Of a DNA stretch of 47,513 bases, positions 1 through 47,513 are shown in pieces (position 1 is the first letter of the stretch; every line of letters begins with the position of its first letter). Position numbers and translations under genes: made by a program. The stretch spans positions 1 through 47,513 of the forward strand of contig NZ_JACOFN010000012.1 in NCBI RefSeq assembly GCF_028764065.1, written 5' to 3'. Under the pieces are notes generated by a model. It ran no database searches and was not told the origin of the DNA. It saw only the letters and a program-made list of their open reading frames with translations. This stretch comes from Fructobacillus sp. CRL 2054 (GTDB lineage: Bacteria; Bacillota; Bacilli; Lactobacillales; Lactobacillaceae).

Positions 1-45
1 AATGGCATCTTTGAATTCCTGTGAGTAACGTGGCCTTTTAGTCAT
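1..45 (-). CDS. IS transposase OrfA, first 15 codons only
   Basis: An ATG on the minus strand at base 45 opens a reading frame that runs off the window edge. Its 15 residues (MTKRPRYSQEFKDAI) fit the start of IS3-family OrfA proteins, which begin with a basic stretch followed by a YSxEFK motif leading into a helix-turn-helix. An AAGGA ribosome binding site lies upstream. The family assignment rests on this short stretch plus the terminal sequence; a group within IS3 is only suggested. Confidence 0.65.
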   Translation of the reverse strand, partial: MTKRPRYSQEFKDAI

Positions 46-126
46 GTGCTGATTTCCTTTTTAGTCTTGGGATAATTATACAGTGGACGATGCATAAAAT
101 CTGTCCATTTTATCAGCATACGAGCA
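1..126 (-). mobile_element. End of an IS3-family-like insertion sequence (left copy, partial)
   Basis: Bases 1-127 are the exact reverse complement of bases 47387-47513. Read on the minus strand, the element begins with TG, has a GGACA block about 20 bases in (the style of IS150-group ends), then a TATAAT box, a weak ribosome binding site and a transposase start. Only the 5' end of the element is inside the window. The exact border (base 126 or 127) is inferred from the TG rule and from where similarity between the two ends stops. Confidence 0.75.
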
Positions 127-442
127 CTGACTTGGCGAAGGCCCAGGTCGAGCAGATTGAAAAGGATAAGGCGAAGGCAGCGATTGATAAGGCCGCTGAA
201 GAAGCCAATGCTTTGATTGACGGCTTGAAGTGGGATGCGACAAATGCCAAGGATCAAGCTGAGAAGGCGAAGGCGCAGGCCGCCATCCAAAACGATGTCG
301 ACCAGGCCAAGCAAAAGATTCAAAACGGCAGCTTGGCGGAAGTGCCAGGTAACCGTGATGAAGGGATTGCCCAGATTCAGCGCGATGCCGCGAAGGCCGC
401 CATTGATAAGGCAGTCGCCGAGGCCCAAGACAAGTTGGCAAA
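127..442 (+). repeat. Perfect direct repeat, copy 1 (surface-protein repeat unit)
   Basis: The 316 bases are identical to 789-1104, with an offset of 662 bases. They encode one helical repeat block beginning DLAKAQVEQIEKDKAK. Perfect identity implies recent duplication or ongoing gene conversion. Confidence 0.9.
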
Positions 443-1672
443 GGATAGCAATATTCCCGACGGCGATAAGTCAAAGGCGGAAGCAGCCATTAATGACGCT
501 GGTAAGCAGGCGAATGAAAAGATTGACGGTCAGACTGATAAGGATGCCATCAACGATGCGAAGAAGAACGGTTTGAATGACGTTCAGGAGGCATCACAGG
601 CTGCGGCGGAGAATGGTCAGAAGAAGGCCGATCCTAAGCAGGCAGTTAAGGACGCAGCGGACAAGGCCAATGAATACATTGACCAGTTGAAGTTGAATGA
701 GGAAGACCAGGCGAAGGCCAAGGGCAACATCACGAACGATGTCAACAAGGCAATGCGGACATTGACTTAGCGGACGCCTCACAGGCCGCTGACTTGGCGA
801 AGGCCCAGGTCGAGCAGATTGAAAAGGATAAGGCGAAGGCAGCGATTGATAAGGCCGCTGAAGAAGCCAATGCTTTGATTGACGGCTTGAAGTGGGATGC
901 GACAAATGCCAAGGATCAAGCTGAGAAGGCGAAGGCGCAGGCCGCCATCCAAAACGATGTCGACCAGGCCAAGCAAAAGATTCAAAACGGCAGCTTGGCG
1001 GAAGTGCCAGGTAACCGTGATGAAGGGATTGCCCAGATTCAGCGCGATGCCGCGAAGGCCGCCATTGATAAGGCAGTCGCCGAGGCCCAAGACAAGTTGG
1101 CAAACAACGATAAGCTGAACGCAGATGTCAAGGAAGAACAACAAACTGCTATTGATAAAGCAGCGGACAATGCTAAGAGTGATATTAATAATGCTCAGGA
1201 TAAGACTGGCATTGATAACGCGGTTGATAGTGGTAAGAATGCCATTAACGATTTGAGTAATATCATTGTTCTACCAACTACTGGAGGTGAAACTCGTAAA
1301 CCAGCCGCCGTTCCAACGCCTGCCGTTTCAACTAATTCTGAAGTTGTGGCAACGCCAACGGTTGCATCTGAACCTGCACGAACAACAACGACTCAGTCAG
1401 AGACTCCAGCAACTCAGATACAGACTCAAACTGAAGTTCCTGCGGCAAGTGAAGCTACACAAGCGGAGTTGCCAAAGACGACTGAAGGAAAGAAGACAAC
1501 AAAGTCTTCAAAGCCAACAAAGACAAATCAAGCAACGAAGTCAGTGAAGGAACCAGAACACGATAACGTGATCTTTAATAGTTTCCTGGGTGCAGTTGTA
1601 GCATCGCTAGCTGGATGGCGTGGATTTGTTTGGTTTGCAAAGAAAAAGGAAGAGGATGAAGAACAAAAGTAA
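128..1672 (+). pseudogene. Repetitive cell-surface protein, C-terminal part, IS-truncated and frameshifted
   Basis: This is the 3' part of a gene for a large extracellular protein made of charged Ala/Lys/Asp-rich helical repeats resembling DUF1542 repeats of wall-anchored proteins. The 5' part is lost at the IS border. One frame runs from 129 to a TAG at 768-770. The protein resumes in another frame from about 752 and ends at 1672. A 316-base perfect repeat recurs at a distance of 662 bases; one added base would make this 663 (221 codons), so a one-base deletion near 752-757 is the simplest explanation. After the repeats come LPTTG (1271-1285), a Pro/Thr/Lys-rich stretch, a hydrophobic segment (about 1576-1635) and a KKK tail. 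LPTTG lies about 100 residues before the membrane segment, which is not a normal sortase layout. Non-functional as it stands unless the shift is an assembly error. Confidence 0.75.
789..1104 (+). repeat. Perfect direct repeat, copy 2
   Basis: This is the second copy of the 316-base unit at 127-442. After base 1104 the sequences diverge: this copy continues into the final repeat and the C-terminal wall region, the first into a different repeat. Confidence 0.9.
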
Positions 1673-1706
1673 ATAAGTAGTCTAATTACTTGAATCATTC
1701 TTTTAG

Positions 1707-1738
1707 CACCTCCTATCAATTGATAGGGGGTGATTTTT
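1707..1738 (+). terminator. Rho-independent terminator of the surface-protein gene
   Basis: A 26-base near-perfect palindrome (CACCTCCTATCAA paired with TTGATAGGGGGTG, one T-G wobble) is followed by a run of T, 35 bases after the stop codon. Confidence 0.85.
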
Positions 1739-1841
1739 CTATACATAAAATTAAGGGGAGCTTTTAGACAGTATCAAGGTGAGAGATTGCTCTTATTTAA
1801 AACAGTGTTCTGCCTAATATCTAATAAAATCGTGTTCAGAA

Positions 1842-1890
1842 GGTTCCTGGGCGACTTTTCCGGTTCCTGTAATTATTTTTTTGATATAAT
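1842..1890 (+). promoter_or_regulatory. Promoter of the cspA-like gene, extended -10 with upstream direct repeat
   Basis: TGATATAAT at 1882-1890 is an extended -10 box ending 6 bases before the ATG; no good -35 is present. Two copies of GGTTCCTG lie at 1842-1849 and 1862-1869, 20 bases apart (about two helical turns), the nearer one in the -35 position. This would fit a bound activator, which is inference. Confidence 0.6.
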
Positions 1891-1896
1891 GAAGGT

Positions 1897-2112
1897 ATGA
1901 AAAAAGGTACAGTAAAAATTTGGCAACAAGACCGTGGATACGGTTACATTACACCCGATGAAAAGGGTGATGACATCTACGTTCACTTTAACGGAATTGC
2001 AGGGGAAGGCTTTAAGTCCCTGCATCCAGGTGAACGAGTACAGTACGTGCTTGTACAGGGAAAGGATGCTTTCCAGGCTGCTCAAGTTTCCGAAATTAAA
2101 GAGGAGGACTAA
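1897..2112 (+). CDS. cspA: Cold-shock-domain protein, CspA-like
   Basis: This is a 71-residue single-domain cold-shock protein, an OB-fold that binds single-stranded RNA and DNA and loosens RNA structure in the cytoplasm. The RNP1-like motif RGYGYITP (13-20) and RNP2-like motif DIYVHF (26-31) are present. Two usual aromatic positions differ: IWQQDRGYGY stands where most family members have a WF...KGFGF pattern. The start is fixed by homology (MKKGTVKIW). The -10 box ends 6 bases before ATG, so the mRNA is probably leaderless. It begins a compact run: the next gene starts 3 bases after its stop. Confidence 0.9.
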   Translation: MKKGTVKIWQQDRGYGYITPDEKGDDIYVHFNGIAGEGFKSLHPGERVQYVLVQGKDAFQAAQVSEIKEED

Positions 2113-2115
2113 GCC

Positions 2116-2691
2116 GTGGTTAAGAAGGAAGAGTTCTATTCTAACGAGGTCATGTATGAGGGACCAATCTTTAAGATTGATTCCCGTCGCGTCAAGCTCT
2201 TTGACGGTACGATTGCACAGCGTGACGTTGTGACACGTGGACCAGCTGTTGGTATTTTGCCATTAGTTGATGAAGACCATGCGGTTTTCGTTAAGCAGTG
2301 GCGTGAACCAGTGAAGGACTTCGTGTTGGAGATTCCAGCCGGTAAAGTCGATGCCCGTGATCACGGTGATGTGAAGACAGCTTGCCATGAAGCGGCAATT
2401 CGTGAATTGAATGAAGAGATTCGCGTTCATCCTGGACACTTAGAAGAGTTCGCCGATGGCTTTGAAGCCGTTGGCTTCACTGATTCTAAGATTGCCCTTT
2501 ATGTTGCAACTGATTTGGAACACTTGGATGGTTCAGATCAATTGCCACGTGATGAAGGGGAATTCTTGGATGTCATCACGGTTTCATATGACGAGATGAC
2601 AAAGATGTACGAGGCCGGTCAGTTGAATGATTTGAAGACTTTGGCAGCTTACTTCCACTGGACAATCCGGAGGCTAAAGAATGGCCGCTAA
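2116..2691 (+). CDS. nudF: ADP-ribose pyrophosphatase, Nudix family
   Basis: The 191-residue cytosolic Nudix hydrolase probably splits ADP-ribose into AMP and ribose 5-phosphate. QWREPV (61-66) and LEIPAGKVD (71-79) are typical of the ADP-ribose branch. The Nudix helix has the metal-binding core RELNEE at 96-101, but the consensus Glu eight residues before the Arg is Thr, and the Gly after the EE pair is Arg, so the box is degenerate at its edges. The start is GTG with GAGGAG 10 bases upstream, 3 bases after the cold-shock gene. It overlaps the next gene by 11 bases, so the genes are co-transcribed. Confidence 0.88.
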   Translation: MVKKEEFYSNEVMYEGPIFKIDSRRVKLFDGTIAQRDVVTRGPAVGILPLVDEDHAVFVKQWREPVKDFVLEIPAGKVDARDHGDVKTACHEAAIRELNEEIRVHPGHLEEFADGFEAVGFTDSKIALYVATDLEHLDGSDQLPRDEGEFLDVITVSYDEMTKMYEAGQLNDLKTLAAYFHWTIRRLKNGR

Positions 2692-2980
2692 TTTTTTCAA
2701 TCGAAATAAGGAAAATCGTGAACAGCGTAGCCGAGCACGTGAACGCCGTCGAGTCGAACGTGAATACGCTAGGGAACACGAAGCCGAGATTACAGTTGTT
2801 GAACCCGCTAACCGTGCCGAAATGCGCTTAACGCACAAGGGCAAGTTTGAGCTGGGTTCTGATGGACAATTAACACAGCGTGGAAAGACCGACCGACTCT
2901 CATGGCGTTATAACCGTCTCATGATTTTGGTCGCCTTCATTACTGTTGTGATGTACACGTTGTTCTTCGCACTACCATAG
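2681..2980 (+). CDS. Small basic single-pass membrane protein, function unknown
   Basis: The 99-residue protein has a strongly charged N-terminal half (Arg/Glu-rich, probably helical, residues 5-45), a middle region with Gly, Thr and Lys, and one hydrophobic segment near the C-terminus (about 79-98, LMILVAFITVVMYTLFFALP). This suggests an N-inside protein anchored by its tail. GGAGG lies 7 bases before the ATG. It overlaps nudF and precedes mtnN by 11 bases. I do not recognise a named family; the position between nudF and mtnN suggests only co-expression. Confidence 0.75.
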   Translation: MAANFFNRNKENREQRSRARERRRVEREYAREHEAEITVVEPANRAEMRLTHKGKFELGSDGQLTQRGKTDRLSWRYNRLMILVAFITVVMYTLFFALP

Positions 2981-2991
2981 GAAGGAAGCCC

Positions 2992-3672
2992 ATGAAAGTT
3001 GGAATTATTACCCCAATGGCTGAGGAAAAGAAGGCTTTGACTGCTGCGTTGAAGGATGCACAGGTCGTTTCTTTTTCAGACCTTGAAGTTTTGGTTGGAA
3101 ATTATCAGGGGCAAGAGATTTTCTTAGCCGAATCAGGTATCGGTAAAGTCGCCGCTGCTACCGCAACGACGATTTTGACGCAGGTATTTGATGTTGATGT
3201 CGTGATTAACACTGGATCAGCGGGAGCCTTGCAACCTGAATTAGCCATTGGTGATTTGGTTATCGGTCAGGAGTTAGCATACTTTGATGCCGATGTAACG
3301 GCTTTTGGTTACGACTACGGTCAGTTACCTGCACAACCCGCACGCTTTGAAGCGGACCCTGATTTGGTTGCTGCTTTTTCTGAATTGACAGATGCCAAGC
3401 AGGGATTGATTGTTACTGGTGATACTTTCGTTCAGCAGGCCAAAAAAGAAGTTATTAAGGTTCACTTCCCTGACGCCTATCTAGCTGAAATGGAAGGGGC
3501 AGCGGTTGCTCAAGTTGCCACTCGATTTGGTAAGCCATTCATCGTTTTGCGCGGCGTTTCAGATCAGGCAGACGGTGAATCAGACGTGGACTTTGATGAG
3601 TACGTTGTTCAAGCTGGACAGCGTTCAGCTGAATTGCTCTTGTCTTACCTAAAATCACTATCAAATAAGTAA
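2992..3672 (+). CDS. mtnN: 5'-methylthioadenosine/S-adenosylhomocysteine nucleosidase
   Basis: The 226-residue cytosolic enzyme removes adenine from methylthioadenosine and S-adenosylhomocysteine, feeding methionine salvage and the activated methyl cycle (and the LuxS route if that is present). Family marks are MKVGIITPMAEE with the catalytic-site Glu12, the GSAGAL loop (about 75-80), the substrate-binding MEGAAVAQVA and the SDQAD segment carrying the catalytic Asp. Length is normal. GGAAGGAAG before the ATG is the ribosome binding site. It is part of the cspA-murC run. Confidence 0.95.
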   Translation: MKVGIITPMAEEKKALTAALKDAQVVSFSDLEVLVGNYQGQEIFLAESGIGKVAAATATTILTQVFDVDVVINTGSAGALQPELAIGDLVIGQELAYFDADVTAFGYDYGQLPAQPARFEADPDLVAAFSELTDAKQGLIVTGDTFVQQAKKEVIKVHFPDAYLAEMEGAAVAQVATRFGKPFIVLRGVSDQADGESDVDFDEYVVQAGQRSAELLLSYLKSLSNK

Positions 3673-3695
3673 ACTTATTAAAAAGGACAATAACC

Positions 3696-4352
3696 ATGAT
3701 TGCAGTTTATAATCAAGCAGCAGAAGGTGACATCCTGATGCTGACTTTTGCCCCATCTACTGGGCGTCAAAACGTTGAAACAAAGGACAATGTGACGGTG
3801 GTGACAGACCCTGAATCAGGTGATTTGTTAGCTGTGAACATTGCTGGTTTAGCCGATGAATTAGGCTTAACTGATGAAGCGGGTCAAATCTTTTTGACTG
3901 ACGAACAAGCAGCGATTGTCACAAAGACAATTAAGGCTGCTGGTTTCGATATTCAAGTTGAAGCGGAACCATCAAAGATGGTTGTTGGTTTGGTTGAAGA
4001 AATGACCGAACATCCAGATTCTGATCACTTGCACGTGACTAAAGTTGATGTTGGTGGCGACGAACGACTCCAAATCGTATCTGGTTCTCCTAACATGACG
4101 ACAGGTATCAAAGTCGTTGTTGCACAACCTGGTTCGATGATGCCTTCTGGTGAAATTATCTGGCCTGGTGCACTGCGTGGTGTGCCATCAGCTGGAATGA
4201 TTGCTTCTGGGCGTGAATTGAAGTTGGAAGGTGCACCGGATAAGCCAGGTGCATTGGTTTTGCCAGATGACTTCGGACCAGTTGGGGAAGCCTTCTCATT
4301 TGAAAAGGCAAAAGACCTATACAACGACGGTCGCATCGATACAGATTATTAA
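3696..4352 (+). CDS. ytpR: YtpR-family tRNA-binding-domain protein
   Basis: This 218-residue protein has an N-terminal domain of about 90 residues and then an EMAP/Arc1p-type OB-fold tRNA-binding domain (about 97-205). The pattern VGLVEEMTEHPDSDHLHV...VDVG...QIVSGSPN is also found at the N-terminus of PheRS beta. Stand-alone YtpR proteins are common in Firmicutes; their job is not settled and RNA binding is the family inference. An AAAAGGA site precedes the ATG. It lies 13 bases upstream of murC, which suggests one transcript. Confidence 0.9.
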   Translation: MIAVYNQAAEGDILMLTFAPSTGRQNVETKDNVTVVTDPESGDLLAVNIAGLADELGLTDEAGQIFLTDEQAAIVTKTIKAAGFDIQVEAEPSKMVVGLVEEMTEHPDSDHLHVTKVDVGGDERLQIVSGSPNMTTGIKVVVAQPGSMMPSGEIIWPGALRGVPSAGMIASGRELKLEGAPDKPGALVLPDDFGPVGEAFSFEKAKDLYNDGRIDTDY

Positions 4353-4365
4353 AAAGAAGGGTATT

Positions 4366-5700
4366 ATGCCTAAGAAATATTACTTCATCGGAATCAAGGG
4401 AACGGGAATGGGTCCTCTGGCTCAAATCCTCCATGACCAAGGAAACGAAGTCGTTGGTTCTGATATTGATAAGTTTACTTATACTCAAGCGCCTTTGGAA
4501 AAGGCTGGAATTAAGATTTTATCTTTTGATGCTAAGAACATTGAGAAGTATAAGGATTACATCTTTGTACGAGGTAATGCCTTCGAAGATGACCAAGTGG
4601 AAGTGCGCGCAGCACTTGATGCCGTCGTTAAGATGATTTCTTATCCTGATGCTGTTGCGGAACAGATTGCACAAGCAACAACTATTGCTGTTGCTGGTGC
4701 GCATGGTAAGACTTCAACGACTGGTATGTTGGCCCACGTGATGAAGAACGTGGCCCGTACTTCATATTTGATTGGTGATGGAACCGGTCATGGTGTTAAG
4801 GACTCACAGTTCTTCGTTTTGGAAGCGGATGAATACCGTCGACACTTCAAGCCATACCATCCTGATTACGCCATTTTGACGAACATCGACTTTGACCATC
4901 CTGATTATTACAAGGATTTGGATGACGTTTTCTCAGCCTTTGAAGACTTTGCAAAGGGTGTGAAGAAGGGAATCGTTGCCTGGGGTGATGATCCATCTTT
5001 GCAGAAGTTAACGGTTGATGTCCCACTTTACTACTACGGTGATGTGGCAGGGCGTGATGACTTCTTGATTGACCAAATTGATAAGGAAACTGATGGTTCA
5101 AACTTCCATGTTTCATTCCGTGGTAAGGATTTGGGTAAGTTCTTTATCCCAATCTTTGGTCAGCACAACATCTTCAATGCAACGGCGGTCATTGCGGTTG
5201 CTTACCTTGAAGGTTTGGATTTGGATGGTATTCGCGAACACTTGAAGACCTATCCAGGTGTTAAGCGTCGCTTCTCTGAAAAGGTTGTCGATGGCGTGAC
5301 GATCATTGATGATTACGCCCATCATCCAACTGAAATTCAGGCTACTTTAGATGCCGCTCGTCAGGAACACCCTGACAAGGAAATTGTGGCCGTCTTCCAG
5401 CCTCACACCTTTACCCGTGTGATTGCTTACAAGGATGAATTTGCCAAGGTCTTATCTAAGGCTGATAAAGTCTATTTGACGCCAATCTTTGGTTCAGCTC
5501 GTGAAGCAACTGGAACGGTAACGGCCGAAGACATCGCTAAGGAAATTCCTGGTGGCGCTACGATCATTACTGAAGACAATTTGTCACCACTCTTAAATCA
5601 TGAAAACGGTGTCTTGGTCTTCATGGGGGCGGGGGACATTGAAAAGTACGAGTTCGCCTTTGAAAAGCTACTCGGACAGATTCAATCAGACCGTTCTTAA
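4366..5700 (+). CDS. murC: UDP-N-acetylmuramate--L-alanine ligase
   Basis: The 444-residue cytosolic ATP-dependent ligase adds L-alanine to UDP-MurNAc, the first peptide step in peptidoglycan precursor synthesis. The N-terminal Rossmann motif is IGIKGTGMGPLA (9-19), followed by the ATP loop GAHGKTSTTG (111-120), an EADEYRRHF metal/substrate segment, the central HNIFNATA and the late DDYAHHPTEI block. ATG 4366 is chosen because AAGAAGG sits just upstream and the FIGIKGTG motif follows at once; an in-frame extension to 4231 has no support. Last gene of the run. Confidence 0.95.
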   Translation: MPKKYYFIGIKGTGMGPLAQILHDQGNEVVGSDIDKFTYTQAPLEKAGIKILSFDAKNIEKYKDYIFVRGNAFEDDQVEVRAALDAVVKMISYPDAVAEQIAQATTIAVAGAHGKTSTTGMLAHVMKNVARTSYLIGDGTGHGVKDSQFFVLEADEYRRHFKPYHPDYAILTNIDFDHPDYYKDLDDVFSAFEDFAKGVKKGIVAWGDDPSLQKLTVDVPLYYYGDVAGRDDFLIDQIDKETDGSNFHVSFRGKDLGKFFIPIFGQHNIFNATAVIAVAYLEGLDLDGIREHLKTYPGVKRRFSEKVVDGVTIIDDYAHHPTEIQATLDAARQEHPDKEIVAVFQPHTFTRVIAYKDEFAKVLSKADKVYLTPIFGSAREATGTVTAEDIAKEIPGGATIITEDNLSPLLNHENGVLVFMGAGDIEKYEFAFEKLLGQIQSDRS

Positions 5701-5731
5701 TTAATTTTAATTTTCAATTAGTGTAAATTAT

Positions 5732-5760
5732 TTAGAATATTACAAAGAGATTTATAAAAT
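5732..5760 (+). promoter_or_regulatory. Probable promoter of the Bax-inhibitor-like gene
   Basis: TTAGAA (5732-5737), a 17-base spacer and TAAAAT (5755-5760) lie in the AT-rich gap after murC. GAGGAGG follows just before the start codon. Confidence 0.4.
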
Positions 5761-5777
5761 ATACGAGGAGGTATATC

Positions 5778-6503
5778 ATGAATAACTTTGATTTCAACAC
5801 ACGTCGCGATGTGACAGGTGCTGATGAAGGAATGAAGCTCTTCTTCCAAAAGGTTTACGGTTTCATGGCCATCGCCTTGTTGGTAACTGCTATTTCTGGA
5901 TTCATCGTACAGAAGTTCTTCTTGCCACAGGTCGTAACTTTGTTCACTGGTTCATGGATTGGAACGATTGCGGTCGTTGCCATTGAATTGGTATTGGTTG
6001 GTATGATTCGTGGGGCTTCAATTAAGAACAACCCAGCGAAGGCCTTCGGCTTGCTTATGACTTTTGCGGTGGCTCAGGGATTGACGCTTGGAATTCTCTT
6101 GGCTTTCTACACGTCAGCTTCAGTTTTGGCAGCCTTTGGTTCGACCGCAGCGCTCTTCGGTGGAATGGCCGCTTACGGTTTCTTCACTAAGAAGTCACTT
6201 GCCGGAATGGGACCTATCTTGTTCGGTTTGTTGATTGGCTTGATTTTTGCCTCATTGATTAACATCTTCATGGCATCATCAGGTTTGCAACTTTTGGTTT
6301 CCTTTGCATCAGTTATCATTTTTGCTTTGTACACAGCTTACGATAACAACATGCTTCGCCAAAACTACGTACAAATGGCAGGCCAGGGAGCAGATGACTC
6401 ACAATTGACAGGAATTGCTGTCGTTGGAGCCTTGATGCTTTACATGGACTTCATCAACATTTTCTACTCACTCTTGCAACTCTTCGGAGATCAGCGTGAC
6501 TAA
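5778..6503 (+). CDS. Bax inhibitor-1/YccA-family integral membrane protein
   Basis: The 241-residue polytopic membrane protein has about seven hydrophobic segments. A short soluble N-terminus carries FFQKVYGFMAIALLVTAISG, and the C-terminal half has the family pattern ALYTAYDNNMLRQNY followed by LYMDFINIF. Relatives include YetJ/YbhL-type proteins, described as pH-sensitive calcium leak channels. Here only the fold is supported, not the ion. GAGGAGG lies 8 bases before ATG. It has its own promoter and terminator, so it is probably monocistronic. Confidence 0.9.
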   Translation: MNNFDFNTRRDVTGADEGMKLFFQKVYGFMAIALLVTAISGFIVQKFFLPQVVTLFTGSWIGTIAVVAIELVLVGMIRGASIKNNPAKAFGLLMTFAVAQGLTLGILLAFYTSASVLAAFGSTAALFGGMAAYGFFTKKSLAGMGPILFGLLIGLIFASLINIFMASSGLQLLVSFASVIIFALYTAYDNNMLRQNYVQMAGQGADDSQLTGIAVVGALMLYMDFINIFYSLLQLFGDQRD

Positions 6504-6516
6504 TCATTAATAAAAG

Positions 6517-6541
6517 AAGCTCGCTTAGGCGAGCTTTTTTT
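6517..6541 (+). terminator. Terminator after the Bax-inhibitor-like gene
   Basis: AAGCTCGC, a TTAG loop and GCGAGCTT are followed by seven T. The polA promoter begins directly after it. Confidence 0.9.
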
Positions 6542-6542
6542 A

Positions 6543-6551
6543 TGCTAAAAT
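6543..6551 (+). promoter_or_regulatory. Extended -10 promoter of polA
   Basis: TGCTAAAAT lies directly after the previous terminator's T-run, 25 bases before the polA start. No clear -35 box is seen. Confidence 0.5.
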
Positions 6552-6576
6552 CGAAGAAGATAAACAAGGGGTATTT

Positions 6577-9267
6577 ATGAGTAAAAAGATTCTTTTAATT
6601 GATGGTAATTCGCTGGCATTTCGTGCTTTCTACGCCATGTACCAGCAGCTCGACCGAATGGTAACACCTGAAGGCCTACATACGAACGCTTTAGTTGCCT
6701 TCAATAACTTTATTGAGTCAATTGTTTTACCAATGCAACCTGATATGGCCTTGGTTGCTTGGGACGCTCGTTCCGGAAAAGAAACTTTCCGTGGCGACTT
6801 ATACCCAGAATACAAGTCTGGCCGTGATAAGACGCCAGCTGAATTTAAGGAGCAGTTCCCATACTTGCACGAAATGGTGGAAGCCCATGGGCTACACAAC
6901 TATGAGCAGGTTGGCTTAGAAGCCGATGACATTATTGGAACTTTGTCACGTGTTGGTCAAGCCGCTGGTGATCAGGTAATCATCATTACCGGAGATGCTG
7001 ATTTGACTCAGCTGGTTACCGACGATGTGACGGTGAAGTTGACCAAGAAGGGTGTGACCCAGGTTGAGGTTTACACGCCGGACTTTATCATGGAACAGTA
7101 CGGTATTACGCCGGCACAGATTATTGATAAGAAGGCGCTGACTGGCGATACTTCTGATAATTATCCTGGTGTGACGAAGATTGGTGAAAAGACTGCCTTG
7201 AAACTCTTGAAGCAGTACCATGATTTGGAAAACTTGTACGCCCATGTTGATGAAATGAAGGCTTCTAAGATGAAGGAGCACTTGATTGAGGATAAGGACG
7301 TGGCCTTCCGTGCACAAAAGTTGGCAACCATTGTGACCGATGCCAAGTTGCCAATTGGACTCACGGACATCGAATACCATGGACCAAAGGAAAAAGGACT
7401 GGTTTCACTCTTTGAGAAGTTGCACTTTAAGCAGGCCTTGAACAAGTTGCGCGCCAACTCACTCTTTGATGACGATGGCGAAGCGGCGGAAGAGGCAGAA
7501 GCCAAGCAGGGGAACTTCACGGAAGTCAAGGAGCTAACGGCTGACGTCTTGAAGAAGTTAGTCAAGGAAAAGTCTTTGGCCTTCCACATCGATACAACAG
7601 GTCCTAACTACCATACGGCTGACATGTTTGCCTTTGCATTGGGAAATGACACGGTTGGTTATTATGGATCACGCGACTTTACCCTCTTCGATAATGAAGA
7701 CTTACGTCAAATTATTGAATCAAAGGATATCGCCTTGGAGCTCTTCAATGCGAAGGAGCATTGGGTGCTTTGTCACCGGTTGGGATTGAACCTTGATGGG
7801 GCGGACTTTGATTTCTTATTGGTTGCCTACCTCTTAGATACGGTTGATAACGATAATGTTCTGTCCACACTTGCAGGACGCTTTGGCCGTTACTTAGCGA
7901 GCGATGAAGAGATTTACGGTAAGGGTGCTAAGTTCGCCGTTCCAGAAGATGATAAAGTCTTGATTGACCATATCGGTCACAAGGTACAGACCATCTTTGA
8001 CCTGCGTGACCAAGCCTTTGCGGATTTAGATAAGCATGAGCAGGGACATCTCTATCATGATATTGAATTGCCACTGTCCTTTGTGTTAGCAAAGATGGAA
8101 GCACAGGGCTTCACGGTGAAAGAGGATCGCTTGGCTAAGATGGGCCAGGAGATGGACGAGCAAATCGCCAATCTGAAGTCTGAAATTTATCAGATGGCTG
8201 GCGAGGAGTTTAACATTAACTCAACGAAACAGTTGGGGACCTTGCTCTTCGATAAGATGGGGCTGCCTGTTATTAAGAAGACAAAGACGGGTTACTCAAC
8301 GGCTGTGGAAGTATTGGAAAAGTTGGCGCCACAAGCACCGATTGTAGAACACATCCTGGCTTACCGTCAATTAGCCAAGTTGAAGTCAACCTATGTGGAT
8401 GGCTTGTTGGCCGTTGTTGACCCAGCTGACCACAAGGTTCACACGCGTTTCTTACAGACGTTGACGCAGACAGGACGGTTGTCATCTGTTGATCCAAACT
8501 TGCAGAACATTCCAATGCGTACCGAAGCCGGTCGTAAGATTCGTCACGCCTTTGTGCCAGCACACGAGGGTTGGGAAATCTTTGGCGCTGATTACTCACA
8601 GATTGAGCTCCGTGTTTTGGCCTCAATTACTGGTGACCCAGCCATGGAACACGCCTTTGTCGAAGACGAAGACATTCACGCCGAAACGGCTCGGAAAGTC
8701 TTTGGTCTAGCAGACGATGCGCCGGTGGATGCCGACCAGCGTCGTACGGCTAAGGCGGTTAACTTCGGAATTGTTTATGGAATTTCAGATTACGGTCTTT
8801 CAAAGAACTTGAACATTCCTCGTAAGGATGCCAAAAACTTCATTGAAACCTACTTCAAGGAGTTTCCAAAGATTCACCAGTGGATGGGTCAAATCAAGGA
8901 GCAGGCGCACAAGGACGGTTACGTGGAGACGATTGAGCACCGCCGTCGCTACTTACCTGATATCAACGCTAAGAACTTTAACACTCGTTCCTTTGCTGAA
9001 CGAACGGCAATGAACTCACCAATTCAGGGTTCTGCTGCCGATATCATCAAGATTGCCATGATTAAAGTGAGTCGGGCCATCGAAGAGAAGGGGATGCAAG
9101 CCAACATGCTCGTGCAGGTGCACGATGAATTGGTCTTCGAGTGTCCAAAGGAAGAGTTGGAAGAACTCCGCGAAACGGTGACAAAGGTCATGGATTCAGC
9201 GGTAAAGTTAGCTATTCCTTTGAAAGTCGAATCCCACGCTGGACCAACTTGGTATGAAGCAAAATAG
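6577..9267 (+). CDS. polA: DNA polymerase I
   Basis: The 896-residue repair and Okazaki-fragment polymerase has three parts: a 5'-nuclease domain (about 1-290, with EADDIIGTL and TGDTSDNYPGV), a 3'-5' exonuclease-like region (about 315-480) and the polymerase domain (about 500-896). Motif A is DYSQIELR with Asp672, motif B RRTAKAVNFGIVYG (722-735) and motif C VHDE with Asp850. In the exonuclease region the first metal motif reads Asp339-Thr-Thr341, whereas proofreading enzymes have Asp-x-Glu, so proofreading is probably lost, as in Bacillus-type Pol I. AAGGGG precedes the ATG. Monocistronic. Confidence 0.97.
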   Translation: MSKKILLIDGNSLAFRAFYAMYQQLDRMVTPEGLHTNALVAFNNFIESIVLPMQPDMALVAWDARSGKETFRGDLYPEYKSGRDKTPAEFKEQFPYLHEMVEAHGLHNYEQVGLEADDIIGTLSRVGQAAGDQVIIITGDADLTQLVTDDVTVKLTKKGVTQVEVYTPDFIMEQYGITPAQIIDKKALTGDTSDNYPGVTKIGEKTALKLLKQYHDLENLYAHVDEMKASKMKEHLIEDKDVAFRAQKLATIVTDAKLPIGLTDIEYHGPKEKGLVSLFEKLHFKQALNKLRANSLFDDDGEAAEEAEAKQGNFTEVKELTADVLKKLVKEKSLAFHIDTTGPNYHTADMFAFALGNDTVGYYGSRDFTLFDNEDLRQIIESKDIALELFNAKEHWVLCHRLGLNLDGADFDFLLVAYLLDTVDNDNVLSTLAGRFGRYLASDEEIYGKGAKFAVPEDDKVLIDHIGHKVQTIFDLRDQAFADLDKHEQGHLYHDIELPLSFVLAKMEAQGFTVKEDRLAKMGQEMDEQIANLKSEIYQMAGEEFNINSTKQLGTLLFDKMGLPVIKKTKTGYSTAVEVLEKLAPQAPIVEHILAYRQLAKLKSTYVDGLLAVVDPADHKVHTRFLQTLTQTGRLSSVDPNLQNIPMRTEAGRKIRHAFVPAHEGWEIFGADYSQIELRVLASITGDPAMEHAFVEDEDIHAETARKVFGLADDAPVDADQRRTAKAVNFGIVYGISDYGLSKNLNIPRKDAKNFIETYFKEFPKIHQWMGQIKEQAHKDGYVETIEHRRRYLPDINAKNFNTRSFAERTAMNSPIQGSAADIIKIAMIKVSRAIEEKGMQANMLVQVHDELVFECPKEELEELRETVTKVMDSAVKLAIPLKVESHAGPTWYEAK

Positions 9268-9278
9268 TTAAAAATAAA

Positions 9279-9306
9279 AAAGAGCCAGATTCTAGGCTCT
9301 TTTTTG
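9279..9306 (+). terminator. Terminator of polA
   Basis: AAAGAGCC and GGCTCTTT pair around an eight-base loop, followed by a T-run. Confidence 0.88.
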
Positions 9307-9377
9307 CTATAAATCGTTGATTTTAAGCCATTTAACTGACTTTTTTAAAAATAAAGTTTAGAATGAAACTAGACCAA

Positions 9378-9440
9378 TGACCATACCAATTCAGGGGGTA
9401 AGGTCAAGAAACCTGACCAATTATTATACAAAAATATAAC
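9378..9440 (+). promoter_or_regulatory. glnRA promoter with GlnR-type operators
   Basis: GGTCA-N7-TGACC at 9402-9418 is a symmetrical variant of the GlnR/TnrA box TGTNA-N7-TNACA. A second inverted repeat, TGACCATACC (9378-9387) with GGTAAGGTCA (9397-9406), shares its right arm. The promoter is CTGACC (9413-9418), a 16-base spacer and TATAAC (9435-9440), so the box overlaps the -35. This is the geometry expected for GlnR autorepression, with specificity inferred from position and similarity. Confidence 0.6.
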
Positions 9441-9478
9441 TTTCGGCTATTATTTTTAGCAAGGGGGATGGTTGAATC

Positions 9479-9820
9479 GTGAAAAGTTCAGAATTACAAC
9501 GAAATAAGGCTGTCTTGCCAATGTCTGTGGTACGTGAGCTTACCTTACTTTCGGATCGCCAGATTCGATATTACGAGGAACACGGGCTCGTAAAACCAAA
9601 AAGAGGAAATGGCGGTCAGCGTCGTTTCTCTTTGAACGATATTGACCAACTCTTACGGATTAAGGATCATTTGGATGCAGGTGATTCGACCAAGGATATT
9701 AAAGAGCTCTTTGATAAGGCAAACCGTCTGAAGAAGATTCGCGAGGAAGATACCGATTCTTCACTACGTCGTTCTTTGCAAGACGAATTTGCGCAAATTG
9801 CCCGTTTTAATCAACCTTAG
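9479..9820 (+). CDS. glnR: Nitrogen regulator GlnR, MerR family
   Basis: The 113-residue repressor of nitrogen assimilation genes has an N-terminal MerR-type winged helix (about 13-80), with the pattern LSDRQIRYYEEHGLVKPKR...QRRFS, and a short C-terminal tail of the kind through which GlnR senses feedback-inhibited glutamine synthetase. It starts at GTG with AGGGGGAT about 10 bases upstream; an in-frame TGA just before excludes an earlier start. It lies directly upstream of glnA with a 42-base gap and no terminator, so the two form the usual autoregulated operon. Confidence 0.95.
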   Translation: MKSSELQRNKAVLPMSVVRELTLLSDRQIRYYEEHGLVKPKRGNGGQRRFSLNDIDQLLRIKDHLDAGDSTKDIKELFDKANRLKKIREEDTDSSLRRSLQDEFAQIARFNQP

Positions 9821-9862
9821 CCAGAAACGTGCATGAAGAAGTTAAACAAATTGGGGGAAAAG

Positions 9863-11209
9863 ATGTCAAAGCAACTAACCAAAGAAGAAATCAAGCAACG
9901 CGTTAAAGACGAAAACGTTGAATTTATTCGCGTGACTTTTACCGATGTTTTGGGAATGATTAAGAACGTCGAAGTGCCAGTTTCACAATTGGACAAGGTC
10001 TTGAACAACGATCTAATGTTCGATGGTTCATCAATCGAAGGTTTCGTTCGAATCAACGAGTCGGATATGTACTTGTATCCTGACCTTTCAACTTTCTTGA
10101 TTTTCCCTTGGGCAACCGATGAACACGGTGGTAAAGTCGCCCGTTTGATTGCCGATGTTTACAACAAGGACCGTACACCATTCGCAGGTGACCCACGTAT
10201 CGCCTTGAAGAACGCCGTTAAGAAGGCCGAATCTGAAGGCTTTACTGCATTCAACGTTGGTACTGAACCAGAATTCTTCCTCTTCAAGATGGATGAAAAC
10301 GGCAAGCCAACGATGGAATTGAACGACCACGGTTCATACTTCGATTTGGCCCCAATGGACATGGGTGAAGACGTACGCCGTAAGATTGTTTTGACTTTGG
10401 AAAAGATGGGCTTTGAAGTTGAAGCTGCTCACCACGAAGTTGCGGAAGGTCAGCACGAAGTTGACTACAAGTACGCGGATGCCATCGATGCCGCCGACAA
10501 GATTCAAACTTTCAAGTTGGTTGTTAAGACAATCGCTCGTGAAAACGGCTACTACGCAACCTTCATGCCAAAGCCAGTTGCCGGAATCAACGGTTCTGGA
10601 ATGCACGTCAACATGTCACTCTTTACCAAGGACGGCAACGCCTTTGATGGTAAGGATGATGACTACATGGGTCTTTCAACGACTGCTATGAACTTCTTGG
10701 GTGGACTTTTGAAGCACGCCCCAGCCATCACTGCCATTGCGAACCCAACGGTTAACTCATACAAGCGTTTGATTCCTGGATTCGAAGCGCCTGTTTACAT
10801 CGCATGGTCAGCCTCAAACCGTTCCCCAATGGTTCGAGTACCTGCATCACGTGGTATGGCTACTCGTTTGGAATTGCGTACAGTTGATCCAACAACCAAC
10901 CCATACACTTGCTTGGCTTCAATCTTGGTAGCTGGTATGGATGGAATCGATAACCACCTCGAACCAATGGCATCTGTTGACCGTAACATCTACTTGATGG
11001 ACGAAAACGAACGTAAGAAGGCTGGTATCAAGAACTTGCCTGATACGCTCTTGGATGCTTTGGAAGAATTGGAACAAGATCCAACAATCATCGACGCAAT
11101 CGGTTCACACATCACGGATAAGTTTATCGAAGCAAAGCGCATCGAATATGCTTCATACCGTCAATATGTTTCAAAGTGGGAACTTGATAACTACTTCATG
11201 CAATACTAA
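9863..11209 (+). CDS. glnA: Glutamine synthetase type I
   Basis: The 448-residue dodecameric enzyme makes glutamine from glutamate, ammonia and ATP. Recognisable segments are [13 protein letters not shown] at the N-terminus, [29 protein letters not shown], the ATP-site [12 protein letters not shown] and the late [13 protein letters not shown]. The length and lack of extra loops fit the short I-alpha form of Firmicutes, controlled by GlnR and feedback. ATG 9863 is preferred because GGGGGA sits 7 bases upstream; an in-frame extension to 9833 lacks a ribosome binding site. Confidence 0.97.
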
Positions 11210-11223
11210 AATAATTTAACTTA

Positions 11224-11257
11224 AAAAGTCCTCCGAGCATGCTCGGGGGACTTTTTT
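11224..11257 (+). terminator. Terminator of glnA, usable in both directions
   Basis: A long GC-rich palindrome (AAAGTCCTCCGAGC with GCTCGGGGGACTTT) has T-runs on both sides. It can also end the converging MFS gene. Confidence 0.9.
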
Positions 11258-11313
11258 GTGTGTTTTTATTTCTTTGTTAATTGTTTTGCGACGAATCAGG
11301 TAATCTGGTCGTC

Positions 11314-12537
11314 TTACTTAATCGTTTCCTTACGGGCCACGTTGAAGTAGAAGAGAGTACCGTTAATGACCATGACGATTGCTGAGAAGATAAAGATGGC
11401 CCGGTAATCAAAGATGGAAGCAATCAAGGTACCGGCCATTGGACCTGCAACCGCTCCGATATACATAAAGGATTGGTTGTACGAAAAGACTAGTGAAACC
11501 ATTTCCTTTGGGGTGTTACGTGATAGGAGAGTTTGAACACCAGGCATCAAAGTGGCATCCGCGATTCCAACTGCGAAACGGCAGAAGATTAACCAGAAAA
11601 CGGTTGAGACAAAGGCCGTTGGGAAGAAGGCGAGGACGGCCAAGATAAAGCCGGCCTGAATCATATACTTGGTTCCGATTCGGTCACCGAGTCGGCCAAA
11701 CCATGGGGCGAAGATGAAAGTAGCACAACCAGGCATGGCAGCAACAACTCCCGTAATGAAGGTGATGTTTGATTGACCATGGAGTACTTCGTGAACGAAG
11801 AGAGCCACGATTGGGTTAATCGACATGTTCACCGTTTGAACAAGGGCAGTTGTAACGAAGAGGCCGAGTAGGAGGTTCTTGTTAGGGAGATCCCGGAACT
11901 TGTGGGATGGTGCCGGCTTGTTGTCTTCTGTTGTTTGTTGAGTTGCTTGCGGTGCTTCTTCTTCAACGAATAATAGGATGAAAATAAAGACAATGCCAAA
12001 GATGAAGGCCGTGATTAGGAAAATCATCCGGTAGGACATGAAGCTGGCGAGGGCACCACCGACAAGGGGGCCAATTAGGTTTCCGCCGGTGAATCCAGTT
12101 GTCACAATTCCCAGTGTTCGACCAACTTGGTCACGTGGTGCTTGAGTGGCAATCAAGGCGTTGGCGTTGGAGACGAATCCACCCAGTCCACCTTGAATGG
12201 CACGAAAGAGTAGTAATTGCCAGATGTTTTGAGCGAAACCGTTGAAGGCCATGAGAACTCCAAGACCTAAGGCGGCTCGAAGCATCATGAGCTTACGTCC
12301 TTTTTTGTCGGCTAGTTTACCCCAGAGAGGGGAAACGATGGCAGAGACCATGAAGGTTACAGCAAAGGCTGCTCCTGAGTAGAAGTTCAGTTCCTGCCTA
12401 GAAAAGTCACCCAGCGTTTTGATGTAAAGGGAAAGGAATGGGAGGATTTCGGAGAAGGCAATCCCAGTCATGAAGACAGCTATCCAAACAATCCACACGT
12501 TCCGTTTCCAATTAATTGCTTTGTTATCGTTGGTCAT
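11314..12537 (-). CDS. Major facilitator superfamily exporter, drug:H+ antiporter type
   Basis: The 407-residue membrane protein has about 12 transmembrane segments and a longer charged loop in the middle (about 200-225, EEEAPQATQQTTEDNK). Motif A (GKLADKKGRK, loop 2-3) and motif C (GPLVGG in segment 5) are those of proton-driven drug exporters, similar to PmrA/MdrP-like proteins of lactic acid bacteria. The substrate cannot be read from the sequence. AAGGAGGG precedes the ATG. It is the only gene on this strand between glnA and rel and diverges from rel. Confidence 0.85.
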   Translation of the reverse strand: MTNDNKAINWKRNVWIVWIAVFMTGIAFSEILPFLSLYIKTLGDFSRQELNFYSGAAFAVTFMVSAIVSPLWGKLADKKGRKLMMLRAALGLGVLMAFNGFAQNIWQLLLFRAIQGGLGGFVSNANALIATQAPRDQVGRTLGIVTTGFTGGNLIGPLVGGALASFMSYRMIFLITAFIFGIVFIFILLFVEEEAPQATQQTTEDNKPAPSHKFRDLPNKNLLLGLFVTTALVQTVNMSINPIVALFVHEVLHGQSNITFITGVVAAMPGCATFIFAPWFGRLGDRIGTKYMIQAGFILAVLAFFPTAFVSTVFWLIFCRFAVGIADATLMPGVQTLLSRNTPKEMVSLVFSYNQSFMYIGAVAGPMAGTLIASIFDYRAIFIFSAIVMVINGTLFYFNVARKETIK

Positions 12538-12707
12538 GTATCCCTCCTTTATATAGAATGCTATTTAAATAATATTACTCCTTTTATTTGCAATTTTCAG
12601 CTTCGTTCAACGGGTGGAGTCGGGATAGACTTTTATAGTAGATAAAGAGGCTGGGGATTGTATAATAATATGCTCATTTTAGAACATCATAAGGGACAAA
12701 TTCTAAC

Positions 12708-12736
12708 TTGTGTCCACTGTTTTCTTCTACTATAAT
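12708..12736 (+). promoter_or_regulatory. Promoter of rel
   Basis: TTGTGT (12708-12713), a 17-base spacer and TATAAT (12731-12736) predict an RNA start near 12743 and a leader of about 44 bases. A further TATAAT at 12661-12666 lacks a clear -35. Nothing else was seen in the 250-base gap. Confidence 0.65.
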
Positions 12737-12786
12737 TGAGATTAAATACATGTTAAATGGCAATCGCCGTTTTGAAAGGGGGTCCC

Positions 12787-15024
12787 ATGACGAAGCATAA
12801 AGATTACAAGGCCAATGAGGTCTTGGAAATGGTCGGGGACTATTTACCAGAGGATCAAATTAAGGCCGTTCATGAAGCCTATAATTGGGCCAATGAACTA
12901 CATAAAGAGCAGAAACGTCAATCTGGGATTCCCTACATTGCGCATCCAATCCAAGTAGCTGGTATTTTGGCCGAGCTGAAGATGGATGGCCCAACGATTG
13001 TTGCTGGCTTCTTACACGATATTGTCGAAGATACACCTGTGACTTTGGAAGACGTTAGCGACAAATTCGGCCCAATTGTGGCACGCATTGTTGATGGCGT
13101 GACCAAAATATCAAAGATTAAGTATCAGGATTCAAAGGTTCAATTGGCCGAAAACCACCGGAAGCTTCTTTTGGCGATGGCAAAAGATATCCGTGTGATT
13201 ATCGTTAAGTTGGCCGATCGCTTGCATAACATGCGTACTTTGGATGCCTTGCGTCCTGATAAACAACGTCGAATTGCACAGGAGACGCTGTCAATTTACG
13301 CCCCACTGGCTGACCGTCTTGGAATTTCTGCCATTAAGTGGGAGCTAGAGGATTTGTCACTCCTTTATTTGGAGCCGGATGCTTACCATAAGATTGCTTC
13401 GATGATGGATATGAAGCGTGATGAACGCTTGGAAGTGATTCAGGAAGCCGTTGATAAGATTGAATCAAGTATCGACGAACTACATATTGAAGACGTTTCC
13501 GTATACGGACGCCCTAAGCACATTTATTCAATTTACCGTAAGCTGGTCGACAAGCATAAGTCTTTTGATGAGATTTATGATTTGTCAGCTATTCGTGTCT
13601 TGACGGAAACTATTCCAGATACCTATGCGGTTTTGGGTGCTATTCACGCCCACTGGAAGCCATTGCCAGGTCGTTTTAAGGATTACATCGCCTTGCCTAA
13701 GCCAAACGGTTATCAGTCATTGCATACGACGGTAATCGGACCAGCCGGACGTCCTTTGGAAGTACAGATTCGTACTTACAAGATGCACCAAGTCGCTGAA
13801 TTTGGTGTGGCGGCGCACTGGGCTTATAAGAAGAATAAAGGTTCTGATCAACAGGCCAACGTTTCGGACCAGTCTGAACAAGTCTTGAACATGATTCAAG
13901 GAATCCTGGAGTTCCAGGAATCTGCTGAAGATGCTCAGGACTTCATGGACTCCGTTCAAACTGATCTTTTCGTGGACCGTGTCTATGCCTTTTCACCAGC
14001 GGGGGATGTTTACGAGCTAGCCGCCGGGGCTGGGCCTTTGGATATGGCCTTTGCCATTCATTCTAATGTTGGTGCACATACAACGGGAGCCAAGGCCAAC
14101 GGCCGAATTGTTCCATTGGATTACCGAATCCAAAACGGTGATATCATTGAGATTTTAACTAGTCCAAACGCTCAGCCATCACGTGACTGGCTGGATCTGG
14201 TTAAGACTCGCAAGGCCCGTCATAAGATTAAGTCTTCTTTGAAGAAGCGTGACCGCGCTGACAACATTCAATCTGGTTTGGATGCTATTTCAAAGGAACT
14301 CTTTGACCAGGGCTATGATGTGAATAACTTCATCTCTGATGAACAGTTGCAAGCTGTTGCGGATACATTCCAGTCTGGAACCAAGGATGATTTGCTGGCA
14401 GCGGTTGGATACGGGGATGTGACCCGTTTGGCTGTTGTCCGTGAGTTAACCAAGTCTTACCGTGAGGAGCTTGAGGCGAAGGAAGCCGAAGAGTTACAAA
14501 AACGCCTGCTCGAAGAGGGTGGTGCCATCAAGAAGGAAAACATTCCGGTTAAGGGGAAGTCAAATAACCCTGATTCAGATGTTGTGATTGCCGGAATTGA
14601 TAGTCTTTTGGTACATTTGGCCCACTGTTGTACGCCAGTTCCTGGCGACACGGTTACCGGTTACATTACGCAGGGACGTGGTGTTGCCGTTCACCGTTTT
14701 GACTGTCCAAACATTCATTCAGCGCAAAAGGCAGGAGAACGTTTGGTCGATGTTGTCTGGGCCGACCCAAACGGTCAACGTCCTGATTACACGGCTGACT
14801 TGACCATCCATGCCGAAAATGAACCTGGTATCTTGAATACCTTGTTGAAGTCTTTGAACTCAAAGACCCGCTTTATCAAAGAAATTAACGGACACGTAAC
14901 CCGTGGCGGCATGGTACAAGTTCAAGCATCATTAGGTGTCTCAAACTTGGCACAGTTGAATGGCATTATTGATTCATTGTCCGCTCACCACTCGGTTTAC
15001 GACGTAAAGCGTACGATTCACTAA
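12787..15024 (+). CDS. rel: Bifunctional (p)ppGpp synthetase/hydrolase Rel
   Basis: The 745-residue long RSH enzyme makes and degrades the alarmone (p)ppGpp in the stringent response and binds ribosomes through its C-terminal half. The N-terminal HD hydrolase domain keeps HDIVEDT (His77, Asp78), so hydrolysis is expected. The synthetase domain follows, with GRPKHIYSIYRK at about 241-252, then TGS (about 395-455) and a C-terminal ACT domain (about 670-745). ATG 12787 is chosen because AAAGGGGG lies just upstream; the in-frame start at 12757 has none. The next gene follows after 33 bases and may share the transcript. Confidence 0.95.
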   Translation: MTKHKDYKANEVLEMVGDYLPEDQIKAVHEAYNWANELHKEQKRQSGIPYIAHPIQVAGILAELKMDGPTIVAGFLHDIVEDTPVTLEDVSDKFGPIVARIVDGVTKISKIKYQDSKVQLAENHRKLLLAMAKDIRVIIVKLADRLHNMRTLDALRPDKQRRIAQETLSIYAPLADRLGISAIKWELEDLSLLYLEPDAYHKIASMMDMKRDERLEVIQEAVDKIESSIDELHIEDVSVYGRPKHIYSIYRKLVDKHKSFDEIYDLSAIRVLTETIPDTYAVLGAIHAHWKPLPGRFKDYIALPKPNGYQSLHTTVIGPAGRPLEVQIRTYKMHQVAEFGVAAHWAYKKNKGSDQQANVSDQSEQVLNMIQGILEFQESAEDAQDFMDSVQTDLFVDRVYAFSPAGDVYELAAGAGPLDMAFAIHSNVGAHTTGAKANGRIVPLDYRIQNGDIIEILTSPNAQPSRDWLDLVKTRKARHKIKSSLKKRDRADNIQSGLDAISKELFDQGYDVNNFISDEQLQAVADTFQSGTKDDLLAAVGYGDVTRLAVVRELTKSYREELEAKEAEELQKRLLEEGGAIKKENIPVKGKSNNPDSDVVIAGIDSLLVHLAHCCTPVPGDTVTGYITQGRGVAVHRFDCPNIHSAQKAGERLVDVVWADPNGQRPDYTADLTIHAENEPGILNTLLKSLNSKTRFIKEINGHVTRGGMVQVQASLGVSNLAQLNGIIDSLSAHHSVYDVKRTIH

Positions 15025-15057
15025 AAATAAACAAAAAGAGAAAGCGAGGAGGACTCC

Positions 15058-15633
15058 GTGTCCAACACCCCAATCCGCCTGGTTTCCTTAAAAAAGGACG
15101 GCCAGGATCAGACTGTTTACTACGATGCAAAAGCACAAAGCTATTATTTGCGTCGGATGCCTAAAAAATCAGGCAATGATTTAGCACTTTTTATTACTTT
15201 TTTGATATCGGCCATCATCGGTACGATTCTCTGGATTGGTAAGTTTTTCTTTCCACTACCAACGATTACTTTAAGTAATCCATTACTTTGGTGGATTGGG
15301 TTGTTCGTCACGACCATTTTGCCTTTCTACTTTTGGTGGGCAGCTTACCGACAGGTGAAGAAGGTTCAGATTCAACCGAATGACTTTGTTTCTTATCGGC
15401 CTGAAGTGTCTGAACGACGACACATCAAACGGAAGTGGGCAATTGAGCGAGCATGGATTATCTTTGTTCTTTTGCTTTTACCACCGACTAGTCTGCTATT
15501 TTTGATTCTTTATATCTTCAAGATGAATCTGATTGATGCGGTGCTACTAACACTGCATGCGACCTTATTCTTACGACGTTTGCAGCCGGATGTTTGGCTG
15601 CGATTGAAGTTACCAGCACGAAAAATCAAATAA
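15058..15633 (+). CDS. Membrane protein of unknown function, about four segments
   Basis: The 191-residue protein has a soluble N-terminal 45 residues and hydrophobic segments at about 44-68, 77-95, 125-150 and 152-170, separated by basic loops (RRHIKRKWAIERAW). The C-terminus is basic, and the positive loops suggest cytoplasmic ends. The start is GTG with GAGGAGG 5 bases upstream. I do not recognise a family. It follows rel without a terminator and ends in a strong one, so it is probably co-transcribed with rel; this gives no clear hint of function. Confidence 0.7.
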   Translation: MSNTPIRLVSLKKDGQDQTVYYDAKAQSYYLRRMPKKSGNDLALFITFLISAIIGTILWIGKFFFPLPTITLSNPLLWWIGLFVTTILPFYFWWAAYRQVKKVQIQPNDFVSYRPEVSERRHIKRKWAIERAWIIFVLLLLPPTSLLFLILYIFKMNLIDAVLLTLHATLFLRRLQPDVWLRLKLPARKIK

Positions 15634-15636
15634 AGA

Positions 15637-15668
15637 AAAACGCTCCTGATTATTCAGGGGCGTTTTTT
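15637..15668 (+). terminator. Terminator of the rel-membrane protein unit
   Basis: AAAACGCTCCTGA and TCAGGGGCGTTTT pair with one wobble and end in a T-run. Confidence 0.9.
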
Positions 15669-15680
15669 GTATTGAGAAGA

Positions 15681-15712
15681 AAAAAGGCGGCACCCGCAGG
15701 TGTCGCCCTTTT
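15681..15712 (-). terminator. Terminator of plsY
   Basis: On the minus strand GGCGACACC and GGTGCCGCC pair around a TGCG loop and end in a run of T. It faces the rel-unit terminator. Confidence 0.85.
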
Positions 15713-15723
15713 ATTAATATTCG

Positions 15724-16332
15724 TTATTTTTTGAGCCAGTAGACTAGTCCGAAAGGAATGGTTGATTCCTGTCCCTTGAAGATTCGTCCTAGGTTTTGGC
15801 GGTGTCGGTAGAAGACAAAGCCGGTTAGGACAACTGCCACAATGGAAAGAATCAAATCGTGGTAGTAGAAGATTGACATCACGGTGGCAAATGAGAAGCC
15901 GACCATTGATGCAACGGACACCATTGAGAAGAGAACCAGGCAGGTCACAAAGACTGCACAGACCATCCAGAAGAGGGGACCGTTGTAGACGGAAAGGACA
16001 CCAGCGGATGTGGCGACGGCTTTTCCACCTTTGAAACCAATCCAGATGGAGAAGGTGTGACCAAGAATGGCGAACAAACCAACTAACATGACGTTAATGT
16101 CTAATCCGAAGAAGTGGGGTAGCATCGCTGCTAAGGCACCCTTTAAGATATCAAAGGCCAAAACGAAACAACCAGGAACGGGTCCTAAAATTCGAAAGGC
16201 GTTCGTTGTACCGATGTTCCCGGAGCCTTCGGTACGAATATCTTTATGGTAGAAAATTTTACCAATCCAGTAACCGGGTACTAATGAACCGATTAGGTAG
16301 GCAAGTACAAAAACCATAATCATTTTTTCCAT
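15724..16332 (-). CDS. plsY: Acyl-phosphate:glycerol-3-phosphate acyltransferase PlsY
   Basis: The 202-residue membrane enzyme transfers acyl groups from acyl-phosphate to glycerol 3-phosphate, the first step in phospholipid synthesis. It has about five to seven hydrophobic segments with the three PlsY motifs: GSLVPGYWIGK near the N-terminus, GSGNIGTTNAFR (about 37-48) and the later GFKGGKAVATSAG. Length is normal. The first ATG is used because AAGGAG lies 9 bases upstream; a second ATG four codons in lacks that spacing. It stands alone on this strand and diverges from parE. Confidence 0.95.
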   Translation of the reverse strand: MEKMIMVFVLAYLIGSLVPGYWIGKIFYHKDIRTEGSGNIGTTNAFRILGPVPGCFVLAFDILKGALAAMLPHFFGLDINVMLVGLFAILGHTFSIWIGFKGGKAVATSAGVLSVYNGPLFWMVCAVFVTCLVLFSMVSVASMVGFSFATVMSIFYYHDLILSIVAVVLTGFVFYRHRQNLGRIFKGQESTIPFGLVYWLKK

Positions 16333-16478
16333 GGGTAAAAACTCCTTTTTGAAACAGCAGATAATATTTTACCACATGGTGGCAAGTTTGGTTCTAAAGA
16401 AGACTTTTATTTCGCTTAAAAATGGGGGAATGAATCGAAATGAGATTAAAAAAATCGGAGTAGTGACAATATTTTTTG

Positions 16479-16507
16479 TTGTCAGTTTTTAAATTTTAAT
16501 CTATTAT
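16479..16507 (+). promoter_or_regulatory. Promoter of parE-parC
   Basis: TTGTCA (16479-16484), a 17-base spacer and TATTAT (16502-16507) predict an RNA start near 16514. Confidence 0.65.
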
Positions 16508-16518
16508 AAAGTAGATTG

Positions 16519-16548
16519 CCAAAAGTAGGGGTAGACCCCGACTTTTGG
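16519..16548 (+). other. Stable 5'-leader hairpin before parE
   Basis: CCAAAAGT-A-GGGGT pairs with ACCCC-G-ACTTTTGG around a two-base AG, giving 13 pairs with one mismatch. It lies about 5 bases from the predicted RNA 5' end and is not followed by a T-run, so it is not a terminator. It may shield the mRNA from 5' decay or be a protein-binding palindrome. Confidence 0.65.
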
Positions 16549-16575
16549 AATACGAAGATAAAAAGGATGATCACT

Positions 16576-18840
16576 GTGACAGAGCAAAGACATTACGATG
16601 CAGATTCGATTAAAATCCTAGAGGGGCTCGAGGCCGTACGTAAGCGACCTGGTATGTACATTGGTTCAACCGATGTCCGTGGTCTCCACCACCTGGTATA
16701 TGAAATTGTCGACAACGCCGTCGATGAGGCACTTGGTGGCTATGGTGATGATATCGAAGTTACCATTGAAGAAAACAACGCCATTACGGTTTCCGATCAG
16801 GGACGTGGAATGCCAGTGGGGATGCACTCATCTGGTAAGCCAACGCCTGAAGTTATTCTGACGGTGCTCCACGCCGGTGGAAAGTTCGGACAGGGTGGTT
16901 ATGCCACTTCTGGTGGACTACACGGTGTTGGTTCGTCCGTTGTTAACGCTTTGTCAGAATCATTGAAGGTTTCCATTGTCCGTGAAGGACACCGTTTTGA
17001 AGAAAGCTTTGAAAAGGGTGGAAAGCCAATTGGAACTCTTGTGGACTTGGGACCAACCAAGGACCACACTGGTACGACGGTGACTTTTAAGCCGGATGCT
17101 TCCATCTTTTCCACAACGGTCTTTAAGTTTGATACCTTAGCGGAACGTTTGCGTGAAGCGGCCTTCTTGATGTCAGGCGTGAAGTTTACCTTGACTGATA
17201 AGCGCGTGTCACCAGCCCGCCAAGAAATTTACCACTATGAGCACGGTTTGCACTCCTTCGTTGAATTTTTGAACGAAGAGAAGGAAGGCCTTGGTCCTGT
17301 TATGACTTTTGAAGGAAAGTCTGACGGCATTGTGGTCGATGTAGCGGCTCAGTATAACGATGGTTATTCAGAAACGCTTCTTTCCTTTGTTAACAACGTT
17401 CGTACGCAGGACGGTGGAACCCATGAAATGGGATTCCGTTCTGCCTGGACGAAGGCCTTCAACGAGTACGCACGCCGTGTGAACCTTTTGAAGGACAAGG
17501 ATAAGAACCTGGAAGGTTCTGACGTTCGTGAAGGTTTGTCTGCGGTTATTTCCTTGCGTGTGCCAGAAGAAATTCTGCAGTTCGAAGGACAGACCAAGGA
17601 TAAGCTGGGAACAACGGAAGCCCGTGGGGCGGTTGATTCCGTTGTGAACGACACGCTGGCTCGATTCTTGCTTGAAAACGGGGACTTTGGACAAAAGATT
17701 GTCCGTAAGGCACTCCGTGCTCGTGAAGCTCGCGAAGCAGCCCGTAAGGCCCGTGAGGAATCGCGAACTGGTAAGTCAAAGGGTAAGAAGGAACGTTTGC
17801 TCTCTGGTAAGCTAGCGCCCGCTCAGTCGAAGAACGCCGACAAGAACGAATTGTTCTTGGTCGAGGGTGATTCTGCCGGTGGTTCTGCTAAGCAGGGACG
17901 TGACCGTAAGTTCCAGGCAATCTTGCCTTTGCGTGGAAAAGTCTTGAACACCCAGAAGGCCAAGCTGGTCGACCTGTTGAAGAACGAAGAGCTTTCCACT
18001 CTGATTTACGCCATCGGCGCAGGGGTTGGCCCAGACTTCAATATTAAGAATGCCGCCTTTGATAAAGTCATTATCATGACCGATGCCGATGACGACGGTG
18101 CTCACATTCAAACGCTATTGCTGACTTTCTTCTATAACTACATGCGACCATTGGTCGAAGCAGGGAAGGTTTATATTGCCTTGCCACCACTTTACCGTGT
18201 GAAGTACCGCGGCAAGAAGGCGGACGACTTTGCCTGGACAAACGATGAGTTGGCCAAGGTGACGTCAGAAGCGAAGACGAAGTACGAGTTAACTCGTTTC
18301 AAGGGTCTTGGTGAAATGAACGCCACTTTGCTTTGGGAAACCACGATGGACCCAGAGTCACGAACTTTGATTCGTGTCAAAATCGGGGATGCCATGTTAG
18401 CTGAAAAGCGCGTGACAACTTTGATGGGTGATAAGGTTGATCCTCGTCGTCAGTGGATTGAAAAGAACGTTCAATTTACTCTTGAGGAAGAAGGGTCAAT
18501 TTTGGATAACGTGGCCGGTGGTTCTGATTCAAAGCAGGTCTTTGACCAAGTGATGGCTGGCAAGGACCCACACGGCGAAAGCGAAATTGATGAAATCGCC
18601 CGTGTTGCTGCGAATAGTCCTGCTGCTAAGGCAGAGCGTGCCGAAGCTGAAAAGATTGCTGCTAAGAAAAAAGAAAAATCTGAAGAAAAAGTCTCAGAAA
18701 GTAAGTCTACTGATAAAAAAGTAACTACTGAGGAAAAGCCAAAGGCTGAAAAGACAGCAACTAAGTCTGATGAAGGCCAAAAGGCCAAGGACGATAGTAA
18801 AAAAGCTCCCGAAAACTTCGAGAACTTGGATTTGTTTTAA
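16576..18840 (+). CDS. parE: DNA topoisomerase IV subunit B
   Basis: The 754-residue ATPase subunit of topoisomerase IV, which unlinks daughter chromosomes, has a GHKL ATPase domain (VDNAVDEAL, GRGMPVG, GGLHGVG), a transducer domain and a Toprim domain (EGDSAGGSAKQGRDR and DADDDGAHI). It is assigned as ParE, not GyrB, from the adjacent parC. The usual protein ends near the NVQFTLEEEG segment at about residue 640. This one carries about 105 more residues that are Lys/Glu/Ala-rich and probably disordered, ending in ENLDLF. GTG 16576 is preferred: AAAGGA lies 8 bases upstream, while it would touch ATG 16567. Confidence 0.93.
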   Translation: MTEQRHYDADSIKILEGLEAVRKRPGMYIGSTDVRGLHHLVYEIVDNAVDEALGGYGDDIEVTIEENNAITVSDQGRGMPVGMHSSGKPTPEVILTVLHAGGKFGQGGYATSGGLHGVGSSVVNALSESLKVSIVREGHRFEESFEKGGKPIGTLVDLGPTKDHTGTTVTFKPDASIFSTTVFKFDTLAERLREAAFLMSGVKFTLTDKRVSPARQEIYHYEHGLHSFVEFLNEEKEGLGPVMTFEGKSDGIVVDVAAQYNDGYSETLLSFVNNVRTQDGGTHEMGFRSAWTKAFNEYARRVNLLKDKDKNLEGSDVREGLSAVISLRVPEEILQFEGQTKDKLGTTEARGAVDSVVNDTLARFLLENGDFGQKIVRKALRAREAREAARKAREESRTGKSKGKKERLLSGKLAPAQSKNADKNELFLVEGDSAGGSAKQGRDRKFQAILPLRGKVLNTQKAKLVDLLKNEELSTLIYAIGAGVGPDFNIKNAAFDKVIIMTDADDDGAHIQTLLLTFFYNYMRPLVEAGKVYIALPPLYRVKYRGKKADDFAWTNDELAKVTSEAKTKYELTRFKGLGEMNATLLWETTMDPESRTLIRVKIGDAMLAEKRVTTLMGDKVDPRRQWIEKNVQFTLEEEGSILDNVAGGSDSKQVFDQVMAGKDPHGESEIDEIARVAANSPAAKAERAEAEKIAAKKKEKSEEKVSESKSTDKKVTTEEKPKAEKTATKSDEGQKAKDDSKKAPENFENLDLF

Positions 18841-18870
18841 TTGATTACGAAAGGATAGGGAATTGCTCAC

Positions 18871-21300
18871 ATGGCAGACCGCATTACCGAGCTTTCATTA
18901 GAAGCCGTCATGGGCGAACGCTTCGGACGCTATTCGAAGTACATTATTCAAGAGCGAGCCCTTCCTGATATTCGTGATGGACTCAAGCCTGTTCAGCGTC
19001 GTATTTTGTACGCGATGGACCAGGATTCAAACACTTATGACCACCCATACCGTAAGTCTGCCAAGGCTGTCGGTAACATCATGGGTAACTTTCACCCCCA
19101 CGGTGATTCTTCAATTTACGACGCGATGGTGCGACTCTCTCAGAGTTGGAAAGTCCGTGAACCATTGATCGATATGAACGGAAACAACGGTTCGGTCGAT
19201 AACGATCCGGCCGCTGCGATGCGTTATACCGAATCACGTTTGTCGAAGATTACCGGTGAAATCCTCCGTGACCTGGCGCAGGACACGGTGGAAATGGTTT
19301 TGAACTTCGATGATACGACCTACGAACCAACGGTTGTACCATCCCGTATTCCAAACCTTTTCGTGAACGGGGCGACGGGGATATCTGCCGGTTATGCCAC
19401 GGATATTCCCCCACATAACCTAAAAGAAATTAACGACGCCTTGATTTACCTCTTGGACCACCCTGGTGCAAGTCTGGATAAGTTGATGGAGTTCGTGAAG
19501 GGCCCTGATTTTCCAACTGGTGGCATTATTCAGGGACTGGACGGCATCAAGCAGGCCTATGAAACCGGCCGTGGCCGTGTCGTGGTTCGTTCAAAGACCG
19601 AAGTGACACCACTTAAGGGTGGAAAGCAGAAGATTGAAATCACTGAGATTCCTTATGAAGTGGTGAAGTCAAACTTGGTTGCCAAGATTGACGGTATTCG
19701 CTTGAACAAGGAAGTGGCTGGAATTTCTGAAGTCCGTGATGAATCGGACCGAGAGGGGATGTCGATTGTCATTGAATTGACTAAGGATACTTCAGCTGAT
19801 GGAATCCTGACCTACCTCTTTAAGAAGACGGATTTGCAGGTTTCTTACAACTTCAACATGGTGGCCATTCACGACCAACGTCCTGTTTTGGTGACTTTGC
19901 AAAACGGTTTGAACGCTTTCTTAGACTTCCGTAAGGAAGTGGTCTTGAAGCGTTCAGCCTATGACTTGAAGAAGGCCCAGGCCCGTCAGCACATCGTTGA
20001 AGGGTTAATCCGGATGCTCTCCATCTTGGACCAGGTTGTTCAGACGATTCGCTCATCAAAGAACCGTAAGGATGCCACTCAGAACTTGATGGACCAGTAT
20101 GACTTCACTAAGGCCCAGGCGGAAGCCATCGTGACCTTGCAGTTGTACCGTTTGACCAACACCGATGTGACGCAGTTGCAAGACGAGCACGATGCTTTGG
20201 CAAAGAAGATTGCCGAGCTTGAAAAGATTTTGAACGAAACGGCTGCTTTGCACAACGTGATTCGCAAGGAATTGCGTGATGTTTCCAAGGAATACGCCAC
20301 GGACCGAATGACGGTGATTGAGGACAAAATTGAATCCTTGGTCATTGATACAGCCGTGACGGTTCCTGATGAAAACGTTCGTTTGTTACTTTCACAAAAC
20401 GGTTACGTCAAGCGTTCATCACTTCGTTCATTCAAGGCATCTGCTGATGAAAACGGCTTGGCCGAAGATGATCCAATCATCTTGAACGAAACGGTTAACA
20501 CAACTGAGCACCTTCTGGCCTTTACGAACATGGGAAACTTGATTTACCGTCCGGTATACGAGATTGCCGACTTCAAGTGGAAGGAACCAGGGGAGCACTT
20601 CTCGCAAACTTTGAGTAACTGGAGCCCAGACGAGACCATCTTGTCGGCCATGGTGATTAAGAACCCTGAAAGCGAAAAGACTTTGCTAATGGCCTCAAAC
20701 GACGGCTACATTAAGCAGTCAGTTTTGAAGGATTTGATACCAAAGTCCTACAAGAAGAAGTCCGCGACCGTGATGAAGCTGAAGACGGACGAGTCACGAA
20801 TGGTAACGGTTGCGCCAGTTGCTGAAAACCAAGAAATCATGACGATTTCTGAATCTGGTTTGGCCTTGCGCTTTGCCGCTGATGAGGTACCCGTTGTGGG
20901 GGCTCGTACGGCAGGTGTGAAGGCGATGAAGCTGGTTGATGACGACCAAATCATCACGGCGCTCGTGCTGGATGACAAGTTGGCCTACTTGGCTTTGGTA
21001 ACCAACCAGGGAACCTTCAAGTATTCCCGCTTGGATGAGATTTCTGAATCCCACCGAGCAAACAAGGGAATGCAAATCTTGTCACCGCGTAAGACGGTGC
21101 ACTACGCTGTTGCTGCGGCGACGGCCATTCCTGCTGACCAAGGAGCTTTGCGAATTGAAACCGACCGCTTGAAGACTTTTGACATTCAGTTACAAGATCA
21201 CGGTCTATCAAACCGCACGGCCAACGGCTCGGCACTGTTGAATCCATCGTCTGATGGACAGGCGAAGTCAATTAAGGCCTTGAATTTAGAAGAAGACTAG
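18871..21300 (+). CDS. parC: DNA topoisomerase IV subunit A
   Basis: The 809-residue breakage-reunion subunit pairs with ParE. The winged-helix/tower domain holds the catalytic Tyr119 in AAMRYTES. The quinolone-resistance region reads HPHGDSSIYDAM with Ser80 and Asp84, the susceptible-type residues. A coiled-coil region follows (about 360-470), then a C-terminal beta-propeller-like domain (about 500-800). It starts 30 bases after parE, with AAAGGA some distance upstream of ATG, and is co-transcribed with parE. A stem spanning the stop codon (about 21289-21316) has only a poor T-run. Confidence 0.95.
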   Translation: MADRITELSLEAVMGERFGRYSKYIIQERALPDIRDGLKPVQRRILYAMDQDSNTYDHPYRKSAKAVGNIMGNFHPHGDSSIYDAMVRLSQSWKVREPLIDMNGNNGSVDNDPAAAMRYTESRLSKITGEILRDLAQDTVEMVLNFDDTTYEPTVVPSRIPNLFVNGATGISAGYATDIPPHNLKEINDALIYLLDHPGASLDKLMEFVKGPDFPTGGIIQGLDGIKQAYETGRGRVVVRSKTEVTPLKGGKQKIEITEIPYEVVKSNLVAKIDGIRLNKEVAGISEVRDESDREGMSIVIELTKDTSADGILTYLFKKTDLQVSYNFNMVAIHDQRPVLVTLQNGLNAFLDFRKEVVLKRSAYDLKKAQARQHIVEGLIRMLSILDQVVQTIRSSKNRKDATQNLMDQYDFTKAQAEAIVTLQLYRLTNTDVTQLQDEHDALAKKIAELEKILNETAALHNVIRKELRDVSKEYATDRMTVIEDKIESLVIDTAVTVPDENVRLLLSQNGYVKRSSLRSFKASADENGLAEDDPIILNETVNTTEHLLAFTNMGNLIYRPVYEIADFKWKEPGEHFSQTLSNWSPDETILSAMVIKNPESEKTLLMASNDGYIKQSVLKDLIPKSYKKKSATVMKLKTDESRMVTVAPVAENQEIMTISESGLALRFAADEVPVVGARTAGVKAMKLVDDDQIITALVLDDKLAYLALVTNQGTFKYSRLDEISESHRANKGMQILSPRKTVHYAVAAATAIPADQGALRIETDRLKTFDIQLQDHGLSNRTANGSALLNPSSDGQAKSIKALNLEED

Positions 21301-21318
21301 AAAAAGTCTAGTCCTTCT

Positions 21319-21327
21319 TGATACAAT
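21319..21327 (+). promoter_or_regulatory. Extended -10 promoter of ppaC
   Basis: TTGATACAAT contains the extended -10 form TGATACAAT and lies about 47 bases before the ppaC start. No clear -35 is seen. Confidence 0.45.
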
Positions 21328-21373
21328 AGGGATGAATTGGAAGCGGGTAACCGCAATTGAGGAGAAATTAATC

Positions 21374-22279
21374 ATGGCAAAGATTCAAGTTTTTGGACAC
21401 AAGAGTCCTGATATGGATACAGTTGCTTCTGCAATGGGAGCTGCGGACTTGTTGGCACAACAAGGTTTGGATACTGAAGCGGTTGCGCAAGGTAAGCCAA
21501 ACGCCGAAACACAGTTCGCATTGGATTACTTCAAGTTGGAAGCTTTACCAGTTATTGAGAAGGCAACGACTGAAGAAGTTGTTTTGGTTGACCACAACGA
21601 GGCCGCACAGTCAGTTGATAACTTGGCTGATGTAACGGTTTACGGTATCTACGACCACCACAAGTTCAACTTCCAGAACGCAACGCCTTTGTATATCACT
21701 GCAAAGCCTTGGGGTTCTGTTTCAACCATCTTGTACTACGAATACAAGCAAGCTGGTTTGACAATTCCTGCTAAGATTGCTGGAATGTTGGCTTCTGGTT
21801 TGATTTCAGACACTTTGTTGTTGAAGAGCCCAACCACTACTGACGTTGACCGTGAAGCTTTGCCTGAATTGGCTAAGATTGCTGGCATCGATGATATCGA
21901 AGCCTACGGTTTGGCAATGTTGAAGGCCGGAACTGATCTTTCTAAGAAGTCTGATGAAGACTTGTTGGAAGGGGATGCTAAGTCCTTTACAATGGGTGGT
22001 CACGACTTCCGTATCGGTCAAGTTAACACCGTTGACATTGATGACGTTTTGAAGCGTCAAGCCGATTTGGAAAAGGCCATGAAGGCTTCTGGATACGAGA
22101 ACTTCTTGTTGGTTATCACTGACATCTTGAACTCAAATTCAAAGGCTATTTACCTTGGCGATGTGGCAGCAGCCGTTGAAAACGCCTTCGACAAGAACCT
22201 TGTTGATAACGTTATCGACCTTCCTGGTGTCGTATCACGTAAGAAGCAAGTGGTTCCTCCATTGGAATCACAATTCTAA
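21374..22279 (+). CDS. ppaC: Manganese-dependent inorganic pyrophosphatase, family II
   Basis: The 301-residue cytosolic DHH-family enzyme splits pyrophosphate and so drives biosynthetic reactions. Metal ligands are visible in order: His9, Asp13 and Asp15 in FGHKSPDMDT, Asp73 in VDHNEAAQS, and DHH at 94-96. The C-terminal DHHA2 domain includes the late substrate site SRKKQVVPPLE. ATG 21374 is chosen because GAGGAG sits 9 bases upstream; an in-frame start at 21332 would add 14 residues without family support. Length is typical. Confidence 0.96.
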   Translation: MAKIQVFGHKSPDMDTVASAMGAADLLAQQGLDTEAVAQGKPNAETQFALDYFKLEALPVIEKATTEEVVLVDHNEAAQSVDNLADVTVYGIYDHHKFNFQNATPLYITAKPWGSVSTILYYEYKQAGLTIPAKIAGMLASGLISDTLLLKSPTTTDVDREALPELAKIAGIDDIEAYGLAMLKAGTDLSKKSDEDLLEGDAKSFTMGGHDFRIGQVNTVDIDDVLKRQADLEKAMKASGYENFLLVITDILNSNSKAIYLGDVAAAVENAFDKNLVDNVIDLPGVVSRKKQVVPPLESQF

Positions 22280-22325
22280 GTTGTACATTGGGTAAAACTT
22301 TTTTAAGAAAAGTTAAAGAGACCCC

Positions 22326-22354
22326 TTTACAGTCTAGAAACAAGCATGTATAAT
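22326..22354 (+). promoter_or_regulatory. Promoter of rpmG-rpsN
   Basis: TTTACA (22326-22331), a 17-base spacer and TATAAT (22349-22354) form a near-consensus promoter. No Zur-like palindrome is visible around it. Confidence 0.75.
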
Positions 22355-22419
22355 ACTATTTTGTATTGACAAGCAAATAAATTTTTATCAAAAATTCTAA
22401 AAACTGAGGAGCTAGGACT

Positions 22420-22569
22420 ATGCGTATTCATGTCGTATTAGGCAATGATGAAACTGGAGAGCGTATTTACTTGACGTCAAAGAACCGTCGTAACACGCCT
22501 GACCGTTTGGAGTTGAAGAAGTACTCACCAAAACTTCGTAAAGTTGTAACGTTTAAGGAGATCAAGTAA
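22420..22569 (+). CDS. rpmG: 50S ribosomal protein L33, cysteine-free type
   Basis: This 49-residue protein of the large subunit ([18 protein letters not shown]...) has the L33 pattern [21 protein letters not shown] in its middle, but all four zinc-binding cysteines of the CxxC form are missing, so it is the zinc-independent variant. GAGGAGC precedes the ATG. The last A of its TAA stop is the first base of the rpsN ATG, so translation of the two is coupled. Confidence 0.93.
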
Positions 22570-22838
22570 TGGCTAAGAAATCAAAGATTGCAAAGGCAAA
22601 GCAACGTGAAGCAATGGTTGCCAAGTACGCTGACAAGCGTGCTGCTTTGAAGGCTGCTGGTGACTACATCGGTTTGGCAAAGTTGCCAAAGGATTCATCA
22701 CCTGTACGTGTACACAACCGTGACCGTATCGATGGCCGTCCTCACGGATACATGCGTGAATTCGGAATGTCACGTTTGAACTTCCGCCAATTAGCACACA
22801 AGGGTCAGATTCCTGGTGTCCGCAAGGCTTCTTGGTAA
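22569..22838 (+). CDS. rpsN: 30S ribosomal protein S14, zinc-independent type
   Basis: This 89-residue small-subunit protein is the longer form of S14 without the CxxC zinc ribbon. It has a basic N-terminus, then [21 protein letters not shown] and the conserved end [24 protein letters not shown], split here only for description. In many Firmicutes this form backs up the zinc-binding S14 of the main ribosomal operon. It is coupled by a one-base overlap to the cysteine-free L33. Confidence 0.95.
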
Positions 22839-22846
22839 ACTAAATT

Positions 22847-22876
22847 AAAACCACAGCCTTGCTGCTGTGGTTTTTT
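22847..22876 (+). terminator. Terminator of rpmG-rpsN
   Basis: AAACCACAGC and GCTGTGGTTT pair around CTTGCT, followed by T-rich sequence. Confidence 0.92.
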
Positions 22877-22886
22877 CTTTACCTCC

Positions 22887-22915
22887 TTGCTTTTCGGCCG
22901 TAAATCAACTATTAT
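22887..22915 (+). promoter_or_regulatory. Promoter of the rimP-nusA-infB operon
   Basis: TTGCTT (22887-22892), a 17-base spacer and TATTAT (22910-22915) predict an RNA start near 22922. Confidence 0.65.
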
Positions 22916-22939
22916 AGAGGTAAGTTAATTTACAGTCGT

Positions 22940-22978
22940 AAATGAGCGGGTCGAGAACATTTGACCGGCTCATTTTTT
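22940..22978 (+). promoter_or_regulatory. Terminator-like attenuator in the rimP-nusA leader
   Basis: AAATGAGC-G-GGTC pairs with GACC-G-GCTCATTT around a ten-base loop and ends in a T-run, between the promoter and rimP. Transcription of the operon must read through it. A small alternative stem, TTTAC-AGTC-GTAAA (about 22930-22943), overlaps the 5' foot and could compete. NusA autocontrol is inferred, not shown. Confidence 0.7.
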
Positions 22979-23006
22979 ATGGCAAGAAATAGGAAGGGAG
23001 CGATAA

Positions 23007-23483
23007 ATGGTGCAAGCAAAGAACCAAGCCCTTGTCGATATCGTTCAACCAATCATTGATGAACAGGGACTCCTCTTATGGGACCTGTCAATCAAGAAAA
23101 TTGGTGGACAAAAGACAGTTGAGCTCTTAGTTGATCTGCCTAACCATGAGAACATCTCCATGGCGCAGATTACTGAATTTACACAGGCGGTTAACGAGGC
23201 CCTTGATACGGCTGAAGTTGATCCAGTTCCTGGTGAATACATGCTAGATATTGCCTCTCCAGGTATGGACCGGGCATTGAATGAACCTTGGCATTTTGCC
23301 TGGGCAAAGGAGGCGGGTGATCCAATCACCATCGCACTCTTTGCCGCAAAGGATGGCCAAAAGAAGTGGACTGGTGATATTAACCAGCTCGATGATTCGA
23401 AGTTGACTTTGACAGTTGATGGGGAAGACAAGACTTTTACCTTCGACGAAATTGCCAAAGCCGTTGTCTCTGTCCAGTTTTAA
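23007..23483 (+). CDS. rimP: Ribosome maturation factor RimP
   Basis: The 158-residue protein aids 30S subunit maturation in the cytoplasm. It has an N-terminal alpha/beta domain (about 1-85) with VDIVQPIIDEQGLLLWDL, a motif region MLDIASPGMDRALNEP (about 78-95) and a C-terminal SH3-like barrel. Length is normal. GGGAGC precedes the ATG. It is the first gene of the operon rimP-nusA-rnpM-ylxQ-infB-rbfA, downstream of the leader terminator. Confidence 0.95.
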   Translation: MVQAKNQALVDIVQPIIDEQGLLLWDLSIKKIGGQKTVELLVDLPNHENISMAQITEFTQAVNEALDTAEVDPVPGEYMLDIASPGMDRALNEPWHFAWAKEAGDPITIALFAAKDGQKKWTGDINQLDDSKLTLTVDGEDKTFTFDEIAKAVVSVQF

Positions 23484-23505
23484 TAGTTAACAGTGGAGTA
23501 TGCAC

Positions 23506-24684
23506 ATGAGTAAAGAACTAGTACAAGCATTAGACGCCTTGGAAGCAGAACGTGGCATTGATCGCGACGTCGTTGTTGAAGCTTTGGAAAACGCCTTGAA
23601 GGCTGCTTACAAGAAGCAATACAATGCGAACCAAAACGTCGAAGCAACATTTGACGACAAGAAGGGCAAGATGACTATCAAGCAGGTGAAGACCGTTGTG
23701 CTTGATGAAGATCTCTTGGACCCTGATACAGAAATCTCCTTGACGGATGCCTTGGCAATTAACAAGGCTTACGAACCTGGTGACGAAATCCGCTTTGACG
23801 TTACACCAAAGGACTTTGGCCGTATGGCAGCGCAAGCCGCTAAGCAGGTGATCGTTCAAAAGATGCGTGAAGCAACTCGTCAGGCCGTTTATAACCGTTA
23901 CAAGGATTATGAAGGCGAAATTATTACCGGTGAAGTTGAACGTCAAGACAACCGTTTCTTGTACGTAATGTTGCCAGGTAAGCAAGAAGCCGTCATGACT
24001 GCTGGCGACCAAATGCCAAATGAAACCTACCGTATGCGTGACCGTATCAAGGTTTTGGTATCAAAGGTTGATGATTCCTTGAAGGGACCACAAATCTTTG
24101 TATCACGTACGGCGCCTGACTTGGTTAAGCGTTTGTTTGAACAAGAAGTGCCTGAAGTATACGATGGAACGGTAGAAATCGTTTCTGTTGCCCGTGAAGC
24201 CGGTGATCGTTCAAAGATTGCCGTTTACACGCACGATTCTGACTTGGACCCAGTTGGTGCCCTTGTTGGTCAGCGTGGTGCCCGTGTTCAGGCCGTTGTG
24301 ACTGAATTGGGTGGCGAGCACATGGATATCGTTGAATGGGTAGAAGACGAAGCACAGTACATTGCGAACGCTTTGAATCCTGCTGAAGTAACGGATGTTA
24401 TCTTCGACCCTGAAAACGACCAAGCCGTAACGGTTATCGTTCCAGATGACCAATTGTCATTGGCAATCGGTAAGAAGGGACAAAACGCCCGTTTGGCTGC
24501 TCGTTTGACAGGCGTTAAGATTGACATCAAGCCTGAATCAGAAGCCAACGATTTGGCTGTATCAATGGATGAAGCATCAGATGATTCTTTTGATAATGCA
24601 GCTGATGAAGCCGCTGATACAGATGTTGACGATAGCGTAGACGCTATGGTCGCAGATGATAACGAAGAAAATCCTGAAATCTAA
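23506..24684 (+). CDS. nusA: Transcription elongation/termination factor NusA
   Basis: The 392-residue RNA-polymerase-binding factor acts on pausing, termination and antitermination. It has the N-terminal polymerase-binding domain (about 1-130), an S1 domain (about 135-200) and two KH domains, including VGALVGQRGARVQAV and AIGKKGQNARLAARL. The tail after about residue 345 is acidic (Asp/Ala-rich), longer than a minimal Firmicute NusA. ATG 23506 is chosen because GGAG lies 8 bases upstream; ATG 23500 two codons earlier is too close. It follows rimP by 22 bases. Confidence 0.95.
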   Translation: MSKELVQALDALEAERGIDRDVVVEALENALKAAYKKQYNANQNVEATFDDKKGKMTIKQVKTVVLDEDLLDPDTEISLTDALAINKAYEPGDEIRFDVTPKDFGRMAAQAAKQVIVQKMREATRQAVYNRYKDYEGEIITGEVERQDNRFLYVMLPGKQEAVMTAGDQMPNETYRMRDRIKVLVSKVDDSLKGPQIFVSRTAPDLVKRLFEQEVPEVYDGTVEIVSVAREAGDRSKIAVYTHDSDLDPVGALVGQRGARVQAVVTELGGEHMDIVEWVEDEAQYIANALNPAEVTDVIFDPENDQAVTVIVPDDQLSLAIGKKGQNARLAARLTGVKIDIKPESEANDLAVSMDEASDDSFDNAADEAADTDVDDSVDAMVADDNEENPEI

Positions 24685-24701
24685 TTTCTTGGAGGTGCCT
24701 C

Positions 24702-25004
24702 ATGAAGACACGGAAAATTCCGATGCGAAAAGACATTGTCACTGGTGAGATGGTGGCAAAGAAAGACCTTGTCCGGGTCGTTAAGAATAAGGAAGGCGAA
24801 GTCTTCTTGGATCCAACTGGTAAAAAGAACGGCCGTGGCGCTTACATTTCCTTAGACCGTGAAGTGGCTAAGGAAGCGCAAGCAAAGCACGTCTTTGAAA
24901 AAGCTTTCTCGCAGGTAATTGATCCAAAATTCTACGAGGAACTTTACGAATACGTTGATCATCAGCAAGCCCGAAAAGAGCTTTTTGAAAATGAACAAGA
25001 CTAA
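24702..25004 (+). CDS. rnpM: YlxR-family RNA-binding protein (RnpM)
   Basis: The 100-residue small basic protein of the nusA-infB operon belongs to the YlxR family, reported to bind the RNase P RNA and modulate it. The family core is seen as KIPMRKDIVTGEM at the start, then VRVVKNKEG and DPTGKKNGRGAYI. The cysteine often found after RK is Asp here. GGAGG precedes ATG. It overlaps the next gene by 14 bases. Confidence 0.9.
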   Translation: MKTRKIPMRKDIVTGEMVAKKDLVRVVKNKEGEVFLDPTGKKNGRGAYISLDREVAKEAQAKHVFEKAFSQVIDPKFYEELYEYVDHQQARKELFENEQD

Positions 25005-25308
25005 GGAAATGATTCAGGTCTTGGGTCTTGCCCGACGCGCAAATAAGCTCGTCTTAGGGTCAGGGCCGACTTTAAAAGCGATTCAAAACCAGACTGCCCG
25101 TGTCGTCTTTTTTCCAAAAGACGGCGGTGCCAGTCAACATAAGAAATTTTCGGACAAAAGTCAGTTCTACCAAGTTACCTTTATCGATGACTTGACCAGG
25201 GATGAAATTAGCCAATCAATCGGTTTAAACCGGTCGGTTCTCGCCATTTCTGACGCTGGCTTTGCTAAAAAAATTAAACAATTACTTGAAGAAAAGGAGC
25301 GGAATTAA
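24991..25308 (+). CDS. ylxQ: YlxQ, L7Ae/L30e-family RNA-binding protein
   Basis: This 105-residue protein of the L7Ae/L30e/S12e fold, usually found between ylxR and infB, is expected to bind kink-turn-type RNA. The N-terminus [21 protein letters not shown] is the family signature, and the central [11 protein letters not shown] and late [17 protein letters not shown] strands fit. ATG 24991, inside the end of rnpM, is taken because homologues start shortly before this motif; the in-frame extension to 24919 lies wholly inside rnpM. The last base of its stop is the A of infB's ATG. Confidence 0.9.
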
Positions 25309-27755
25309 TGGCAGAAGAAAAGAAATTCTCTGGCTCAAACCGAAAGACCCGCAAGATGGCAGTGCCAGAACGTAAGGAGTTACCAGCTTCACAACGTCGT
25401 CACGCTGCTAAGTTAGCGGATGGAGCGGCTAAGCCTGCATCACCAGCTCGTCCACGTCCAAAGTCAAATGGACCACGTAAGGAACAGGGTGGTCAAGGCC
25501 GTCCTCAAAACGGTGGTCATAATGGCGGACGCCCAGGACAATCTGGTTCACGTCGTCCAAACAACCGTTCAAACAACAGCACTGGTCGTCCAATGATTCG
25601 TGAAAAGAAGTCATGGTCAACTAAGCCACGTGAAGGTCAAATTAACTATTCTGCAAAGAAGGATGATTCTTTGAAGGAATACGTTGCAGAGAACAAGCGT
25701 GCCAAGGAAGCGGCTGCTAAGAAGGCGGCCAAGCCTGCAGCAAAGAAGCCAGCTGCTAAGCCAGCGGCCGCTGCAACGGCGGCCAAGCCAGCTGCTGATG
25801 GCAAGGGTCGCTTCGGCGGTTCATTGGCCTCAGGTGGTAACTCACAACGTAACAACACGCGTAAGCGTAATACAAACGGTACTGGTCAACAAACACCACG
25901 CCGTAACGACAAGCCACACGGTTCAAAGAAAGCCCGTCGTATTGCTGCAAAGCAAGCTCCTAAGAAGCAACCAACTGTTCGTAAGGAACAGCCATTGCCA
26001 GAAGTATTGGAGTATAAGGTTGGCATGAACGTGCAGGACCTTTCAAAGCTCTTGCACCGTGACACTGCTGAAATTATCAAGAAGCTCTTCTTGCTTGGAA
26101 TTGTGACGAACCAAAACCAGTCATTGGATGAAGATACTATCGAAATCCTTGCGGCTGATTACGGTATCGAGGCTAAGCAGAAGGAAGAAGAAGATTTGGC
26201 CGACATCGACCGTTTCTTCGACGATGCTGCGGTTAACGAAGAAAACTTGGAGCCACGCGCACCAGTTGTTACCATCATGGGACACGTTGACCACGGTAAG
26301 ACAACTTTGTTGGATTACTTGCGTAAGACAAACGTTACTGCTGGCGAAGCCGGTGGTATCACGCAGCACATCGGTGCCTACCAAGCTCGCTTGGATGGCC
26401 GTTTGATTACCTTCTTGGATACACCTGGTCACGCGGCCTTTACTGAAATGCGTGCCCGTGGTGCTAACATCACCGACATCACTGTTTTGGTTGTTGCCGC
26501 TGATGATGGTGTTCAACCACAGACAATCGAAGCGATTAACCACGCCAAGGCTGCTGGAACACCAATTATCGTTGCCGTTAACAAGATTGATAAGGAAGGG
26601 GCTAACCCTGACCAAGTTATCAACCAATTGATGGCTTACGACCTTGTTCCTGAAGAATACGGTGGTTCAACAATCTTCGTTAAGATTTCTGCCAAGATGG
26701 GACAAAACGTTGATCAATTGCTTGAAATGATCTTGCTTGAAGCCGACGTTTTGGAATTGAAGGCAGACCCAACGGTTCCTGCCCGTGGTTCAGTTATCGA
26801 AGCTCGTTTGGATAAGGGACGTGGTCCTGTTTCAACTGTTTTGGTTCAACAAGGAACTTTGCATGTTGGAGACCCTGTCGTTGTTGGAAACACTTATGGT
26901 CGTATCCGTACAATGCAGAACGAAAACGGACAAGACATCAAGGAAGCCAAGCCAGCCACACCTGTTCAAATTACTGGTTTGAACGAAGTGCCTTCAGCTG
27001 GTGACCGTTTCGTTGTCATGGCCGATGAAAAGTCAGCCCGTGCAGCTGGTGAAGAACGTGCAAAGCGTGCTCGTGAAGAAGTACGTAACTCATCTTCAGT
27101 CGTTACACTGGATACACTCTTTAACACAATGGCTGAAAAGGCAATGAAGTCTGTTCCAGTTGTTGTGAAGGCCGATGTTCAAGGTTCTGTTGAAGCCTTG
27201 GTTGGTTCATTGAAGAAGATTGAAGTTGATGGCGTTAAGGTTGACGTTGTTCACGCCGCTGTTGGTGCCATTAACGAATCAGACGTTTCACTTGCTGAAG
27301 CATCTGGTGCCTTGATTATTGGATTTAACGTGCGTCCTACGCCATTTGCCAAGAACCAAGCGGCAGCTGACAAGATTGACATGCGCTTCTACTCAGTTAT
27401 CTATGATGCCATTGATGACGTGACGGCAGCCATGAAGGGTAAGCTTGAACCAGTTTACGAAGAAAAGGTTATCGGTGAAATCGTCGTTAAGGAATTGTTC
27501 AAGTTCTCTAAGGTTGGAACCATTGCCGGTGCCACTGTTGAAGAAGGTAAGATTACCAAGGACTCTAAGGTCCGCATCGTTCGTGATGGAACGGTTGTCT
27601 TCGACGGCGAATTGGCTTCATTGCAGCGTGGTAAGGATGCCGTTAACGAAGTGAAGTTCGGTTACGACTTTGGATTCACTGTTAACAAGTTTAACGACAT
27701 CAAGCCAGGTGATCATGTTGAAGCTTACATCATGGAAGAAGTAAAGCCTAAGTAA
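25308..27755 (+). CDS. infB: Translation initiation factor IF-2
   Basis: The 815-residue GTPase brings initiator tRNA to the 30S subunit. The long N-terminal region (about 1-240) is low-complexity, basic and Ala/Lys/Gly/Asn-rich; conserved IF2_N modules flank the GTPase domain. The G1 motif GHVDHGKT is at 325-332, G3 reads DTPGHAAF and G4 NKID. Domains II, III and IV follow, including [12 protein letters not shown]. One-base overlap with ylxQ (TAATG) indicates coupling. The usual N-terminal variability makes residue-level comparison there uninformative. Confidence 0.97.
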
Positions 27756-27777
27756 GCTTTTAGAATTGGAGGCAGAT

Positions 27778-28137
27778 ATGGCAAATCCACAACGTGCTGG
27801 GCGTTTAGCTCAGGAAATTCAAAAAGACATTTCCGATTTGATCTTGAAGCGAGTAAATGATCCTCGTGTCCAAGATGTCACGATTACGTCTGTTGATGTT
27901 TCGGGTGACCTGCAAATCGCCACCATTTACTACTCAATCCTTTCAGACTACGCGTCTGACCGGAAGAAGGCTCAAGCTGGATTGGAAGCAGCGTCTGGAT
28001 TAATCCGTCGCGAGCTTGGTTCACGTTTGACCGTTTATAAGATTCCTGAATTACACTTCGTATTGGACCAATCAATCCAATATGGTGACCACATCGAATC
28101 ATTGATTCGTGAATTGCACCAAAAAGAAGGTAAGTAA
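27778..28137 (+). CDS. rbfA: Ribosome-binding factor A
   Basis: The 119-residue KH-fold protein binds immature 30S subunits and is needed for 16S rRNA 5'-end maturation, especially in the cold. Family signs are RAGRLAQEIQKDISDLIL, the DPRV segment and HFVLDQSIQYGDHIESL near the end. ATG 27778 has GGAGG 5 bases upstream; an in-frame TTG four codons earlier overlaps the ribosome binding site. It is the last gene of the operon and is followed by a terminator; truB, often the next gene, lies 2.7 kb downstream. Confidence 0.95.
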   Translation: MANPQRAGRLAQEIQKDISDLILKRVNDPRVQDVTITSVDVSGDLQIATIYYSILSDYASDRKKAQAGLEAASGLIRRELGSRLTVYKIPELHFVLDQSIQYGDHIESLIRELHQKEGK

Positions 28138-28146
28138 GAATCACTA

Positions 28147-28180
28147 AGAAAGAAGTTGACAATCCGTTGACTTCTTTTTT
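28147..28180 (+). terminator. Terminator of the rimP-rbfA operon
   Basis: AAGAAGT and ACTTCTT pair around a 13-base loop and run into T. Confidence 0.75.
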
Positions 28181-28307
28181 ATTTGATATAAATGAATTTT
28201 ATTCACGTTAAAAGGTAATAGTTTCATCTTTTTCACCTAGGAATTGAAAAGAAGAAGGGGTAGACTATCAGTAATGAATAAGAAGTAGTAAGAAAGGAAT
28301 GCCAGCC

Positions 28308-29477
28308 ATGACACAGCCCTTGAACCAATTGGTGACGGAATTAGAACCTGATCGTATTTTGACTTTTCAAAAGTCCATCAGCAAGTTCGACAACTTAGTT
28401 TATTTGACCTTTGGAGAGCCTGGTTTCGCGACACCAGACGCCGTGAAGCAGGCAACGATTGCAGCCATTGAGGCCGACCGTTCCCATTACGGAAACTCAC
28501 AGGGTGAGCTGGCATTACGTGAAGCAGCGCGTGACTACTTGGCGGACCGCTATGGTTTGGACTATCCAAGTGTTAATAATTTGATTATGACGGCCGGGGT
28601 AACGGAGGCCATTCAATCGGTGTTCAAGACTTTGATTACACCGGGCGATGGCTTGCTGATTCCTGACCCTGCCTATGGTTCTTACTTTGCTGCTTTGTCT
28701 TTGGCAGGTGGCGTTGCTTTGCCAGTCAACACGGCGAAGACGGGCTTTAAGTTGACGGTTGAAGGCGTGGAAGAGGTCATTAAAGAGGCGGTTGTACCTG
28801 TTAAAGCCGTGCTTTTTAATTACCCAAACAATCCAACCGGGGTAACCTATAGCTTGGCTGAGTTGAAAGAACTGGCCGAGTGCTTTGAAAAGCACGACCT
28901 TTGGGTGATTTCAGACGAAATCTATGCGGAGTTAACTTATCAGGGGGAGCACCATTCGATGGGTAAGCTCTTACCTGACCGGACGATTGTGGTGAACGGT
29001 TTGTCTAAGTCGCACGCGATGACTGGTTACCGCTTGGGATTAATTGCCGGGCCAGAATGGTTGATTAACGAGATTCAGAAGGTGCACGGTTCTTCCGTCT
29101 TCTCACTTCCTACCTTTGTGCAGGATGGCGCTGCGGCAGCCTTTCGAATTCCACGGACCTCCTTGGACTATATGAAAGAGGGTTACCAGGAACGGCGTGA
29201 TTACGCTGCGGCTAAACTGGAGCAGATGGGCTTTGATCTCGTCAGCCCAGAAGGGGCCTTCTACCTCTATGCAAAGTTGCCTGACAAGGTGCAGGAAGAT
29301 TCTGACGTCTTTGCTTACCACCTGGCAGAAGAGGGTGGCGTGGCCTTGATTCCCGGAACGGCTTTCTCAATGTTTGATGAAGCCAAGCGCTACATCCGAA
29401 TTTCCTATGCAGCCGATATGGAACGCTTACAATTAGGTTTGGATAAATTAAAAGTCTATCTAGACGAAAAATATTAG
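28308..29477 (+). CDS. Class I/II PLP-dependent aminotransferase, PatA/AraT-like (copy 1)
   Basis: The 389-residue fold-type I aminotransferase of the cytoplasm moves amino groups between amino acids and 2-oxo acids using PLP. FGEPGFATP, NNPTGVTY, SDEIYAELTY and the PLP-lysine segment NGLSKSHAMTGYRLG are present, with a late arginine in RYIRISYA. It most resembles PatA/aromatic aminotransferases; the real substrate is not readable. ATG 28308 has AAAGGA 9 bases upstream, while ATG 28299 overlaps it. It stands between rbfA and truB with a paralogue behind it and a terminator between them. Confidence 0.88.
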   Translation: MTQPLNQLVTELEPDRILTFQKSISKFDNLVYLTFGEPGFATPDAVKQATIAAIEADRSHYGNSQGELALREAARDYLADRYGLDYPSVNNLIMTAGVTEAIQSVFKTLITPGDGLLIPDPAYGSYFAALSLAGGVALPVNTAKTGFKLTVEGVEEVIKEAVVPVKAVLFNYPNNPTGVTYSLAELKELAECFEKHDLWVISDEIYAELTYQGEHHSMGKLLPDRTIVVNGLSKSHAMTGYRLGLIAGPEWLINEIQKVHGSSVFSLPTFVQDGAAAAFRIPRTSLDYMKEGYQERRDYAAAKLEQMGFDLVSPEGAFYLYAKLPDKVQEDSDVFAYHLAEEGGVALIPGTAFSMFDEAKRYIRISYAADMERLQLGLDKLKVYLDEKY

Positions 29478-29483
29478 ATATAT

Positions 29484-29518
29484 AAATGAGTAAACATTTA
29501 AGCGTTTGCTCATTTTTC
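29484..29518 (+). terminator. Terminator between the two aminotransferase genes
   Basis: AAATGAGTAAAC and GTTTGCTCATTT pair with a wobble, followed by T-rich sequence. Confidence 0.8.
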
Positions 29519-29600
29519 TTTCATAAAACCTATGAATTAGGCGAAATTTAAGTTAAAATAGAAGCAACGTTTAAACAGATGAAAAGAAAGAAGTGATTCA

Positions 29601-30788
29601 ATGACTAACAAAATTCCAGCATTAAATCCTGAAGTAACGGGCGTCGCAGCCGATAAGATTTTAGGTTTCCAAGAAAGCATTTTGGGTGTTAAGGACTTGC
29701 TCTTTTTGACTTTTGGAGAACCTGGCTTTGATACGCCTGAGGCCGTTAAGAAGGCCACCATTGCCGGTGTGGAAGCCAACCACTCCCACTACGGTAACTC
29801 ACAGGGTGACCCTGAGTTGCGTCAGGCAGTCCTTGACTACATGAAGGACCGTTACAACTTGCAGTACGACTCTATTGATGAAGTGATTGTGACGTCCGGT
29901 GTGACGGAAGCCATCTTTGCCATCTTTAAGACTTTGCTCTCACAGGGGGACGGCATCTTGATTCCTGACCCTGCCTTTGGCTCTTACTTCTCATCAATTG
30001 AGATGACTGGTGGCAAGGCCATTGCGGTTGATACCTCAAAAACTGCCTTCAAGTTGACGCCTGAATTGCTTGAAGAAGCCATTGCAGCAGCAACAGTGCC
30101 AGTGAAGGCCGTGCTCTTCAACTACCCAAGCAACCCAACCGGTGTTACTTACACGAAGGAAGAGTTGGAAGCCTTGGCCAAGGCCTTTGAAAAGGCTGGC
30201 GTTTGGGTCATTTCAGATGAAATTTACTCAGAGTTGACCTATGGTCGTGAGCACGTTTCCATTGGCGCTTTGATTCCAGACCGTGCGATTGTCGTGAACG
30301 GTTTGTCAAAGTCACACGCTATGACCGGCTACCGTGTTGGATTTGTGCTAGCGCCAAAGGCTGTGGCAGCCGAAATTCAAAAGGTGCACGCAACCTTGGT
30401 TTACTCCATCCCAACCTTTGTTTACGACGCTGCATTGGCCGCTTTGAAAATGCCAAAGTCAGACATTCAGCCAATGATTGATATTTATCAGAAGCGTCGT
30501 GACATGGCGGTGAAGGTACTCCGTGACTTGGACTTTGACGTCTTGTCACCAGACGGTGCCTTCTATATCTTCGCCAAGTTGCCAGACGACATCGAAGAAG
30601 ACGGCTGGACTTTTGCAGAAAAGTTAGCCAAGGAAGGAAAAGTCGGGGTCATTCCTGGGGAAGCCTTCTCGAAGTTTGACGGAGCCAAGCGCTACGTTCG
30701 AATCTCATACGCAGGGGACACTGACCAACTAGAAGAAGGTTTGTCACGCTTGCAAGCTTACATTGAAAAGGTTCGTGAAAACCGATAA
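29601..30788 (+). CDS. Class I/II PLP-dependent aminotransferase, PatA/AraT-like (copy 2)
   Basis: The 395-residue paralogue of the preceding gene has the same domain order: FGEPGFDTP, HYGNSQGDPELRQAV, SNPTGVTY, SDEIYSELTYG and NGLSKSHAMTGYRVG with the PLP lysine. Many blocks match copy 1, but substitutions are spread along the whole length, so the duplication is old and the two may differ in substrate. GAAAGAAG precedes the ATG. It has its own terminator, giving two monocistronic copies. Confidence 0.88.
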   Translation: MTNKIPALNPEVTGVAADKILGFQESILGVKDLLFLTFGEPGFDTPEAVKKATIAGVEANHSHYGNSQGDPELRQAVLDYMKDRYNLQYDSIDEVIVTSGVTEAIFAIFKTLLSQGDGILIPDPAFGSYFSSIEMTGGKAIAVDTSKTAFKLTPELLEEAIAAATVPVKAVLFNYPSNPTGVTYTKEELEALAKAFEKAGVWVISDEIYSELTYGREHVSIGALIPDRAIVVNGLSKSHAMTGYRVGFVLAPKAVAAEIQKVHATLVYSIPTFVYDAALAALKMPKSDIQPMIDIYQKRRDMAVKVLRDLDFDVLSPDGAFYIFAKLPDDIEEDGWTFAEKLAKEGKVGVIPGEAFSKFDGAKRYVRISYAGDTDQLEEGLSRLQAYIEKVRENR

Positions 30789-30791
30789 AAT

Positions 30792-30829
30792 AAAAGCCGA
30801 CGATTTCACTTTGAATGACCGGCTTTTTT
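30792..30829 (+). terminator. Terminator of aminotransferase copy 2
   Basis: AAAAGCCG and CGGCTTTT pair around a 20-base loop, followed by T. Confidence 0.78.
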
Positions 30830-30847
30830 GATTGAATGGAGAATGAT

Positions 30848-31759
30848 ATGGCAAAGCAAGCAAGTACGTTAACTGGTTTACTTGTGGTAAATAAGCCCAA
30901 AGAAATGACTTCTTTTGGCGTGGTTGCTCGTCTGCGCCGCATTTCGGGGCAGAAAAAAATTGGACACGCAGGAACACTGGATCCAAACGTGGATGGGGTT
31001 CTCGTTGTGGCCTTAGGTAAGGCAACTAAGTTAATTGATTTACTGCAAACCCGTCCAAAGACCTACAAGGGAACGGTTACTTTTGGCTATGCGACTGAGA
31101 GTCAGGATGCAGATGGGGAAGTGGTGGAGAAGAAGCCACTGACCGAAGGACTGGATGAAGAAAAGTTGAAGGCTGCCTTCCAAGCGCTAGAGGGCGACAT
31201 CATCCAGATTCCACCCATTTATTCAGCTGTTAAAGTCAACGGTCGTCGTTTGTATGAGTACGCCCGCGCTGGCCAAGAGGTTGAGCTGCCTAAACGTGAA
31301 GCAACGATTTACGACTTTAAGCCAACTTCCGATTTACGTTGGGAAGAGGGACAGCCTTACCAGTCGATTGATTTCGAAGCCCGGGTGTCGAAGGGAACCT
31401 ACATTCGGACATTGGCCTATGACCTGGGGAAGTCTCTCGGATTGCCTGCTACCATGACTTCTTTGACCCGTACGGTAGGTTCTGGCTTCTCCATTGACCA
31501 GGCGGTGGACTTGGATAAGTTAATGGAAATGTCTGAGGAAGAGTTGGCAAAAGAGCTCTTACCAATCGCCGATGTTTTGGATTACGAGCGAAAAGATCTA
31601 ACGGATGAAGAATATTTTGCCGTTTCACACGGTCAAAAAATTTCAAAGTGGCCAAAGAATGAGAGCGGTTATTACCAACTGTATTATGACCAGAAGCTGA
31701 TTGCGGTTTACTTCTATTCGGATGAGGATGAACTCTGGCGTTCTCGTTACCAATTTTAA
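30848..31759 (+). CDS. truB: tRNA pseudouridine-55 synthase
   Basis: The 303-residue enzyme makes pseudouridine 55 in the T-loop of nearly all tRNAs. The N-terminal motif LLVVNKPKEMTS is followed by HAGTLDPNVDGVL with catalytic Asp45, then YSAVKVNGRRLYEYAR and KGTYIRTLAYDLG; a PUA-like C-terminal domain ends the protein. ATG 30848 is preferred with GGAG 6 bases upstream; an earlier in-frame ATG at 30836 lies before it. Normally followed by ribF, but here a surface-protein gene intervenes. Confidence 0.95.
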   Translation: MAKQASTLTGLLVVNKPKEMTSFGVVARLRRISGQKKIGHAGTLDPNVDGVLVVALGKATKLIDLLQTRPKTYKGTVTFGYATESQDADGEVVEKKPLTEGLDEEKLKAAFQALEGDIIQIPPIYSAVKVNGRRLYEYARAGQEVELPKREATIYDFKPTSDLRWEEGQPYQSIDFEARVSKGTYIRTLAYDLGKSLGLPATMTSLTRTVGSGFSIDQAVDLDKLMEMSEEELAKELLPIADVLDYERKDLTDEEYFAVSHGQKISKWPKNESGYYQLYYDQKLIAVYFYSDEDELWRSRYQF

Positions 31760-31786
31760 AAAGATATAATACGAAAATACTGACGC

Positions 31787-31812
31787 TAGCTATGAAAATA
31801 GCTATCTTTTTT
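31787..31812 (+). terminator. Terminator of truB
   Basis: TAGCTAT-GAAA-ATAGCTA is followed by TC and a T-run. Confidence 0.85.
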
Positions 31813-31837
31813 ATTTATTTTAAGTAAATTCAGATAA

Positions 31838-31865
31838 TTGAAATACTGCCAGAAAGGATTATAAT
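31838..31865 (+). promoter_or_regulatory. Promoter of the mucus-binding-type surface protein gene
   Basis: TTGAAA (31838-31843), a 16-base spacer and consensus TATAAT (31860-31865) are followed by GAGGAGAGG before the ATG. Confidence 0.7.
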
Positions 31866-31912
31866 TTCACTTGTGACGATACAAACAATGAATTTAATTT
31901 GAGGAGAGGAAA

Positions 31913-34132
31913 ATGAGCTTTGAAAAGCGCGTTTCAAGGGAAAGAGTAGTACGGAAGCAGTTGCGAAAGGTCAAGAAAAATTGGGTGGTGGCTTCGGCGA
32001 CGACCCTGGCCTTTCTTTTTGCCGGGCAGGCCTTATCTGGACAATCGCTGTCTGCTTCGGATAATCAGCCGGATAAGCAATTGGTACAGGCGGATGGTGC
32101 TGGCAAGACTCAGCCAACGGTGGGCTATTCCAACGATGGCTTAAATGTTGATGACAATGACAAAACAACCTATAGTTACTCGAATCCAGGAAACGCGAAT
32201 AAAAGTGTTTTCCTCGTTGGGATGAACCAGAATATCAAGGTGAATGTTGACGGAAAACTCTACAAGACTTTTTCGGCCCGTGCGGCCTTAACTCGCTACT
32301 CCAAAGTTGATGAAAACGGTCATCGTAATTGGTACTTTGATAAAGTCGATGTGAATGGCTCTCAGCCGGGTATTACCTTCGGACCAAATGCCAAGTACAT
32401 CGCAACAACTGATCAGTCAGTGCGCTTCTTCTTTAGTCCCTTAAACTTTACTGCTGATCAAAAGGTGACTTATCCTGATAGTTATTCACTGCCTGAATTA
32501 AAGACCAATCAACTGGATTTTGTCTCCTTGTCTCAGACAGAGAATGGTCAAAACATTGCCGATTATGTACAGACGACTGAAAACGGCCTCTTTGGTTTTA
32601 TGAATAAGAATTCTTATGCGGATAAGGAAGCCGTTGGTCAGCCATACCGAATGGCCATCGGAAGCAACCAAGATTATTCCGTTTTGAAGCACGGTGAAAA
32701 CACTGTTGATATCACTTTGAATTTGAAGTCAAAGACTCATGTGGTCACGACTCAGAAAAAAGTAACGCGGACGATTCACTTCCGGGATGCAAATGGGCAG
32801 AAAATTGCGGGTATGTCCGACGTTAACTGGCCAGTGACTTTGAACATCTCACAGACGGTGAGCGACTTTGACGGGTCAGCAATTGGGACGCCAACGGTCA
32901 CGGTGGCGCCTGGTTCAGCTAATCAAGCCTGGTCGGTCTATCAACCAGCGCAAAGTACGGATGACTACCGGTTAAAGAACGTCTTGGATAGTAAGGGGCA
33001 GGTTGTATCAGGTAATCAGCTTCCCGCGGTGAATGACTTCGATATTCATTCAGATAACCAAGAATACACGGCGGTTTATGAGGACCGGGTGGGGATGGTA
33101 TCAGCGTCTGATGATTTACCAAAGTTGATAAAGGAACAGCTACAAAAGTCGATGACTCGTACTGTTCATTTCCAGTCGGCCGATGAGGAACACAAGCAGC
33201 TATTGCCGGATAAAAGCGAGACTGTCTCCATGGTTGGAACGGCCCTCTACGACTACCACACAAAGCAGCTGGTTCATCCTGACCAGATTACTTGGAAGCT
33301 AGCGGATGGATCAGCTCAAAGCTGGTCGGATATTAACTTAGATAAAAAGATTCAAAACAAGGGTGATGCCTACGTCAATCCGGTGGTTCATTCTGGTTCC
33401 TTGCAGGGCCGGACTTTTGCACCCACAGACCCAGCCGTAAACGAAGAAGTTATCGTTTACTATGACTCGCAGGCGAAGATTGATGGGCAAAAGAAAGAGG
33501 CCAAGAGTGGTCTCGAACAGTATGCACAGAAGACGATTGATTCAATTCAAAAGGATGACTCGCTGTCAACAGCTGAGAAGGCAAAGCAAAAGGACGCCGT
33601 CAATGGGGTACTCGGAGAGCTAGAGGATAAGCTTGCTGATTTGAATACATCCGAAGCCATTGATCAGGCAGTAAACGAAGGAAAAGCTGCTCTTGATAAG
33701 GAACACCAGCCGGGTGAAAAGATCGCGGATCAGAAGAAGGATGCGGCAAAGGCATTGGACGAGGCTGCCAAACAGGTTATCGATGAAATTCAGCAAGATC
33801 AGAACTTGTCACAGGATGAGAAAGCTAAACAAGTTGATGCTGTGAAGAAAGCCTTGCAAAAGCTCGAAGAAGACCTCACCGGCTTAAAGACGGCCGATGA
33901 GATTAATCAGGCCATTGACCAAGCTAAGAAAACATTAGCTGACCAGTATCAGCCTGCGTCAGATGATGGTAAGAAAGGTCATGATGCCGACAATGACCAG
34001 CCGGGAAACAAGGATGGTGATGACCAACCTGGCACTGATGGAAATGGTCAGCCAGATGCCAACGGAAAAAAACCGGACGGTACGGATTCCAATAAGGACG
34101 GTCAAGCTGGCAATGGGGATGACAAGAAGTAG
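31913..34132 (+). CDS. Secreted mucus-binding-type surface protein, cut off from its LPETG anchor by an in-frame TAG
   Basis: The 739-residue secreted protein has a basic N-terminus with a long signal peptide (about 1-48, WVVASATTLAFLFAG core), then an unassigned extracellular region (about 50-280). Two domains resembling MucBP/Mub B2 repeats follow, opening with VTRTIHF (about 285-395) and MTRTVHF (about 415-520). After them come two charged helical repeats like DUF1542 (about 525-690) and an Asp/Asn/Gly-rich tail. The TAG at 34130-34132 is followed in the same frame by 71 more codons that include LPETG. The protein as read would be released instead of wall-bound. An adhesin role is a family inference. 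It has its own promoter and terminator and stands between truB and ribF. Confidence 0.82.
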   Translation: MSFEKRVSRERVVRKQLRKVKKNWVVASATTLAFLFAGQALSGQSLSASDNQPDKQLVQADGAGKTQPTVGYSNDGLNVDDNDKTTYSYSNPGNANKSVFLVGMNQNIKVNVDGKLYKTFSARAALTRYSKVDENGHRNWYFDKVDVNGSQPGITFGPNAKYIATTDQSVRFFFSPLNFTADQKVTYPDSYSLPELKTNQLDFVSLSQTENGQNIADYVQTTENGLFGFMNKNSYADKEAVGQPYRMAIGSNQDYSVLKHGENTVDITLNLKSKTHVVTTQKKVTRTIHFRDANGQKIAGMSDVNWPVTLNISQTVSDFDGSAIGTPTVTVAPGSANQAWSVYQPAQSTDDYRLKNVLDSKGQVVSGNQLPAVNDFDIHSDNQEYTAVYEDRVGMVSASDDLPKLIKEQLQKSMTRTVHFQSADEEHKQLLPDKSETVSMVGTALYDYHTKQLVHPDQITWKLADGSAQSWSDINLDKKIQNKGDAYVNPVVHSGSLQGRTFAPTDPAVNEEVIVYYDSQAKIDGQKKEAKSGLEQYAQKTIDSIQKDDSLSTAEKAKQKDAVNGVLGELEDKLADLNTSEAIDQAVNEGKAALDKEHQPGEKIADQKKDAAKALDEAAKQVIDEIQQDQNLSQDEKAKQVDAVKKALQKLEEDLTGLKTADEINQAIDQAKKTLADQYQPASDDGKKGHDADNDQPGNKDGDDQPGTDGNGQPDANGKKPDGTDSNKDGQAGNGDDKK

Positions 34133-34348
34133 CCAGCTCAGCCAGCAAAGAAAGATAGAGATCGTGCAGATAGTTCTCAGAAAAAGGAAAGATTTAACCA
34201 AGACGGAACGAAGTCGATTCAGTCAGGCTTACCAGAAACTGGCTTGAATAAGAAAGTTGATTTGAAGGAGACGGTGCTAGCTGTGATTACTTGGACAGCG
34301 ATGGCAGCAGCGACGGTTTATACTATTTTTAAGAAGAACCAAAAGTAA
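34133..34348 (+). other. Detached wall-anchor region (LPETG, membrane segment, basic tail) in frame after the TAG
   Basis: The frame of the preceding gene continues without further stop to TAA at 34346-34348. It encodes a Lys/Asp/Gln-rich stretch, LPETG at 34229-34243, a hydrophobic segment (TVLAVITWTAMAAATVYTIF) and the tail KKNQK, a complete sortase signal. A CAG to TAG change would explain the break. Either the gene is mutated or the stop is sometimes read through. Confidence 0.85.
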
Positions 34349-34370
34349 GTTTTCATCATCAGAATGGCAG

Positions 34371-34406
34371 AAGGGCAGTTTCATTAAGTTGAAACTGCCT
34401 TTTTTA
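34371..34406 (+). terminator. Terminator of the surface-protein gene
   Basis: GGGCAGTTTC and GAAACTGCC pair around ATTAAGTT, followed by seven T. It lies after the LPETG region, so transcription covers the anchor. Confidence 0.9.
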
Positions 34407-34419
34407 TTCATAAAAACGT

Positions 34420-34425
34420 TATAAT
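34420..34425 (+). promoter_or_regulatory. -10 box of ribF, close to the start codon
   Basis: Consensus TATAAT ends 7 bases before the ribF ATG, with no ribosome binding site between them. It predicts a leaderless or nearly leaderless mRNA. The -35 is unclear. Confidence 0.55.
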
Positions 34426-34432
34426 TAAAAAT

Positions 34433-35389
34433 ATGACAGAACTATATAAGATTCACTATCCTTTGGATAACAATACCTATAAAGCCACGGACCAGGTTTT
34501 GGTCATGGGTTATTTTGATGGCGTGCATAAGGGCCATCAGGCCGTGATTCGGGCGGCTAAGGAAAGGGCCGACGAATTAGGTTTACCTTTGGCTGTTTTA
34601 ACTTATACGCCATACCCGGGCGTGGTTTTTGAAAAGCAAAGCCTACCTTGGCATGATTTGACACCATTGGACGAGAAGGTGGCCTTGTTGGGGAAATTAG
34701 GCGTGGACCGCGTCTACTGCTTGAATTTGACCTCGAGACTGTCTGCACTTGAACCAGAGAACTTTGTTGAGCAAGTGCTACTGCCTTTGCAGGCCAAAGT
34801 GGTGGCTGCCGGTTATGACCATCTCTACGGACGCCCTGCGGATAAGGCCAACATGGCGCATTTGTCAGGATACGCCCAGGGACGCTTCGAAGTTTTGACT
34901 GTTGGTAAGAAGACGCTTGCTGGGGATGAAACTGCTGAAAAAGTCGCCTCCCGGGACATCCGGGCAGCACTGGCGGATGGTGACTTGGACTTTGCTAATG
35001 CTAGCTTAGGGCGTGCCCATCGGACAACGGGGATTGTGGTTCATGGGGATGCTCGCGGACGGACGCTTGGTTTTCCAACGATTAACGTTTGGACGCCGGA
35101 GCTGGAAACACTGCCAGCACTGGGAATCTACGTGGTGCGCGTTCAAATTGCTGGTCAGACGGTGCAGGGGATGGCCTCGATTGGCCGAAACGTGACTTTT
35201 GAAGCCAACCGGCCGGTCACGGTTGAGATTAACCTACTGGATTTTAACCAGGCTGTTTATGGTGAACCCGTGAAAGTCGATTGGTTGCAGTACCTGCGTG
35301 GGGAAGTGGCCTTTGATTCAGTGGACGATTTAGTGGCGCAATTAGAACGTGATCGAGAAGATACAAGAGAATATTTCAAGAAAAACTAG
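34433..35389 (+). CDS. ribF: Bifunctional riboflavin kinase/FAD synthetase
   Basis: The 318-residue enzyme phosphorylates riboflavin to FMN and adenylylates it to FAD. The N-terminal nucleotidyltransferase domain has GYFDGVHKGHQ (26-36) and a later ISxT-like region read here as SRDIRAAL. The C-terminal flavokinase domain has GRTLGFPTINV and the VEINLLDF block. The start matches homologues (KIHYPLDN near the N-terminus). No Shine-Dalgarno sequence precedes it, and TATAAT lies 7 bases upstream. It is usually joined to truB; here it has its own promoter after the inserted surface gene. Confidence 0.95.
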   Translation: MTELYKIHYPLDNNTYKATDQVLVMGYFDGVHKGHQAVIRAAKERADELGLPLAVLTYTPYPGVVFEKQSLPWHDLTPLDEKVALLGKLGVDRVYCLNLTSRLSALEPENFVEQVLLPLQAKVVAAGYDHLYGRPADKANMAHLSGYAQGRFEVLTVGKKTLAGDETAEKVASRDIRAALADGDLDFANASLGRAHRTTGIVVHGDARGRTLGFPTINVWTPELETLPALGIYVVRVQIAGQTVQGMASIGRNVTFEANRPVTVEINLLDFNQAVYGEPVKVDWLQYLRGEVAFDSVDDLVAQLERDREDTREYFKKN

Positions 35390-35410
35390 TCGGAAGGCTG
35401 GTTTTTTATT
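35382..35410 (+). terminator. Weak terminator at the end of ribF
   Basis: AAAACTAG, which overlaps the stop codon, pairs with CTGGTTTT, followed by T-rich sequence. Some transcription may continue to hrcA. Confidence 0.5.
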
Positions 35411-35460
35411 TTGTATAAAAGCTTTGATAGCAGGCTTTAAGGTGAGATTTTAATCTTCAT

Positions 35461-35487
35461 TTAGCACTCTTTCAAAAAGACTGCTAA
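35461..35487 (+). promoter_or_regulatory. CIRCE operator 1 (HrcA binding site)
   Basis: TTAGCACTC-N9-GACTGCTAA differs from the CIRCE consensus TTAGCACTC-N9-GAGTGCTAA by one base. It lies just upstream of the -35 box. Confidence 0.9.
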
Positions 35488-35494
35488 AAAAGGG

Positions 35495-35522
35495 TTGCAT
35501 TCTATACAAGCTTGCGTATAAT
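35495..35522 (+). promoter_or_regulatory. Promoter of hrcA-grpE-dnaK-dnaJ
   Basis: TTGCAT (35495-35500), a 16-base spacer and TATAAT (35517-35522) lie between the two CIRCE elements. Confidence 0.85.
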
Positions 35523-35527
35523 AAGAA

Positions 35528-35554
35528 TTAGCAGTTGAGGTAATCGAGTGCTAA
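35528..35554 (+). promoter_or_regulatory. CIRCE operator 2
   Basis: TTAGCAGTT-N9-GAGTGCTAA has an intact right arm and two changes in the left arm. It covers the predicted transcription start and leader, so HrcA bound here would block RNA polymerase directly. Confidence 0.88.
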
Positions 35555-35577
35555 ACAAAGAAAGGTCGGGTGCTTTG

Positions 35578-36612
35578 GTGTTAACGGAAAGACAAAAGCG
35601 GATTCTAGCCGCCATCATTTACCAGTACACACAAACCGCCCACGCCGTTGGGTCGAAGACTTTACACGACGAGTTAAACTTAGATGTTTCGCCGGCGACA
35701 ATTCGTAATGAAATGTCTAGCCTGGAAGCAGCTGATTTGATTAAGAAGTTACATACTTCGGCTGGTCGTGTTCCTTCACTTGAAGGTTACCGTTACTACT
35801 TAGACCATCTAATGGGAAAAGCTGGTGTTTCTGACCAGGAAATCCAAATGGTGGCCAAGCAGATTCGGGGTAACTTCCACGAGTTGGATGAGTTACTAGA
35901 TCAAACCGCGAAGTTATTGGCAAAGGAAACCGGGTTAACAGCCTTGGTGCTAAAACCTAAGCCAATTAACTTGAAAATTTCATCCTTTCAGTTAATTCCG
36001 ATGGAGAACCGGCAAGTGATTGCTGTTCTTGCAACATCGGATGGAAAGGTGACATCGCAGACTTTCCGCTTACCAAAGGAATTACCTTTGGATTCGCTAT
36101 CAGGCATGGTGGCTTACATCAACGCGCAGATGGTTGGACGACCTGTTCACGAAGTTCTCTCACTGATGACTTCCGAACAGTTGCCAGTCTTACTATCCCG
36201 CAAGATTGAAAGTCCCGCTGCTTTCCTTCAGTTGTTTGGCGACGTCTTAGCCCGGTCGGTTTCTGAAACCGTTCACCTGGGCGGTCGCTTCAACCTCTTG
36301 GAAGTGGCTGACGATGCCTACATGGATGTTAAATCAGCTCGTAAGATTCTAGAGCTCTTTGATTCACCTGATGCTGTCAGGCATTTGGCGAAAGCCAAGC
36401 CGGGTCAGGTAAACATCCGATTGGGCGAGGAATTACACACGCCGGTCTTAAACGACTTTGCCATGTTGTCAACGGCCTTCACGGTTGGACAGGATGACAG
36501 TGGTGTGATTGCTCTAGTTGGTCCAATGCGATTACCTTACGCCGAACTGTCGCGTTTGCTTTCAGCATTCGCTTCGGCCTTGGATTCAAAACTCATCGAA
36601 TACGATAGATAA
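35578..36612 (+). CDS. hrcA: Heat-inducible transcription repressor HrcA
   Basis: This 344-residue repressor binds CIRCE and needs the GroE chaperonin for activity. The N-terminal winged helix (LTERQKRILAAIIYQYT, then SPATIRNEMSSLE) is followed by the SAGRVPSLEGYRYYLDHL block and the effector/dimerisation domain. GTG 35578 is chosen because homologues begin M-L-T-x-R-Q; TTG 35575 one codon earlier has slightly better spacing from AAAGG. An in-frame GTG at 35548 would place the start inside CIRCE 2. First gene of the operon. Confidence 0.93.
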   Translation: MLTERQKRILAAIIYQYTQTAHAVGSKTLHDELNLDVSPATIRNEMSSLEAADLIKKLHTSAGRVPSLEGYRYYLDHLMGKAGVSDQEIQMVAKQIRGNFHELDELLDQTAKLLAKETGLTALVLKPKPINLKISSFQLIPMENRQVIAVLATSDGKVTSQTFRLPKELPLDSLSGMVAYINAQMVGRPVHEVLSLMTSEQLPVLLSRKIESPAAFLQLFGDVLARSVSETVHLGGRFNLLEVADDAYMDVKSARKILELFDSPDAVRHLAKAKPGQVNIRLGEELHTPVLNDFAMLSTAFTVGQDDSGVIALVGPMRLPYAELSRLLSAFASALDSKLIEYDR

Positions 36613-36624
36613 AAGGAGGCTCTT

Positions 36625-37203
36625 GTGGCCAAGAAGAATCAAGAAGATAAAGTCGAAGAACAAGAAATCCAAGAGGAAGAAAAGGCCCAGGATTTCGCTG
36701 GTGAAAACCCAGAAGCTAAGCCAGAGGAAAAGGCAGAAGAAAAAGAAGCCGACCCAATGGCTGAGTTGAAGCAGCAATTGTCCGAGAAGGATGACGCACT
36801 CTTACGTGCACAGGCTGAGATTCAAAACATCCAGACTCGTAACGCCCGTGAGATGGCCAACATCCGCAAGTATGACGGCCAAAAGTTGGCCGAAGCCATC
36901 TTGCCAGTTGTCGATAACTTGGAACGCGCTTTGGCTGTGGATGCGGAGGGTGACGAAAAAGTCGCTCAAATCCACAAGGGTGTTCAAATTACTTTGAAGA
37001 CCTTGAAGTCAGCATTGACTGCCAACGGTATTCAAGAAGTTGGTCAAGTTGGCGACGACTTTGACCCACAAACGATGCAGGGTGTCCAAACGGTTCCTGC
37101 TGAAGGTGAGTTGAAGGCAGATCAAGTAGCAGCGGTTCTCCAAAAGGGTTACATGCTACAAGATCGTGTTATCCGCCCTGCAATGGTTGCGGTTGCACAG
37201 TAA
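36625..37203 (+). CDS. grpE: Nucleotide exchange factor GrpE
   Basis: The 192-residue homodimeric exchange factor releases ADP from DnaK. It has a long acidic Glu/Lys-rich N-terminal region (about 1-45), a coiled-coil (about 48-110, with RAQAEIQNIQTRNAREMANI) and a C-terminal beta domain ending in VLQKGYMLQDRVIRPAMVAVA. It starts at GTG with AAAGGAGG 5 bases upstream, 12 bases after hrcA. The length and order fit the family. Confidence 0.95.
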   Translation: MAKKNQEDKVEEQEIQEEEKAQDFAGENPEAKPEEKAEEKEADPMAELKQQLSEKDDALLRAQAEIQNIQTRNAREMANIRKYDGQKLAEAILPVVDNLERALAVDAEGDEKVAQIHKGVQITLKTLKSALTANGIQEVGQVGDDFDPQTMQGVQTVPAEGELKADQVAAVLQKGYMLQDRVIRPAMVAVAQ

Positions 37204-37292
37204 GATAACTTACATACATGGTGAATCAACGTTCAACGTACCACACCGAAAAAAGCTAAAAATTGTTTATTAAGGAAAAAGGAGTATCGAAT

Positions 37293-39134
37293 ATGTCAAA
37301 GATTATTGGTATTGATTTAGGAACAACGAACTCTGCTGTTGCTGTTTTGGAAGGTGGTAAGCCAAAGATTATCACCAACCCTGACGGTGGACGGACAACA
37401 CCATCTGTTGTCTCATTTAAGAACGGGGAAACCCAAGTTGGTGACGTGGCAAAGCGCCAAGCCATCACAAACCCTGACACGATTTCATCAATCAAGTCAC
37501 ACATGGGTGAAGCTGGATACAAGGTTAAGGTTGACGGCAAGGAATACACACCACAAGAAATCTCAGCCATGATCTTGCAGTACATCAAGGGCTATGCTGA
37601 AGATTACTTGGGTGAAAAAGTCGACCAAGCGGTTATCACAGTTCCTGCTTACTTCAACGATGCACAACGTCAAGCCACTAAGGATGCTGGTAAGATTGCC
37701 GGTTTGAAGGTTGAACGTATCATCAACGAACCAACGGCCGCTGCTTTGGCCTATGGTTTGGACAAATTGGACAAGGATGAAAAGATTCTTGTTTACGATT
37801 TGGGTGGTGGAACATTTGATGTTTCTATCCTTGAATTGGGTGACGGTGTCTTCGAAGTTTTGTCAACAAACGGTGACACTCACCTTGGTGGTGATGACTT
37901 TGACCAAAAGATTATCGACTACTTGGCTGATGAATTCAAGAAGGAAAACGGCATTGATTTGAAGCAAGACAAGTTGGCCTTGCAACGTTTGAAGGATGCT
38001 GCCGAAGCTGCTAAGAAGACTTTGTCATCAGCTTCAGAAGCACAAATCGATTTGCCATTTATCGCTTCTGGTGACCAAGGCCCATTGCACTTGCAAATGT
38101 CATTGTCACGTGCAAAGTTCAACGAATTGACTGCTGACTTGGTTAAGAAGGCTGAACAACCTGTATTGAACGCCTTGAAGGATGCTGGATTGTCATTCTC
38201 TGACATCGATGAAGTTATCCTTAACGGTGGATCAACTCGTATCCCAGCCGTTCAAGAATCAGTTAAGAAGTTGACTGGTAAGGAACCTAACCACTCAATC
38301 AACCCTGATGAAGCCGTTGCTTTGGGTGCCGCTGTTCAAGGTGGAGTTATCACTGGTGATGTGAAGGACGTTGTTCTTTTGGATGTTACGCCATTGTCAC
38401 TTGGTATCGAAACCATGGGTGGTGTCTTCACGAAGTTGATTGACCGTAACACGACGATTCCTACGTCAAAGTCACAGGTCTTCTCAACTGCTGCTGATAA
38501 CCAACCAGCCGTTGATATCCACGTCTTACAAGGTGAGCGTTCAATGGCTGCCGACAACAAGACATTGGGTCGCTTCCAATTGGCAGACATTCCTGCTGCT
38601 CCACGTGGTGTCCCACAAATCGAAGTTACCTTCGATATTGACCGTAACGGTATCGTAAACGTTTCAGCTAAGGACCTTGGTACTCAGAAGGAACAAAAGA
38701 TTACCATTCAAGCTGCCGGTGGATTGTCTGACGAAGAAATCGAAAAGATGATGAACGACGCCAAGGCAAACGAAGAAGCCGACAACAAGAAGAAGGAAGC
38801 AGTTGAAACTCGTAACAACGCGGATCAATTGATTTTCCAGACTGAAAAGACTTTGGAAGAAGTTGGTGACAAGTTGTCTGAAGAAGACACAAAGCCAACC
38901 AAGGATGCTTTGGAAGCCTTGAAGAAGGCCAAGGAAGATGCAGCTGCTGAAGATGCTGATTTGACTGACTTGAAGGAAAAGTCAGACGCCTTGTCAAAGG
39001 TTGCCCAAGAATTGGCTGCAAAGCTTTACCAACAAGCACAAGCTGCTCAAGGTGCTGCTCAAGGTCAAGCAAAGGATGACAACACTGTCGACGGTGACTT
39101 CGAAGAAGTTAACGATGACGACAAGAAGAAGTAA
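37293..39134 (+). CDS. dnaK: Molecular chaperone DnaK (Hsp70)
   Basis: The 613-residue ATP-driven chaperone has an actin-like ATPase domain (about 1-355, with [29 protein letters not shown] and [13 protein letters not shown]), a linker containing [13 protein letters not shown], a substrate-binding beta domain and a helical lid. The tail is Gln/Ala-rich and ends in acidic Asp/Glu residues followed by KKK, not EEVD. ATG 37293 has AAAGGAG 8 bases upstream; a frame extension to 37263 lacks support. A GAAA-tetraloop hairpin follows before dnaJ. Confidence 0.97.
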
Positions 39135-39163
39135 TTTCAACCTGAAATAACTTTTTATATCAA

Positions 39164-39189
39164 AACAGGCTAGGGAAACCTAGCCTGTT
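39164..39189 (+). other. Stable GAAA-tetraloop hairpin between dnaK and dnaJ
   Basis: AACAGGCTAGG-GAAA-CCTAGCCTGTT is a perfect 11-base-pair stem with a GNRA-type loop, followed by GTACAT and not by a T-run. It is therefore unlikely to be an efficient intrinsic terminator. It may stabilise the 3' end of upstream dnaK mRNA or mark processing, giving more DnaK than DnaJ; that is inference. Confidence 0.8.
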
Positions 39190-39220
39190 GTACATACTAT
39201 GAATTAAAGGAGCTGAGCTT

Positions 39221-40129
39221 GTGAATAATACGGAATTTTATGATCGACTTGGTGTTTCAAAGGACGCCAGTCAGGACGAAATCAAGAAGGCCTACCGAAA
39301 GTTATCCAAAAAGTATCACCCCGATTTGAACCATGAACCAGGGGCTGAGGATAAGTATAAGGAAGTCCAGGAAGCCTGGGAAACACTTGGTGACCCTAAG
39401 AAGCGTCAGCAGTACGACCAATTTGGTGCCGCTGGTGCTAACGGCCAAGGCGGATTTGGTGGCTTTGGTGGCGCACAAGGTGGCTTCGGAGGAGACTTCT
39501 CCGACCTTGGCGATATCTTCTCACAGATGTTCGGTGGTGGCTTCCAGCAGGATCCGAACGCCCCTCGTCAAGGACGTGACTTACAGTACCGCATGCAGTT
39601 GACTTTTGAAGAAGCCATCTTCGGTACTGAAAAGCACGTGAAGTACACGCGTTCACAAAGCGACCACAAGCAAACTGAAGTCAAGGTGAAGGTGCCTGCT
39701 GGTGTTGAAACTGGTCAGCAAATGCGTTTGGCTGGTCAAGGTGAAGACGGTGTTAACGGTGGGCCACGTGGTGACCTTTTCGTTGTCTTTACTGTTGGTG
39801 CTTCAACGAACGGCTTCGAGCGTGATGGTGCGGATATCTATGTTCAACAGGACATTGATTTCGTAACTGCCACATTGGGTGCTGAAATTCCTGTGAAGAC
39901 GGTTCACGGTGACGTGAAGTTGAAGATTCCAGCTGGAACTCAAAACGGCCGTCGCTTCCGTTTGGCAGGCAAGGGTGCACCACGCTTGCGCGGTGCCGGA
40001 TTTGGTAACGAGTACGTCATCGTTAACGTTGTCGTACCAACCAAGTTGAATAAGGAGCAGAAGGCTGCCATGGAAGAATTCGCCAAGGCATCTGGAAAAC
40101 CAGCCGGTAAAAAGGGTATTTTTAAGTAA
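39221..40129 (+). CDS. dnaJ: DnaJ-type co-chaperone lacking the zinc-finger domain
   Basis: The 302-residue Hsp40 partner of DnaK has a J domain (1-70, HPD at 33-35), a Gly/Phe-rich linker (about 71-110), then CTD1 and CTD2 with [35 protein letters not shown] and [16 protein letters not shown]. Canonical DnaJ has four CxxCxGxG repeats after the YTR segment. Here a few residues (SQSDHKQ, 145-151) join straight to [10 protein letters not shown], and the protein contains no cysteine at all. Length is about 70-80 residues short of normal for this reason. It is thus CbpA-like in architecture although it sits in the dnaK operon. The start is GTG with AAAGGAGC upstream. Confidence 0.93.
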
Positions 40130-40140
40130 TTAATGTATTA

Positions 40141-40178
40141 AAAAAAGCGTTCGAGTTTAATGGCTCGAACGCTTTTTT
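40141..40178 (+). terminator. Terminator of the hrcA-dnaJ operon
   Basis: AAAAAAGCGTTCGAG and CTCGAACGCTTTTTT pair around TTTAATGG. Confidence 0.93.
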
Positions 40179-40247
40179 GTGTCTTTTTATAATGAGAAAT
40201 TAGCCCCAAATCTTCTTTGCTGTATCAATGACCAATTTGATTTTGGC

Positions 40248-41327
40248 TCACTGCTCAGCTTCGGATAGCTTATTTCCTTCTTCGGTAGAAGCAAAGCCGC
40301 ACTGGGTACTCAAGGAAAGCTTGTCTAAGTTGTGGTATTGCGTCGCTTCTTTGACGCGCTTAATAAGACTTTCTTCGTCTTCTAGAGCTGGGTCCTTTGA
40401 TGAAACCAGTCCCAAGACAACTTCTTGGTTATCATGGACTTTTTCAAGGGGGGAGAAGTCACCGGCACGAGGAGTGTCGAATTCCAGGTAAAAGGCTTGA
40501 ACCTTTTCGCGGGCCAGAAGGGTGTCTTCAACTAATCCATAGCCTCCGGCAGCAGCCCAGGTTGAAGCGTAGTTACCACGGCAGACGTGGGTGGAAACAG
40601 CTAGATCGTCGGGAAGGCTTTCTAAGACGCTGTTATTGATTGAGAGGAATTGTTCGGTTAAAGTCTTCACGTCTTCATCTTTGACATGGGTCAACTTACG
40701 GAAGTTTTGATCAACAATCATGCCCCAGGTACAGTCGTCAAACTTGAGATCGCGGCAACCTTCATCGTATAGTGCTTGGATTAACTCTCGGTATGCTTGA
40801 GCGATATCCTTAATTGCTGCCTCTTCCGTTCCGTATACGTCTAGCAAAGCCTTGGTATTTTCTTCACCGCGGGTTAGTTCTTTATAACACTGGGCGGGGG
40901 AAGGGATGCTTTGACGAGCAATCACGTCTTCACCAGTAGTAATCTTTTTGAGGTAGGCAAAGGCCTGTAGGTCGGGATGGTTTTTATTAAAGCGAATCTT
41001 ACCGGTTACACGAGCGGATTCGGGACGGGTGTCCGTGTCATGGAAGTGATAGCCTTCAGGCACTTTGACTTTTTCGATTCCGTCAAAGCCCCAGAATGTG
41101 TCCAAGTGCCACCAGGAACGGCGGAACTCACCGTCGGTCACAAACTTTAAGCCGCTCTCGATTTCCTTTTGGACGAGTTGACTGATTTGTTCGTCTTGAA
41201 CCCGCTTTAGTTCATCGGCTGAGAGTTGGCCTGCTTGGAATTTCTGTTGTGCTTCCTTCAGGGCCTCTGGACGAAGGAATGATCCGACGATATCATAGTG
41301 GATTTCGGTGTTCTTAAATGCTGGCAT
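40248..41327 (-). CDS. MetE-like methionine synthase (YxjG/YxjH type), ends early at an in-frame TGA
   Basis: The 359 residues read belong to the C-terminal, catalytic-barrel type of cobalamin-independent methionine synthase, without the MetE N-terminal half. Such proteins transfer methyl groups to homocysteine from donors that are not settled. Zinc-site segments are STHVCRGNY and the late LSTQCGFASTEEGN. The frame stops at TGA (plus-strand 40248-40250), where TGG (Trp) is expected. The same frame then runs 16 more residues with the family ending AKIKLVIDTAKKIWG to TAA at plus-strand 40200-40202. A truncated but perhaps partly active enzyme, or a fresh pseudogene. A T-box leader upstream supports a methionine-related role. 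ATG 41327 has AAAGGAG upstream. Confidence 0.85.
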   Translation of the reverse strand: MPAFKNTEIHYDIVGSFLRPEALKEAQQKFQAGQLSADELKRVQDEQISQLVQKEIESGLKFVTDGEFRRSWWHLDTFWGFDGIEKVKVPEGYHFHDTDTRPESARVTGKIRFNKNHPDLQAFAYLKKITTGEDVIARQSIPSPAQCYKELTRGEENTKALLDVYGTEEAAIKDIAQAYRELIQALYDEGCRDLKFDDCTWGMIVDQNFRKLTHVKDEDVKTLTEQFLSINNSVLESLPDDLAVSTHVCRGNYASTWAAAGGYGLVEDTLLAREKVQAFYLEFDTPRAGDFSPLEKVHDNQEVVLGLVSSKDPALEDEESLIKRVKEATQYHNLDKLSLSTQCGFASTEEGNKLSEAEQ

Positions 41328-41389
41328 AGTGTGCTCCTTTGTTTTCTAATACGTGAGTTTCTCTGTTATTTGTTCTTATCTTTTAGCAG

Positions 41390-41449
41390 TCATGGTGGAT
41401 TGGTACAGGCTTTGTGTTGAACCTGCTTTTTATTCTTTCTTCTGTACAT
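41390..41449 (-). CDS. Possible 19-codon upstream ORF in the MetE-like gene leader
   Basis: ATG with GGAGA 6 bases upstream opens a 19-residue frame (MYRRKNKKQVQHKACTNPP) that ends at TGA, 62 bases before the MetE-like start and after the T-box terminator. It is basic and unlike known leader peptides. It could be translated when the T-box is read through, or be chance. Confidence 0.3.
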   Translation of the reverse strand: MYRRKNKKQVQHKACTNPP

Positions 41450-41480
41450 TGCTTCTCTCCAATTTTGATATAAAGGCATT

Positions 41481-41762
41481 AAAAAAGTCCCGCAGTCTTT
41501 GTTAAAAAGACTACGGGACGATTGGCTCGTATTACCACCCTGATTCTGCTCCCTATCGCTATGAAGCACTCAACAAGTACGTCTAAAAAAGAGATACTCT
41601 AACGCGGTAACGGGCGCACCCGAAGCTGGCTCATACGAGACGACTCACCAACTTGTTTAACTCCGGGACCATTTTCATCTTCTAAGCAAGGCGAACTCTC
41701 ACCAAAATGTTCGCTCTCTGATTCATGCCGCTGAAAATCACTTATTCCATCAACGTGTTGTT
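41481..41762 (-). promoter_or_regulatory. T-box riboswitch, probably tRNA-Met specific
   Basis: The minus-strand leader contains the T-box motif AGGGTGGTAATACGAG (about 41525-41541), an AAGTGA motif and a long Stem I region. A terminator (GTCCCGTAGTCTTT with AAAGACTGCGGGAC and a T-run) lies at 41481-41520. T-boxes sense uncharged tRNA and prevent termination. An ATG follows a GAAG on the 3' side of the presumed specifier loop, consistent with methionine. The specifier is read by eye, so its identity is less sure than the T-box itself. Confidence 0.85.
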
Positions 41763-41768
41763 GCATAC

Positions 41769-41797
41769 ACAATACCGAGTCATTCTAAACTTGTCAA
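41769..41797 (-). promoter_or_regulatory. Promoter of the T-box leader
   Basis: On the minus strand, TTGACA, a 17-base spacer and TATTGT lie directly upstream of the T-box RNA. The remaining stretch 41798-41875 is AT-rich with no gene seen. Confidence 0.85.
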
Positions 41798-41875
41798 CAT
41801 TTTTTATCATTTTATTTTCATAATCTCATTAAAAATAAATATAAAAAATGCTTAGCATTGCGGTTTAAGGCAAAT

Positions 41876-41908
41876 AAAAAAGCCCGAAAAAATTTCGGGC
41901 ATTTTTTT
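41876..41908 (-). terminator. Terminator of def
   Basis: GCCCGAAA and TTTCGGGC form a stem, with T-runs on both strands. It overlaps the def stop codon. Confidence 0.85.
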
Positions 41909-42482
41909 AAACGTACTTTGTATTGTCGTCGACCTTCCATGGTTCAGCCTTATTGATGTGATCGTAGTAAAGCTTACCGTGAAGGTGGTCGATTTCGTGT
42001 TGGAAGACAATGGCAGGGTAGTTACGCAATGTCTTTTCGTAAGTATCACCCTTTTCGTCTTGGTAGCGAACCTTAATCTTCTTTGAACGGGGAACGAAAC
42101 CAGGAACATCTTCGTCAACGGAAAGACATCCTTCTCCCGTTTCAAGGGCGACACGGCCAACTGTTTCTGAAATAATCACTGGGTTGAAAATAACACCCTT
42201 GAAGTAAGGTTCGTCATCTTCTTCCGCTGGATCTTCAGAAGGAATGAGAATGGCCGTCATTTGAAGTGATTCGCCAACTTGGTTGGCAGCTAATCCAACA
42301 CCGGGACGTAGTCCGTATTTCTCGTTTTGTTCAGGGTCCTGTGACACAACCAAGTAGGTCATCATGTCTTCTGCTAGCTGACGGTGTTCTTCCGAAAGTG
42401 GGAAGGACACTTTTTCGGCTGTCTTCCGCAAGACTGGGTCGCCATCTTTTGTAATCTTATCCATGGTAAAGCGAATTGTCAT
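41907..42482 (-). CDS. def: Peptide deformylase
   Basis: This 191-residue metalloenzyme removes the formyl group from new proteins at the ribosome. Motif I GVGLAANQ is at 61-68, motif II EGCLS at 117-121 with metal ligand Cys119, and motif III QHEIDH at 161-166 with the two metal-binding histidines and the catalytic Glu. Extra insertions around 48-60 and 82-95 fit the type 2 deformylases of Gram-positive bacteria. Start 42482 is preferred because AAAGGTGG lies about 8 bases upstream; ATG 42506 would be almost at the predicted RNA start. Monocistronic. Confidence 0.95.
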   Translation of the reverse strand: MTIRFTMDKITKDGDPVLRKTAEKVSFPLSEEHRQLAEDMMTYLVVSQDPEQNEKYGLRPGVGLAANQVGESLQMTAILIPSEDPAEEDDEPYFKGVIFNPVIISETVGRVALETGEGCLSVDEDVPGFVPRSKKIKVRYQDEKGDTYEKTLRNYPAIVFQHEIDHLHGKLYYDHINKAEPWKVDDNTKYV

Positions 42483-42513
42483 GGGCAAAGCCACCTTTCT
42501 TTTCATACCTTTT

Positions 42514-42542
42514 AGTATAGCAAAAAAGGCGGGGAATGTGAA
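42514..42542 (-). promoter_or_regulatory. Promoter of def
   Basis: On the minus strand, TTCACA, a 17-base spacer and TATACT predict an RNA start near base 42507. Confidence 0.7.
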
Positions 42543-42690
42543 AGCAGGCGCAGGACTTTATCAGTATCATATTATACAGTTTAGCAATAAGTGTGCTTAT
42601 TATTTATTAAAAGTCAGACGGGCATCGTCTGGATATAGTGGACAGTCCTTGTTAAAATGTATTTAGAAAAAGAAATCAAAGGAGTCAAGC

Positions 42691-42963
42691 ATGGCTGATA
42701 ATTATCAACTACCAATTGATGGTAACTGGGATGTGAATGACATGATTGCTGTTTCAAACCTAGTGGATGCTGTTTTGCAGGTCTACGAGGGCGGCTGTGA
42801 CCGAGCATTACTATTAGATGCTCATCAGAAGTTCAGCCAGGTGATTCCATCTAAGGCAGAGCAAAAGCGCTTTGACCGCGACTTCGAAGAACAAACTGGT
42901 CACTCCATTTATCAGACAATGAAGTTGGCGGCCAACGGTAGTAACCGGGTGATTGTTAAGTGA
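42691..42963 (+). CDS. UPF0223-family protein
   Basis: The 90-residue small soluble protein matches the UPF0223 (YktA-like) pattern of Firmicutes: YQLPIDGNWDVNDMIAVSNL near the start, LLDAHQKFSQVIPSKAEQK in the middle and a short C-terminal helix. Its function is unknown. AAAGGAG lies 7 bases before ATG. Its TGA stop overlaps the GTG start of the inositol-monophosphatase-like gene (GTGA), so the two are translationally coupled. A small stem (42615-42631) lies upstream. Confidence 0.88.
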   Translation: MADNYQLPIDGNWDVNDMIAVSNLVDAVLQVYEGGCDRALLLDAHQKFSQVIPSKAEQKRFDRDFEEQTGHSIYQTMKLAANGSNRVIVK

Positions 42964-43757
42964 TTGACTTAAGTAGTCTTGAAAAAATAAAAGAAATTGA
43001 TGCCTTGGTTTCGGGCTGGATTAAGGACTTAGCTGCCCAAACAAAGAAAGAGCGAGCCCAACATGCACTAAAAGTTTCCAATAAAGACGGGGACCGTCGT
43101 AATCTAGTGACCAATATTGACCGGGATAACCAGAAGGTGCTAATTGACAAGATTAGCTCGCTGGATGCCAATGCCCGCTTTGTCTGTGAAGAAGCCGGGG
43201 AGGCCCGGGCCCAGTCGATGGACGGACAGGTTTGGTTTATTGACCCAATTGATGGTACCCTAAACTTTGTGCTTGAAAACCGAGATTACGCCATCATGAT
43301 GGCCCTTTATGAAGACGGGGAACCCGTCTTGGGCTGGATTTGTGATGTGCCCGCTGGGCGACTTTTTCATGGGGGCCCACGGACAGGTGTTTATGAAAAT
43401 GAGCACTTATTAGAAAAGATTTCGGATAAGGCATTGTCTGATTCGGTTGTCATCGTTTCGGGTCGACGACTAGTGGTCGGCGAAAAACCGTACAGTGCAC
43501 TGGCTCAAAGAGCTTGCGCATTCCGTGTTTTGGGATCAGCAGGGATTTCCTTCACCCGACTTTTCGTTGGTTCAGCACAGGCTTATCTTTCTAAGCTCTC
43601 GCCTTGGGATTTAGCAGCCGGAAGAGCACTAGCTGAAGGATTGGGCTATCAAGTGAAAAACCTTGACGGTACCCGTCCTAATATGCTATTATCTAACTCA
43701 GTATTAATCGCTACAAGCAGTATTCATCGCGAGGTAGTCAAGATGGTGAAAGACTAG
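42960..43757 (+). CDS. suhB: Inositol monophosphatase-family phosphatase
   Basis: The 265-residue magnesium-dependent phosphatase is of the IMPase/SuhB fold. Metal-site elements are visible in order: EEAGEA (Glu pair), DPIDGTLNFV, and the C-terminal WDLAAGRALAEG. The substrate in lactic acid bacteria is not certain; inositol phosphate, another sugar phosphate or a nucleotide phosphate is possible, so the gene symbol marks only the family. It starts at GTG, overlapping the previous stop by 3 bases. A terminator hairpin overlaps its TAG. Confidence 0.85.
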   Translation: MIDLSSLEKIKEIDALVSGWIKDLAAQTKKERAQHALKVSNKDGDRRNLVTNIDRDNQKVLIDKISSLDANARFVCEEAGEARAQSMDGQVWFIDPIDGTLNFVLENRDYAIMMALYEDGEPVLGWICDVPAGRLFHGGPRTGVYENEHLLEKISDKALSDSVVIVSGRRLVVGEKPYSALAQRACAFRVLGSAGISFTRLFVGSAQAYLSKLSPWDLAAGRALAEGLGYQVKNLDGTRPNMLLSNSVLIATSSIHREVVKMVKD

Positions 43758-43779
43758 GGGATACCTCCTAGTCTTTCTT
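43749..43779 (+). terminator. Terminator or attenuator between suhB-like gene and typA
   Basis: AAAGACTAGG and CCTAGTCTTT pair around a short loop, followed by CTTG. The T-run is short, so some read-through to typA is likely. Confidence 0.65.
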
Positions 43780-43810
43780 GTGAGTAGCTAAGATAAAGGA
43801 GCACAAGAAA

Positions 43811-45652
43811 TTGGCAAAACTTCGCGAAGATATTCGTAATATTGCAATCATTGCCCACGTCGATCACGGAAAGACGACGTTGGTTAATGAAATGTTGAAG
43901 CAGTCAGACACAATGGACGCCCGTAAGGAAGCAGCTTTGGGTGACCGTGCCATGGACACGAACGACATTGAAAAGGAACGTGGAATCACGATCTTGTCAA
44001 AGAACACGGCTGTCCGTGTTGGCGACCGTCAGATCAACATCTTGGACACACCTGGTCACGCCGACTTCGGTGGAGAAGTTGAACGTATCATGGGAATGGT
44101 TGACGGTGTTCTTTTGGTTGTCGATGCCTTTGAAGGTACGATGCCACAGACTCGTTTTGTTTTGAAGAAGGCCTTCGAACAACACTTGACACCAATCGTT
44201 ATCGTTAACAAGGTGGACCGTCCAGGTGCACGCCCAGCCGAAGTCGTTGATGAAGTCTTGGACTTGTTCATCGAATTGGGTGCCGATGATGATGATTTGG
44301 ACTTCCCAGTTGTCTTTGCATCAGCTATGAACGGAACCACTTCATTGGATCCAGAAGTTGATACACAAGAACACACAATGAAGCCTATCTTCGATAAGGT
44401 ATTCGAAACAATCCCAGCCCCAGTTGACAACTCTGACGAACCATTGCAGTTCCAAGTTGCCATGTTGGACTATAACGACTTCGTTGGTCGTATTGGTATC
44501 GGACGTGTTAAGCGTGGAACTATTAAGGTCGGAGATAACGTTCGCGTTATGAAGATTGATGGTTCAACTCAGGACTTCCGTGTTACTAAGTTGGCCGGAT
44601 TTATCGGTTTGGACCAAGTTGACATCACAGAAGCTAAGGCCGGTGATTTGATTGCCGTTTCAGGTATGGAAGACATCAACGTTGGTGAAACTGTTGTTGA
44701 TCCAGAACATCCTGAAGCATTGCCATTGCTTCGTATTGATGAACCAACTTTGCAAATGACTTTCCGTCAAAACGACAGTCCATTTGCTGGTCGTGAAGGT
44801 AAGTTCGTGACTGCCCGTCAAATCGAAGACCGTTTGCACCGCGAATTGCACACTGATGTGTCATTGCGTGTTCAAGACATGGACCAAGCTGGTGCATGGT
44901 TGGTTTCTGGTCGTGGTGAATTGCACTTGTCAATCTTGATTGAAACAATGCGTCGTGAAGGCTTCGAATTGCAAGCTTCACGTCCACAAGTTATCTTCCG
45001 AGACATCGACGGTGTGAAGTCAGAACCATATGAATCAGTTCAAATCGATACTCCTGATGAATACTCATCATCAGTTATCGACTCATTGAACCAACGTAAG
45101 GGTGAAATGCAAAACATGGAGTCAGTTGGAAACGGCCAGACTCGTTTGACTTACATGGCTCCTTCACGTGGTTTGATTGGTTACTCAACTGAATTCATGA
45201 CTGCTACTCACGGTTACGGTATCTACAACCACACGTATGCAGAATACCGTCCAATGGTTAAGAACTGGGAACCAGGTCGTCGTAACGGTGCCTTGGTCTC
45301 AATCAACCAGGGACAGACTACGAACTACGCCATCATGGGTGTTGAAGACCGTGGTCAAATGTTCGTTGGTGCCGGTGTTGACGTCTACGAAGGTATGGTT
45401 GTTGGTATGAACGCTCGTGACAACGACATCTCTGTTAACGTTACGAAGATGAAGCCACAGTCAAACGTTCGTTCATCAAACAAGGACCAAACTGCTTCTA
45501 TCAAGACGCCTCGCGAAATGAACTTGGAAGCATCACTTGAATTCTTGAACGATGATGAATACGTTGAAGTAACGCCTGAAAATGTTCGTATCCGTAAGGC
45601 TATTTTGAACACTTCAGAACGTGAAAAGGCTGCAAAGCGCAAGAACAAGTAA
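43811..45652 (+). CDS. typA: Ribosome-associated GTPase TypA/BipA
   Basis: The 613-residue translational GTPase of the EF-G family acts in ribosome assembly and stress or cold growth. Its G1 motif is AHVDHGKT (about 15-22), then [26 protein letters not shown], domain II, EF-G-like domains and the BipA-specific C-terminal domain with GRRNGALVS. It starts at TTG with AAAGGAGC 7 bases upstream; no ATG is near. Its end is Lys/Arg-rich ([11 protein letters not shown]). It is followed by a terminator and tRNA-Ser. Confidence 0.96.
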
Positions 45653-45669
45653 TTTAATAATTAAATTCG

Positions 45670-45706
45670 CTGCTCTAAATTTTGAATAAAGATTTGGGGC
45701 AGTTTT
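45670..45706 (+). terminator. Terminator of typA, touching the tRNA gene
   Basis: CTGCTCTAAAT and ATTTGGGGCAG pair with two wobbles around an 11-base loop, then TTTT. It ends 2 bases before the tRNA. Confidence 0.75.
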
Positions 45707-45708
45707 AT

Positions 45709-45798
45709 GGAGATATGGCACAATCTGGTACTGCAGCGGACTCGAAATCCGTCGAGCCGTCGTATGGCGGTGTGCGGGTTCAAATCCCGCTATCTCCT
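45709..45798 (+). tRNA. tRNA-Ser (anticodon CGA)
   Basis: The acceptor stem is GGAGATA/TATCTCC, the D stem GCA/TGC with GG in the loop, the anticodon stem GCGGA/TCCGT with loop CTCGAAA (anticodon CGA, reads UCG), the long variable arm CCGTC/GGCGG and the T arm GCGGG-TTCAAAT-CCCGC. The long arm and anticodon give serine. Base 73 is T where bacterial serine tRNAs normally have G, and CCA is not encoded. No promoter is obvious because the typA terminator abuts it. Confidence 0.9.
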
Positions 45799-45813
45799 TG
45801 ACTATAATCAAGA

Positions 45814-45902
45814 GAGGGTAAGAAAGCTGAAAGGCTGTTCTTATCCTTTTTTGTGTTGTCATAAGTGGTCAATTTACTTTACTTCTTGAAAAGGACTTTA
45901 TA
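45814..45902 (+). repeat. Imperfect direct repeat R1 (terminator plus promoter-like segment)
   Basis: Similar to 46779-46856: both contain AGGGTAAGAA...TTCTTATCCTTTTTT followed by CATAAGTGGTCAA and CTTGAA, with an 8-base indel and scattered changes. R1 ends the tRNA transcript and precedes the antitoxin-like gene. Confidence 0.75.
45815..45852 (+). terminator. Terminator of tRNA-Ser
   Basis: AGGGTAAGAA-AGC pairs with GCT-G-TTCTTATCCT, followed by a T-run. Confidence 0.85.
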
Positions 45903-45990
45903 TTCTTTAGGTATATTAAGGTGAATGAATATGATTTATAACCTTAGTTTTATTTCTCTGTTTATAGACCTAAAAAGGGAGGATGCTAAC

Positions 45991-46185
45991 ATGATTAGTA
46001 ATAAAAAACATGTTGTTTTCGATTTAGATGACAAGGTGCAGGCAGAACGATACCGTAAAATTTTTCATCCAACGAAGGCAGAACAAGAAGCCAATGTGTC
46101 TAAAGTTAAGAAAAGTTTTGTTAAAGCTGACGAAGGCTTAGAACGTTTTAAGGAATTGGTGGAGAATGGAAAGATTAAGCTTTGA
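45991..46185 (+). CDS. Small antitoxin-like protein upstream of a GNAT gene, family not recognised
   Basis: The 64-residue protein begins with a hydrophobic strand-like stretch (KHVVFDLDD), followed by charged helical sequence rich in Lys and Glu. GGGAGG lies 7 bases before ATG; an in-frame extension to 45925 has no ribosome binding site. Its 3' end overlaps the GNAT frame by 20 bases. A small gene overlapping a downstream acetyltransferase gene is the layout of type II toxin-antitoxin pairs with GNAT toxins. That role is inferred from the layout only; the sequence does not show a clear DUF1778 or ribbon-helix-helix motif. The region is AT-rich, suggesting transfer. Confidence 0.5.
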   Translation: MISNKKHVVFDLDDKVQAERYRKIFHPTKAEQEANVSKVKKSFVKADEGLERFKELVENGKIKL

Positions 46186-46738
46186 AGTTTTTCCTATTGC
46201 TGATCTAGTGGATACCTCTCAGTTGAATGCTTATAGTTGTGGTGTTGTAGGGCTTGATGACTTTATTCAATATAAATACCAAGAGTTTGAAAAGATGCAT
46301 TTAACTAAATTAAGTGCTGTTTACGTAGGACATATACTAGTAGGTATGTTTGCTTGATCGGCTGCAAGTAGTTCTGCTTCTTTTGCCGACATTAATCGAC
46401 AGAGAGTATTTGGCGAGGCAAGCAAGAGTAAAGTTTTACCGATGGTTAGTATTGACCATTTGTCGGTTAATAAACCGTTTCAGTTTGGAAATTCTTCTGT
46501 CAATTTACATCTCGGTACCACTATTCTTAAGTATATTTTTAAGCTATTAATTGATGTTGGAGTAGAAAAGGGAATAGCCTTCGCCGGTGTGCTGGTTGAG
46601 AGCTTGCCAGATCCGGTCGACTTTTACTTAAATAACGGTTTTTATTTTATTGATAAATACGAAGAAAATGCCTTGAGTAAAGAGACATATACATTAGCAA
46701 TTAGTTATGATGATATGGTTAAGGTGTCTGAATATTAA
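46166..46738 (+). pseudogene. GNAT-family N-acetyltransferase broken by an in-frame TGA
   Basis: The frame spans 190 codons if one stop is ignored. The first 63 residues end at TGA (46355-46357). The same frame continues with SAASSSASFADINRQRV, the VSIDHLSVNKPFQFG block, a helical region (LGTTILKYIFKLL) and FYLNNGFYFIDKYEE, the typical last strand-helix of GNAT enzymes. It fits toxin-type or unassigned GNATs. With the stop the acetyl-CoA-binding core is missing from the first piece and lacks a good start in the second (ATG 46442 has no clear ribosome binding site). It overlaps the antitoxin-like gene by 20 bases. Confidence 0.7.
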
Positions 46739-46778
46739 TAAAGAAATATTGGGTCAATTTGTGGATTATTTTTTGACA

Positions 46779-46856
46779 GAGGGTAAGAAAGCTGCTTCTT
46801 ATCCTTTTTTATTTACATAAGTGGTCAAATTTGCATTTTATTCCTTGAAGTTTTAT
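46779..46856 (+). repeat. Imperfect direct repeat R2
   Basis: Counterpart of R1 (45814-45902). It lies after the GNAT gene and carries both a terminator and the start of the promoter for the BspA-like gene. The two repeats bracket the antitoxin-like/GNAT pair. Confidence 0.75.
46780..46810 (+). terminator. Terminator after the GNAT gene
   Basis: AGGGTAAGAA and TTCTTATCCT pair around AGCTGC, followed by T-rich sequence. Confidence 0.8.
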
Positions 46857-46859
46857 AAC
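46831..46859 (+). promoter_or_regulatory. Promoter of the BspA-like surface gene
   Basis: TTGCAT (46831-46836), a 17-base spacer and TATAAC (46854-46859) lie mostly inside repeat R2. Confidence 0.6.
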
Positions 46860-46897
46860 GAAGTTGTACTTTTAAATATTACAGAAAGGGATAAGTT

Positions 46898-47387
46898 ATG
46901 GTTGATTTGAATACTAATGTTGATAGAAAAAACGTACATGTTAAACGATGGATGGCCGCTTCACTGGCTTCCTTTGCACTACTTGGGGCTGTAAGTGTTA
47001 GTCCAGTTACGCACAATGTACTTCCAGTTTCACGAGTTACTGCTAGTGCAGATACGACGAATGGAACTTTCGGAACTGTTAATTATACTTATGACAATTC
47101 GACAAATACTTTGACCTTTACCAGTGGTGGAGAGTTGGCTGCTAATTCTAGTTCAAGTCTTGCAACTCTTTTCCCAAATGTTCAACACATTGTCTTAACG
47201 CAGTCTGTTGCAGCACCAAAAGATTCAAATCATTTATTTGATGGTTTAACTAAACTAACTGATTTTGCTGGTCTTACAAATTTGGATACTTCGAACACGC
47301 AATTTATGGGAAGTTTATTTGCAAATGACTCTTCTTTGACTGCGGTTGATTTAAGTAAATTTAATACGGCTAACGTTGGTGAAATGG
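46898..47387 (+). pseudogene. BspA-like (DUF285) surface protein, N-terminal part, cut by an IS
   Basis: The first 163 residues of a secreted surface protein are present: a basic N-terminus, a signal peptide (about 18-51, MAASLASFALLGAVSVS core, TASAD cleavage region), then sequence leading into BspA-type leucine-rich repeats. The repeat pattern is visible as FAGLTNLDTSNTQFMGSLF and LTAVDLSKFNTANVGEM, where DUF285 repeats normally continue with a Met-Phe element. The IS end begins at 47388, and the frame stops 4 codons into it. GAAAGGGA precedes the ATG. The rest of the gene may lie beyond the IS, outside the window. Base use is AT-rich compared with the housekeeping genes. Confidence 0.8.
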
Positions 47388-47513
47388 TGCTCGTATGCTG
47401 ATAAAATGGACAGATTTTATGCATCGTCCACTGTATAATTATCCCAAGACTAAAAAGGAAATCAGCACATGACTAAAAGGCCACGTTACTCACAGGAATT
47501 CAAAGATGCCATT
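47388..47513 (+). mobile_element. End of an IS3-family-like insertion sequence (right copy, partial)
   Basis: Bases 47387-47513 equal the reverse complement of 1-127. The element begins TGCTCGTATGCTGATAAAATGG on this strand (first 20 bases are 47388-47407) and interrupts the BspA-like gene. It contains GGACA, TATAAT and the transposase start. Only the 5' end is inside the window. Confidence 0.75.
47469..47513 (+). CDS. IS transposase OrfA, first 15 codons only
   Basis: This is the same 15 codons as the left copy (1-45 on the minus strand), running off the window edge. AAGGA lies 10 bases upstream of ATG. Confidence 0.65.
   Translation, partial: MTKRPRYSQEFKDAI

Follow-up and report, generated by a model that had tools for sequence, protein, structure and literature searches.

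Probable in-place loss of the DnaJ zinc finger in the lineage of Fructobacillus, Leuconostoc, Weissella, Oenococcus and Convivina

INTRODUCTION

A close counterpart of the protein described here is a laboratory construct, Escherichia coli DnaJ deleted for residues 144-195, which is a designed copy of nearly the same change that is natural in our case. Under reducing conditions, this deletion protein reached the same maximal refolding rate and required 2.5 times more protein for half-maximal refolding, and its insulin-reductase activity was lost (PMC4428491). The type II DnaJ of Thermus thermophilus (PDB 4J80, "Chaperone protein DnaJ 2") resembles the protein of this study in belonging to a DnaK-DnaJ-GrpE system and in having a J domain, a Gly/Phe (G/F) linker, C-terminal domains, and no finger, and the two match by sequence at 162 bits. 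It can stand in for E. coli DnaJ in refolding assays and is found in a complex with DafA, an assembly factor (PMC3727329), whereas the next long frame beyond the dnaJ gene studied here lies on the opposite strand. E. coli CbpA and the bacterial class B proteins likewise lack both the finger and cysteine. CbpA, however, occurs in E. coli alongside a class A DnaJ, with cbpM adjacent to its gene, while the present protein, 36% identical to CbpA, is the only DnaJ found in its genome.

That duplicates of class A proteins have lost the finger convergently is already known (Domanski et al. 2026, PMC12799103). The group of bacteria examined here probably lost its finger from a class A protein as well, but no class A copy was found in it, and its linkers are not longer (medians of 46 versus 51 residues in relatives), in contrast to most class B groups described in the text of that study; the terms Leuconostoc, Lactobacill, Bacill, and Firmicutes never occur in its main text. 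A second relevant precedent concerns ribosomal protein S14, whose exchange for a paralogous or zinc-free copy under Zur is described as a zinc-starvation response in Bacillus subtilis (PMC5007448) and Lactobacillaceae (PMC3616900). In those reports, the exchange is conditional and an S14 paralogue replaces the zinc-type protein, whereas none of the 10 genomes read from the group considered here still has the zinc-type gene in its operon.

We analyzed a 47,513-nt stretch of DNA from Fructobacillus sp. CRL 2054 (contig NZ_JACOFN010000012.1 of assembly GCF_028764065.1), referred to as the window, together with the rest of this draft genome and genomes of related bacteria. The starting point was a prediction, made from the letters of the window alone, that the DnaJ encoded in the dnaK operon had lost its zinc finger.

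RESULTS

The dnaK locus and its DnaJ.

The features of the hrcA-grpE-dnaK-dnaJ locus are collected in Table 1. Two CIRCE-type sites in the window compare with a mean of 0.02 expected by chance. The segment from 39132 to 39225 folds at -25 kcal/mol (z of -3.96), and the hairpin that it contains falls outside the terminator-like set; it is possibly a processing or attenuation site. In Oenococcus kitaharae, HrcA was not found within the 10.9-kb dnaK-dnaJ locus (L081).

Table 1. Features of the dnaK locus and of the encoded DnaJ (positions in the window)
Feature	Position	Strand	Evidence or description
CIRCE-type operator 1	35461..35487	+	5' of hrcA; TTAGCACTC-N9-GAGTGCTAA, 1 mismatch
CIRCE-type operator 2	35528..35554	+	Overlaps hrcA start; 2 mismatches
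hrcA	35548..36612	+	TIGR00331, 270.5 bits (cut-off 197.2)
grpE	36625..37203	+	PF01025, 146.6 bits
dnaK	37293..39134	+	TIGR02350, 926.5 bits (cut-off 822.55)
Hairpin in dnaK/dnaJ gap	39164..39189	+	11-bp stem, 4-base loop; no T run after it
dnaJ without zinc finger	39221..40129	+	302 aa, 0 Cys, GTG start, open frame
J domain (residues 5-66; HPD 33-35)	39233..39418	+	PF00226, 92.5 bits
G/F linker (residues 70-115; DIF at 98-100)	39428..39565	+	Alignment columns, sequence
C-terminal domains I and II (residues 121-273)	39581..40039	+	PF01556 (DnaJ_C), 163.9 bits, profile 1-152 of 152
Lost-finger site (residues 144-155)	39650..39685	+	12 residues versus 78-80 in finger-bearing relatives
C-terminal helix (residues 278-291)	40052..40093	+	Secondary structure of the model
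Intrinsic terminator 3' of dnaJ	40141..40178	+	17-pair stem and T run

The original prediction that this protein lacks both the zinc finger and cysteine was borne out, as Pfam gave no match to the DnaJ_CXXCXGXG domain in its 302 residues and not one residue is a cysteine. The J domain, the linker, and the C-terminal domains had been called intact, and the J-domain and full-length DnaJ_C matches agree with this. The HPD columns are invariant in the alignment. Residues 98 to 100 are the DIF motif, and the helix at 278 to 291 presumably serves in dimerization, as known from homologues. Between the YT of the YTR segment and VKVPAG there are 12 residues here and 9 to 14 in 27 Leuconostocaceae-type rows, versus 78 to 80 in 28 rows from other Lactobacillaceae and 78 in four rows of a group designated g19, which from its tree position we take to be probably Periweissella. 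The "about seven residues" predicted to stand in place of the finger correspond to SQSDHKQ, inside the 12-residue gap. The sequence features of a class B (type II) protein are all present (J domain with HPD, G/F linker, C-terminal domains I and II, no zinc finger), and the class A hallmark of four CxxCxGxG repeats is absent, although descent from a class A DnaJ is supported by the tree described below.

An AlphaFold model built on a 38-row alignment had a mean pLDDT of 78.7 and a pTM of 0.51. Linker residues 73 to 111 scored below 50, and the blocks covering residues 121 to 280 scored 85 to 96, save at the junction (block 141-150, pLDDT 74), where a short turn connects strands 136-143 and 151-158 at the position of the finger. 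Outside the finger, no substitution fixed in the clade passed the threshold in the alignment columns, and the median length of the G/F linker (46 residues in the clade, 51 in other Lactobacillaceae) led us to reject a lengthened linker of the kind seen in eukaryotic class B proteins. Coadaptation of DnaK to the finger-less DnaJ was also rejected: seven DnaK columns differed over the threshold, six of them common to the single g19 row, which leaves one conservative K-to-R change.

A finger-less DnaJ throughout seven genera.

In the draft genome that holds the window (91.8% complete, 27 contigs), PF00226 was found in one place only, the DnaJ of the dnaK locus. PF00684 was found in only two places, both scoring under the cut-off. 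These lie in frames of 845 and 963 aa, whose CxxCxG motifs resemble those of UvrA by eye; a second, zinc-finger DnaJ was not found in the rest of this genome. The finger-less protein is the only J-domain protein found in the draft and, as had been proposed, the presumed co-chaperone of the dnaK locus.

The search was widened to 301 sampled Lactobacillaceae genomes, 247 of which had PF00684 over the cut-off. All 53 genomes of seven Leuconostocaceae-type genera (here called the clade) were among those without it, whereas it was present in 247 of the 248 others; the one exception (G174) is 76% complete, and a J domain was not found there either. By hand tally, the clade genomes comprise 13 of group g1, 2 of g6, 1 of g7, 14 of g16, 14 of g18, 7 of g29, and 2 of g39. 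Near-identical DnaJ sequences beside named records led us to take g1 as Fructobacillus, g6 as Convivina, g16 as Leuconostoc, g18 as Weissella, and g29 as Oenococcus, and g7 was taken as Leuconostoc fallax because its dnaJ has the same kind of break as that of L093. The finger is kept in all five sampled g19 genomes and, across the class Bacilli, PF00684 exceeded the cut-off in 296 of 299 genomes, with that of strain CRL 2054 among the three misses. Alignment of dnaJ from Weissella, Leuconostoc, and Fructobacillus, the check suggested with the original prediction, showed the same short form; the loss extends across the clade as sampled and is no peculiarity of the strain. It is, as predicted, a clean domain loss and not decay, with little change in the rest of the protein.

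PF00226 was found in one place in 51 of the 53 clade genomes, in two places in one, and in none in one (65% complete). In Leuconostocaceae bacterium ESL0958 (G001, L046), the additional J-domain protein has 183 aa, and its C-terminal half looks hydrophobic by eye. Broken dnaJ frames were seen in an L. fallax draft (L093) and in G007, the latter with broken Hsp33 and ClpX frames as well; these are perhaps assembly errors. Neither the DnaJ tree nor the Hsp33 reading used L. fallax (L093 and G007, the latter taken as the same species), and its ClpX could not be read; the counts below for ClpE, S14, adenylate kinase (Adk), and RpoC include it.

The seven genera group together in a single clade (support 98/92) on an rpoB tree built from 30 genomes, with g19 as the sister of this clade (99/99) and both within the Lactobacillaceae. 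Given this monophyly and the presence of the finger in g19, the simplest account is that the finger was lost in one event in the stem lineage of the clade.

Other zinc sites lost or kept in the clade.

Other zinc proteins were examined in up to 30 genomes, with 7 to 12 of the 53 clade genomes read per site. The zinc roles of the Hsp33, Adk, RpoC, ClpE, ClpX, and L36 sites are those generally ascribed to them. Hsp33 was present in 30 of 30 genomes; its four zinc cysteines were found in none of 10 clade genomes and in all of the g19 (4/4), other Lactobacillaceae (4/4), and outgroup (2/2) genomes, and the Hsp33 frame of the Fructobacillus genome itself (G000:C22:79508-80344, L234) contains no cysteine. 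In ClpE, the N-terminal CxxC-CxxC finger was absent from 7 of 7 clade genomes, where the frame begins past the finger (L254-L260), versus present in 10 of 10 others. The 300 bases 5' of the seven clade genes contained at most one stray CxxC, in one frame. The ClpE count is confined to seven clade genomes because the Fructobacillus genome of this study, G173, and G039 yielded another protein, which we take to be of ClpL type.

None of 10 clade genomes (L374-L383) has a gene for zinc-type S14 in the interval from L5 to S8, where all 10 others carry one. The L5-S8 gap measures 45 to 145 bases in the clade, with no tblastn match better than an E value of 3.3, and 225 to 417 bases in the others. 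Neither a zinc-free S14 copy nor the L31, L32, or L33 of the clade was found within the sequence stretches examined. None of the 12 clade and 4 g19 genomes (L358-L373) has the lid segment of Adk, which is present in 14 of 14 others, with CxxC pairs in 13 of these 14 lids and a Streptococcus lid without them; for G018, G086, G029, and G095, the absence of the lid is taken from the segment comparison.

The loss of zinc sites is incomplete. In RpoC, of RNA polymerase, zinc site 1 is intact in every one of the 11 clade genomes read. Zinc site 2 is changed to N, S, S, and D in 7 of the 11, which are all seven genomes of the Leuconostoc/Fructobacillus/Convivina side (L394-L413); it is kept in 4 of 4 from Weissella and Oenococcus and in 9 of 9 outside the clade. 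Eleven of 12 clade genomes retain the ClpX zinc domain, with a broken frame in the remaining one (G007), and the L36 cysteines are kept in 10 of 12, which are all those where L36 was read.

Each of six characters (DnaJ, Hsp33, ClpE, Adk, S14, and RpoC site 2) requires one change on the rpoB tree, with the states for DnaJ and Adk assigned by group. By parsimony, the Adk lid would have been lost one branch before the others; the DnaJ, Hsp33, ClpE, and S14 sites would have been lost on the same stem branch, and RpoC site 2 later. The assignment to branches is by parsimony only; the losses may instead have been early and separate in each genus.

In a set of 30 genomes, ClpB scored over the cut-off in none of the 12 from the clade, in none of the 4 from g19, and in 9 of the 14 others.

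Zinc, thiols, or the chaperone network.

From these comparisons, loss of the DnaJ finger is best read as one step in a stepwise loss of dispensable zinc-cysteine sites, with zinc economy, or else thiol avoidance, as the presumed driving force; the pattern is compatible with both. Whether the clade as a whole has undergone a permanent, stepwise purge of zinc sites, leaving it with a reduced zinc proteome and with a chaperone network blind to the thiol and zinc signals of its relatives, is in our estimation an evenly balanced question.

The driver could be loss of cysteine and not of zinc, given the general scarcity of cysteine in the clade and g19. Under this alternative, which we consider possible but doubtful, an oxidative niche or a shortage of cysteine depleted thiols generally, and the zinc sites fell because their ligands are cysteines. 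Cysteine makes up 0.28% of sampled frames in the clade (four genomes and the window) and 0.34% in one g19 genome, about half of the value in three other Lactobacillaceae (0.60%; two outgroups, 0.48%), these percentages being rough since different genes were sampled in each genome. RpoB has a mean of 0.33 cysteines in the clade, 1.0 in g19, and 2.9 in other Lactobacillaceae, and one conserved RpoB cysteine is aspartate in 12 of 12 clade rows. A survey of conserved cysteine columns found 25, with 12 kept in the clade; as many of its 36 clusters were antisense frames, only those of DnaJ, Hsp33, ClpX, RpoB, and RpoC were used. Also in favor of this alternative, DnaJ and Hsp33 are both thiol-redox chaperones. 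The low RpoB cysteine content favors thiols. Zinc is favored by the S14 change and by Adk, in which the lid is missing as an entire segment and not only in its cysteines. The absence of zinc-type S14 mirrors the Zur-controlled exchange of S14 (PMC3616900, PMC5007448). Moreover, g19 is already low in cysteine and yet has the DnaJ, Hsp33, ClpE, and S14 sites and RpoC site 2.

It is unlikely that the chaperone network alone was rebuilt, with redox control stripped from DnaJ, Hsp33, and ClpE after the loss of ClpB. Three stress chaperones did lose zinc modules on one branch by parsimony, and ClpB is over the cut-off in none of the clade or g19 genomes read. However, S14, Adk, and RpoC are not chaperones, which weighs strongly against this proposal, and the chaperone ClpX retains its zinc domain. 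Furthermore, g19, four genomes of other Lactobacillaceae (G151, G154, G175, and G037), and the Streptococcus genome G327 have no ClpB over the cut-off and nevertheless have the finger. Loss of ClpB as a cause of finger loss was rejected, the former being older and wider.

Ancestry of the finger-less dnaJ.

The original prediction called the protein "CbpA-like." This description stands for its domain architecture, which is identical to that of CbpA, and probably fails for its ancestry. That a foreign gene of the CbpA type, which never had a finger, took the place of the native dnaJ is highly improbable. Compared with class A DnaJs of relatives, identity is 59 to 66%; with E. coli DnaJ it is 45%, and with E. 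coli CbpA 36%. In the DnaJ tree, which used columns filled in at least 85% of rows, so that the finger was dropped, and from which 20 near-duplicate or distant rows were removed by hand, the clade is monophyletic (100/97) and nested among Lactobacillales DnaJs of class A; E. coli CbpA falls outside them. Joining the clade to two CbpA-like rows (E. coli CbpA and L123) was rejected by the AU test (P = 0.006); joining it to E. coli CbpA alone was not (P = 0.126), with CbpA on a very long end branch (2.99). The NCBIfam models DnaJ_bact (309.5; cut-off, 377.2) and CbpA (182.8) were both below the cut-off, with the former scoring higher. We take the DnaJ of the window to be a former class A DnaJ that became class B at its own locus, and not a CbpA brought in from elsewhere.

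Lateral transfer of dnaJ was considered because a first tree put the clade by the Streptococcaceae, Enterococcus canis, and one g19 row, outside other lactobacilli, and the best solved-structure match by phmmer was 6jzb, a full-length DnaJ of 385 residues. Such a transfer is not claimed: with more outgroups, the clade fell inside the Lactobacillaceae, and its Streptococcaceae neighbors (91/66) look misplaced. When clade and g19 DnaJ were constrained together, the likelihood was 5.5 units above that of the free tree (P = 0.613). The DnaJ of Streptococcaceae (L083-L087, L092, L094, L100-L102, L109, L121, L179, and L180) groups with Leuconostocaceae and not with Enterococcaceae, a possible old transfer that is not significant, as a constraint placing Streptococcaceae and Enterococcaceae together was not rejected (P = 0.224).

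An assembly or annotation artefact, which the 27-contig state of the draft might suggest and which, as a collapse in assembly, the original prediction had named as an outcome that would overturn it, is excluded for practical purposes, because the same short, cysteine-free dnaJ recurs in species sequenced independently, from Fructobacillus, Convivina, Leuconostoc, Weissella, and Oenococcus.

DISCUSSION

We propose, with a probability of roughly 0.7, that the DnaJ of the window is a vertically inherited housekeeping DnaJ that became a type II protein in place, its finger being lost in the course of a stepwise loss of zinc sites. According to this proposal, the ancestral dnaJ of the hrcA-grpE-dnaK-dnaJ locus would have been passed on vertically, and the stem lineage of Leuconostoc, Weissella, Oenococcus, Convivina, and Fructobacillus would have lost the finger hairpin of 64 to 69 residues. 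A class A DnaJ would thereby have become a type II (class B) J protein, and the genomes searched retained no class A copy. The finger would have gone together with the Hsp33 switch, the ClpE finger, and zinc-type S14, after the Adk lid and before RpoC site 2, and the sites lost would be those in proteins able to work without zinc.

The mechanism that we envisage is a conventional one. Substrate would be held by the C-terminal clefts of a dimer made through the C-terminal helix, and the HPD motif and the G/F (DIF) segment would hand it to DnaK and trigger the DnaK ATPase. Weaker substrate hold would be expected, and thiol-reductase activity would be expected to be absent. The original prediction had assigned substrate hold and DnaK activation to the finger; this does not stand as a strict need, as published finger-less DnaJs are reported to refold substrates with DnaK (PMC4428491, PMC3727329). 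By the same analogy, ordinary type II co-chaperoning is the most likely mechanism of the present protein. Counting against this explanation, T. thermophilus DnaJ, which among finger-less DnaJs is the best studied, is said to stimulate the ATPase of its own DnaK only very weakly (PMC3727329).

Literature searches showed no report of the zinc-site losses of this clade among the matches listed (for two of the lists, the best 20 of 92 and the best 20 of 171, with subscription papers mostly outside), and a clade-wide zinc purge is, as far as we have seen, undescribed. The only DnaJ found in these bacteria lost its finger, and the lineage went on to diversify into several genera, which hints that a whole DnaK system can do without the domain. 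With the further loss of sites in Hsp33, ClpE, S14, Adk, and RpoC, the g19 group, Weissella with Oenococcus, and Leuconostoc with Fructobacillus provide an ordered set of natural experiments. In these bacteria, which come from food and plants and lend themselves to growth and assay, one could ask directly which zinc sites a bacterium can spare, in what sequence they go, and whether their loss is driven by zinc supply or by thiol chemistry.
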